A stretch of 43,271 bases of DNA. Origin: Planctomycetota bacterium (lineage in GTDB: Bacteria; Planctomycetota; Planctomycetia; Pirellulales; Pirellulaceae). The translations under genes were made by a program, and so were the position numbers. The notes beneath the pieces were generated by a model. It searched no databases. It worked only from the letters and a program-made list of their open reading frames with translations, and was not told the DNA's origin. The stretch is taken from positions 1 through 43,271 of the forward strand of contig JAPLNM010000032.1 in the NCBI GenBank assembly GCA_026692845.1, read 5' to 3'. Of this stretch, positions 1 through 43,271 are shown piece after piece (the stretch's first letter is position 1; each line of letters begins with the position of its first letter).

Positions 1-69
1 AGTCCCGTCGGCGATACCGGCGTGTCGCTCAGCAGCAAGAGCGATCAACAACTTCGTCATGGCACCTAG
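1..69 (+). CDS. possible C-terminal tail of a gene entering from the left
   Basis: Frame 1 is open from the window edge to a TAG at 67-69 and ends in the hydrophilic tail SLSSKSDQQLRHGT. It is too short to identify. A minus-strand frame starting with ATG at 60 (MTKLLIALAAERHAGIADGT) is also open to the edge, so the coding strand is undecided. If the tRNA scar at 280-323 marks an element end, an integrase gene would be a natural candidate here, but nothing in these few residues shows that. Confidence 0.2.
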   Translation, partial: SPVGDTGVSLSSKSDQQLRHGT

Positions 70-130
70 GGTCCACGGTGCTAGCCGACCCTATCCTCGA
101 TGGCGTTTGACTCGAAGGATCCCGTCGTAA

Positions 131-201
131 GTGAGTACGCTACTCACTAGGGTGAGTAAATCCGTCATTTCTCCAATGTTTTTCGGGTTGGTCATACTCA
201 C
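131..201. promoter_or_regulatory. cluster of four GTGAGTA heptamers (possible arm-type or operator sites)
   Basis: The heptamer GTGAGTA occurs at 131-137 and 152-158 on the plus strand, and inverted as TACTCAC at 141-147 and 195-201. The first two form a perfect inverted repeat with a 3-base spacer. With the flanking base the shared core is RGTGAGTA. Four copies in 71 bases is far above chance for a 7-mer. The position close to a tRNA-type attachment core suggests arm-type binding sites of a tyrosine recombinase, or operators for a regulator encoded to the left. Both roles are inferred. The rest of 70-279 holds nothing else recognisable. Confidence 0.5.
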
Positions 202-279
202 CATTGCCAACGGTCCCGAAATAGGTTATACCAATGAAAAGACAGGCAATTCAGTGATTTAAAAGCCGTCCAAAGGTTC

Positions 280-323
280 GCTTCATAAGCCGTGTGTCGC
301 CGGTTCGAGTCCGGCCTTCGCTA
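280..323 (+). other. 3' half of a tRNA (anticodon CAT): probable attachment-site scar
   Basis: Numbered as a tRNA, 284-286 is the anticodon CAT in a TTCATAA loop, 294-298 the five-base variable loop, 299-303 and 311-315 a perfect T-stem (GCCGG/CCGGC) around the loop TTCGAGT, 316-322 the 3' acceptor strand and A323 the discriminator, all with canonical spacing. Upstream of about 280 the fit stops: the 5' anticodon-stem strand mispairs and there is no D-arm or matching 5' acceptor strand. It therefore cannot be a working tRNA. The parent would be tRNA-Met or the CAT-type tRNA-Ile. A displaced 3' half is what site-specific integration into a tRNA gene leaves at one end of the element. Confidence 0.6.
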
Positions 324-357
324 CTATCTCTTTGAGTGTTTTTGTGCGGCGTGCGGT

Positions 358-609
358 GTAGGGTGCGGTGAAGCGGTCGGCCTGTCATTTACCAAGCCAC
401 CGATGTCCACGAATCCACCCTCATCATTTCGCCCCATCGAGCGCATCGACCGCGCAACCCACCATCGAGCATGGGAACCTCGTGTCGCACCCCGCGAGCA
501 CAGTACGTTCCGCGGTCCTTTTGTTTGGCGACGTCTACCGAGCGATCGTTGTGGTCGATGCTTTTGCGGGTTCTTTGGGTGGTCAAGAGGACCGCTTCAC
601 GATCCCTAC
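358..609 (+). repeat. left copy of ~250-base element flanking the RAYT gene
   Basis: The element opens with GTAGGGTGCGGTGAAGCGGT (358-377) and closes with the near-inverse GACCGCTTCACGATCCCTAC (590-609). A second copy in the same orientation lies at 1255-1505, with long identical stretches such as the block around 440-475 matching 1328-1370. The outer ends carry GTAG reading inward, the tetranucleotide known next to the palindromes recognised by RAYT proteins. An inner GGTC/GACC hairpin lies at 580-593. The copy begins only 34 bases after the tRNA scar and ends 6 bases before the transposase stop codon. Confidence 0.75.
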
Positions 610-615
610 GGAAGG

Positions 616-1164
616 CTATTCGAGTTCGATATTTTTGATGTTGGCAGGGAGCAAGCTGCCCCAGTCCTCGTGGTAATGCCCCATTTTGATGTACTTATGA
701 ATTGTCGAATAAGGCCAATCAACGGGCCGGAGTCGATAGCCATGTTTGGTTGGGTTGTAATGGATGTAATCAAAATGGTTCTCAAGGTCCCGCGCATCCC
801 GAATGCAATGCTCCCAGAATCGCCGTTGCCAAATGCCTCGATTCCCATTTCGTTTTTGCGAATCGGTAACAGGAACCTCGTACCCTCCGCTCGCAAGCCA
901 CGGTTCAGTGAATCCATCCTTGATTCGTTTGAGCCTCGTCGAAAAGTCCATATCGCCCGAGGGTAAAGACCACAGGCAATGGAAATGATCTGGTAATAGA
1001 ACCGAGGCAATATTGATGAAAGGCGATTCTTTTTGAATGGTGTTCCAGGATTCGCGTAGCAAGTCGATGGCTCGTTTTTCGCCGAAAAACGGATATCGTC
1101 CATAGGTATTGACAGTGAAAAAATAGGTTCCACCGGGTACGTAATATCGAAGATATTCCGACAT
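616..1164 (-). CDS. REP-associated tyrosine transposase (RAYT, IS200/IS605-like Y1 family)
   Basis: This 182-residue protein belongs to the Y1_Tnp/RAYT family, single-strand DNA nicking enzymes that act on REP hairpins. The metal-binding HUH signature is LPDHFHCLW (His60, His62). The family signature FDYIHYNPTKHG (131-142) supplies the catalytic tyrosine, most likely Tyr133 or Tyr136. Length is usual for a full-length RAYT and there is no frameshift, so the gene looks intact. The start at 1164 was chosen because GGAG lies 8 bases upstream and the family normally begins close to YYVPGGTYFFT; a longer frame would start at 1221. The gene stands alone, without TnpB or accessory genes, between repeats that are probably its substrates. 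Confidence 0.9.
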   Translation of the reverse strand: MSEYLRYYVPGGTYFFTVNTYGRYPFFGEKRAIDLLRESWNTIQKESPFINIASVLLPDHFHCLWSLPSGDMDFSTRLKRIKDGFTEPWLASGGYEVPVTDSQKRNGNRGIWQRRFWEHCIRDARDLENHFDYIHYNPTKHGYRLRPVDWPYSTIHKYIKMGHYHEDWGSLLPANIKNIELE

Positions 1165-1254
1165 GTTCAATCTCCACCTTGAGTCATTGATCCATGTGTG
1201 TCTGCGGATTTTACCAATCAACCGCGATTAACACCCTAATTTGGCATAGATTTC

Positions 1255-1505
1255 GTAGGGTGCGGTGAAGCGGTCGGCCCATTATTTTCCAAGCCACCGA
1301 CACCCACGAATCCACGATCGTTATTTCGCCCCATCGAGCGCATCGACCGCGCAACCCACCATCGAGCATGGGATCCTCGTGCTGCACCCCGGCGCGCATG
1401 GTACGTTCCGCGGTCCTTTTGTTTGGCGACGTCTACCGAACGATTGTTGTGGTCGATGCTTTTGCAGTTTTTGGGTGGTCACGAGGACCGCTTCACGAAC
1501 CCTAC
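1255..1505 (+). repeat. right copy of ~250-base element flanking the RAYT gene
   Basis: It begins GTAGGGTGCGGTGAAGCGGT at 1255 like the left copy and ends with GACCGCTTCACGAACCCTAC at 1486-1505. It is slightly diverged from the left copy. Its 3' half (from 1392) is the first of three tandem units that run on to about 1797, so only the right copy was amplified. Confidence 0.75.
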
Positions 1506-1797
1506 GAAAACCACCGCGTATCGAAGACCACCCAGCGCGCATGGTACGTTCCGCGGTCCTTTTGTTTGGCGACGTTTACCGAACGAGTGGTCGATGCTTT
1601 TGCAGTTTTTTGGGTGGTCACGAGGACCGCTTCACGAACCCTACGAAAACCACCGCGTATCGAAGACCACCCAGCGCGCATGGTACGTTCCGCGGTCCTT
1701 TTGTTTGGCGACGTTTACCGAACGATTGTTGTGGTCGATGCGTTGGGGGTTTTTTGGGTGGTCACGTGGACCGCTTCACGAACCCTACGAAAGGCAG
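1392..1797 (+). repeat. three tandem ~140-base units with nested inverted repeats
   Basis: The units start with GCGCGCATGGTACGTTCCGC at 1392, 1535 and 1674, giving lengths of 143, 139 and about 124 bases. Each contains GGGTGGTC followed by a short GGTC-N5-GACC hairpin and the end sequence GACCGCTTCACGAACCCTAC. In the first two units GGGTGGTC (1473-1480, 1612-1619) pairs with GACCACCC (1526-1533, 1665-1672), forming a larger stem. The second unit lacks several bases around 1587. The third is diverged after 1740 and lacks the closing GACCACCC. No reading frame in the array looks like a real protein: the same peptide recurs in three frames only because the DNA repeats. Confidence 0.85.
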
Positions 1798-1857
1798 ACC
1801 GTTTGGTGCGGCTACCAAAAAATGCAAACGCAGAGTCGTAGGGGGCTTGGTTGTGTT

Positions 1858-1895
1858 CCTCGCCGTTGGCGGCGAAGCGCAAGACGAGGGTTTTT
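1858..1895. terminator. weak hairpin at the 3' end of the deoxyhypusine synthase-like gene
   Basis: CGCCG (1861-1865) and CGGCG (1870-1874) form a stem with a TTGG loop, and CCTCG (1858-1862) can instead pair with CGAGG (1885-1889). A T-run follows on the plus strand only (1891-1895). The hairpin directly follows the minus-strand stop codon but lacks a U-tract in that direction, so termination is doubtful. Confidence 0.25.
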
Positions 1896-2886
1896 ACTGT
1901 CCTAGGACATAGGCGAAGATCAATGGGGCGACGATCGTCGCGTCGCTGTGGATCATGAATTTCGGGCATTCTGGATCGAGCTTGTTCCAGGTGATCTTCT
2001 CGTTGGGCACCGCTCCGCTATACCCACCGTAGCTGGTCTCCGCGTCGCTTATTTGGGAAAAGTACTCCCAACGGCGAATGTTTTCTTCTCCCAAATCCTG
2101 GATCCACATCGGGACGGCACAGATGGCAAAGTCACCTGCTATCCCACCACCGATTTGGAAAAACCCGATGGGCCGATGCTCGGCAAGCTGCTTGTACCAG
2201 TTGGCCAAGTGTTCCATTTGTTGGGTGCCGCTCTTGAGCGCGGAGTGACTTTTCACGGTTCCATCCATCACGCGCGCTGCGAACATATTCCCAAGCGTAG
2301 AGTCCTCGATGCCAGGTGAATAAATCGGGATCTTGGCCTCCTTGGCCGCTATCATCCAAGAATGTTCACGCGGGATTTGGTAATGCTTTTCAAGGTCCTT
2401 CTCGTCGAGGATTCGGAACATGTATTCGTAGGGGAAGTACTGTTCGCCTTTTTCAGCGGCGTCTTTCCAGTACTTGATCAGTCGATCTTGCATGTGCATC
2501 ATGACGGTCTCTGGGATGCAGGTATCCGTCACGCGGTTGAGGCCACGGTCGCGCAGGTCGACTTCGTCCTGCGCACTGAGCGATCTCCAGTTCTCAATCA
2601 CATGGTATTCGTTGTGAGCGAACAGATTGAATAAGTCTTCTTCGAGATTAGCCGCCGTGCAGGAGATCGCATGGATCTTGCCCTTGCGGATCATCTCGGC
2701 GAGCGAAATCCCTAGTTCGGCAGTGCTCATGGCTCCGGCAAGCGAAACCATCATTGCACCTCGTTGGTTTTCAATGAAGCTTTTGTAGGCTTTGGCCGCA
2801 GCCAGAGTCTCCCGGGCGTTGTAGTGCCGGTAGTGCTTCTCCATGAACGCGGTGATACTCATTGACGAATCTCTCTTGAAAGCCAT
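1894..2886 (-). CDS. deoxyhypusine synthase-like protein
   Basis: The protein belongs to the deoxyhypusine synthase family (COG1899), NAD-dependent enzymes that transfer the 4-aminobutyl group of spermidine to a lysine or to another amine. Family landmarks are SCTAANLEEDLFNLFAHNEY, GIEDSTLGNMF, FQIGGGIAGDF and the C-terminal TWNKLDPE. In TWNKL, Lys302 aligns by eye with the active-site lysine of the eukaryotic enzyme (SWGK). Bacteria lack eIF5A, so the substrate is unknown; homospermidine-type activity is one possibility. The gene starts 34 bases after aceF and shares its strand, so it is probably the last gene of the pyruvate dehydrogenase operon. The start is at 2886, or at 2862 (MSITAF), where AGAGAG lies about 9 bases upstream. 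Confidence 0.88.
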   Translation of the reverse strand: MAFKRDSSMSITAFMEKHYRHYNARETLAAAKAYKSFIENQRGAMMVSLAGAMSTAELGISLAEMIRKGKIHAISCTAANLEEDLFNLFAHNEYHVIENWRSLSAQDEVDLRDRGLNRVTDTCIPETVMMHMQDRLIKYWKDAAEKGEQYFPYEYMFRILDEKDLEKHYQIPREHSWMIAAKEAKIPIYSPGIEDSTLGNMFAARVMDGTVKSHSALKSGTQQMEHLANWYKQLAEHRPIGFFQIGGGIAGDFAICAVPMWIQDLGEENIRRWEYFSQISDAETSYGGYSGAVPNEKITWNKLDPECPKFMIHSDATIVAPLIFAYVLGQ

Positions 2887-2920
2887 GGGGCAGGCGAATG
2901 TTTGATGCGATTGGTGTGGC

Positions 2921-4414
2921 TCAGATGGCCAGCAACAAACGACTCGGCGCCTCTAGATAAGCGATGATGTCGTTGAGGAAGCGTGCTGCGGTTGCTCCAT
3001 CGACCAATCGATGGTCGTAGGCAAGGCTCAGGGGCATCATCAAGCGCGGCTTGATTGAGTCATCCTGCATGACCATCGGCATCTTGCGCGATCGACCGAC
3101 GAGTAGGATAGCCACCTCGGGAACATTGACGATCGGGGTCGAATAGGTACCGCCGATAGCGCCTAAGTTGCTGATCGTAAAGGTTCCTCCGCGAAGATCG
3201 CTGACGGCAAAATCATTGTTGCGTACCCGGTTGGACAGGTCGGCCAGGGCATAAGCGATATCGGGGATCGACATGCGATCGGCGTTTTTCAAGGTGGGAA
3301 CAACCAAGCCTCGGTCGGTGTCGACTGCGATCCCTAAGTTGACGTAGTCTTTGTAGATGATCTGGTCGTTTTCTGAATCGATCTGCGCATTCAGCGCTCC
3401 GTGATGCTTCAAGGCGGTCGCAACGGCTTTGATCAAAAACGGCATGGTCGTGAGTTTGATTCCGCGCGATGCGTAGTCGTCCTTGCTCGATTGCCGGAAG
3501 GCTTCGAGTTCCGTGACATCGGCGTCGTCAAAGTTTACGACACGCGGGACGCTCGACCAGGACTTGTCCATCTGGTTAGCGATCATCTTGCGGATCTTGG
3601 TCATCCGGTCGACTCGTATTGGGCCGTAGTCATCGCTCGCCGGAGTGCCTGGTTTTTCGATCCCTTTGGAAGCAGCCAATTTCGCAGGCGATTCGACCAC
3701 TGGGGTTGCCGGTGCGCTAAGAGCAGGGCTTGAGGCTGCGGCAGGTTTTGCCGTCGCTGCTTGGCCCTGATGGCGAACGATGGCCAAGACGTCTTCGCGG
3801 GTGATGCGACCACCTTCGCCTGTCCCGGAGACTCCAGTCAAATCGACGCCGACCTCGCGGGCGAATCGACGGATCGCGGGCCCCGCAGCGATGATGTCGT
3901 CCTCTGTATCAGCTACCGCATTGGTGCTCGGAGCCGGGGGTGCGACTGCCGTTGCCGCTGGCATGGACGAAGCCACCGGCGCGATTGGCTTTGACGCAGC
4001 AGGCGCAGCGAGTGTTGGAGCGGTCGCAACCGGGGCGGTAGCCGTTGGAGCTGGAGCTGAAGGAGTCGGAGTAACTGGAGCTGGAGCAACTGGAGCCGGA
4101 GCTTTGGCAACAGGCGACTGGGCCACGGCCTGAGCGGGTGCTGGTACAGGGCTTGGTGCCGGCGAACTTGCCCCGGCCGTCGCCTCGATCGTTCCGATCA
4201 CTTGACCGATTTTGAGCGTATCCCCTTCTCGGATCGCGATGCTTACGATCTTGCCGGCCAGTGGGCTAGGTACCGCTACGGTTGCCTTATCGGTTTCGAG
4301 TTCAAGCAGCGATTGCTCGGGCTTGACCACATCGCCGACTTTGACATAGATCTCTAACACATCGCCGGACTCGACACCTTCGCCCAAGGATGGCAATTTG
4401 ATTTCTGAAGCCAT
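2921..4414 (-). CDS. aceF: pyruvate dehydrogenase E2, dihydrolipoyl acetyltransferase
   Basis: This is the core enzyme of the pyruvate dehydrogenase complex, moving the acetyl group from lipoamide to coenzyme A. One N-terminal lipoyl domain (about 1-78) carries the lipoylation motif ETDKATV with Lys43. A long Ala/Pro/Thr-rich flexible linker (about 83-165) follows, then the E3/E1-binding domain (about 173-212, AGPAIRRFAREVGVDLTG), a second linker, and the catalytic domain (about 260-497) with the acyltransferase motif YDHRLVDGA (His468, Asp472). Length and order fit a single-lipoyl E2. It follows aceE by 85 bases on the same strand. No E3 (lipoamide dehydrogenase) gene lies in the window. Confidence 0.95.
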   Translation of the reverse strand: MASEIKLPSLGEGVESGDVLEIYVKVGDVVKPEQSLLELETDKATVAVPSPLAGKIVSIAIREGDTLKIGQVIGTIEATAGASSPAPSPVPAPAQAVAQSPVAKAPAPVAPAPVTPTPSAPAPTATAPVATAPTLAAPAASKPIAPVASSMPAATAVAPPAPSTNAVADTEDDIIAAGPAIRRFAREVGVDLTGVSGTGEGGRITREDVLAIVRHQGQAATAKPAAASSPALSAPATPVVESPAKLAASKGIEKPGTPASDDYGPIRVDRMTKIRKMIANQMDKSWSSVPRVVNFDDADVTELEAFRQSSKDDYASRGIKLTTMPFLIKAVATALKHHGALNAQIDSENDQIIYKDYVNLGIAVDTDRGLVVPTLKNADRMSIPDIAYALADLSNRVRNNDFAVSDLRGGTFTISNLGAIGGTYSTPIVNVPEVAILLVGRSRKMPMVMQDDSIKPRLMMPLSLAYDHRLVDGATAARFLNDIIAYLEAPSRLLLAI

Positions 4415-4499
4415 GGATGGTAACGCGTTCTACTTTCTGAGGGATTGGATCTGGTGATTTGGATCGGGCTGGACAGTTGCTTGGGAAAACGTAATGCGA

Positions 4500-7229
4500 C
4501 TACGCGTACAGTGGGTTCTGCTTTTCTGGATCGTAATCAAGATCGCGGATGGCTTGGGCTACTTCCTTGCCTGAGATTGCGCCGGATTGGCTCAATCGGT
4601 ACAAAGCGGCGATGGTTACCGAGGCGGCATCGACCTCGAAGTGCCTACGCAGGGCGGCTCGCGTTTCGCTGCGTCCCATCCCATCGCAACCTAGGACGTA
4701 GTAGTCTTGTTTGAGGTAAGGCATCAGTTGCTCGCCGACAGCACGGACGTTGTCGCTTGCCGAGATGATCGGTCCGCAGACGTCTTCTAAGAGGTTTTGG
4801 ATGTAGCTTTTCTTGGCGGGTTGGTCTGGGTGGAGCATATTCCAACGTTCGACAGCCTGCGCATCGCGACGGAGTTGGGTGTAGCTCGTGACGCTCCAAA
4901 CATCGCTTGCAACGTTGTACTTTTCGGCAAGTATTTTCGCAGCTTCGAGCACGTGTCGAAGGATGGCACCGGAACCGAAGAGTTGCACACGGGCTTTGGC
5001 CCCGGCCACTTCGGTGGAGCTGAACTTGTAGATCCCTTTGATGATCCCGTCCTCGACACCCTCGGGCATCGCAGGCATATCGTAGTCCTCGTTATGAACG
5101 GTGATGTAGTAGATCGCCGTCTCGAGGTCCTGGTAGAGTCGTCGCATGCCATCGAGCACGATCACGACGGTTTCGTAGGCCCAAGCTGGATCGTAGGCGC
5201 GGACGGTTGGGAATGCCATCGCGTTGAGATGGCTATGACCGTCCTGGTGCTGAAGGCCTTCGCCGTTGAGCGTCGTACGTCCGGCCGTGCCGCCGATAAG
5301 GAACCCTTTGGCTCGCATGTCGGCTGCAGCCCAGATCGAGTCACCGACGCGTTGGAATCCGAACATCGAGTAGTAGATGTAGAACGGAATCATGTTGATG
5401 CCGTGGGCCGAATAAGCCGTTCCGGAGGCGACGAAGCTCGACATCGATCCGCACTCGGTGATCCCCTCTTCGAGAATCTGCCCGTCCTTGGCTTCCTTGT
5501 AATAAGCGATCGAACCCGAGTCGATCGGTTCGTACAACTGACCGGCATGGGCATAGATCCCGATCTCTTTGAACATCCCCTCCATCCCGAAGGTTCGGGA
5601 TTCGTCGGGAACGATCGGCACGATATGCGAGCCGATCTGCGGGTCTTTGACCAATCGATTCAATAGCCGAACGAAACCTTGGGTCGTCGAAATCGACTTG
5701 CCCTCTAACTGCACGCCCATGAATTTGCGGTAGTCGTCGAGACTCGGTGTCTGGGTCGTCGGATGGGTCGTCGGCCTGCTAGGCAGCGAACCACCTAACG
5801 TCGAGCGTCGGTCTTTGAGATACTTGATCTCCATGCTCGACTCGGGTGGCTTGTAGAACGGTGCATTGGCGACCTGATCGTCCGAGATCGGGATTCCGAA
5901 GCGAGAGCGGAATTCGAGGAGTTCCTTCTCGTTCATTTCCTTTTGATTGTGGGCGATGTTTCGACCTTCTCCAGCTTCGCCCAGTCCGTATCCTTTGATG
6001 GTTTTGGCCAAGATCACTGTTGGCTGACCTTTGTGTTCGACGGCTACTTTGTAAGCAGCAAAAACCTTCTCCGGGTCGTGCCCACCGCGATTGAGCTTCT
6101 CGAGCTTTTCATCCGAGTAATTCTCGACGAGTTTGAGCAGCTCTGGATACTTGCCGAAGAAGTGCTCACGGATGTAGGAGCCTGGCATGCCGGTATACTT
6201 TTGGTACTGGCCGTCGACGACCTCGGTCATGCGTTGGGCGAGCAACCCTGATTCGTCGCGTTCGAGCAACGCATCCCAGTCGCTACCCCAGATCACCTTG
6301 ATCACGTTCCATCCTGCGCCACGAAACACCGCTTCGAGCTCTTGGATGATCTTGCCGTTTCCACGGACAGGTCCGTCGAGCCGCTGAAGGTTGCAATTGA
6401 CGACGAAGATCAAGTTGTCGAGCTTTTCTCGGGAGGCCAAGGTAATGGCGCCGAGTGTCTCGGGTTCGTCGCACTCGCCATCGCCCAAGAACGCCCAAAC
6501 CTTGCGACCGCGGGTGTCTTTGAGTCCCCGATCGTTCAAATACTCGTTGAATCGAGCTTGGTAGATCGCCATGATCGGACCGAGTCCCATCGAGACGGTC
6601 GGATATTCCCAGAAATCAGGCATCAACCACGGGTGAGGGTAGCTGCACAATCCCCCTTCAGGCTGCAGTTCGCGGCGAAAGTTCTCCAACTTGCCTATCG
6701 GCAATCGGCCTTCGACGAACGCTCGCGAATACATTCCCGGCGAGGCATGGCCTTGAAAGTAAACCAAATCGCCCTCGTAGCCGCTTTCTCCACGGCCCCG
6801 GAAGAAATGATTGAAGGCCACTTCGTAGAGCGTCGCACTGCTGGCAAAGGTGCTGATGTGGCCACCTTGCCCTTTGTTTTTCTTGTTGGCCCGAACCACC
6901 ATGGCCATCGCATTCCAGCGAATGATGCTCTTGATCCGACGCTCGATCTCCCGATTTCCTGGATACGCAGGTTGCTTGAAAGCCGGAATCGTATTGACGT
7001 AAGGGGTGGTCGTCTCAATAGGGATCTCGACCCCGTCGCGCCGAGCGCGATTTTCCAAGGCTTTGACCAGGTACCGGACACGGTCAGCGCCTTTGCTCTT
7101 GGCCACATAGTCCAGAGACCCGAGCCATTCGCTCGTTTCGGCCGGATCGACATCGATCGGTGCCTCTACTTGTCCAGATGCCACGAGCACCGAAGGATCC
7201 GCCTCACCGAGGGTTTTTGCATCCGACAT
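4500..7229 (-). CDS. aceE: pyruvate dehydrogenase E1, homodimeric type
   Basis: The protein decarboxylates pyruvate with thiamine diphosphate and passes the acetyl group to E2. At 909 residues it matches the single-chain AceE type (about 890) rather than the split alpha/beta type. Visible motifs are GGHISTF (122-128), GHASPGMYSRAF (160-171), the thiamine diphosphate/Mg site beginning FLGDGECDEPE (247-257) and ending in NCNLQ (278-282), and a C-terminal transketolase-like domain ending in YDPEKQNPLYA. A short Thr/Pro-rich insert (SRPTTHPTTQTPS) lies near the middle. It is the first gene of the aceE-aceF-dhs run; only weak AAGAA is seen before the ATG. The 237 bases upstream probably hold the promoter, but no clear -35/-10 pair was recognised. 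Confidence 0.96.
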   Translation of the reverse strand: MSDAKTLGEADPSVLVASGQVEAPIDVDPAETSEWLGSLDYVAKSKGADRVRYLVKALENRARRDGVEIPIETTTPYVNTIPAFKQPAYPGNREIERRIKSIIRWNAMAMVVRANKKNKGQGGHISTFASSATLYEVAFNHFFRGRGESGYEGDLVYFQGHASPGMYSRAFVEGRLPIGKLENFRRELQPEGGLCSYPHPWLMPDFWEYPTVSMGLGPIMAIYQARFNEYLNDRGLKDTRGRKVWAFLGDGECDEPETLGAITLASREKLDNLIFVVNCNLQRLDGPVRGNGKIIQELEAVFRGAGWNVIKVIWGSDWDALLERDESGLLAQRMTEVVDGQYQKYTGMPGSYIREHFFGKYPELLKLVENYSDEKLEKLNRGGHDPEKVFAAYKVAVEHKGQPTVILAKTIKGYGLGEAGEGRNIAHNQKEMNEKELLEFRSRFGIPISDDQVANAPFYKPPESSMEIKYLKDRRSTLGGSLPSRPTTHPTTQTPSLDDYRKFMGVQLEGKSISTTQGFVRLLNRLVKDPQIGSHIVPIVPDESRTFGMEGMFKEIGIYAHAGQLYEPIDSGSIAYYKEAKDGQILEEGITECGSMSSFVASGTAYSAHGINMIPFYIYYSMFGFQRVGDSIWAAADMRAKGFLIGGTAGRTTLNGEGLQHQDGHSHLNAMAFPTVRAYDPAWAYETVVIVLDGMRRLYQDLETAIYYITVHNEDYDMPAMPEGVEDGIIKGIYKFSSTEVAGAKARVQLFGSGAILRHVLEAAKILAEKYNVASDVWSVTSYTQLRRDAQAVERWNMLHPDQPAKKSYIQNLLEDVCGPIISASDNVRAVGEQLMPYLKQDYYVLGCDGMGRSETRAALRRHFEVDAASVTIAALYRLSQSGAISGKEVAQAIRDLDYDPEKQNPLYA

Positions 7230-7466
7230 AGGGTTCTTATTGATTCGTCAAATGGAGTTGGGGGGCAGGGTAGAAAATTCTTCCCAGGCCGATTGTTTTA
7301 ACAGGATTGTATTGTCGCGAAAAAGGCCAATTGTTGGAAGACGATCCAGAGCGATTTTGAGCAGGGAGCTGCACGATAAGGGGCAAAAAACGCGATTTAG
7401 CCTGAAAAACCCTAATCGAAGGCGGTGCTCTTGATGGACAGCAGGTCCTGCGAGCGATTAAAAATG

Positions 7467-8846
7467 TTAGCGAATCTGGCCCTCGAAACCGCCCTGGCGC
7501 TCCGAAAGCCGCGTGACTTTGTCTGGGGTTTGGGCTTCGGTTTTGGTACCTGAGCGGTCGTTTGGCGTGGGGACTTTCGATGGCCATGGCAGGATAGAGG
7601 CAAGGTGCATCGCGTTCAGATCGACCGCACCCTCGGTGGGCGATTCGAGTCCCGGGACGGCTTGCAAGGCCGCGACGAGACTCGTCAAGGCAATGGCTTG
7701 CTTGGGGGTGCATACGGTGGCTTGCCCTAACTGGATTGCCACGGGGGGCCATTGGCTCGGGCCTGGCAATTTGCCGCTGAGCCTGAGCCCCTCGGGGCTC
7801 AATTCGAAGCCCACGGACATCGCATCGATCGATTGGCTTTCGGAGAGTTGCGATTCCCATTTTGAAGGCAGTTGCAGCCACTGGGATGCCTTGCGTATCC
7901 AATCGGTCTGAAGAACTCCTTGCTGGCAATCGAGTTTGCCTTGGGCATACAAAATCCGTCCGTCGCGCAGATTCAATTGGCTTAGCGCTATCCCGCCGAT
8001 TCCTTTGAAAGGAGAGCCGACAGGGCTCGTCAGGTCCGCAAACTGCACCCGATCCAGGTCCCCTTGGACGATCGCATCCCATCCGTCTGGGCTCCATTGG
8101 GCTTGGAGCACACCGCGAAACTGTGCGCTTTGGCCGAAGGCTTGTAGAACCTTGAGTCGATCCGAGAAATTCGAGCAAGCGATCCAGGTCTTGGGGGATC
8201 GGACCTCGATCTGCGTGGCGAGATTCCCTGGCGCATGGTCTCGGACGACTTGGACCTGTATCTGGCCAAAAGGCTCGTCGGCATAAGCGAATTTCGAGAC
8301 GATCGATGAGCGGTTCTCCGTAGGCTTCATGAGGATTTCGACTTGGCGAAACTGGGTGACCCCTGCGTTGTGATAGACCTCCAAGCCTTGGGGTACGGAG
8401 ATTGCGAGCATACGCTCGCGCGTCTGAGGCTTGCATAAAAAACCATCGTGGAGCAACTCAAAGACCGATTCGAGTTGGCTTGCATCCAACTGTGGACCCT
8501 CGAGCACTATCGACCAGCCCTGCGACTGGATCCAACCGGCGACCTTTCGAATTTTCGCCAAGGGAGTGTCGGTCTCAGGGTGAAACAGCACGACATCTTG
8601 AGCTACAAATTGTTCGGGGGTCAACACGGTGAACTTACCGGCCAGAACACGAACACCCAGGTTCGCTGCGATGCGTGTTTCCCAGTCTTTTTTCAAATGG
8701 GCTTGGTAATAAGGGGACCAATAGCCGAGGCTCAAAAGTCCCAGAACCAGCAGCGGAAAGAAGCCAAGGGCGAGGATCAGCGAGCGGACCAAGCGTTTGC
8801 GGGTCGCTTCGTGGAGGCGGATTCTCGTTGTAGGGTACCTTGGCAT
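7467..8846 (-). CDS. membrane-anchored protein of unknown function, AsmA-like layout
   Basis: About 459 residues with a basic N-terminus (RKRLVRS), one transmembrane segment near residues 20-40, and a long exported remainder made mostly of alternating hydrophobic and polar stretches that suggest beta structure, including repeated phrases of the type GLRLSGKLPG and GVLQTDWIRKASQWLQLPS. This one-helix plus beta-rich layout resembles AsmA/DUF748-type envelope proteins, but no diagnostic motif was recognised and the family is not assigned. The start at 8846 (ATG) is preferred over an upstream TTG at 8879. The 3' end is 237 bases before aceE on the same strand, and it is divergent from mscL. Confidence 0.7.
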   Translation of the reverse strand: MPRYPTTRIRLHEATRKRLVRSLILALGFFPLLVLGLLSLGYWSPYYQAHLKKDWETRIAANLGVRVLAGKFTVLTPEQFVAQDVVLFHPETDTPLAKIRKVAGWIQSQGWSIVLEGPQLDASQLESVFELLHDGFLCKPQTRERMLAISVPQGLEVYHNAGVTQFRQVEILMKPTENRSSIVSKFAYADEPFGQIQVQVVRDHAPGNLATQIEVRSPKTWIACSNFSDRLKVLQAFGQSAQFRGVLQAQWSPDGWDAIVQGDLDRVQFADLTSPVGSPFKGIGGIALSQLNLRDGRILYAQGKLDCQQGVLQTDWIRKASQWLQLPSKWESQLSESQSIDAMSVGFELSPEGLRLSGKLPGPSQWPPVAIQLGQATVCTPKQAIALTSLVAALQAVPGLESPTEGAVDLNAMHLASILPWPSKVPTPNDRSGTKTEAQTPDKVTRLSERQGGFEGQIR

Positions 8847-9113
8847 AGCTCGGATGTGTACCAAAAAACTCGGTGACAAATCAAGTTAGAGTGGGGGGGC
8901 CAGGTTGCTTGCATCGCTCAGGATTTTCTAAGGATTTTGTCTTGGATGGAGCCCTCTTTGTGGATCCGTCTTGCGGGAATCTTCGTTTTTCATTACCTCA
9001 ATGGGACTCCGAATCTCTAACCCCGAGATCCTTCGGTTGCGCGCTGGATAGGGCGTTGTTTTTTGAATCCCGTTTTTTTCGATTCGCGTCTATTTGCAAA
9101 GGAGTATTCCTCG

Positions 9114-9599
9114 ATGGGTTTTATCTCGAAATTAGCTGACGAGTTCAAGCAGTTTGCGCTGCGTGGCAATGTCATCGATCTGGCTGTCGGTGTGGCTATC
9201 GGTACAGCCTTTACTAAGATCGTCAACTCGCTGGTCAGCAATTTGATCCTGCCTCCCTTGAACTTATTGACATCCAAGTTCGGTATCAACTTTGCGAACT
9301 GGGCTTATACGATTCGTACCGAGTCTCCGAAATTGGACGCCAAAGGAGAGATGGTCAAGGACGCGGCCGGTAGACCCGAGATGCTTTTCCAAGATTACCC
9401 GATTCTCAAGTATGGGCCATTCATCGAAACGGTGGTCGACTTCCTGTTGATCTCGCTTGCGATCTTCCTGCTTGTCAAGGCGATCAACACGGCCAAAGCA
9501 AGGTTCGACAGTACCAATGCCCAGGCTCCTGCTCCCGAACCGACCGAGGATGTCTTGCTCTTACGCCAGATCCGCGATTCCTTAGCGGCTAAGAAATAG
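9114..9599 (+). CDS. mscL: large-conductance mechanosensitive channel
   Basis: MscL is the homopentameric inner-membrane pore that opens under membrane tension to release solutes in osmotic downshock. The N-terminal amphipathic helix and TM1 are typical (FKQFALRGNVIDLAVGVAIG), the second membrane helix is VVDFLLISLAIFLLVKAIN, and the C-terminal cytoplasmic helix has the family pattern EDVLLLRQIRDSL. The periplasmic loop (about 60-105) is longer than in the E. coli protein, giving 161 instead of 136 residues. The start at 9114 is set by AAGGAG about 8 bases upstream; an in-frame ATG at 9063 has no such site and would add a non-family extension. Confidence 0.96.
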   Translation: MGFISKLADEFKQFALRGNVIDLAVGVAIGTAFTKIVNSLVSNLILPPLNLLTSKFGINFANWAYTIRTESPKLDAKGEMVKDAAGRPEMLFQDYPILKYGPFIETVVDFLLISLAIFLLVKAINTAKARFDSTNAQAPAPEPTEDVLLLRQIRDSLAAKK

Positions 9600-9681
9600 C
9601 GATCGGCTCGGTTCACTGCGGTTCGGTTTGCGATTATCGTATAGCTCAGTGCGTATCGACCCCAAATCGTGGAAAGAGCCC

Positions 9682-10092
9682 ATGGCCGACCTTGTTCCAA
9701 TGAAGCTTGCACGGATCGTTAAAAACGATCTGACCGACAAGCAATTGATTTACTTGAAAGAAATCGATGGCGATCGGCAGTTCCCGATCATTATCGGTTT
9801 TTTTGAAGCCACCAACATCGACCTGCGGGTGACGCATGCAGAGCGCCCCCCGCGTCCGCTGACCCACGACCTAATTGTCGGCGTTGCCCAGTCTCTTGGT
9901 GCCAAGGTAGAGTCGGTGGTCATCACCGACTTCCACGACGATATCTTTTATGCGGTTTTGAGGCTCCTGCGAAACGGCGAGACGATCGATGTCGACGCTC
10001 GTCCTTCGGATGCCATCGCCGTATCTGCCTCGTTCCGCCCGATCTTGCCCATCTGGGTGGCCCAAGAAGTCTTCGATCGTTTCGCACAGTGA
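9682..10092 (+). CDS. DUF151 / bifunctional nuclease-domain protein
   Basis: This 136-residue protein matches the BFN (DUF151) family. It shows the compact pattern ending in DVDARPSDAIAVSASFRPILP, preceded by FPIIIGFFEATNIDL and HDLIVGVAQSLGA. Plant and mycobacterial members have been linked to nuclease activity and stress responses; in bacteria generally the role is unclear. The start at 9682 (MADLVPMKL) follows GGAAAGAG; the frame extends up to 9628 but the added residues are not family-like. It lies between mscL and the M19 peptidase gene on one strand, with 82 and 23 bases between genes. Confidence 0.85.
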   Translation: MADLVPMKLARIVKNDLTDKQLIYLKEIDGDRQFPIIIGFFEATNIDLRVTHAERPPRPLTHDLIVGVAQSLGAKVESVVITDFHDDIFYAVLRLLRNGETIDVDARPSDAIAVSASFRPILPIWVAQEVFDRFAQ

Positions 10093-10115
10093 CTCCTGCT
10101 AAGGACCGAATTGCT

Positions 10116-11231
10116 ATGTGGATTTTCGACGCGCATTTGGATTTAGCGCTCAACGGAGTTGATTGGAACCGCGACCTGCGACAAAGCGTCGACGACATTC
10201 GAGCCCAGGAAACCGCCCTGCAGATGACCGAAAAAGGTCGACGCAACAACACCCTTTCCTTTCCGGAATTGAGGGTTGCCCAAGTCCCTGTATGCTTGAC
10301 CACACTTCTGGCAAGGCAAGAACAATCCATCGACCACTCGTTCGGGTGGACCTCACCTCAAACTTGCTATGCGATGGCTCATGCCCATCTGGCTTACTAC
10401 CGCGCCATGGAACGCGACGGTTATCTGAAAATGCTCAAGACCAAAAGGGATCTAGTCTCCCATTGGGAGCATTACACCAAGTCCGGGCCGAACTCTATCG
10501 AACCGATCGTCACGAGCGCTTCGAAGCCTCTTGGGCAGGCCCAAGCCCCCTTGGGCTTTATCCTGACAATGGAAGGTGCCGACCCGATCCTGACGCCCGA
10601 GACGATTTATGAGTTTCACGAAGCTGGGCTCCGAGCACTGGGACTGACCCACTACGGAACCAACCGATACGGCGGCGGGACTCGCAGCGAAGTCGGGCTT
10701 TCTCTCGATGCGATCGAACTGCTCAAGCATTGTGAAAAGTTGGGTATCACGATCGATGTGACGCACCTTTCGGATGTTGCGTTTTGGCAAGTCGTAAAGC
10801 GTTTCTCTGGCCGTATCCACGCTAGCCATCAAAACGCCAGGGCCATTTGCGATTGGCAGCGTCAATTCAGCGACGATCAAATCCGCGTCGTGATCGAGCG
10901 ATCGGGCGTCCTGGGAATCGCTTTGGATATCATCATGATGCAAAACGGGTACGTTCGAGGTCTGTCGAAAAACGAAGCGACGCTCGAAAGGGCCGTCGAT
11001 CAGATCTGCCATGTGCGTGAGCTTGCCAAAGGCTCGATTGCTCATGTCGGACTGGGAACCGATCTCGATGGCGGATACGGATGCGAGCAAACACCGGCCG
11101 ATCTCCATACGTACCGAGACGTCCAGAAACTCGCCCCCTTGATGCTCGCCCGAGGCTTTAGCCAAGAGGACATCCAATCGGTTTTTTTCGGCAACTGGCT
11201 GCGTTTCTTCCAAGAAGCCTTGCCGGAATAG
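10116..11231 (+). CDS. membrane dipeptidase, peptidase family M19
   Basis: Zinc dipeptidase of the renal dipeptidase family, which cleaves dipeptides and can act on D-residue substrates. All expected metal ligands are visible: DAHLD (His7, Asp9), TMEGADP (Glu153), DVTHLSD (His217), ASHQNAR (His238) and the closing GTDLDGG motif (around Asp316). At 371 residues it has the usual length. No signal peptide is visible, so a cytoplasmic location is likely. The start at 10116 is chosen because AAGGA lies 10 bases upstream; a GTG at 10089 would overlap the preceding gene by 4 bases. The gene ends 13 bases from the convergent DUF6807 gene. Confidence 0.92.
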   Translation: MWIFDAHLDLALNGVDWNRDLRQSVDDIRAQETALQMTEKGRRNNTLSFPELRVAQVPVCLTTLLARQEQSIDHSFGWTSPQTCYAMAHAHLAYYRAMERDGYLKMLKTKRDLVSHWEHYTKSGPNSIEPIVTSASKPLGQAQAPLGFILTMEGADPILTPETIYEFHEAGLRALGLTHYGTNRYGGGTRSEVGLSLDAIELLKHCEKLGITIDVTHLSDVAFWQVVKRFSGRIHASHQNARAICDWQRQFSDDQIRVVIERSGVLGIALDIIMMQNGYVRGLSKNEATLERAVDQICHVRELAKGSIAHVGLGTDLDGGYGCEQTPADLHTYRDVQKLAPLMLARGFSQEDIQSVFFGNWLRFFQEALPE

Positions 11232-11244
11232 TCAGTTTATCTAG

Positions 11245-12246
11245 TTATCTCGCCTCTTGCCTAGCGTCGATCGCTGAACGTATCTTTTCGATGGGCAAAG
11301 GATCCTCGGGTCGTGTGTCGTACCAGTACACGCCGTATCGGATCGTCATCGATCGATTCGCTTCGATGCGAATGACGCTTGGTTCACCCCCCGTAAACGA
11401 TTTGTTGCCAAAGCAGTTTGCGACCATCAATCCGTAATCGCGGTTGTGAAACCAACTGGCTTGGGGGTTTTTCGTATCGGGCATCAAGAGGATCCCAATC
11501 CGCTTCCCATCGACTGTTTTAGAGTAGTCGACCCACTGGGCTTTCTTTCCCCAAGTCTCCTTGGCACCGGTTTTCCCATTGTTCGAGAGGATCCGCCCTG
11601 AATTTTTCTCGGTCATCGAGGTCGCGACGCGAACGCCAAGCCCCATTTCCTCTTGATCTCCAAAACTCAACGCTTCGGAACCGGCCGTGAAAATCGCTTG
11701 CCAAACCAACAAACAACCCGAATCGATCCGGTTCAATCGGTACGTTTGAACGACGCTCCCGATCGACTTGCCTTGAGAATCGATCAGTTCATCCTCGGAG
11801 TCAAATGCGATTCGGTCGGACTCGACGCTCGGATCGGACAAGAATCGTCGGTGCCTGATACGAGCCTTGTTCCGCCAAAAGTCCTGGCCGTTGATATCCC
11901 CGAAGCCGAGCCAAATTCCGCAGTGCATGTTGGCATGGTCGTCTGGGTCGAGTCCTGGATTCGGCGGGTGATTACGCGTTACCTGCTTGCCCGTCGGTGT
12001 GTGGACGTGCGAAAAGAAAGGACGTAGGCATTGCTCATCCTGGTAATGGAAAATGGTCAATGCATTCCCTTGATGCTTGAGAATCAGCCTGCCGGCCTGA
12101 GGCTCGATCGACCAAGGTCCAGAAGTTTGCTTGGACTTTTCCGAAGTCTCCTGAGCGATACCTGCCGGCGGATTTCCCAAGATCGTCGTGAGTCCGACGA
12201 TGGCAAAGCAGATGCAAGCACGCAAGGAAGTCAAGCGACGCGACAT
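11245..12246 (-). CDS. secreted DUF6807 (PmoA-family) protein
   Basis: A 333-residue protein with a signal peptide (hydrophobic stretch about 9-25, likely cleavage near PAGIAQE). The body matches the DUF6807 family, earlier called PmoA, which is common in planctomycetes. Typical stretches are PFFSHVHTPTGKQVTRNHPP, DHANMHCGIWLGFGDINGQDFW and NRDYGLMVANCFGN. Despite the older name it shows no transmembrane helices of methane monooxygenase, and its biochemical role is not established. The start is supported by AAGGA about 8 bases upstream of 12246. It is transcribed away from the next gene, across a 228-base gap that carries short degenerate GCGATTGCGATGC repeats around 12345-12385. Confidence 0.85.
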   Translation of the reverse strand: MSRRLTSLRACICFAIVGLTTILGNPPAGIAQETSEKSKQTSGPWSIEPQAGRLILKHQGNALTIFHYQDEQCLRPFFSHVHTPTGKQVTRNHPPNPGLDPDDHANMHCGIWLGFGDINGQDFWRNKARIRHRRFLSDPSVESDRIAFDSEDELIDSQGKSIGSVVQTYRLNRIDSGCLLVWQAIFTAGSEALSFGDQEEMGLGVRVATSMTEKNSGRILSNNGKTGAKETWGKKAQWVDYSKTVDGKRIGILLMPDTKNPQASWFHNRDYGLMVANCFGNKSFTGGEPSVIRIEANRSMTIRYGVYWYDTRPEDPLPIEKIRSAIDARQEAR

Positions 12247-12474
12247 AGCGCATTCCTTAGGAATTGGGTATTTTACTTGAGCGAACGTTTTCGGTCCGAA
12301 GGAATCCCATCATAGCGGATCGGACTCGATGCTTCGAGCACGCGACGATTGCGATGCTGGGCGATTGCGATGCAAGGCGATTGAAAGTATTTGCAAACTG
12401 GTTTCCAATGAACGGATCCCCAATGGGGTTTTGGACGTTTGTTCAGCGATAGGTTTATTTAGGATGCTTGGGCG

Positions 12475-14703
12475 ATGATTGACCGTTCCATCTTTGTCAT
12501 TTTTATTCAGCTATTGGCGTTCGTCGCTTGGCTTCAACCGCAGGTACATGCTCAAGACACGTTGGGGGCCTTGAAGAACAAGGCACCGGGCTCGTGGATG
12601 TGGGTCCCGGAATCAACTGGTTTTTTCTGGGGGGTGCACCATCTGGACACGCAGATCCGAGCCGCCGAAACCAGCGAGTTTGCAACTCGGATCACCCAGA
12701 CTTCGCTTTGGAAAAAAGCATCCGAGCTATTTTTCAAGGAGTGGAAGGACCGAAAAAGCGACTTGGGTGTATGGAAATCCCGAATCGACAACCCCGCAGC
12801 GCGGGAGATCCGAGCGTTTCTCTATGATATCGCCTCGCAGGATCTATTTCTTTATGCCGACGAGAACCTTGCTCGGACCCTCGGGCAATGGAATTCGATT
12901 CAGACCTCGGTCGAACGCTTATCGAATCGCGAGACGTCCCCGGAGGATAAAGCCGATATCGTTGCGAGGTGGGTCGATCAGTTGATTCCCGAGGTCCAAT
13001 TGCCGACGCTTATGCTCGCAGGGCGTTACTCGAATCTAGACCGAGCCTTGGCCCGAGTCGATGAAATCGAGGGGGCCATTCGATTGGGCATAACGTTCGT
13101 TCCGGATGTTGCAGGCTTCTTCAAGAACCTGCGTCGGGTCGATGATAAACGGGGCAATCGCCTCGAATGGCGTGTCTCGTCGGACATGATTCCCTGGGAT
13201 CAGATTCCAGAGACGGATTCTTTGGACCGCGAAACGATTCAGGATCTTCGTCGGGCTTGCAAGGACAAAACCGTGAACTTATCGATCGGCACGCTCGACG
13301 AATACTTCTGCGTCGTCATCAGCGGCGATAAAGATTGGCAGTCGAAATTCGCGAGCCAAACCCAACTGGTCCAGCACCCGGACTTGCAACCCTTATTTTC
13401 TCAATACGGCCCGCCAGAAGGGGTTTTGATTACAAGTACCTATTACACGTCGGATCGGGTTGTCGAAGCCTTCCAAGAGTTTTTCCTAGACGGGTTTTTT
13501 CGCAAAATCGCTCGTGTTGCTTTGATGCCGATCATCGACCAGCAACCAGCCGCATCCGATACGGCCGATTGGTTGACCTCGGTTCTCGATGATGCATCGT
13601 GGCTAGACACCCAGATCGGTAAACATGTCGTGCGTTACCGAGGAGCATCGCGCTTGGCATGGATATCCGAGCAAGGTATCGAGAGTGCCCAAATCGACCG
13701 GACCGCGATGCGCATGATGGACAGCACTCAACGGCTCGAAGGAATACGACGCGTCGGCCCCGATCCTTTGTTGGTTCTCAACGTGCGTATGGCGCCTCAC
13801 CCGGAGTACTTCGCAACGGCACGAGAAGTGGTCCGAAGGCTCAAAGGGAGCTTTGAGGATTTTATGCGCATCGACGACAATCGCGTCGATCTGGGGCCCC
13901 TGCGTCCGATCCAGCAGAAAGTGCAAGCCCTTTGGCCGCTTGTCGTGTCGATCACCGAAGACTGGCAAAGACGCATCCTGCCGAACTTGAGTGGAGAGCA
14001 TCTTGTGCACTTGCGAAGCGGTGGTTTGCAATCGCGACGCTGGTGGACAACCCTCGGGGAATCCTCGGTCCTGCTGCCAATGCCCGAAGCCGCTTTGGCA
14101 AGTCGCATTGCGGATCCTGAGCAACTGGGCATCGGATCGATGTCGATCGCCAAGACGATCGGTGACTTGCTGGGTAACTACGGCATCGACTTACCGCAAG
14201 CATCAGGCTTGAGCCTCTCCGATGGCTGGAGGCTCGTTACGTTCGGGCAATCCTTCGGCCAGCCGCAGGTTGGAACCTTGCAAGGTCTTTTAGCTACGGG
14301 GCAACGATGGAACTGGTTAGGTTATTCGCAGCGTCAGTGGGAAGATTTCGCCAGCGCCGACTTAGCCCCCGTGGTTGATGGGAGCACTCTGTTGGGGTTT
14401 GAAGAGGCACGAGATCCTTTGGCCACGGCTGCCTTGATCGATGCGGGTGCTCTGGCCGGATTGCAAAATGCTTGGATCGGGTTCTTCTTGGAGAAAGCGG
14501 AGGTCAACGACGAGGGCTACTTGCAATTGCCACCGACGGCTACGGGGCGCAGGCTGGAGATTCGCCCTGCGGAGCTGATGGAGTTTCTCGGTTGCTTCGA
14601 GACGCTCGGACGTCTGACGAGTTTTTCCAGGACGATCGATTCTGGCGAGACGTTCTCGAAGTCCCGCTACTCCAAGCCAATGCGCCCAGAGGCCGTCAAG
14701 TGA
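12475..14703 (+). CDS. large secreted protein of unknown function
   Basis: A 742-residue protein with a clear signal peptide (residues 1-26, ending WLQPQVHAQD). No family or catalytic motif was recognised. The mature part is rich in Trp, Asp and Ser without internal repeats, cysteine pairs, transmembrane helices or heme motifs. Sections such as LNVRMAPHPEYFATAREVVR and LSLSDGWRLVTFG suggest a globular mixed alpha/beta protein. It may belong to one of the planctomycete secreted families with a large beta-propeller-like or DUF3352-like body, but this is a guess. The start at 12475 has AGGA about 10 bases upstream. It converges on the metallopeptidase gene with only 39 bases between stops. Confidence 0.75.
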   Translation: MIDRSIFVIFIQLLAFVAWLQPQVHAQDTLGALKNKAPGSWMWVPESTGFFWGVHHLDTQIRAAETSEFATRITQTSLWKKASELFFKEWKDRKSDLGVWKSRIDNPAAREIRAFLYDIASQDLFLYADENLARTLGQWNSIQTSVERLSNRETSPEDKADIVARWVDQLIPEVQLPTLMLAGRYSNLDRALARVDEIEGAIRLGITFVPDVAGFFKNLRRVDDKRGNRLEWRVSSDMIPWDQIPETDSLDRETIQDLRRACKDKTVNLSIGTLDEYFCVVISGDKDWQSKFASQTQLVQHPDLQPLFSQYGPPEGVLITSTYYTSDRVVEAFQEFFLDGFFRKIARVALMPIIDQQPAASDTADWLTSVLDDASWLDTQIGKHVVRYRGASRLAWISEQGIESAQIDRTAMRMMDSTQRLEGIRRVGPDPLLVLNVRMAPHPEYFATAREVVRRLKGSFEDFMRIDDNRVDLGPLRPIQQKVQALWPLVVSITEDWQRRILPNLSGEHLVHLRSGGLQSRRWWTTLGESSVLLPMPEAALASRIADPEQLGIGSMSIAKTIGDLLGNYGIDLPQASGLSLSDGWRLVTFGQSFGQPQVGTLQGLLATGQRWNWLGYSQRQWEDFASADLAPVVDGSTLLGFEEARDPLATAALIDAGALAGLQNAWIGFFLEKAEVNDEGYLQLPPTATGRRLEIRPAELMEFLGCFETLGRLTSFSRTIDSGETFSKSRYSKPMRPEAVK

Positions 14704-14742
14704 TCGCACTCGCGCAAGGCGTTTCTTCCGATTCGCCCTGCA

Positions 14743-15885
14743 TCAATACTGAAGCAGGGCGAATACCTTGCCGGGCACTTTTCGCGCTTGGACATGAGTG
14801 AGCACGCCGCGATGTCCATGGGCAGGTTTCTGGGAATACATCCGAACTTCCGGTTCGCTCGGAAAACGACCTAAAAATAATCCAGGCTCGGGATTGAAAA
14901 AATCGCAAAGATGATGTTCTACCTCATCGGCTAGCAATTCGCCTTGGGCGACCCGATAGAACACCGAGTCGTGGCGAACCGTTTGGCCATAAAGGATTCG
15001 GGTCGAACCGCTCGGTGGTCGGTCTGTCATGCGGTCCTCTACGACTGGGTTGCCTTTGAGGCTCTTGTCGTCAACGCGTTGGTCCATTCGATCCCAATGC
15101 GCGTAGGCGGCCGTGTTGGGGAGGATTTTCTGGATGACCAAGGGTTCGTCGGCTAGTTCCATATAGACCATTGGAGTTGGCAGCAGGCGCATGCATGCAA
15201 ACAAGGTGGCTTGAAAACTCGCCTCGGGAAAGACTCGCTCAATGATCGATTCGATCATATCGAAGGTGAGCCAATTCGCGTTGGCCAGTACCTCTTGGAT
15301 CGCGGGTTCCAGGAAGGGCTCATAGAAAGCCAGTTCTGAAGCGATTGCGTCCATGAGGGTTTCGATCGGATCGTCATCGGAGCGAAAGATCGGATCGGCA
15401 GGGAAGCAATGGGTAGTCATCCGATGCGCAATCTCATGCCACTTGGTGAAGTACCTTCTGGCAAACTTTTCGTTGCTGAAATCCGCGCGCGCGTCGATAA
15501 CGGCCACGTACTGGTCCGGGGCATGAGGACTGACCACATTGCGTTGGATCAGGACGCCAAAGGCAGGAATTTCAAGATCGTCGAACCTAGCTCGCAGTCC
15601 GGCGAAAACATAGTCACCTTTGTCTCGGGCGTAGTGATCGGTCAATCGAGCGAAATCGTCATCGGATCGTATCTCTTCGACGACCATAGATAGCTTTTGA
15701 GTGATCAGGGACTCAAAAGCGGCGATGTTGGCGATACCCTTGGGCCCCAAGCCGCCGGCTTGGGTGACCCACGAATCTACCAGCCGTCGGCAATGAATGA
15801 CAATACCGACAGCTGGATCTGGAGATTCGATACCAAGAGAGTTCGCTAGCTCATAAACCTCGGGCGAGGCGCCAGGACGAATCAT
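14743..15885 (-). CDS. ImmA/IrrE-type zinc metallopeptidase
   Basis: A 380-residue protein with the zinc site KWHEIAHRM (HEIAH at 150-154) and a downstream acidic helix (DAIASELAF) that fits the third-ligand position of ImmA/IrrE peptidases. Members cleave or displace a partner XRE repressor to switch on genes. The partner gene directly upstream overlaps it by 4 bases (ATGA at 15882-15885), giving translational coupling. Compared with phage ImmA proteins (about 130-180 residues) it carries a long N-terminal part and a C-terminal half of about 200 residues, which in IrrE-like proteins is a sensory region. No phage or integrative-element genes surround the pair. Confidence 0.85.
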   Translation of the reverse strand: MIRPGASPEVYELANSLGIESPDPAVGIVIHCRRLVDSWVTQAGGLGPKGIANIAAFESLITQKLSMVVEEIRSDDDFARLTDHYARDKGDYVFAGLRARFDDLEIPAFGVLIQRNVVSPHAPDQYVAVIDARADFSNEKFARRYFTKWHEIAHRMTTHCFPADPIFRSDDDPIETLMDAIASELAFYEPFLEPAIQEVLANANWLTFDMIESIIERVFPEASFQATLFACMRLLPTPMVYMELADEPLVIQKILPNTAAYAHWDRMDQRVDDKSLKGNPVVEDRMTDRPPSGSTRILYGQTVRHDSVFYRVAQGELLADEVEHHLCDFFNPEPGLFLGRFPSEPEVRMYSQKPAHGHRGVLTHVQARKVPGKVFALLQY

Positions 15886-16298
15886 TCGCTATCCATGAAT
15901 TCCTCGACGCCATTGTGAAATTTCTTCCAGTCGAATTTTTCGCCGATGTCTTTGGAACGACCGGTTCGATTCGCAACAATCTGTCGGTACATGTTCAAAA
16001 GGGTCAGGGTCTTTCGGAACGAAAGATGCTCTTTCTCTGCGAATCGAGCAAGCGAGTTTGGGATGGGGATCTGGAAGTTCGGATCCTTGCTCTCTTTGCT
16101 CGATTTGCCAGCCATCAGATAATCCAAGGATACCCCGAAGACTTGTGCGATGTTGTACAAGTTCTCAGCGCTGACGTTTCGTTTACCGCTTTCGAGTTCC
16201 GATAGGAAGCTTTTGCTGAGCCCAACCTTTCCACAGAGGACCTCTTGGGTCCACTCTAACTCTTGTCGTTTCTTACGAATTCGCTCTCCAACTGTCAT
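15882..16298 (-). CDS. XRE-family transcriptional regulator (ImmR/DdrO-like)
   Basis: A 138-residue protein with an N-terminal Cro/C1-type helix-turn-helix (about 4-62: IRKKRQELEWTQEVLCGKVG, then LSKSFLSELESGKRNVS) and a helical C-terminal half that probably dimerises. It lies directly upstream of, and overlaps by 4 bases, an ImmA/IrrE-type peptidase gene. By analogy with ImmR/ImmA and DdrO/IrrE it is probably a repressor inactivated by that peptidase under stress. Target genes are unknown; autoregulation through the 342-base upstream region is likely but no convincing operator was identified. Confidence 0.9.
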   Translation of the reverse strand: MTVGERIRKKRQELEWTQEVLCGKVGLSKSFLSELESGKRNVSAENLYNIAQVFGVSLDYLMAGKSSKESKDPNFQIPIPNSLARFAEKEHLSFRKTLTLLNMYRQIVANRTGRSKDIGEKFDWKKFHNGVEEFMDSE

Positions 16299-16640
16299 AA
16301 TTGATCGCCATTTTAGAAGGAATGAAAAAAACTCTGAATCTTCGGAGTGAACATCGATTTTAAAGCGTAATTACTCACCTTTCAATCGACCGTCACGTTT
16401 TTTTTCAATTTAGCGAACCGTCCCATGGCGTCGAAAATCCTGGCGATTTGTGCCGAATTACCGGGCCCAGAGCACAAACCCCCTAGTCGCCAGCGCCAAA
16501 GATCTGCTAACCAAAGCTCCAAGAGTCTGATTTTTCATCGGAAAAATGGCTCGTTCCACCGCCAAGAGCGCTAGGTCGATCCGATCAAATGTGCCGGTGG
16601 AAACCTTTTGGTTAATAAAAAAACTAGGGAGTAAACCACC
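16299..16640. other. divergent intergenic region, probable promoters
   Basis: These 342 bases lie between the divergent XRE gene and the SYLF gene and hold no credible gene. A perfect 7-base stem with a 4-base loop (ATTTTTC/GAAAAAT, 16530-16547) and AT-rich tracts at 16321-16333 and 16399-16407 are visible. No clear -35/-10 pair was recognised. AGGGAG at 16625-16630 serves the GTG start at 16641. Confidence 0.4.
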
Positions 16641-17714
16641 GTGAATCATCGCAAAACGAACCTTTTTTTTCGCCGGCTCTGGAAGCTCGCAGCCTCCGCA
16701 GTGACTTGCTGGCTCTCGATCCAGCTCGTTCCGTGCGCTAACGGGCAGAGCCGTCCCGATGAAATCGTCACCCAATCGAGTCAACTGCTGACCGAGACAA
16801 TGTCTCAGCCCTTGTCCAAAGTGCCTCGGGCGATGATCGAAAACGCACACGGAGTTGCAATCATCCCCAACGTGGTCAAAGGGAGCTTTATTGTCGGTGC
16901 AAGGCACGGAAAGGGAGTACTTTTTGTCCGCGAACCGAATGGGACTTGGCACGCTCCGGTCTTTATCACCCTGACGGGCGGGAATATCGGCTGGCAGGTC
17001 GGTGTGCAGTCGTCGGATATTATCCTGGTCTTCAAAACCGATCGAAGCATCCAAGGGGTTTTGAATGGCAAGTTGACTCTCGGGGCCGACGTCGCGGCCG
17101 CGGCCGGTCCGGTTGGTCGATCCGGTGGCGTAGGGACCGATGGCCAACTTCAAGCTGAAATCTACACGTACTCACGAAGCAGAGGTCTCTTTGCTGGCGT
17201 GTCGATCGACGGATCTGCCCTGCAAGTCGATCGTATTTCGACGGGAGCCTATTATCAGATCACCTCAGTGAATCAAACTCCAGTGGTTCCACTCGCAGCT
17301 CAGCAACTGACCGAGACGGTCGCAAAATATGCCGAGCAAATCGTCCAAGGAGCTGTCGCACCCGCATCGGCCAAAGCCGTCGGAGTCTCCGAGTCGGATT
17401 TGGTTCGAGGCCAGATCGTTCAACTCGCACCACCTCTTTTCGAACTGCTCGATCCTCAATGGAAGGAATACCTCAGCTTGCCAGCTTGGATGTTCCTCGG
17501 TGGGGCTGCTCCGAATGCCGAAGAGGTCAAAGCGATTCTCGGACGCTATGAGTCGGTCGACAAGGATCCTCGTTTCGCGACACTCGCTGCTCGACCCGAA
17601 TTCGATTCGGTCTTGGGCTTGCTCAGGCACTACAACGAGACACTAGCTCCAACCAGGCAATCGCTGCAATTGCCTCCACCCCCGCCGAGTGCCAGCCAAC
17701 TCGTGCTGCCTTAG
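16641..17714 (+). CDS. secreted SYLF-domain (Ysc84-like) lipid-binding protein with C-terminal extension
   Basis: A 357-residue protein starting with GTG after AGGGAG. A signal peptide of about 36 residues (ending PCANGQ) is followed by a SYLF domain at about 45-220. Family features include AHGVAIIPNVVKGSFIVGAR, ITLTGGNIGWQVGVQSSDII, LTLGADVAAAAGPVGR and YSRSRGLFAGVSIDG. SYLF proteins bind phosphoinositides in eukaryotes; bacterial members are secreted or periplasmic and poorly characterised. The C-terminal ~135 residues, including a Pro-rich tail (QLPPPPPSASQ), have no counterpart in the short bacterial SYLF proteins. It precedes the secretin gene on the same strand, 180 bases away. Confidence 0.88.
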   Translation: MNHRKTNLFFRRLWKLAASAVTCWLSIQLVPCANGQSRPDEIVTQSSQLLTETMSQPLSKVPRAMIENAHGVAIIPNVVKGSFIVGARHGKGVLFVREPNGTWHAPVFITLTGGNIGWQVGVQSSDIILVFKTDRSIQGVLNGKLTLGADVAAAAGPVGRSGGVGTDGQLQAEIYTYSRSRGLFAGVSIDGSALQVDRISTGAYYQITSVNQTPVVPLAAQQLTETVAKYAEQIVQGAVAPASAKAVGVSESDLVRGQIVQLAPPLFELLDPQWKEYLSLPAWMFLGGAAPNAEEVKAILGRYESVDKDPRFATLAARPEFDSVLGLLRHYNETLAPTRQSLQLPPPPPSASQLVLP

Positions 17715-17738
17715 TCGAATCGGGGCAATGGCGCAGAT

Positions 17739-17787
17739 CCCCCATTCGAGGGGGTGTTGGTCTTGACCTGCCTGTTTGTTTTTTTCT
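17739..17787 (+). terminator. possible terminator after the SYLF gene
   Basis: CCCCC (17739-17743) and GGGGG (17750-17754) form a 5-base stem with a six-base loop shortly after the SYLF stop codon. A T-rich tract (TTTGTTTTTTT) follows only about 20 bases later, so this is not a textbook rho-independent site. Confidence 0.3.
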
Positions 17788-17894
17788 ACCTTCGGTGCCA
17801 AATAGGAGCGTGCTGCGAACCCCGATAGAGCAGCACTTAGGATCGGAGACGTTGGGGGCATTGGCCCTCGCACGCCGGAGGAAAGAGGGATTGC

Positions 17895-20800
17895 ATGCGA
17901 AGGACAACCAAACAAGCCGGCATCATGCGGTTTGTATTAGCTCTAGTGCTCTGCATAGCGAGCTTTCACGAGGCTTTGGCCCAAAATATTCCTTCGGTGC
18001 TTCGTCCCGTCGTTGCCAAGCCGCCTGCGGTGGCAGAAGCTGTTTTGGTTCGCAAGGAGTTGTCTGCTACGAGCAATCAATGGCTGAGCCTTCGTCAAAC
18101 GCTCGCCTTGAATTACACCAAGGAAGTCTTCGCTCATCCGGCCAAGGCCGACGCGATTTTGCTCCAGGTGGACCAAGAATCGGTGCTCTTGGAGTTTGAT
18201 GCCAGCAAGCGATTGTTAAGGATCGAAGGTGCGGCAAAGCCCGTGGAGTCTTTAGCGAGGCTTTCGTTTGCCCACACCAATGAATCCCAGGTTTCGAAAG
18301 ATCGAGCTTTTCGCATGCAGAGGCTCAATCCACGCGGACAAATCGCGATGGCGGCCTTCTCCAGTGGCATGATCGCAAGCACAAGCGGCTCGGCGATAAA
18401 CTCCGGTGTTCGGCTTGCAAGCGGTGCGCAAGAACCCGTCAAGCCAGTTGCCGACGAGCCACCCGATCGTCTGCCATTGCCTCAGTTCGAGGGGGTTCAG
18501 ATCGAGATGCTACCGGAACTCGATGCGGTGATTTTGCGAGGGCGCGATCAGCAGTTGACCGACCTTTCAGAGATCATCAAGCGGCTCGACCAGGCCAGCC
18601 GCGAGAGCAAGCCTACGATCGAGGTCGTAGCGCTCCAGCACGTGAATTCCGAGTCGATGTCGAAACTGATCGATGACATACAAGAAAAATTCATTGGGAC
18701 TCGGCAGGGTCGAGTGACGGTTTCGCCTTTGGTGTCCCCCAATGCGCTGCTGCTGATCGGATGGGGTGAGTCGCTAGAACTGATGAAGCAATTGATAGAG
18801 CAACTCGATCAGCCGACCAAGGACGACAAGTCATTGGCTGTTTTGCCGCTCAAACACGCGACGGCATCGGAGGTGCAGACCCAACTTCAGTCGTTTTTCA
18901 AAGGCAAGGAAGGCTTAGCCCCGGTGATCAACTCGTTTGCCGATAGTCGCAGCAATGCGATTATTGTCAACGGTTCGCCCAGAGATATCGCGGAGATCAA
19001 AAAGCTACTCGAACAGATTGACGTTCCTCGCAATGGGATGTTGCAAGCGGCCCGAGTGTTTCAGATTCGCCATAACTTGGCCAGCGACATCGCGCAGGCC
19101 TTGGAAGATGCGTTGGCAACTACGACGGCCGACCGCAACAAGACCTTGCAATTGGTCGACGAGAACGGGGAACCCATCGCAACGGGTGGCGTTCTAGGAG
19201 CGACAAAAATTACGGTCAACGAACGCAACAACACCTTGATCGTCGCGAGCACACCTGAGACGCTCCCGTTGATCGAACAATTCATCGTGCAATTGGATAC
19301 GCCCGGTGCGGTAGCCAAGATCAAAATCTTCTCGATCAAAAACGGGGATGCCAGCAATTTGGTCGAGACCCTAAGGGCCTTGATCCCTTCCTCGAATTCC
19401 ACAACAGGAGCCGCTGCAGGCCCACAGCTATCGAGCAACCCAGATGACAACTCACTTTTGCCATTGCGTTTTACGGTCGATACCCGAGGCAACAACATCA
19501 TCGCGATCGGTTCTGATGGGGATTTGAAGATCGTCGAAGCGTTGATTTTTCGTCTCGACGAAGCGGATGCCTCCAAGCGAAAGAGTACTGTCTATCAACT
19601 CAAAAACTCACCGGCCATCGATGTGGCAACGGCGATCAATCAGTTCCTGCAAAGCAAGAGGATTGTCGAGTTGGCAGCTCCGGGTGTGATCAATCCGTTT
19701 GATCAATTGGAACGCGAAGTCGTCGTCGTTCCTGAGCCGGTTCAAAACAAATTGATCCTGAGTGCCACGCCGAGATATTACGATGAGATTGCGGAGTTGA
19801 TTCAGCGACTCGATGAGCAACCACCCCAGGTGATGATCCAAGTCATGATCGCCGAGATTTTGCTTGGGAATACCGATGAATTCGGCATCGAGATGGGGAT
19901 CCAAGATTCGGTGCTTTTTGATCGAAGTCTGCTAGGGAATCTCGTGACCACCACGGCCACGACCACCACCTCGACCCCCGCTGGTGTGGTGACGGCCACC
20001 AGCCAAGATATTGTGGCCGCGACGAACGAACCGGGTTTCAATTTCAACAACGTACCTTTAGGCAATAGCGGATCGTCCAAAGCGCTACAGAATGCGAGCA
20101 CCGTCGGGGGCCAAGGGTTATCGAATTTCGCGGTAGGGCGAACCAATGACGAACTCGGTTTCGGCGGTCTGGTACTCTCGGCCAGCAGCCAGAATGTGAG
20201 CTTTTTGCTTCGTGCCCTTCAGGAAACCCGCCGCTTGGAAATTCTCTCAAGACCTCAGGTACTCACGTTGGACAACCAGCAAGCGTTTATTCAGGTCGGG
20301 CAACGAGTCCCGCGAATCGCTAGCACAAGTGTCAATCAGTTCGGCGTCCAAAACCAAATGACCCTTGAAAACGTCGGCTTGATTATCGGCGTTACGCCTC
20401 GGATCAGTCCCGAAGGCAATGTGGTCATGGAGATCGATGCGGAAAAATCCAAGCTAGGTCCGGAAGCCGAAGGGATCCCCATTTTTATCGCTCAAGACGG
20501 ATCGGTGGTCCGCTCTCCGCGTATCGATACGATCACGGCCCAAGCGACCGTCAGTGCTGCCGATGGAGAGACCATCATCCTAGGTGGCCTGATCGCCAGA
20601 TCGACCAGGACACGCCATCGCCAGGTTCCCTGGTTAGGAGATATTCCGATTCTCAAGTACCTCTTCAGCTATGACTACTTTGATGAAAATCGTACCGAAT
20701 TGCTCATCATTATGACTCCGCATGTCGTTCGAAACCCAGGCGATATGGAGCGACTCAAGCAAGCTGAATTTGCTCGGATGAGTTGGTGCGAAGCGGATAT

Positions 20801-21131
20801 CTTTGCCATGCACGGAGACGTCTTTCCTCGAACCGGTTTGATGCAAGATTGGCAAGAACAAGACGATTCGGTTCCAGTGATCTACCCTGACCTCGACCCC
20901 CGAGGTGCATTGCAACCCTCTGCGATCAACGAAAGTATCCTGCAGCAGATGGGCGGGCCAGAAACCTATTCCACCCAACCGATCCCTTCCCCTGCAACTC
21001 CACCTCGAAAAACTCTCGAATCCCTGTCGGGACCGAACCTCGAATACGATTCGAGCGACTTGCCCGCTCCTACTGAGAAACCCTCTGCAGGTCTCTTGCG
21101 ATTGCCCCGTACGATCAAGCGTGGACCTTAA
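17895..21131 (+). CDS. secretin of the type II secretion / type IV pilus superfamily, enlarged
   Basis: Outer-membrane secretin of 1078 residues (GspD proteins are usually 650-750). A signal peptide ends near residue 29 (HEALAQ). An unassigned region (30-195) is followed by a partial and then five full secretin-N-type repeats, each of the pattern beta-alpha-beta with a closing IxxLD helix: about 196-234, 240-308, 313-378, 384-470, 473-556 and 563-642. The secretin channel domain runs from about 644 to 945: PQVMIQVMIAEILLGNTDEF, a Thr-rich insert at 684-700, RPQVLTLDNQQAFIQVGQRV, VPWLGDIPILKYLF (911-924) and ELLIIMTPHVV (935-945). A 130-residue Pro-rich tail follows. AGGAAAGAGGG precedes the start. 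It may serve type II secretion; no other secretion gene is present. Confidence 0.93.
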   Translation: MRRTTKQAGIMRFVLALVLCIASFHEALAQNIPSVLRPVVAKPPAVAEAVLVRKELSATSNQWLSLRQTLALNYTKEVFAHPAKADAILLQVDQESVLLEFDASKRLLRIEGAAKPVESLARLSFAHTNESQVSKDRAFRMQRLNPRGQIAMAAFSSGMIASTSGSAINSGVRLASGAQEPVKPVADEPPDRLPLPQFEGVQIEMLPELDAVILRGRDQQLTDLSEIIKRLDQASRESKPTIEVVALQHVNSESMSKLIDDIQEKFIGTRQGRVTVSPLVSPNALLLIGWGESLELMKQLIEQLDQPTKDDKSLAVLPLKHATASEVQTQLQSFFKGKEGLAPVINSFADSRSNAIIVNGSPRDIAEIKKLLEQIDVPRNGMLQAARVFQIRHNLASDIAQALEDALATTTADRNKTLQLVDENGEPIATGGVLGATKITVNERNNTLIVASTPETLPLIEQFIVQLDTPGAVAKIKIFSIKNGDASNLVETLRALIPSSNSTTGAAAGPQLSSNPDDNSLLPLRFTVDTRGNNIIAIGSDGDLKIVEALIFRLDEADASKRKSTVYQLKNSPAIDVATAINQFLQSKRIVELAAPGVINPFDQLEREVVVVPEPVQNKLILSATPRYYDEIAELIQRLDEQPPQVMIQVMIAEILLGNTDEFGIEMGIQDSVLFDRSLLGNLVTTTATTTTSTPAGVVTATSQDIVAATNEPGFNFNNVPLGNSGSSKALQNASTVGGQGLSNFAVGRTNDELGFGGLVLSASSQNVSFLLRALQETRRLEILSRPQVLTLDNQQAFIQVGQRVPRIASTSVNQFGVQNQMTLENVGLIIGVTPRISPEGNVVMEIDAEKSKLGPEAEGIPIFIAQDGSVVRSPRIDTITAQATVSAADGETIILGGLIARSTRTRHRQVPWLGDIPILKYLFSYDYFDENRTELLIIMTPHVVRNPGDMERLKQAEFARMSWCEADIFAMHGDVFPRTGLMQDWQEQDDSVPVIYPDLDPRGALQPSAINESILQQMGGPETYSTQPIPSPATPPRKTLESLSGPNLEYDSSDLPAPTEKPSAGLLRLPRTIKRGP

Positions 21132-21270
21132 ACTCCAGCCCCCAGTCTCCGGTCCCCAGTCTCCGCGTCCGCCACAGATCCATTCCCAGCCAACCGCATC
21201 AACGAGCATTCAACGGCAACTGCACCATGGTAGCCCTTCGCCGCACACAAACAAAAGCAAGCAACCCGCG

Positions 21271-22350
21271 ATGAAACGTCGACACTCCTTTCGAAAGAGC
21301 CTGGGAATGCTGATGCTTTTAGGTGGAATGCTATTGCCCTCGGGTTGCCAATTCGCACCTAAAAAGACTCCAGCAGGGTGGACTTGGAGCCAAGAGGAAA
21401 AGCCCGTGGTCCCGGAGCGGATTTTGGCAATTTGGACCGATACGGTTTTGCGTCAACCCAACCAACCGGGCGTTCGCGGATTCGGTGGACGGGTATTCTT
21501 TTACGACAAAGAGCAAAACGACCCGATCGAGGTCGACGGAAAGCTCGTCGTCTTCGTTTTCGATGCGGACGACCAGGATCCTGAAAATCAAAAACCATTG
21601 CGCAAGTACGTTATCGATGCCGATGATTTCGCCAAGCACATGAGCAAGACATCGATCGGACCGGCCTACAGCGTTTGGTTGCCTTGGGGTGACGTCAAGG
21701 GTCCGACCAAGAAGCTCAGTATTATCGCGCGTTACGAGGGTCGAAAAGGAGGTACCACCCTTTCGGACCCAACGATGAAGCTGTTGCCGGGAGTAGAAAC
21801 CAGGAACTTCAAGACGCCAGATTCTCAGCAAGGTTCACCCAGCGACAAGCCAACGGCCCAAGCCGCCTCGCCCTTGATAGCATCTCAGGGGGTACAGCGA
21901 GCCAGTTACATTCAAACACCCAGCGCCGTTGCGCCCGATGCATTTCGAGCGCCCGACGCACTCCAAGCCCCCGAGTCCGGCCGTCGCACGCAAACGATCG
22001 AAGTGCCCCCGTCGTTCCAGAGGCATTTTCAATCGGCCGATGCGTCCCCTGGGCGTGCCGAGGCCAGTTCTGTGCAACCTCAGATCGCTCGCTCGCAGGT
22101 AACGACCGAGGTCATTGATGCCCGGAGCGAAAAACTTGGTACTTTTAAAAGAGCCTTTTCGGAGTCCAGCGGGTCGGGGCGTCCGATGAACAAATCGATG
22201 ACAAACAGGCTTGAGGTTTTGCGCAGCGGGAAATCGCTGAGCAAGAAAACCACAGACGAGGACTCAAACACAGAGTCTGAGGCCATCAGCGATTTTTCAA
22301 ACACTAAACCCCAGACACAGATCAATCCGAGCTTGAAATCTCAGAAATAG
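21271..22350 (+). CDS. secretin-linked lipoprotein of unknown function
   Basis: A 359-residue protein with a lipoprotein signal (MLMLLGGMLLPSGC, lipidated Cys26). A conserved-looking folded part (about 35-175: RILAIWTDTVLRQPNQPGVR, then GFGGRVFFYDKEQNDPIEVD) is followed by a long low-complexity tail rich in Ser, Ala, Pro and Gln (about 180-359). It follows the secretin by 139 bases on the same strand, so a role in secretin assembly (pilotin-like) or in the same envelope system is possible but not shown by sequence. The start at 21271 is chosen because the lipobox must be near the N-terminus; the frame is open upstream to 20905, but there it overlaps the secretin gene. Confidence 0.75.
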   Translation: MKRRHSFRKSLGMLMLLGGMLLPSGCQFAPKKTPAGWTWSQEEKPVVPERILAIWTDTVLRQPNQPGVRGFGGRVFFYDKEQNDPIEVDGKLVVFVFDADDQDPENQKPLRKYVIDADDFAKHMSKTSIGPAYSVWLPWGDVKGPTKKLSIIARYEGRKGGTTLSDPTMKLLPGVETRNFKTPDSQQGSPSDKPTAQAASPLIASQGVQRASYIQTPSAVAPDAFRAPDALQAPESGRRTQTIEVPPSFQRHFQSADASPGRAEASSVQPQIARSQVTTEVIDARSEKLGTFKRAFSESSGSGRPMNKSMTNRLEVLRSGKSLSKKTTDEDSNTESEAISDFSNTKPQTQINPSLKSQK

Positions 22351-22396
22351 GATCTGCCGGTCGCGATCGGAGCTAGGTCCAAATAGGAGGCTATTG

Positions 22397-22423
22397 GGCC
22401 GACGGGCCATTTGGCCGACGGGC
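22397..22423. repeat. short direct repeat between convergent genes
   Basis: GGCCGACGGGC occurs at 22397-22407 and again at 22413-22423, with a GGCC-ATTT-GGCC dyad between them, in the 75 bases separating the convergent lipoprotein and protease genes. It could help end transcription, but it has no T-run. Confidence 0.4.
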
Positions 22424-22425
22424 AA

Positions 22426-23751
22426 TCATCGGCCTTTTGGTTTGGAACTTTCGGAGCGTAGGGCTTGGAGGATTTCGATGGCGCGAACCAATTGGGAGTC
22501 CTGAGCGATTTGTTGGTCGTCTGGGTCATCGATTTTGGATAAGGGGTGATTTCCAAGGGCGCCGTTTCTTAAAGGGTCGCTGCGTCTGCGCATGCGTTCG
22601 ATGGCCTGACGGGTTTGTTCCTCGCTCAGGAGAACCTCGGCCCCATCGCTAGGTAGGACACCCCAAGGATCTGAATCGGTATCCTTGGGTCTTCGGTGGA
22701 TCCTCTGACCGCTCGGGGGGAAATAGTAAGCCGTCGTGAAGCGAATGGCGGCTCGGCCACCTTCGACCGGAATGATGCTCTGTACGCTCCCTTTGCCGTA
22801 GGATCGCTGGCCGACGATCACGGCGCGATGGCGGTCTTTCAAGCATGCCGCGACGACTTCGCTGGCGCTTGCTGAATTGCTGTTGATCAGCACCGCGATT
22901 GGAACACTGTTTGGAACGACCGTTCCTGCCTTGGCATCGATCGCATCGAAACTGGATCGACGGCGGCCTTGGGTCGAGACGATCCTGCCGTCGTCGAGGA
23001 ACAGATCGCACACTTCGATGGCCGCTTGCAACAATCCGCCTCCATTATCGCGAAGATCGAGGATGATCGCATCGATTTTTCCACGGAGCGATTCCAGGGC
23101 CGATTGGATTTCATTCGCTGTTTTTTCCCCGAAAAGGTCTGCGTGGATGTAAGCGATTTGCGGGGCGGTTTGGAGTTGGAAATCCCAGGTCCCATCTGCT
23201 TTGCGTCGATCCCCCGTGATACTCTCGACATCGACGAATTCGCGGGTGGCTTGGATGTTCAAGCGTTCTCCGGCCCGATCGATTCCTAGGAGGACTTGGG
23301 ACCCGACGGCCCCGGCGATTTTTTTCGAGACTTCCGAGGTTTCCATCGAGCGAACGTCCGCCCCATCGACTTGGACAATCAGGTCCCCTGGCATCAACCC
23401 GGCTCGGAAGGCTGGCGAATTGAACAGAGTGGTAATGATGGTGATCTGCGGCCGGATCGGTGGGCCCTCGACTTGAACCCCTAAGCCTGCAAAGCGCTGC
23501 TCGAAGACCGCATTGAACCGGCCGAGGGAATCTTCGGAGACGAACGACGAGTGCGGGTCGAGCGACTCGAGCATTCCTTGCATAGCGGCTTGTTTTAAGT
23601 CGGCTTGTGAAATCGGATCGACGTAGGAGTCTGAGATGATTTCGATGGCATAAGCCACATCCCGGGTGGGTCGATAGCGGGCGGCATTGAGGTAGCAAAC
23701 CAAGCACAAAGCCAAGCCGACGAGTAGTATTTTCAAGCTCTTTTCGCTCAT
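22426..23751 (-). CDS. C-terminal processing protease, peptidase family S41
   Basis: CtpA/Prc-type serine protease of 441 residues that trims or degrades periplasmic proteins from the C-terminus. One N-terminal membrane anchor or signal (7-24), an N-terminal helical part, a PDZ domain (about 85-170, with the carboxylate-binding region FAGLGVQVE and SPAFRAGLMPGDLIVQVDG), then the S41 catalytic core. By alignment with E. coli Prc the Ser/Lys dyad is Ser295 in NSASASEVV and Lys320 in YGKGSVQ. The tail (about 355-441) is charged and probably disordered. It starts 77 bases from the divergent helicase gene. Confidence 0.94.
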   Translation of the reverse strand: MSEKSLKILLVGLALCLVCYLNAARYRPTRDVAYAIEIISDSYVDPISQADLKQAAMQGMLESLDPHSSFVSEDSLGRFNAVFEQRFAGLGVQVEGPPIRPQITIITTLFNSPAFRAGLMPGDLIVQVDGADVRSMETSEVSKKIAGAVGSQVLLGIDRAGERLNIQATREFVDVESITGDRRKADGTWDFQLQTAPQIAYIHADLFGEKTANEIQSALESLRGKIDAIILDLRDNGGGLLQAAIEVCDLFLDDGRIVSTQGRRRSSFDAIDAKAGTVVPNSVPIAVLINSNSASASEVVAACLKDRHRAVIVGQRSYGKGSVQSIIPVEGGRAAIRFTTAYYFPPSGQRIHRRPKDTDSDPWGVLPSDGAEVLLSEEQTRQAIERMRRRSDPLRNGALGNHPLSKIDDPDDQQIAQDSQLVRAIEILQALRSESSKPKGR

Positions 23752-23828
23752 TTTCGTCCCATTGCGATCGAATCGGCCAGCGGCACTTGGTCTCCTGCCA
23801 GCAGGGCTTTTGTGCTACGATACTTGGC

Positions 23829-26315
23829 ATGAATTCTCACGACCCAAGCGATCGAGACGCTATTGTATCCGAATATTTCGAGCGATTGCCTTATACGCCC
23901 TACCCTGTCCAAGAAGATGCCTTGATCGCATGGTTTTCCTCCGACCAAGGCGTATTGGTCTGTGCGCCCACGGGCACCGGAAAAACGTTGATCGCCGAAG
24001 GGGCCATTTTCGAAGCGCTCCGGACGGGGCGCAAGTGCTACTACACCACTCCATTGATCGCACTTACCGACCAGAAACTACAGGAGTTGCAGTCGGCGGC
24101 CGTCCGTTGGGGGTACCCTGCAAGTTCGATTGGATTGCTGACCGGCAATCGCAAAATCAATCCAAACGCCCCGGTCCTGGTTGTCGTCGCCGAGATTTTG
24201 CTCAACCGACTCTTGCAGCAGGATCAATCTTGGGTCGAGGGGGTCGACTCGGTGATCATGGACGAGTTTCATAGTTTCAATGATCCCGAAAGAGGCATCG
24301 TTTGGGAGATGAGCATAGGGATGCTACCCAAGCAGGTGCGATTGATGCTTTTGTCAGCCACGATTGGCAACAGCGTAGAATTTTGCTCTTGGTTGCACCG
24401 GGCCCATGGTAGGAACTTGGAATTGGTTCAAGGCACAGAGCGCAAAGTGCCATTGCAGTTCGAATGGGTTGAAGATTTATATCTGGATGAACAGCTCGAG
24501 AAGATCGCCGAAGGGGACGAACTTCGCCGAAGGACCCCTGGGTTGGTTTTCTGTTTCAACCGGGACCAGTGTTGGCAGGTCGCCGAGCTCCTCAAAGGGC
24601 GACGGCTGATCGATAAGGAGCGCCAAGCGTTGATCACCAAGCGGATCGAGGGGATCGCCTTGGGTGAAGGGGCCGGTCCGAAGATCAAGCAGATTTTGAT
24701 TCGGGGTGTTGGGATCCATCATGCGGGGATCATGCCCAAGTACCGTCGGTTGGTCGAGCAGTTGTTCCAAGAAAAGCTTTTGAGTGTCTGTGTCTGTACC
24801 GAAACCCTTTCGGCTGGGATCAATCTGCCTGCCCGATGTGTCGTGCTCCCGAGCTTGGTCAAAGGGCCTTACGGCAAAAAGAAATTGATCGATGCGGCTT
24901 CGGCTCAGCAGATTTTTGGGCGAGCTGGACGACCTCAATACGATCGCGAAGGGTTCGTCTATGCGCTTGCGCATGAGGATGATGTGAAGCATTACCGATG
25001 GAAGTTGCAATACGATCAGATCCCAGAGGACACCAAAGACCCCGGCTTGCTCAAGGCCAAGAAGCAACTTAAGAAGAAGATGCCCACGCGTCGTCAAGGC
25101 GAGACGTATTGGAACAAAGAGCAGTTTCAGAAGCTGGTGATCGCGCCTGCGGCGAACCTTGCGAGCCGTGGTCCACTGCCTTGGAGGCTTCTAGCGACGA
25201 TGCTCCTGGAGAACCCAGAAGTCCAACCGTTGCGGGATTTGGTAGGCCGTCGCTTGCTCGCCCCAATCGATATTGCCAAAGGCCAAAAAGAGCTCAATCA
25301 GATGCTTGTAACGCTCTGGACGGCCGGTTTCATCGATGTGACACCCAAGCCTAGCATCGCGAAAATCCCAACGATTTCCAACAGCAAGTCCCCTCAAAAG
25401 GAAACACTTGCCGGGTTGCTCCGTTCTGCATTGGCCAGCCAGTTGCAGGTCACCGACAGCCAGGAAGATCAGGAGGCCGACGAGGCCGACGAAAGTTCGA
25501 TGCAGGCAACGACCGACGAGGCCGCATCGCGAGGATACGATTTGGAGAATTACCGCCCAGAGCGAATTACTCCTAAGCCGCGGCTTGAACTCCTCAGCGA
25601 GCTTCGTAGCCTCAATCCCATCTATGGGTTGTACTTGATCCAGCAGTTGCAGTTTGCCGATCCGATCGAACGTGTCCAAGCCTTGGAAAGCGTCTTGGAG
25701 TTGCCTGCAAATATTAGCAAGCTCGCCCCGGTGCCGGGGCCTGACCAACTTCCGTTTGGTCCGTTAGCCCGGGAGCATCTGCACCCGCGTTTGCTCGAAC
25801 TTGGACTTGCCGGTGTCCAGGAGCTCACGGGCCAAGCGTCCCAGGATGAGGAAACGGGCGAGGAGACCGAGCCGTCGAATGATCAATACGCTCAAGGCTG
25901 GCGGCCGCCTCCCAAACCGCTGGCGCTTGGGGAAAAACTCCGACGGATGTTCGATTACGATTTCCCCGGTGTCCACGATGTCCACACGCGAAGTGTTTGG
26001 GTCATCGGCGAGTTGCTCTCTTTTGAATGTGACTTCAATAAGTACATCGTCACGCGTGGGCTTCAAAAGCACGAAGGGATGCTGTTTAGGCATGTCCTGC
26101 GATTCGTGATGTTGGTCAATGAAATCAGTTGCATCGCGCCGGAAGACTCCACGCCGGAGGATTGGGAAGAGCCTTTCGACTCCCTTGCAGAGCGACTGAT
26201 GGAATGTTGCCGTCGGGTCGATCCTGAAAGTACCGATGCATTGGTTCAAGAGTTGACCGATAGGCAAAGTCGCGTCGTTCATGGTCGCGAAACGTCGGGT
26301 CGGACATCGCCATGA
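23829..26315 (+). CDS. Ski2-like superfamily 2 DExH helicase
   Basis: An 828-residue ATP-dependent helicase. Visible motifs are the Q-like YPVQEDAL (25-32), Walker A APTGTGKT (46-53), DEFH as motif II (145-148), LLSATIGN as motif III (174-181), LSAGINLPAR (motif V) and QIFGRAGRPQYD (motif VI). The Ski2-type arrangement of motif VI and the HHAGIMPKYR stretch place it with SkiDExH/Mtr4-like bacterial helicases, probably acting on RNA or DNA metabolism. The C-terminal ~430 residues have no assigned domain and include an acidic linker (EDQEADEADESS). The start at 23829 is the first Met before the helicase core. It overlaps the next gene by 4 bases. Confidence 0.9.
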   Translation: MNSHDPSDRDAIVSEYFERLPYTPYPVQEDALIAWFSSDQGVLVCAPTGTGKTLIAEGAIFEALRTGRKCYYTTPLIALTDQKLQELQSAAVRWGYPASSIGLLTGNRKINPNAPVLVVVAEILLNRLLQQDQSWVEGVDSVIMDEFHSFNDPERGIVWEMSIGMLPKQVRLMLLSATIGNSVEFCSWLHRAHGRNLELVQGTERKVPLQFEWVEDLYLDEQLEKIAEGDELRRRTPGLVFCFNRDQCWQVAELLKGRRLIDKERQALITKRIEGIALGEGAGPKIKQILIRGVGIHHAGIMPKYRRLVEQLFQEKLLSVCVCTETLSAGINLPARCVVLPSLVKGPYGKKKLIDAASAQQIFGRAGRPQYDREGFVYALAHEDDVKHYRWKLQYDQIPEDTKDPGLLKAKKQLKKKMPTRRQGETYWNKEQFQKLVIAPAANLASRGPLPWRLLATMLLENPEVQPLRDLVGRRLLAPIDIAKGQKELNQMLVTLWTAGFIDVTPKPSIAKIPTISNSKSPQKETLAGLLRSALASQLQVTDSQEDQEADEADESSMQATTDEAASRGYDLENYRPERITPKPRLELLSELRSLNPIYGLYLIQQLQFADPIERVQALESVLELPANISKLAPVPGPDQLPFGPLAREHLHPRLLELGLAGVQELTGQASQDEETGEETEPSNDQYAQGWRPPPKPLALGEKLRRMFDYDFPGVHDVHTRSVWVIGELLSFECDFNKYIVTRGLQKHEGMLFRHVLRFVMLVNEISCIAPEDSTPEDWEEPFDSLAERLMECCRRVDPESTDALVQELTDRQSRVVHGRETSGRTSP

Positions 26316-27067
26316 GTTTAGATCCGACGATGCTTTCGATCGGGACTTGGACGCTCCTGGCGATCGCTGCATTTGGGATTGGGATCACCAAGAGTGGTTT
26401 TTCGGGGGTGAGTTTGGTCCACGTCCTGATCTTTGCCTATGTGTTTGGTGCGAAGGCATCGACGGGTATCGTCCTACCGATGCTCATCGCAGGAGACACC
26501 ATGGCGATGCTGATGTTCGGTCAGCATGCCGATTGGAGGTATGTGCGCAAGATGTTTCCGCCGGCGATGGTCGGAGTCCTGGCCGCATGGCTCTTGATGG
26601 ACGTGATGAGCGAGTCGTATTATCGCCCGACGATCGGTTGCATTATCCTCGGGTTAGCTGTCATGCAACTTGCGAAAATGTTCCGTGAAGCTTGGTTCAC
26701 CCATATTCCACACCGTGCTTGGTTTGCTTGGGTCATGGGCGTTTTGGTGGGTATCACGACCATGTTGGCCAACGCCGCTGGACCGGTCTACGGATTGTTT
26801 CTGATCGCGATCGGGCTGCCCAAAAAGGAGTTTGTAGGGACCGCCGCCTGGTTTTTCTTGTTGCTGAATCTGATCAAAATCCCCTTCAGCTGGAATCTTG
26901 GACTCATTCACACCGACACATTGCTCTTGAATGTCGTATTGTTACCCGGGATTTATATTGGGCTTGTCGCTGGATCGGCAATTGCCAATCGCATTGGCCA
27001 GCGTGACTTTGAGGCTGCGATCATCGTGCTTGCGGCGTGTGCGGGAATCTACATGCTTTTGCTCTAG
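26312..27067 (+). CDS. TauE/SafE-family permease
   Basis: A 251-residue integral membrane protein of the TauE/SafE family, putative exporters or transporters of sulfite, sulfonates and related anions. About eight hydrophobic segments are visible. The family halves appear as FGIGITKSGFSGVSLVHVL near the N-terminus and GVLVGITTMLANAAGPVYGL in the second half. Substrate cannot be told from sequence. Its ATG overlaps the helicase stop codon (ATGA), so the two are co-translated although no functional link is obvious. Confidence 0.9.
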   Translation: MSLDPTMLSIGTWTLLAIAAFGIGITKSGFSGVSLVHVLIFAYVFGAKASTGIVLPMLIAGDTMAMLMFGQHADWRYVRKMFPPAMVGVLAAWLLMDVMSESYYRPTIGCIILGLAVMQLAKMFREAWFTHIPHRAWFAWVMGVLVGITTMLANAAGPVYGLFLIAIGLPKKEFVGTAAWFFLLLNLIKIPFSWNLGLIHTDTLLLNVVLLPGIYIGLVAGSAIANRIGQRDFEAAIIVLAACAGIYMLLL

Positions 27068-27097
27068 AGCAAAACAGAATGTTCCGCAATCCTATCG

Positions 27098-28225
27098 CTA
27101 TTCGGCGAACCCATTGATCCCTTCTTTGATGCCTCCCAAGATGTACCACAATCTCGGTTCGATCGAGTACGACATCAATCTCACCGAGTTATCGACGTAG
27201 GACATGTGTACGCCGGAACCATGCATGCTATGAAACTTGGCAGCATGACCGACAGCTGGGCTTCGACGCCAACTCGGCCCAGTAGGATCAGCGACCATGT
27301 ATCGAAGAAACTGACCGCTAGAGGAAACCCACCAGAACGAGGAATATCTAGAGGAAAGGGTCATAGGATCACGGAAACCTCCAGTCACTTCGCCAAAAAA
27401 GAAGGTGTTGGATGCTCCGTCTTTTATCTCGGGTAAAGTGGTTTTACTACGAACGAAAAACACACCTCGAAGGTCGTCGCAGGTGATACCTTGTTTGCCC
27501 AGGTCGGCACCATCTGGCATCGATGGGTCCAGGGCATTGGAACCTGTCATGCCTGATCTGCCGGAACAACCCATGTAATTCGTTTTCCCTAAGAGTATGT
27601 GAGCGTTGTCATCAGTATTGCCGTCTAAAAGCACAACGACTTGTGGGGGGGTGGTGATGGCAGTGGCATATGCAATGGTGTATGGGTTCGACATCGTCGT
27701 TGCTGCTTCGGCCACATCCGATGGACACAAAAGGGTGGATATTTTCGTTTGAGCAGCTTGGAAAATCGCTGGGTTTTTTCGCCAAAAGCGATTGTTCAGA
27801 GCCTGAGAACTGTTGGGTACCGCACCGACTCCATTGGTATCGGGATTGAGGTTCGCGTTGGCTTGGAATACCGACCAAACTTGGTTTAGTTCCAGAAAGG
27901 GTAGTAGGTGGGCAAGGTGGCCAACGCCCGAATGTCGAGTGGTTTCCACGCCCTCGGGTGTTTGCGGATAGGCTCCTGGAAACGGCGTTCTTTGGGGTCC
28001 TGGGAGGAGAATTCCTGGGGGGAACCGCTTGTTGGCGGTTTCAAAATTCAACGCAGCAAGCCCGACTTGCCGAAGATTGTTCGTGCAACTCATTCGCCTA
28101 GCCGCTTCGCGGGCGGCTTGCACGGCAGGCAAAAGCAGCCCGACGAGCACGCCAATAATGGCGATAACCACCAGCAATTCCACAAGAGTAAATCCACGCT
28201 TAGGCCAGTTTGTCGTTACTCGCAT
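27098..28225 (-). CDS. DUF1559 protein with type IV pilin-like N-terminus
   Basis: A 375-residue planctomycete-type protein. The N-terminus has a prepilin/pseudopilin cleavage and methylation signal ([19 protein letters not shown]) followed by the family pattern [20 protein letters not shown]. The body is the DUF1559 (SBP_bac_10) domain, ending with the usual [18 protein letters not shown] motif. Such proteins occur in many copies per planctomycete genome and are thought to be exported, possibly as pseudopilins. The start at 28225 has GGTGA close upstream; a TTG at 28237 is the alternative. It converges on the TauE gene with 30 bases between stops. Confidence 0.93.
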
Positions 28226-28548
28226 TTTGCTCACCAAGGTCCCTTTTCGATCGTAACATTCTCAAATAGATGAATGGCAATTGTGTCTTGCTTTCTTTGT
28301 CGAAACCCAAGAAAGCCCGAGCCGCAGGACCATTGTGTTGGTGCCACGATGTGAGTTTTGTTAAATCGCTCTCCGAAAAACTCCACCTGGGAACTATAGG
28401 TCCTTTGTAAGGGCTGTAGAGTAATTCTCTCCTTTTTTTGAATGAATTGGGCCGTTATAGTCGTCAAAATACGAAAAAAATCAGAGGGGTTTCCGAGGGT
28501 TGCGTCCATTATCGGTTAGGCCGTCCGCAAAATTCTCGCTTGGAAAAC
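28226..28548. other. intergenic region upstream of the DUF1559 gene
   Basis: This is the larger part of the 410-base gap between the DUF1559 start and the ClpC stop. It probably holds the promoter of the DUF1559 gene. Scattered TTGAC/TATAA-like words occur on the minus strand around 28455-28470, but not at proper spacing. A 92-codon minus-strand frame here (28231-28509) has no recognisable features. Confidence 0.35.
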
Positions 28549-28583
28549 AAAAAAACGGGAGCGAATTGCTTCGCCCCCGTTTC
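28549..28583 (-). terminator. rho-independent terminator of clpC
   Basis: On the minus strand the sequence AACGGGGGCGAA, a GCAA loop and TTCGCTCCCGTT form a stem of about 12 pairs with one mismatch, followed at once by a run of seven T. It lies about 50 bases after the clpC stop codon and in the right orientation. Confidence 0.8.
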
Positions 28584-28635
28584 AATAACTATGTAACTTG
28601 CAGGGTTCCAACGCTGCCCACCTAAAGTGGGGAGT

Positions 28636-31173
28636 TTACTTTTTTACCTCGCCCGCACCGGAAAGTTCTAAGCCCGTGTCGCGTTGCTCGCCCTTAAAGT
28701 CCAGACGGATCACCTTGCCTGTCTCGTCCTTAAAGGCATCGATGAGGATCGCGTTCTTCCCCTCAAAACTGCCCCTGAGGAGTTCCTCGGAAAGAGGATC
28801 TTCGATCCGTTGCTCGATGGCTCGTCGTAGCGGTCTTGCTCCGTAATCGAGGTTCGAACCTTGCTTGATGATGAATTCTTTGGCTTCCTCGGTAAGCTCG
28901 ATTTCAAAACCGCGATCTCGCAATCGGTTTCGAACCTTGGCCAACTCGTAATCGATAACCTTCTTGAGGTCCTCGTTGTTCAGGTGCCTGAAGATGATCA
29001 CATCATCGAGTCGGTTGAGAAACTCAGGGCGGAAGACCCTCTCGATCGAATCCATCACGCGCGCCTTCATGCTTTCGTACGAGGCGTCATCGGACGGTTT
29101 CTGGAATCCAAAGGCTTGTTCGTTCTTGATCGCCTCTGCACCGGCGTTGGTCGTCAGGATCAAAATGGTGTTCCTGAAATCGATATTGCGGCCGAAACTA
29201 TCGGTCAATCGACCTTCCTCCATGACTTGGAGAAGCATGTTGAAAACGTCCGGGTGCGCTTTTTCGATTTCATCGAGCAGCACGACCGAATAAGGACGTC
29301 GGCGGATCTTCTCGGTCAATTGGCCACCTTCCTCGTAGCCGACGTATCCTGGAGGTGCACCGATCAGACGACTGACGTTATGCTTTTCCATGTACTCGCT
29401 CATGTCGATGTGCACTAGAGCGTCGGCATCGCCGAACAAACACTCGGCTAGAGCTTTAGCAAGCAGCGTCTTGCCGACTCCGGTGGGACCTGCGAAGACA
29501 AAGCAACCGGTCGGTCGCTTTGGATCTTTTAGTCCACTTCGGCTGCGTCGGACGGCTCGAGCGACGGCCGCTACGGCTTGCTCCTGGCTGACGACTCGCT
29601 TGTGCAACTCCCCTTCCATGTTCATCAGACGCAAGGAGTCTTCGGTCGAAAGACGCGTTAGCGGAATTCCGGTCATCTTGGAAACCACTTCGGCGATGAC
29701 TTCCTCATCGACGACGCCATCGGTTTCGCGACTCTTCTCGCGCCACTCTCGGGTGATCTGCTCTTTTTTGCGTCGAAGTTTGTCGGCCTGGTCTCGAAGC
29801 GCGGCTGCTTTTTCGAAATCCTGGTTCGCGACGGCCTCTTCCTTCTCTTTGTTGAGCCGTTCGATATCCTCATCGATGTCTTTGAGGTCCGGTGGCTTGG
29901 TCATCGTACGCAAACGCACACGCGCGCCGGCCTCATCGATCACGTCGATCGCCTTATCGGGCAAACATCTTGCCGTGATGTAGCGTTCGCTCATTTCAAC
30001 GGCCGAGGTGATCGCGTCGTCGGTGATCTGGACTCGGTGGTGCTCTTCGTAACGTTCCTTGAGACCCTTGAGGATCTGGATCGTTTCGTCCTTGGAGGTC
30101 GGCTCGACAATGATCTCTTGGAAGCGACGAGCCAACGCGTTGTCCTTCTCGATGTACTTTCGATACTCGTCGAGCGTCGTCGCACCGATGCATTGGATTT
30201 CGCCACGAGCTAAGGCAGGCTTAAGCACATTCGCTGCATCGATCGCACCTTCGGCCCCACCCGCACCTACGAGCGTATGCAATTCGTCGATGAACAAGAT
30301 CGTGTTCCGAGCGCGACGCACTTCGTTCATCACCGCCTTGATCCGCTCCTCGAATTGCCCTCGGTATTTGGTGCCCGCAACCATCATGGCAAGATCCAAA
30401 ACGACGATTCGCTTTTCGGCCAAGATATCAGGGACCTCGCCATTGACGACGCGCTGGGCAAAGCCCTCGACAATCGCGGTCTTTCCCACCCCTGCCTCAC
30501 CCAATAGAACTGGATTGTTCTTGGTGCGGCGGCACAGTACCTGGGTGGCTCGCTCAATCTCCCGCTCGCGACCGATCACCGGATCGAGCTTTCCCTGTCG
30601 CGCCAATTCGGTCAAGTCACGGCCAAAGCTATCCAACGCCGGGGTCTTGCTCTTGCTCCCCTTGCTCGACGATCCGGCTTCGCTGTTTGCCGGTTCGCCG
30701 CTTTTCGGGCGGAGTTCCCCATCGCTCGATTCAATGCCATGTCCCAAGAGACTCAACACCTCTTCGCGGACGTCCTCGAGTTTCATCCCCAAGTTCATCA
30801 GCACCTGGGCTGCGACGCCATCTTGCTCACGAAGCAATCCCAGCAGGATGTGCTCGGTGCCGACGTAATTGTGGTTCAGATTCCGCGCCTCTTCCATCGA
30901 ATACTCGATGACCTTCTTGGCACGCGGTGTGTGCGGCAACTTGCCGATTGTCACCATCTCCGGACCACTTTGAACCAGCTTTTCGACCTCTAAACGAATC
31001 TTTCTCAAGTCGATATCGAGGTTCCTGAGCACATTGGCCGCAACGCCACTACCCTCTTTGACCAGCCCGAGGAGGATATGCTCGGTGCCGATGTATTCGT
31101 GGTTGAAACGCTGTGCCTCTTGATTCGCTAGCTGCATCACCTTGCGGGCACGGTCTGTAAATCGCTCGAACAT
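28636..31173 (-). CDS. clpC: ClpC-type ATPase subunit of the Clp protease
   Basis: An 845-residue AAA+ unfoldase that feeds substrates to ClpP. Two Clp_N repeats (about 4-65 and 80-142, both with the GTEHILLGL motif) are followed by the first AAA domain (Walker A GEAGVGKT 225-232; Walker B LFIDELHTL), a UVR-like coiled middle segment (about 425-460, NQDFEKAAALRDQADKLRRK) which marks ClpC rather than ClpA/ClpB, and the second AAA domain (Walker A GPTGVGKT). Start at 31173 (MFERFTDRARKV) with AAGGAAGGA upstream; the frame continues to 31215 without family residues. No CIRCE-type heat-shock operator was seen upstream, and the usual McsA/McsB/CtsR genes are absent. Confidence 0.97.
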   Translation of the reverse strand: MFERFTDRARKVMQLANQEAQRFNHEYIGTEHILLGLVKEGSGVAANVLRNLDIDLRKIRLEVEKLVQSGPEMVTIGKLPHTPRAKKVIEYSMEEARNLNHNYVGTEHILLGLLREQDGVAAQVLMNLGMKLEDVREEVLSLLGHGIESSDGELRPKSGEPANSEAGSSSKGSKSKTPALDSFGRDLTELARQGKLDPVIGREREIERATQVLCRRTKNNPVLLGEAGVGKTAIVEGFAQRVVNGEVPDILAEKRIVVLDLAMMVAGTKYRGQFEERIKAVMNEVRRARNTILFIDELHTLVGAGGAEGAIDAANVLKPALARGEIQCIGATTLDEYRKYIEKDNALARRFQEIIVEPTSKDETIQILKGLKERYEEHHRVQITDDAITSAVEMSERYITARCLPDKAIDVIDEAGARVRLRTMTKPPDLKDIDEDIERLNKEKEEAVANQDFEKAAALRDQADKLRRKKEQITREWREKSRETDGVVDEEVIAEVVSKMTGIPLTRLSTEDSLRLMNMEGELHKRVVSQEQAVAAVARAVRRSRSGLKDPKRPTGCFVFAGPTGVGKTLLAKALAECLFGDADALVHIDMSEYMEKHNVSRLIGAPPGYVGYEEGGQLTEKIRRRPYSVVLLDEIEKAHPDVFNMLLQVMEEGRLTDSFGRNIDFRNTILILTTNAGAEAIKNEQAFGFQKPSDDASYESMKARVMDSIERVFRPEFLNRLDDVIIFRHLNNEDLKKVIDYELAKVRNRLRDRGFEIELTEEAKEFIIKQGSNLDYGARPLRRAIEQRIEDPLSEELLRGSFEGKNAILIDAFKDETGKVIRLDFKGEQRDTGLELSGAGEVKK

Positions 31174-31419
31174 GACTATCCTTCCTTTTGGGTTGGCGGA
31201 CAACCATCGGTCCACCCTCGATTGTTTTCAGCTCGTCTTGCCGACACATCTAAACCAAAGACGCCTTTCGGCAGTCTAACGTTCGTTTGCTGGCAACGGT
31301 TGCTCCTGATGTGCAAAAGCTGTACCGAAAACGTAAGTCTCCAGAACACCGTTCGCAAAGACGATCCGAAAAATTATAGAGCTTCTCCCAGGATAGCAAA
31401 CGGGAGGTACCTACTGCTT

Positions 31420-31968
31420 TTAGAGACTTTCGGTCCGTTTGTTTCGTTTGGAGTCTTTCATTTTTCGGTACTCTTGGGCAATCTCGGCTGCCCATAAGCC
31501 CCCGCGTTCAAGAGATTCGATGGTTTGCAGCACGACTGCGGCGGCCTCGAGCCTACCTGTCCGACGGTAAATCGATGCTAGGCAAAGCGCTGCCTCAACA
31601 TCCCATTCTCCCTGCGACACATAGGGTGTAAGCAATTCTTCGGCTTCGAAGTAATTCCCCCGAAGGTACTCCGATTGAGCCTCCTGGAGCACTCGATCGC
31701 TACATAACGACAAACGAGCTTGCCCGTCGCGTGCGGCACAGTACGTTTGGTACAAAATCGAACCGATTACCAAAGCCGCCAGAGAGCACCAAAGCAAACG
31801 CGATTCCCAGCCCGTGAGCAAACCCGGCCAAATGAAGGTCCCAATCCATGCGGCTTGAAGAGCAAAGACAAATCCCAAGCAGATCAGCAACGCACGAAGA
31901 CTACCTGCCTGCCAGGCAAAAACCAATCCAGGCCATAAGACCATCGCCCATCTGAAAGACTTAGGCAT
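31420..31968 (-). CDS. small membrane protein with TPR-like C-terminus
   Basis: About 182 residues. Three hydrophobic segments in the first ~90 residues (MVLWPGLVFAW, ALLICLGFVFALQAAWIGTF, LLWCSLAALVIGSILYQ) are followed by a helical region resembling tetratricopeptide repeats (EYLRGNYFEAEELLTPYVSQ and AALCLASIYRRTGRLEAAAV). No family was assigned. The start at 31968 (MPKSFRW) is preferred because the upstream extension to 32124 is Arg-rich and protein-unlike. It is on the clpC strand, but 246 bases separate the two. Confidence 0.65.
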   Translation of the reverse strand: MPKSFRWAMVLWPGLVFAWQAGSLRALLICLGFVFALQAAWIGTFIWPGLLTGWESRLLWCSLAALVIGSILYQTYCAARDGQARLSLCSDRVLQEAQSEYLRGNYFEAEELLTPYVSQGEWDVEAALCLASIYRRTGRLEAAAVVLQTIESLERGGLWAAEIAQEYRKMKDSKRNKRTESL

Positions 31969-32263
31969 CCTGCCAAACCTGTTCCTTTGCTTTTCCTGAC
32001 GATTCGATCTGTCAATAGCGCGTCGTTTCTCATTATTACCAAATCGGATACCGAATCGGCTCGGTCCACTGCCGAATCGGCAGACCAATCTCCAATTTAC
32101 ATGGCGCGATGCCGAAGTTAACAAAAAAACTCATGCAATCGCAACAGCACCCTTTGGTTTTGCTCCAAATTGACGTAGACACCCAAGAGGGAAATTTGGA
32201 CTATCCGGCGTCAATGGCATGCGATTCGTTTGCCGAACCATTGTTCTACCATTAGGCATCATC

Positions 32264-32659
32264 ATGACGAGCATCCAACGGCTGTTCCCCCGCCTGGCAA
32301 TCCTTTGCCTTTCGAGTCTTTGTTTAAGCGGCTGTGCTGGGACCAATTGCGCCCAACCTCAAAATCCAGCCATGAGCCCTTATCCAACGTATCCTGCTTA
32401 CCCGCAGCCCTATCCGACCCAGGGAACCGTGGCAGCACCCGGAATGGTCGCTGCCCCACCCGTCGGGATGAATCCTGGGGCCGCTGCCCCTGGAACCTAT
32501 GGGCCACCCCCAGGAACCTACGCGCAACCTCCAGCCTACGGGCAACCCCCAACCTACGGGCAGCCTCCGGTTTACGGCCAACCGATCCCGGGCTCCTACC
32601 CTGGAACTACCTCGGCCGGATACCCACCAGGCTACGCGCAACCGATGGTTGGGCGCTGA
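32264..32659 (+). CDS. small Pro/Tyr/Gly-rich lipoprotein
   Basis: About 131 residues. A lipoprotein signal ends at LCLSGC, followed by a low-complexity mature part made of Pro-Xaa-Tyr phrases (SPYPTYPAYPQPYPTQG) and four degenerate copies of a PPxYGQ unit toward the C-terminus. Such chains are intrinsically disordered and probably span or coat the cell envelope; no enzymatic role is suggested. The start is MTSIQRLF at 32264; the frame is open from 32219. The stop lies 4 bases from the stop of the convergent cytochrome gene. Confidence 0.75.
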   Translation: MTSIQRLFPRLAILCLSSLCLSGCAGTNCAQPQNPAMSPYPTYPAYPQPYPTQGTVAAPGMVAAPPVGMNPGAAAPGTYGPPPGTYAQPPAYGQPPTYGQPPVYGQPIPGSYPGTTSAGYPPGYAQPMVGR

Positions 32660-32663
32660 GCCA

Positions 32664-34610
32664 CTACTTTTTATTTTTTCCCAAAGCTTGGCTCAAAAAC
32701 GGTTCGACCGGGCCGATGGATTTGAGAAACGCTTCATCGAACGATGATCCACTTGCGATCGCTTTGACGACCAAGTCGTACTGTTTTTTCATCGAACTGC
32801 TCTGCATGGTCCTGACCAACGCAAATCCAACGATCGCCTCATCTTCATCGTTGAGCTTTCCATCCATCAATGGCTTGACGTTCTTGATCTCATCGACGAC
32901 TTGACCGACCTTGAGCATCCAAGGTTTAACGCGCTCGTCGTTGTGCCCGACTGCGGTGGCCAACGCGGCCCGCCCTGCTCCATCGGCAAACCATTTTGGT
33001 ACTCCCTCATGCGATGCCATCCAGACGCTGGTAATCTGTTGGAGCAGCGCAGATTCATTGAGCTTGGTATTGGTCTTCTCGGGAATGATCGCGATGTACA
33101 TATCCAACACATCTTGCTTCCAATGCGAGGACCACTCGGGGGGCAATGCTCGCTTTTCGAGCATGTTGCCAAGCTCGCTGTAATCGTACCGGGACTTGAG
33201 CGCATAGATCGTGATCCCACCGCGAACGATCGGATCCTTGGGGCTGAGGCGATACTGTTTGCGTACGGATTTGGCGGCAGCATCGGCAGCAGCCAGAACC
33301 TGTTCCAAGCCCGATGGCCCGAGGTTTCCTAGCACATGGAAGTCTTGGTTGGAGGTTTCTTGGAGCTGTGCTGTCGGAGAGACGATCTTCCATCGATCCC
33401 GAGCTCTGCTCATCCGCTTTTCCATCAGCTCGCTATGGCTGGCCTTCGAGGCCCACGACTTGGCAATCACGCTATCGAGCTGGCTTTCTCGCTGATTGCC
33501 ATCGAAAGTGGCTCCCTCGTCGATCCATTTGGTGATTTTTTCGATCTCCTCGGGCTTGAGTGCCGCTCGGCCGCCGGCAGGCATCCTCTGTCCTGCTTGA
33601 CCCAAAATCTTCTTGACCAGCAAACTCTCCGGGCCCTTCTTCGGCTCGATCGCCGGGCCAGTCATGCCCCCGCGAAGCAGCCCGGCAAAGTTGGTGAAAT
33701 TCAATCCGCCCGAAGGCCGGTTGCCACCGTAATGGCAGCCGTTGCAATTGGCGACCAAGATCGGTGCGATGTCGTTGGCAAAGCTGACGGTCTCCTTGCC
33801 GGTAGCTTGCATCACCTCGACTGGCTTGGGGGGCTCGGGAGGTTTCGCATCGGGGCCACCGACAAGTACCCTTAGGTTCGCTTTAGGATCCTCCGCATCG
33901 AATTTCGCTCCGGCCTTGACCCATGCCTTGATGGCCTTGATTTTTTCCTCTGGGACTTTGTTGCCACTCGGGGGCATGCTTCCACTGACCATGGCTTCGA
34001 CCAAAGGACTCCCGTCGGGATCCCCAGCAAAGAGCACCACTCCGGCCCGAGAGCCTTTCATCAATCCTTCGTACGTCGGCATCGTAAAGCCACCGGTGGT
34101 CTTATCGACGTGGCACCTGCCGCAGTGCTCGACCAAAACAGGAGCTACATCCTTGATGAAACTTATCCCCTCGGATTTAGGCTTAAGTTCCTTTGCTGAA
34201 TCTTTACCCGCAGTGGCTTTCGGACCGTTGTTCATCTCTCGCAACTTGCCAAAGATTTCGCCCCAGGGCGTAAGCGGCGTGAACTCGGCCCCTTCGATCG
34301 CCAGAACCTCGGCCGCTCGTGATAGCTTTTTGTGCAGTCGCTCCCACTCGGCAACGTCTTTTCGTTGTCCGGAAATCACCAAGTCGACAAAGTTGGCATT
34401 GCAGATCTCGATGTACTTGGCGCTCTCGCCAAAGTTCTTTTCCTTGTACAAATCCTCGGCTCGCTTGATGGCCGATCGGAACGAATCGATGTCGCTGGGG
34501 CTTTGGAGCTCCTGGGCCTCGAGCCTCGCCAGACTCCCGATTCCCAGACTCCCGATTCCCATCGATAGCACCGCGAATAACACCCACATGGCGAATTTGA
34601 ATGTTCTCAT
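32664..34610 (-). CDS. secreted planctomycete c-type cytochrome-domain protein with degenerate peptidase-like C-terminus
   Basis: A 648-residue exported protein. The signal peptide (about 1-33) contains a duplicated GIGSL. Two planctomycete cytochrome C-type domains follow, with heme boxes CGRCH (163-167) and CNGCH (289-293), each followed by the usual MPP/MPAGG stretch (SMPPSG, 211-216; RMPAGGRAALKPEEIEKI, 342-359), which could supply distal heme ligands. From about 420 onward the chain resembles the C-terminal metallopeptidase-like domains of planctomycete proteins, ending in GVPKWFADGAGR (536-547). The position where HExxH would be expected reads LLQQITSVW, so a working zinc site is not evident. 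Function unknown. Confidence 0.85.
   Translation of the reverse strand: MRTFKFAMWVLFAVLSMGIGSLGIGSLARLEAQELQSPSDIDSFRSAIKRAEDLYKEKNFGESAKYIEICNANFVDLVISGQRKDVAEWERLHKKLSRAAEVLAIEGAEFTPLTPWGEIFGKLREMNNGPKATAGKDSAKELKPKSEGISFIKDVAPVLVEHCGRCHVDKTTGGFTMPTYEGLMKGSRAGVVLFAGDPDGSPLVEAMVSGSMPPSGNKVPEEKIKAIKAWVKAGAKFDAEDPKANLRVLVGGPDAKPPEPPKPVEVMQATGKETVSFANDIAPILVANCNGCHYGGNRPSGGLNFTNFAGLLRGGMTGPAIEPKKGPESLLVKKILGQAGQRMPAGGRAALKPEEIEKITKWIDEGATFDGNQRESQLDSVIAKSWASKASHSELMEKRMSRARDRWKIVSPTAQLQETSNQDFHVLGNLGPSGLEQVLAAADAAAKSVRKQYRLSPKDPIVRGGITIYALKSRYDYSELGNMLEKRALPPEWSSHWKQDVLDMYIAIIPEKTNTKLNESALLQQITSVWMASHEGVPKWFADGAGRAALATAVGHNDERVKPWMLKVGQVVDEIKNVKPLMDGKLNDEDEAIVGFALVRTMQSSSMKKQYDLVVKAIASGSSFDEAFLKSIGPVEPFLSQALGKNKK
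34531..34560. repeat. 15-base tandem duplication in the signal peptide of the cytochrome-domain protein
   Basis: AGACTCCCGATTCCC occurs twice in direct succession (34531-34545 and 34546-34560) and adds five residues (GIGSL) to the hydrophobic core of the signal peptide. It keeps the frame. Confidence 0.9.
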
Positions 34611-34832
34611 CGAAAGGACCTAAGACTATCTGGTTGGCTTATTCGGGTGGACTTACGAGGACGACTCGGCGATCGATCTGCCAAGGTCCGCCTGGAATCG
34701 TCTGACTGTTATTGTCGTCGAATAGAGGCCTGGGGGAAAGAGCCCGGTTGACCGAAGGAACGCTTTTTCAGCTGCTTGCCGAACCAACGTCGGCCTATTT
34801 CAACCTGACTGGCCATCGGGCGATGCACTGGG

Positions 34833-35432
34833 CTAGAACTTTTGTCGTCCCGACAAGGCGTCCGAAAGGATCTCTTTATTGGTGAATTCCAACACACTGC
34901 CACTGGTCACACCCCGTGCCAATCGGGTCAATTGAACCGGAAACGGTGCCAACTGGTTCGAGATGAACATCGCCGTTCCGTCCCCTTCGACATTCGGATT
35001 CGTCGCCATGACAACCTCACGGAAGTTCCCTGTCCTGACCCGATCGACCAAGGCTTCGATTGTCAACTGATCCGGCCCAATCCCATCCAAAGGCGCGATG
35101 CGGCCAAGCAATACATGATACATCCCCTTGTACACTCCGGTCTGTTCCAGGGCGATCAAATCCCTAGGCTGCTCGACAATGCAAAGCAGTCCTGCGTCCC
35201 GGTGAGAACTTTTGCATACCCCGCAAAGCGCTTCCTCGGACAAATTGAAGCAAATCGAACAGTATCGAACGTTCTCACGGACCTTGCGTATCGCATCGGC
35301 CAAGGCGATCGCTTCGGAAACATGCACCCGCAAAATGTGATAGGCCAATCGCTCGGCGGTCTTTTTGCCAATGCCAGGCAAACGTCCTAGCTGGTGGACA
35401 AGCTCAGTGACCGACTGCGATATCTCTGCCAT
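34833..35432 (-). CDS. recR: recombination protein RecR
   Basis: A 199-residue protein with the full RecR layout: an N-terminal helix-hairpin-helix (LGRLPGIGKKTAERLAYHIL, 15-34), a C4 zinc finger (Cys58, Cys61, Cys70, Cys73) and a Toprim domain beginning LLCIVEQPRDLIALEQTG, with NPNVEGDGTA further on. RecR works with RecO/RecF to load RecA on gapped DNA. The start at 35432 follows an AAGGGGC site; the frame continues to 35492. The usual partners dnaX and ybaB are not next to it here. It is divergent from the ABC-F gene. Confidence 0.96.
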   Translation of the reverse strand: MAEISQSVTELVHQLGRLPGIGKKTAERLAYHILRVHVSEAIALADAIRKVRENVRYCSICFNLSEEALCGVCKSSHRDAGLLCIVEQPRDLIALEQTGVYKGMYHVLLGRIAPLDGIGPDQLTIEALVDRVRTGNFREVVMATNPNVEGDGTAMFISNQLAPFPVQLTRLARGVTSGSVLEFTNKEILSDALSGRQKF

Positions 35433-35600
35433 GGAATCCAATGCCCCTTGCCCCAAAATGCCTAACCAAAGACCCCTTGTGAGCCCTACCAACGGGTTTT
35501 CCCCTAAGAATCCATCGCCTTTGGGGTTGATAACATACCAAAGATGGATGAAATTTTCAGGGCTCTGCCCTATCGATTTCCAAGCTGCCTAGGTTCCGCC

Positions 35601-37415
35601 ATGACCGTCCTGCTCCAGATTCGCAACGCGCACAAACGCTACGGCGACCAAATCCTCCTCGATGGTGCTGAGTGCACCCTAGGTGGAAACACCAAAGTTG
35701 GCTTCATCGGTCGAAACGGGGCCGGGAAATCCACCCTGCTGAAATGCATCCTCGGGGATGACGAACTCGATACCGGAGAAATCATCCGCCACCCAAAACT
35801 TCGGATCGGTTACCTTCGACAACACGACCCGTTTCTGCCCGGCGAAACGGCCTTGGAGTTCCTGATGCGAGATAGCTCGCAACCGGACTGGAAATGCGGC
35901 GAAGTCGCCGGGGAATTCGAAATCAAAGGTAGGATGCTCGAGTCCCCCATGCAAAACCTCTCCGGAGGTTGGCAAACCCGAGTCAAACTCTCAGCCCTGC
36001 TCCTGCACGAACCGACCCTGCTGCTGCTCGATGAGCCGACGAACTTCTTGGATCTTCGCACCCAAATCCTGCTCGAACACTTCCTGCGATCCTTCCAAGA
36101 AGCCTGCTTGATCGTCTCGCACGACCGCGCATTTCTCAACGCCACGTGCGACTCGACCCTCGATTTGTCGATGGGCGAACTGACCCTGTTTCCCGGCAAA
36201 GTCGACGAATACCTCGAGTACCAACTAGGCCTCCGCGAGCACGACCAACGCACCAATGCCTCGATCGCCGCGAAACGAAAACAACTCCAGGAATTCATCG
36301 ATAAAAACCGCGCTCGAGCAAGCACCGCTACCCGCGCAAAATCCAAAAGCAAAATGCTTGAACGTCTCGAAGTCAAAGAGAACTCAGCCAATCATGCCAA
36401 TGCCACGATCCGCGCTCCACAGGTGGAACCTCGCCAAGGCCCAGCCCTGCGAACCCGCGATCTGTCGATCGGATACCCAGACCGTACTATCTCGACGAAC
36501 GTCGGACTGGAAATCGACCACGGTACCCGCGCTGCGATCGTCGGTGACAACGGACAAGGAAAAACCACCTTGCTACGCACCCTTGTGCACTCCCTGGCCC
36601 CGGTCGAAGGAGAAGTCAAATGGGGCTACGGATGCGAACTCGGAACCTACGCGCAGCACGTCTATACCAGCCTCCCTGACAACAAATCCGTCCTGGAGTT
36701 TCTCGAATACGAAGCGATCCCCGGAACTAAAAATCAAACCATCCTCGACACGGCCGGCTCGATGCTCTTTCGCGGCTCAGCCGTAGATAAAAAAATCCGA
36801 GTCCTAAGCGGTGGTGAACGCGCTCGACTGTGCATGGCCGCCTTGCTGCTAGGCAAAGCCAATGTCCTAATCCTCGATGAACCAGGTAACCACCTCGACG
36901 TTGAAACGGTCGAGGCCCTCGCCGATGCGCTGATCGATTACAAAGGTACCGTCGTGTTTACCTCCCACGATCGCCACTTCCTCAAACGTGTCGCAACGAC
37001 CTACATCGAAGTCCGAGACGGAAAAGTCACCCAGTACCGAGGCGATTACGACGCTTATATGTACATGGTCCAAAAGGAAATCGATGACGCGGAATCCTCC
37101 CGACACCCAGGCGCCCCAACCAAAAAAACCGTATCCTCCAACAGCAACCCCAAAAGCGCTCCGAAGAACAACCCCAACAAATCTAGCCCCACCCTAGACG
37201 ATCGTTCCCTCCGAAAACAGATCGGCAACCTAGAAAAAAATATCGCTAAACTCGATCAGCAAAAGAAGACCATCCACGAGCAACTCATGGCATCGAGCGA
37301 TCCCCAAGCCGCCCTGAAGCTCCACGAAGAAATGACGAAAGTCTCCGAAGAACTCGAAACCGCAGAAACCCGTTGGGCGGATCTGCAAGAACAACTGGAA
37401 TTACTCGAAGAATAG
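35601..37415 (+). CDS. ABC-F family ATPase (Uup-like)
   Basis: A 604-residue soluble tandem ABC ATPase without membrane domains. The first nucleotide-binding domain has Walker A GRNGAGKS (37-44), signature LSGGWQTRV and Walker B LLLLDEPTNFLD. The interdomain P-site linker is rich in Lys/Arg (about 225-260). The second domain has GDNGQGKT, LSGGERARL and LILDEPGNHLD. The C-terminal region (about 500-604) is a charged coiled coil, as in Uup. ABC-F proteins act on ribosomes or, for Uup, on DNA junction and ribosome-related processes. The start at 35601 begins the first conserved strand. It is 4 bases from tsaE and probably co-transcribed with it. Confidence 0.93.
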   Translation: MTVLLQIRNAHKRYGDQILLDGAECTLGGNTKVGFIGRNGAGKSTLLKCILGDDELDTGEIIRHPKLRIGYLRQHDPFLPGETALEFLMRDSSQPDWKCGEVAGEFEIKGRMLESPMQNLSGGWQTRVKLSALLLHEPTLLLLDEPTNFLDLRTQILLEHFLRSFQEACLIVSHDRAFLNATCDSTLDLSMGELTLFPGKVDEYLEYQLGLREHDQRTNASIAAKRKQLQEFIDKNRARASTATRAKSKSKMLERLEVKENSANHANATIRAPQVEPRQGPALRTRDLSIGYPDRTISTNVGLEIDHGTRAAIVGDNGQGKTTLLRTLVHSLAPVEGEVKWGYGCELGTYAQHVYTSLPDNKSVLEFLEYEAIPGTKNQTILDTAGSMLFRGSAVDKKIRVLSGGERARLCMAALLLGKANVLILDEPGNHLDVETVEALADALIDYKGTVVFTSHDRHFLKRVATTYIEVRDGKVTQYRGDYDAYMYMVQKEIDDAESSRHPGAPTKKTVSSNSNPKSAPKNNPNKSSPTLDDRSLRKQIGNLEKNIAKLDQQKKTIHEQLMASSDPQAALKLHEEMTKVSEELETAETRWADLQEQLELLEE

Positions 37416-37419
37416 TTCC

Positions 37420-37959
37420 ATGATCCGACTCGTGAAACTTACCGCCGACGAATGCCGGATCGCTCTGGATAGCCTCGAGGACTGCCAAGCCTTCGGCGAA
37501 CTCCTAGCCAGATACCTTCCGAAACGCTTACCGTGCACCGTTGGTCTAGTCGGAACCCTCGGCGCAGGCAAAACCCAACTGGTCAAATTCATCGCTCAAG
37601 CCCTCGGTGCCGATCCCGAAGACGTCGTCAGCCCGACCTTCGTCCTGATGCATCCCATTGGGACCAATCCCGAAATTCACCACATCGACGCCTATCGTAT
37701 CCAGGATAGCGACGAATTTCTCGAACTGGGAATCGAGGAACTCTTCGAACAACCGGTTGTGACCATCATCGAATGGGCCGACCGCTTCATCGAATGCATG
37801 CCCGTGAACACCCTGTGGATCGAATTAGTTACCCAAGACCCACTGTCCGAACAACGCACGGCCATGCTGACGAATCTAAACCGATTGCCCCATTGGCAAG
37901 AATTCCTTGCCCAATCGCTGGGGGATCCTCGAGGCGATCGACCTGAGAATCCAACCTGA
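37420..37959 (+). CDS. tsaE: tRNA N6-threonylcarbamoyladenosine biosynthesis ATPase TsaE
   Basis: A 179-residue P-loop ATPase of the TsaB-TsaD-TsaE complex that makes t6A37 in ANN-decoding tRNAs. Diagnostic motifs are Walker A GTLGAGKT (45-52), SPTFVLMH, HHIDAYRI and the C-terminal EWADR. Length is slightly above the usual 150-160 because of a C-terminal tail. It lies 4 bases after the ABC-F gene and 22 bases before ribokinase, so it sits in a plus-strand run of genes without a shared pathway. Confidence 0.94.
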   Translation: MIRLVKLTADECRIALDSLEDCQAFGELLARYLPKRLPCTVGLVGTLGAGKTQLVKFIAQALGADPEDVVSPTFVLMHPIGTNPEIHHIDAYRIQDSDEFLELGIEELFEQPVVTIIEWADRFIECMPVNTLWIELVTQDPLSEQRTAMLTNLNRLPHWQEFLAQSLGDPRGDRPENPT

Positions 37960-37981
37960 AAGTCCAACCTGAAAACTCCCT

Positions 37982-38929
37982 ATGCGGCACTCGAACGAAA
38001 ATCCCAGCGCCAAAATCCTCGTCTGCGGTTCGATCAACATGGACTTGGTCGTCCGAACACCCAGACTACCGACCCCAGGCCAAACCCTCATCGCACACCA
38101 ACTCGATGAAGTCTCCGGCGGAAAAGGGGCCAACCAAGCCGTGGCCGTCGCAAGACTCGGTGGAAGCGTTGGAATGCTCGCTGCCCTGGGATCCGATGGG
38201 TTTGGTGCCACCCTCCGCGCGAATCTCGAACAAGAAGGGGTCGACCTAGAATGGATCGTCACCAAACCTGGACCCAGCGGCGTGGCAATCGTCGCCGTCG
38301 ATGACCAAAGCGAAAACTCGATCCTGGTCGTTCCAGGTGCCAATGGGGAACTTTCCCCACAGGACATCCAAAACGCACAAGCAGCGATCCAAAATGCTAG
38401 CCTCGTTATGCTTCAACTGGAAATCCCGATCCAGACGGTACTTCACGCGGTGCGCCTATGCCGCCAACACCACGTTCCGGTTATTCTCAATACCGCACCC
38501 GTACCCGAAGACTTTCCTAGCGAACTGTTCAATGTGGACCTGATCTGCCCGAACCAATCCGAAACGGCCGCCCTGCTGAAGATCCCCCCACCCAAGAACG
38601 TCGATCAAGCCTTCGCGGCCGCTCGCATGCTCCTGGAAAAGGGGGCGAAACAAGTCGTGATCACCCTCGGTCCACTCGGTGCGGTCGCTGCTACGAAACT
38701 CCCGAACGGCCACCCTGTGATCAAAGCCGTCGAGGCGCATCGCGTCGATGCAATCGATACGGTCGCCGCCGGGGACGCTTTCCTCGGGGCTCTGGCCTTT
38801 CAAATCGCCCAAGGCACAGCGCTGATGGAGGCTTGCCTGTTTGCCTCGGCTGCCGCCGCTCACGCCGTGACCGTCCGAGGCGCTCAACCCTCGTTGCCGT
38901 ATTTGGATCAAGTCCACACACGCCTCTAG
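37982..38929 (+). CDS. rbsK: ribokinase (PfkB family)
   Basis: A 315-residue sugar kinase that phosphorylates ribose at O5. N-terminal sugar-binding motifs are GSINMDLV (16-23) and SGGKGANQA (45-53); the catalytic C-terminal motif is DTVAAGDAF, with the base Asp265. Its place directly upstream of a ribose-type ABC importer supports ribose as substrate, although a related pentose is possible. Start at 37982 (ATG). RbsD (pyranase) and an RbsR-type repressor are absent nearby, unlike in the E. coli rbs operon. Confidence 0.93.
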   Translation: MRHSNENPSAKILVCGSINMDLVVRTPRLPTPGQTLIAHQLDEVSGGKGANQAVAVARLGGSVGMLAALGSDGFGATLRANLEQEGVDLEWIVTKPGPSGVAIVAVDDQSENSILVVPGANGELSPQDIQNAQAAIQNASLVMLQLEIPIQTVLHAVRLCRQHHVPVILNTAPVPEDFPSELFNVDLICPNQSETAALLKIPPPKNVDQAFAAARMLLEKGAKQVVITLGPLGAVAATKLPNGHPVIKAVEAHRVDAIDTVAAGDAFLGALAFQIAQGTALMEACLFASAAAAHAVTVRGAQPSLPYLDQVHTRL

Positions 38930-39046
38930 AGCTTCTTGGTGTATCCTAAGAATTCTGGCAGCTTGTGCAGCGATCGTTGTCATCCCCTAATGTCTTGGAA
39001 CCTCCCAGGCGATATCTCTTACCCGAACCCTTACGCGTTGGCACCC

Positions 39047-40030
39047 ATGAACCTATCCACTCCTAGGCGATTCGGCTCGGTCTTGCTCTCGATGTGCACT
39101 CTGCTTGCGATCGTCGGTTGCCAGCCCAGTAGTTCCAACGCAAAATCCACTCCGAAGTCGAGCGAAAAACCCAAAATTGCCTTGGTCATGAAGTCCCTAG
39201 CCAACGAGTTCTTTTCGACCATGGCCGATGGAGCAAAACAGTATCAATCCCAAAACGCCCAGCAGTTCGAACTGGTCGTCAACGGCATCAAAGACGAAAG
39301 GGATCTAGCCCGCCAATCTGCCATCGTCGACGAAATGATCGCCGCCAAAGTCCAAGCGATCGTGATCGCTCCGGCCGACTCCAAAGCGCTCGTGCCGGTT
39401 CTGCGCAGAGCCAAACAAGCCGGCCTGGTCGTGGTCAATATCGATAACAAACTCGACGATGAAATCCTAAACGCCGAATCCCTGTCGGTACCCTTCGTCG
39501 GTCCAAATAACCTGCTAGGCGCCAAAAGCGTCGGTGAACACCTTGCCAAATCCTTGAAACCCGGAGACCAAGTCGCAGTGCTCGAAGGCATCCGAACCAG
39601 CTTCAACGCAACCCAAAGACGCTTGGGATTCGAACAAGCCATGAAAGACGCAGGGATTCAAATCGTCGATAGCCAAAGCGCCAACTGGGAAACCAATCAA
39701 GCCAATAGCATCGCCGCCTCGATGCTCAATGCCCATCCCGACCTCAAAGCTATCTTGGCGGCCAACGATTCGATGGCCCTAGGAGCCATCGCTGCAATCA
39801 AAGCAGCCAATAAAACCGATACCGTACAGGTCGTCGGATTTGATAACATCTCTGCAGCCCAGCAAGCCATCGGACAAGGCAAAATGCTCGCAACGGCCGA
39901 CCAACACGGCGACCAACTCGCCATCTTCGGAATCCAGCTCGCGATGAAACTCCTGCAAGACCCAAACACCCTACTCGAGGACCGCCAAACCCCTGTCGAT
40001 CTGATCACCTCCGGAAACGTTGCCAAGTAA
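39047..40030 (+). CDS. rbsB: sugar ABC transporter substrate-binding lipoprotein (RbsB-like)
   Basis: A 327-residue periplasmic-binding-protein type 1 of the CUT2 (ribose/galactose) class. The lipoprotein signal SVLLSMCTLLAIVGC puts the lipidated residue at Cys25, which tethers it to the membrane, unlike soluble E. coli RbsB. Fold landmarks are KIALVMKSLANEFFSTMADG, VQAIVIAPADSKALVP, the hinge strand VVNIDNKL and AILAANDSMALGAIAA. The start at 39047 is chosen to put the signal at the N-terminus; no strong ribosome-binding site is seen. It follows rbsK after 117 bases, the largest gap in the cluster, and precedes rbsA by 12. Confidence 0.93.
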   Translation: MNLSTPRRFGSVLLSMCTLLAIVGCQPSSSNAKSTPKSSEKPKIALVMKSLANEFFSTMADGAKQYQSQNAQQFELVVNGIKDERDLARQSAIVDEMIAAKVQAIVIAPADSKALVPVLRRAKQAGLVVVNIDNKLDDEILNAESLSVPFVGPNNLLGAKSVGEHLAKSLKPGDQVAVLEGIRTSFNATQRRLGFEQAMKDAGIQIVDSQSANWETNQANSIAASMLNAHPDLKAILAANDSMALGAIAAIKAANKTDTVQVVGFDNISAAQQAIGQGKMLATADQHGDQLAIFGIQLAMKLLQDPNTLLEDRQTPVDLITSGNVAK

Positions 40031-40042
40031 CGGACCCCCGAC

Positions 40043-41572
40043 GTGCTCAAACTCGATGCCCTCACGAAAGATTTTGCGACGCGCGCCGTCGATCAAGTCT
40101 GCTTGGAATTCGCACCAGGACAAGTCCACGCGCTGCTAGGTGCCAACGGAGCCGGCAAGAGCACCCTATGCAAAATGATCGCTGGATTGATCCAACCGAC
40201 CCATGGTACCATGGTCCTCGCAGGAAAGGATTATTCGCCAAAAAACAAACGCCAAGCACAACGCGGTGGTATCCAACTCGTCCAGCAAGAACTCAATGTC
40301 CTGCCGACGCTCAACCTTGCTGAAAACCTGTTCCTATCGGATCTGCCCAACCGATGGGGGATCCTCAGCCGCCGAGCCATGCACCGAAGAGCTTCGGAAA
40401 TCCTCTCGGAGTTCGGTCTCGGACACCTCGATCCGCGTTGCCCCGCCTCGAGCCTCGGCGTCGGCCAACAACAGCTGCTCGAAATCGCGGCAAACTCCTG
40501 GCAACCTACCCAAGTCCTGATCCTCGATGAACCAACCGCAGCCCTGAGCACCCCGGAATCGCAACGGCTTTTCGAGAAAATAGACCGTTGGCGAAACCAA
40601 GGCGTCGCTATCCTCTATATCAGCCACAGGCTCGCAGAGGTCCAAACCCTGGCCGATCGGATCTCCATCCTGCGCGATGGAAAACTCCAAGGAACCTGGC
40701 CACGCGGAGAACTCCAACAACACGATATCGTCGCCCAAATGACCATGCCTGCTAGCCCCGCTATGTCTGCTAGCCCCGCGATGCCTGCTAGCCCAGCGAT
40801 GCCTGCTAGCCCAGCGATGCCTGCTAGCCCCGCGCTGTGTGTCGAACAGTTCGCGCTGCGACCGAAGGTCCGAAACGTCTCGTTCTCACTCCGAGCTGGC
40901 GAAATTCTCGGAATCGCAGGTCTGGTCGGCTCCGGACGAACCGAACTGCTCCGCGCGATCTTCGGCGCCGATCGTGCGACCGGCGGATCCCTGCGATTGG
41001 CAGGCAATGTCCCAAGACCCTCGTTTCGTAGCCCCAACGAAGCGGTCCGAGCCGGGCTGGTGATGATTAGCGAGGACCGTAAAGCCGATGGCTTGCTTCT
41101 GACCGAATCGATCGCTGAGAATATTCAACTCCCCATGCTCGATCGGCCTGGACTAGCAGGGTTCGGTTTGGTCCGAGCCGGCCACGCTCGCCGGGTCGCA
41201 GAGACTTACCTCCAAGACCTAGCGATTCGATGCGATTCGACGGACCAATCCGTCGGGACGCTCAGTGGCGGAAATCAACAAAAAGTGGTGCTTGCGAAAT
41301 GGCTCGAACGCGATGGAAACGTTTTCCTATTGGACGAACCGACGCGCGGGATCGATGTCGCTGCACGCGAACGGGTCCACGATGTGATCCGCAAGTTGGC
41401 CAAAGCCGGAAAAGGGATTTTGCTCGTCAGCAGCGATCTCGATGAACTTGTCGGGCTGTGCGATTCAATCGGGGTGATGTCTAACGGACGCTGGACTGCG
41501 ACGTTCTCAGGTCCGAACTACGATACCCAAGCCATCCTTCAAGCGATGTTTGCCGGATACTCGGAACCTTAA
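40043..41572 (+). CDS. rbsA: ribose-type ABC importer ATPase with two ATPase domains
   Basis: A 509-residue CUT2 ATPase (GTG start). Domain 1 has Walker A GANGAGKS (33-40), the signature-like LGVGQQQLLEIA and Walker B VLILDEPTAAL. Domain 2 has the degenerate loop GLVGSGRTELL, typical of this family, LSGGNQQKVVLAKWL and Walker B LLDEPTRGID. Between them (residues 235-264) sits a run of five MPASPA-type hexapeptides encoded by 18-base tandem repeats, which E. coli RbsA lacks. The linker is likely disordered. It is followed by rbsC after 11 bases. Confidence 0.94.
   Translation: MLKLDALTKDFATRAVDQVCLEFAPGQVHALLGANGAGKSTLCKMIAGLIQPTHGTMVLAGKDYSPKNKRQAQRGGIQLVQQELNVLPTLNLAENLFLSDLPNRWGILSRRAMHRRASEILSEFGLGHLDPRCPASSLGVGQQQLLEIAANSWQPTQVLILDEPTAALSTPESQRLFEKIDRWRNQGVAILYISHRLAEVQTLADRISILRDGKLQGTWPRGELQQHDIVAQMTMPASPAMSASPAMPASPAMPASPAMPASPALCVEQFALRPKVRNVSFSLRAGEILGIAGLVGSGRTELLRAIFGADRATGGSLRLAGNVPRPSFRSPNEAVRAGLVMISEDRKADGLLLTESIAENIQLPMLDRPGLAGFGLVRAGHARRVAETYLQDLAIRCDSTDQSVGTLSGGNQQKVVLAKWLERDGNVFLLDEPTRGIDVAARERVHDVIRKLAKAGKGILLVSSDLDELVGLCDSIGVMSNGRWTATFSGPNYDTQAILQAMFAGYSEP
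40745..40834 (+). repeat. five 18-base tandem repeats inside rbsA
   Basis: The units begin at 40745, 40763, 40781, 40799 and 40817, with consensus ATGCCTGCTAGCCCAGCG. Differences are limited to single bases: a CCT-to-TCT codon change in unit 2 and wobble C/A or T/G changes. They encode (M-P/S-ASPA)5 in frame. The near-identity at DNA level points to recent slippage. Confidence 0.97.
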
Positions 41573-41583
41573 GCTGCCCTCTG

Positions 41584-42552
41584 ATGAAAGACAAAGCCGT
41601 GAGCTCGAACCGCGCAATTCGACAAACCCTTGCAACCTACGGCGGCTTGATGGCCGCAATCGTCGTGCTTGCGGCTTTCTTCGGGATGTTCGCCAAGAAT
41701 TTTCTCACCACAACGACCCTTTTGACAATGGCCAACTCCATTCCGGATGTCACCGTTGTCGCCGTCGGAATGACGCTGGTGCTCATCGCCGGGGGGATCG
41801 ATTTGTCGGTCGGCTCGGTCCTGGCCCTGTCGGCCTGCCTCTTGGGTTGGTTGATGGTCGACCAGAAACTCCCTTTGTGGCTGGCCAGCTCGGGAGCCAT
41901 CGCGCTGGGGGCTTGCTGCGGTGGACTCAACGGATGGCTAAGCGCGTCGTTTCGTATTCCGGCTTTCATCGTCACGCTAGGGATGCTCGAAATCGCCCGA
42001 GGGGGAGCTTATTGGATCACCGATTCGAACACGAAATATGTCGGTTCCTCGCTCGGGTGGTTCTCCGATCCAATCGCACCCTGGGGGGTTTCTGCCTCTT
42101 TCTTAATCGCCGTTTCGATCGTGCTTCTAGGGCAGTGGCTCTTGCATCAAACGGTCTTAGGCCGCACCGCCGTAGCGATCGGGACCAATGCCGAATCGGT
42201 TCGCATGGCGGGGATCCGCACGACGCGACCAATGGTCACTCTTTATGCGATCTGCGGCGGTCTGTGCGGCCTAGCCGGATTGATGCAGTCCTCTCGGCTC
42301 TCGACGGTCGACCCGAATTCCGGGGTCGGTATGGAACTCAGCGCCATTGCTGCTTGCGTCATCGGCGGTACAAGCTTGCGAGGTGGCCATGGCTCGGTCA
42401 TCAGGACCTTCTTCGGTGTCCTGGTGATCTCCATCCTGCAAACCGGGCTGGCTCAATTGGGAGCATCCGATCCGATCAAAAGGATCGTCACCGGCGGGGT
42501 GATCATCCTTGCCGTGCTGCTCGATTCGCTTCGCAAGCGATCCGCGGTTTGA
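41584..42552 (+). CDS. rbsC: ribose-type ABC importer permease
   Basis: A 322-residue inner-membrane permease of the CUT2 family with about nine to ten hydrophobic segments. Family signatures are VGMTLVLIAGGIDLSVGSVL, TLGMLEIARGGAYWITDS and the cytoplasmic loop GTNAESVRMAGIRTTRPMV (probable ATPase contact), plus IAACVIGGTSLRGGHGSV. It completes the importer with RbsA and RbsB. The last 50 bases overlap the 3' end of the minus-strand hydrolase gene. Confidence 0.95.
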   Translation: MKDKAVSSNRAIRQTLATYGGLMAAIVVLAAFFGMFAKNFLTTTTLLTMANSIPDVTVVAVGMTLVLIAGGIDLSVGSVLALSACLLGWLMVDQKLPLWLASSGAIALGACCGGLNGWLSASFRIPAFIVTLGMLEIARGGAYWITDSNTKYVGSSLGWFSDPIAPWGVSASFLIAVSIVLLGQWLLHQTVLGRTAVAIGTNAESVRMAGIRTTRPMVTLYAICGGLCGLAGLMQSSRLSTVDPNSGVGMELSAIAACVIGGTSLRGGHGSVIRTFFGVLVISILQTGLAQLGASDPIKRIVTGGVIILAVLLDSLRKRSAV

Positions 42553-43271
42553 TGAATTGACGCATCGCCTCAAAAAGTTCTTGACGCTCTGGCTCCCAAT
42601 GCATGTCGTGAAAAAGCCCTTGCCACTCGATCCAAGTGCAATGCTCCTTGGCCTTCTCGGCAAACTCGCCACTGGCCTGACAGGACGTGATTCGATCGTC
42701 GGTTCCATGCATGAGCAACAGCGGCGTCTCTAGTTCCGACGCATGGTCGATAGCCCATTGTCCAGCCTCGAGCATCGAGAGTCCAAGCGCCGCAGAGACC
42801 CGTTGGTGTACCATCGAATCCTCGACATACGCTGCAACGCTTCGTGGGTCTCGCGAGAGTTCCTTGGGCTCAATCGCAGTCGAAAGGGTCAAGCTCGGCC
42901 ACCATCGACCCAAGAGCTTGGCAACACTGAGTTTCCATGCCGGGGGTGGAAAAGTCGTGCGCAGAAGCGGACTGCATGCGATGACCCCTGCGAGATTATG
43001 CTTCTTTCGCATCGCATAGTTGATCACAATACTGCCGCCTAGGCTTTGTCCATAAAGTAGGACTGGAATCCCTGGGTAGACGCGATGGAGGTAGGACTCC
43101 AGAGTTCCGATGTCATCGAGATAAGCGTTGAAATGCGGTAGTCCTCCGCCGGTTCGTCCATGTCCGCGTTGATCGATGGCAAGTACGGTGGCTCCATCGG
43201 CAACAAAGTAATCGGCTACATGCGCATAACGCTGCCCATGCTCTCCAAGACCATGCACAATCCCAAGGATA
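42503..43271 (-). CDS. alpha/beta hydrolase, lysophospholipase / monoacylglycerol lipase type (5' end outside window)
   Basis: The frame stays open past the window edge (the codons before HGLGEHGQ read ILGIV), so the N-terminus is missing. The visible 256 residues carry HGLGEHGQRYAHVADYF (oxyanion-side motif), DQRGHGRTGG, the nucleophile elbow YGQSLGGSI (catalytic Ser in GQSLG), the acid in MHGTDDRITS and the histidine in LFHDMHWEPE. This is the serine-aminopeptidase S33/monoglyceride lipase-like family (Hydrolase_4). It is read toward rbsC and overlaps its 3' end by 50 bases on the opposite strand. Confidence 0.9.
   Translation of the reverse strand, partial: ILGIVHGLGEHGQRYAHVADYFVADGATVLAIDQRGHGRTGGGLPHFNAYLDDIGTLESYLHRVYPGIPVLLYGQSLGGSIVINYAMRKKHNLAGVIACSPLLRTTFPPPAWKLSVAKLLGRWWPSLTLSTAIEPKELSRDPRSVAAYVEDSMVHQRVSAALGLSMLEAGQWAIDHASELETPLLLMHGTDDRITSCQASGEFAEKAKEHCTWIEWQGLFHDMHWEPERQELFEAMRQFIKPRIACEANRAARQG

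Follow-up and report, generated by a model that had tools for sequence, protein, structure and literature searches.

A RAYT transposase gene between long-loop GTAG hairpins: a very probable variant of the RAYT/REP system in Pirellulaceae

The locus analysed here, near the start of a 43,271-nucleotide stretch of planctomycete DNA (hereafter the window), is very probably a REPtron of a long-loop type, a variant in Pirellulaceae of the known RAYT/REP (REPtron, BIME) system. A RAYT gene is bracketed by direct copies of about 250 nt, and each copy consists of two GTAG-headed hairpins in inverted orientation, their loops about 70 nt long. The pairing and register of the stems, their covariation, the dispersed copies and the link to one RAYT clade were all computed, and are laid out below together with the competing explanations.

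The gene itself (616-1164, minus strand) is intact, begins with ATG and encodes 182 aa with the HuH motif DHFH and the tyrosine motif YIHYNP. Its protein matches the NF047646 profile (175 bits, E 7.6e-52, cut-off 80) and aligns with E. coli TnpA_REP (PDB 4ER8; E 4.7e-38; residues 1-169 of 182), which bears out the original prediction of a RAYT transposase; Pfam gave no match at 1e-3. W94, Q95, E100, H101, R104, Y115 and N119 (E. coli numbering) are identical in the two proteins, and Y115, its position counted on the 4ER8 alignment, is what we take to be the catalytic tyrosine. Judged by its sequence, the product is a predicted Y1 HuH transposase of the RAYT type with the GTAG-contact residues kept. 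W94, Q95, E100, H101 and R104 are named as the GTAG-recognition residues in the available text of PMC6006769.

The direct copies flanking this gene (358-613 and 1255-1509) share 89.5% identity over 257 columns, and a 139-bp tandem array (2.8 copies, 93% matches) covers 1388-1792. That copies of about 250 bases with inverted ends bracket the gene had been proposed and holds, the inverted ends of the right copy having been computed and those of the left one read from the sequence; the unit is not, as had also been proposed, a REP ten times longer than usual, but a head-outward pair of GTAG hairpins of about 106 nt with long apical loops. The left doublet consists of an L-type hairpin on the plus strand (358-463; cmsearch 85.6 bits, loop 69 nt), a linker (464-501) and an R-type hairpin on the minus strand (502-609; 85.6 bits, loop 72 nt), and the right doublet likewise of an L-type hairpin (1255-1360, plus; 90.2 bits, loop 69 nt), a linker (1361-1399) and an R-type hairpin (1400-1505, minus; 95.4 bits, loop 70 nt). 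Two extra tandem copies of the R-type hairpin lie beyond it on the minus strand, at 1543-1644 (91.4 bits, loop 66 nt) and 1682-1788 (99.9 bits, loop 71 nt), with spacers of 37 nt, the doublet linkers measuring 38-39 nt. Searched with a covariance model (R1) built from 22 hairpins, the window's own included, the 43-kb window yields these six hairpins (102-108 nt; E 1.8e-23 to 7.5e-20), all at the RAYT gene, and nothing beyond them up to E 10. A search by a head-only pattern, GTAGGGTNCGNTGAAGCGG with two mismatches, gave five sites against five in a reversed control, and no right-type hairpin. The right-side expansion that had been noted is present here, but the relative G004 has two left-side R-type hairpins (locus L017, 1238-1344 and 1382-1488), the right side there being cut by the contig end. 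As for the nested dyads described earlier, GGTC/GACC is indeed part of each hairpin's upper stem; the two tandem spacers alone contain GACCACCC (1526, 1665), and its partner GGGTGGTC lies at 577, 1473, 1612 and 1756.

The R-type layout reads GTAG, GGTTCGT, GAA, GCGGTCC, loop, GGACCGC, GGA, ACGTACC, and the hairpin at 1400-1505(-) folds as GTAG followed by a lower stem, a 3x3 internal loop and an upper stem. Folding, which had been suggested as a check, returned GTAG and the two-part stem in the best DNA fold of six of seven R-type hairpins (one without the outermost three pairs) and one of three L-type hairpins, which have one additional base in the lower stem; energies of single hairpins were not clearly better than those of shuffles (z -2.0 to +0.5, ten folded). 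Numbered from GTAG, the R-type has T at position 11 and its internal loop from 12, which is the register of the E. coli REP, where the mismatched region is placed at 12-13/26-27 and TnpA_REP contacts T11 and also G32 (PMC8266576, available text). This shared register suggests that most of the contacts of TnpA_REP are present here, G32 left out. The likeness to the E. coli REP/BIME system (RAYT group 2, 4ER8) takes in the GTAG foot, a lower stem of about 7 bp with T11, the irregularity from 12, the upper stem, the inverted pairs, a REP-flanked gene and identical GTAG-contact residues. The apical loop is the main difference, being 4 nt in the E. coli REP, whose upper stem-loop is ascribed a non-specific structural role in the same partial text (PMC8266576), and about 70 nt here.

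Across genera, the stems stay paired while the loop sequences diverge. Within the genus, 95.9% of 1233 cells are paired (101 distinct rows) against 23-41% with the 3' arm slid, and in the cross-genus set A3 (43 distinct rows) 97.7% against 20-50%, values that are biased upward because the alignments A2 and A3 were made to fit the structure of the model and include related copies, A3 also weak and double-strand matches. Both-side changes in A3 affect 8 of 13 pairs against 4.8 in shuffles (1 of 500) and 73 cells against 20.3, and covariation is 0.385 against 0.146 (0 of 500); further pair types show no excess (20 against 18.7; 129 of 500). Within the genus, both-side changes occur in 39 cells, where shuffles give 19.2, and one pair exchanges C-G for G-C in many rows; only two pairs changed on both sides against 1.3 (152 of 500), and further pair types are no more frequent than in shuffles (113 of 500). 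Exchanged upper stems can be read by eye as GCGGTC/GACCGC, GCGGATG/CATCCGC, GCGATTC/GAATCGC and GCGGTCGC/GCGACCGC.

The apical loop differs in sequence between genera but hardly in length. From 103 model matches in 44 sources, 95 were parsed, 89 of them with loops of 68-73 nt, and another 47 matches came from 12 other-genus stretches (20 were searched, the eight same-genus ones giving none). Complete hairpins, 134 of the 150 matches (15 genomes), measure 98-112 nt in 113 cases, 71-78 nt in 20 and 124 nt in one, and none of the 134 falls at 79-97 nt. These two size classes correspond to loops of about 62-76 and 35-42 nt, and short loops are not invisible to R1, since it also detects 31-nt and 38-nt hairpins. 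By sequence, the loops fall into 19 clusters, the threshold being set above the identity of shuffled sequences, and one cluster takes in 92 of the 134. C outnumbers G in 121 of 134 loops but, counted per cluster, in only 12 of 19, the reverse holding in six and equality in one. In a large array around the RAYT of G158 (L289), the hairpins come in two sizes, one for each strand: about 75 nt and 106 nt. By eye, the 38-nt loops of the window's own genome (G000) resemble deletion products of 71-nt loops in the same array, which suggests few independent origins of the two classes. Because the loop classes come close to the E. coli SSB site sizes of 65 and 35 nt per tetramer given in part of PMC9917605, the loop might be conceived as a size-measured single-stranded platform: it could hold one SSB tetramer at the replication fork and keep the strand open, and the SSB-held loop would then pass the stem to the RAYT, tying copying to the lagging strand. 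The few independent origins of the short class, one of them deletion-like, speak against this platform, which we regard as a quite improbable refinement.

Copies dispersed through the genome, which had been anticipated, were found: G000 has 21 matches at E≤1, and 17 under stricter filters. At the same threshold, and with draft assemblies and at most 145 candidates scored per genome, the other genomes of the genus (27 in all, the window's own included) gave 62 matches in G001, 9 in G004, 28 in G010, 61 in G011, 4 in G017, 34 in G019 and 5 in G024, and one in G014 (E 0.86) that was later dropped. Strong matches occur in 8 of the 27, G000 among them, and 18 of the 27 have neither a hairpin match at E≤1 nor a close RAYT. 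The copy numbers of 4-62 per genome in these eight draft genomes lie under the 'often >100' used to characterise REPs. Besides the window, a close RAYT (80-96% aa identity) is present in G004, G010 and G011, and hairpins occur in 4 of 4 genus genomes with a close RAYT against 4 of 23 without one (Fisher p 0.004, kinship ignored). The expectation that hairpins follow the RAYT agrees with the 18 genomes that have neither and not with G001 (62 hairpins), G019 (34), G017 (4) and G024 (5), in which no cognate RAYT was detected; with these four, the objection that copies might be as abundant in relatives without a RAYT is answered in part. The G019 contig stops inside a hairpin cluster at the place of the G010 RAYT (L100), so that the missing gene may be an assembly gap. 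All five G024 hairpins sit on one 5.4-kb contig (G024:C185, L095), and contamination or recent transfer is possible. In a family sample of 199 genomes (E≤0.01), hairpins occur in 10 and RAYTs above the curated cut-off in 74, both together in G000, G010, G158, G168, G169 and G192 and hairpins alone in G019, G048, G050 and G178; G001, G017 and G024 likewise have hairpins and no RAYT above that cut-off. The tie to any RAYT is weak at this level (6 of 10 against 68 of 189, p 0.18), and the test mixes types, since 25 of 40 further family RAYT loci have compact REPs. The single family hit in G168 is marginal (E 0.0017), one RAYT there being flanked by hairpins with 31-32-nt loops; in G192, the RAYT has compact REPs of its own, with the long-loop hairpins placed on different contigs.

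Long-loop hairpins flank the RAYT in G000, G004, G010, G011, G158 and G169, and in these genomes the gene lies between its own REPs with further copies elsewhere, the arrangement of a REPtron. In a tree of 92 RAYTs (quick method, no bootstrap), these six, which represent three genera, group together as a single clade (SH-aLRT 96). The long-loop label needs one change on the tree, equally low in 16 of 500 shuffles (nine labelled rows), the label having been set after the loops were seen and with G168 (31-32 nt), L021 (about 70 nt) and L022 (45 nt) left out. Nearest to them stand L116, L335 and L026, all with compact REPs (support of the joint group 87, not starred): L116 and L335 share a 31-nt REP, GTAG-GGTGCAT-GAA/GCA/GGA-GCG..-ATGCAC, alike in lower stem and internal loop, and L026 has a different short REP. 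A loop scan of 99 distinct RAYT loci (20 from relatives, 79 from GTDB), with CTAC-tailed partners excluded and some heads missed (for example L018 in the scan of further family loci), found at least half of the called heads with loops ≤25 nt in 73 loci, loops of 60-76 nt in seven (five being L016, L017, L018, L288 and L289, the other two, from outside the clade, being L021 and the weak case L030), 13 loci mixed or other and six without a call. The 40 further family loci comprise 25 compact ones, 11 without a call and four with tentative values of 44-110 nt; L333, counted as compact, also shows two heads with apparent 69-nt loops. The RAYTs at L021 (G090) and L022 (G068) come from two further families of the order. 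Their REPs are of the GTCAGGC type and have 8-bp stems, with loops of about 70 nt at L021 and about 45 nt at L022. Long loops are therefore not unique to the clade, given those at L021 on a different stem, and the two loci are perhaps cases of independent loop enlargement. A compact form in the genus (29-nt pattern, ≤3 mismatches) occurs, among the 27 genomes, only in G000 (5), G004 (1), G010 (3), G017 (2) and G019 (13). We considered and rejected these local compact REPs as ancestral to the long-loop ones, since they occur only in five genomes bearing long loops and two of the three sister RAYTs have another compact form; we infer instead that the long loops arose at the base of the clade and that the local compact REPs were derived later.

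The hairpins might alternatively be old relics, or regulatory RNA or terminator elements, immobile in either case, and the RAYT a domesticated housekeeping protein, which we consider unlikely. Hairpin-bearing loci compared among genomes include at least about ten sites that two or three related species have in common, some genomes with no detected RAYT still retain hairpins, and published RAYTs are described as resembling housekeeping genes in part of PMC8266576, all as such relics would have it. However, the number of hairpins at one site (L113/L085/L099) varies from species to species, with one, four and three in G004, G010 and G019, the neighbours of the REPtron in G000 and G004, where it lies behind tRNA-Met, differ from those in G010, and the stems stay paired as the loops diverge, with no Rfam family matching window 1-3000 at E≤1. 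Of the ongoing amplification suggested at the outset, only these varying counts at one site remain. The neighbours in G010 are presumably collagen-like and DUF1501-like genes; G000 keeps a headless remnant at this second, G010-type site, and in G017 both the RAYT and long-loop hairpins are absent from the tRNA-Met place as well as from the G010-type place. Movement of the REPtron as a unit was proposed from the different neighbours and dropped: recombination between REP copies explains them equally, and transposition is therefore not claimed. Comparing sites with and without the element, recommended as a way to the exact ends, did not deliver them, as counterparts sought for five of nine single sites included no clean empty site, two that were followed up holding unrelated DNA instead.

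Upstream of the REPtron and outside it, a tRNA-Met(CAT) 3' fragment (280-323, plus) matches the G004 tRNA-Met site at 94% identity across 65 nt, and ARAGORN reported no complete tRNA in the window. Elsewhere in the genome (G000:C29:3828-4007, L282), a tRNA-Met is followed by a second 3' fragment, and window 1-330 has only the 3' part. The arrangement suggests a genomic island that inserted into tRNA-Met and whose far end would be window 1-279. REPtrons lie directly 3' of a tRNA in two genera, at tRNA-Ser in G169 (L288, by eye) and at tRNA-Met in G004 (L017) and the window's genome. On the other side, window 1894-2886(-) encodes a deoxyhypusine/homospermidine-synthase-like protein (PF01916, E 9.2e-45; far below NCBIfam equivalog cut-offs), and no long-loop hairpin was found around copies of this gene in the searched stretches of G010, G019 and G004.

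Conservation begins at the C/GTAG boundary in 77 distinct upstream contexts from 91 genus rows, some of them orthologous or tandem, with 1.5 bits for C at -1 and ≤0.5 bits further upstream, which agrees with the expected coincidence of the ends with GTAG; on the 3' side, it fades across some 12-20 bases past ACC. The hairpins favour extragenic DNA and avoid long ORFs: 5 of 103 have over half of their length within ORFs ≥250 aa, although such ORFs span 58% of the remaining sequence at these loci, and 15 and 31 of 103 inside ORFs ≥200 aa (65% covered) and ≥150 aa (74%), a test that rests on ORFs and not on annotated genes. In L076 (G000:C103), tandem GGCGATCGGTGCCAGGCACAT repeats begin beside a solitary L-type hairpin. 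Neighbouring hairpins form 76 pairs, 36 head-to-tail, 30 GTAG-outside and 10 GTAG-inside, and 23 of the 30 GTAG-outside pairs (147 hairpins) have gaps of 9-11 or 29-39 nt; inverted pairing at a preferred spacing, as in BIMEs and REPINs, is thus a property of this family. It is very unlikely that the doublet of about 250 bp is instead a MITE with TIRs of about 20 bp, moved whole by a DDE transposase, with the RAYT between its copies by accident. The doublet ends are inverted, the right doublet can be folded over its full length as a single structure (z -4.4, but just z -1.35 for the left doublet) and GTAG-outside pairs are common (30 of 76), as would suit a MITE, but 33 of 147 hairpins stand without another hairpin within 160 nt, 36 of the neighbour pairs run head-to-tail, the arms covary inside each hairpin, and long-loop hairpins flank six of six RAYTs of one clade. 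A TIRtron (TIRYT), a RAYT relative between long inverted TIRs that are unrelated to REPs, of which part of PMC3733652 gives published cases, resembles this locus in the long repeats flanking the gene, but the flanking copies here are direct and carry GTAG-headed hairpins and the protein, of just 182 aa, retains the GTAG-contact residues, which makes a TIRtron a very improbable reading.

Among known systems, the long-loop REPtron has its closest counterparts in those built on GTAG. GTAG stands directly before an imperfect palindrome in these hairpins, as in GTAG REPs, but they do not share the small loop and the short length (20-40 bp or 21-65 nt) of those repeats, and the family is hence a variant and not a canonical GTAG REP; REPs are quoted at 21-65 nt in part of PMC6006769, against mostly 105-109 nt here. 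REPINs (Bertels and Rainey 2011, PMC3116915, available text) are alike in their two inverted REPs, tandem clusters and a doublet foldable as one hairpin, and they differ in that each partner here is itself a long-loop hairpin, with solitary and head-to-tail hairpins common. GTAG-REP families 1-24 (Di Nocera 2013, PMC3733652) share the GTAG tag, stem-loop and dimers, and GTAG repeats are reported there for the PVC superphylum; their loops are mostly of 2-3 nt, with 9-15 in GTAG-15 and an inner region of up to 27 in GTAG-14, and the available portion of that text has no 70-nt loops. The Ma REPtron of Marinomonas (PMC8266576, available text) has an irregular stem followed by a 'large loop', as here, in a whole REP of only 38-42 nt. 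Because a published REP survey, so far as the text at hand goes (PMC6006769), searched for loops of 2-5 nt with a second stem optional, long-loop REPs would be missed by its rules. The literature found on planctomycete RAYTs and REPs consists of PMC3733652 and PMC6006769; planctomycetes are mentioned in both, and such loops are described in the available text of neither. The suggestion of an undescribed planctomycete REP/BIME-like family therefore stands as a RAYT-linked family for which no published description was found, and falls as a unit made of one giant REP.

For the long-loop REPtron, we propose that the RAYT most probably reads three parts of each hairpin on single-stranded DNA, namely its GTAG foot, its lower stem of 7 bp and its purine-rich internal loop, and that it would then cut beside the hairpin and rejoin the strands, binding, cleavage and strand transfer being carried over from published E. 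coli and Stenotrophomonas work. In this way the hairpins would multiply as elements that are not autonomous and would give rise to inverted doublets and tandem arrays, and the apical loop of about 70 nt may stand in for the usual loop of a few bases, its sequence not being read. Foot, lower stem and internal loop are kept, and the loop is free in sequence and nearly fixed in length. The long-loop RAYT clade and its compact-REP sisters with a like lower stem offer a natural experiment in RAYT recognition, and with such matched enzyme-substrate pairs the recognition and spreading of REPs become testable.
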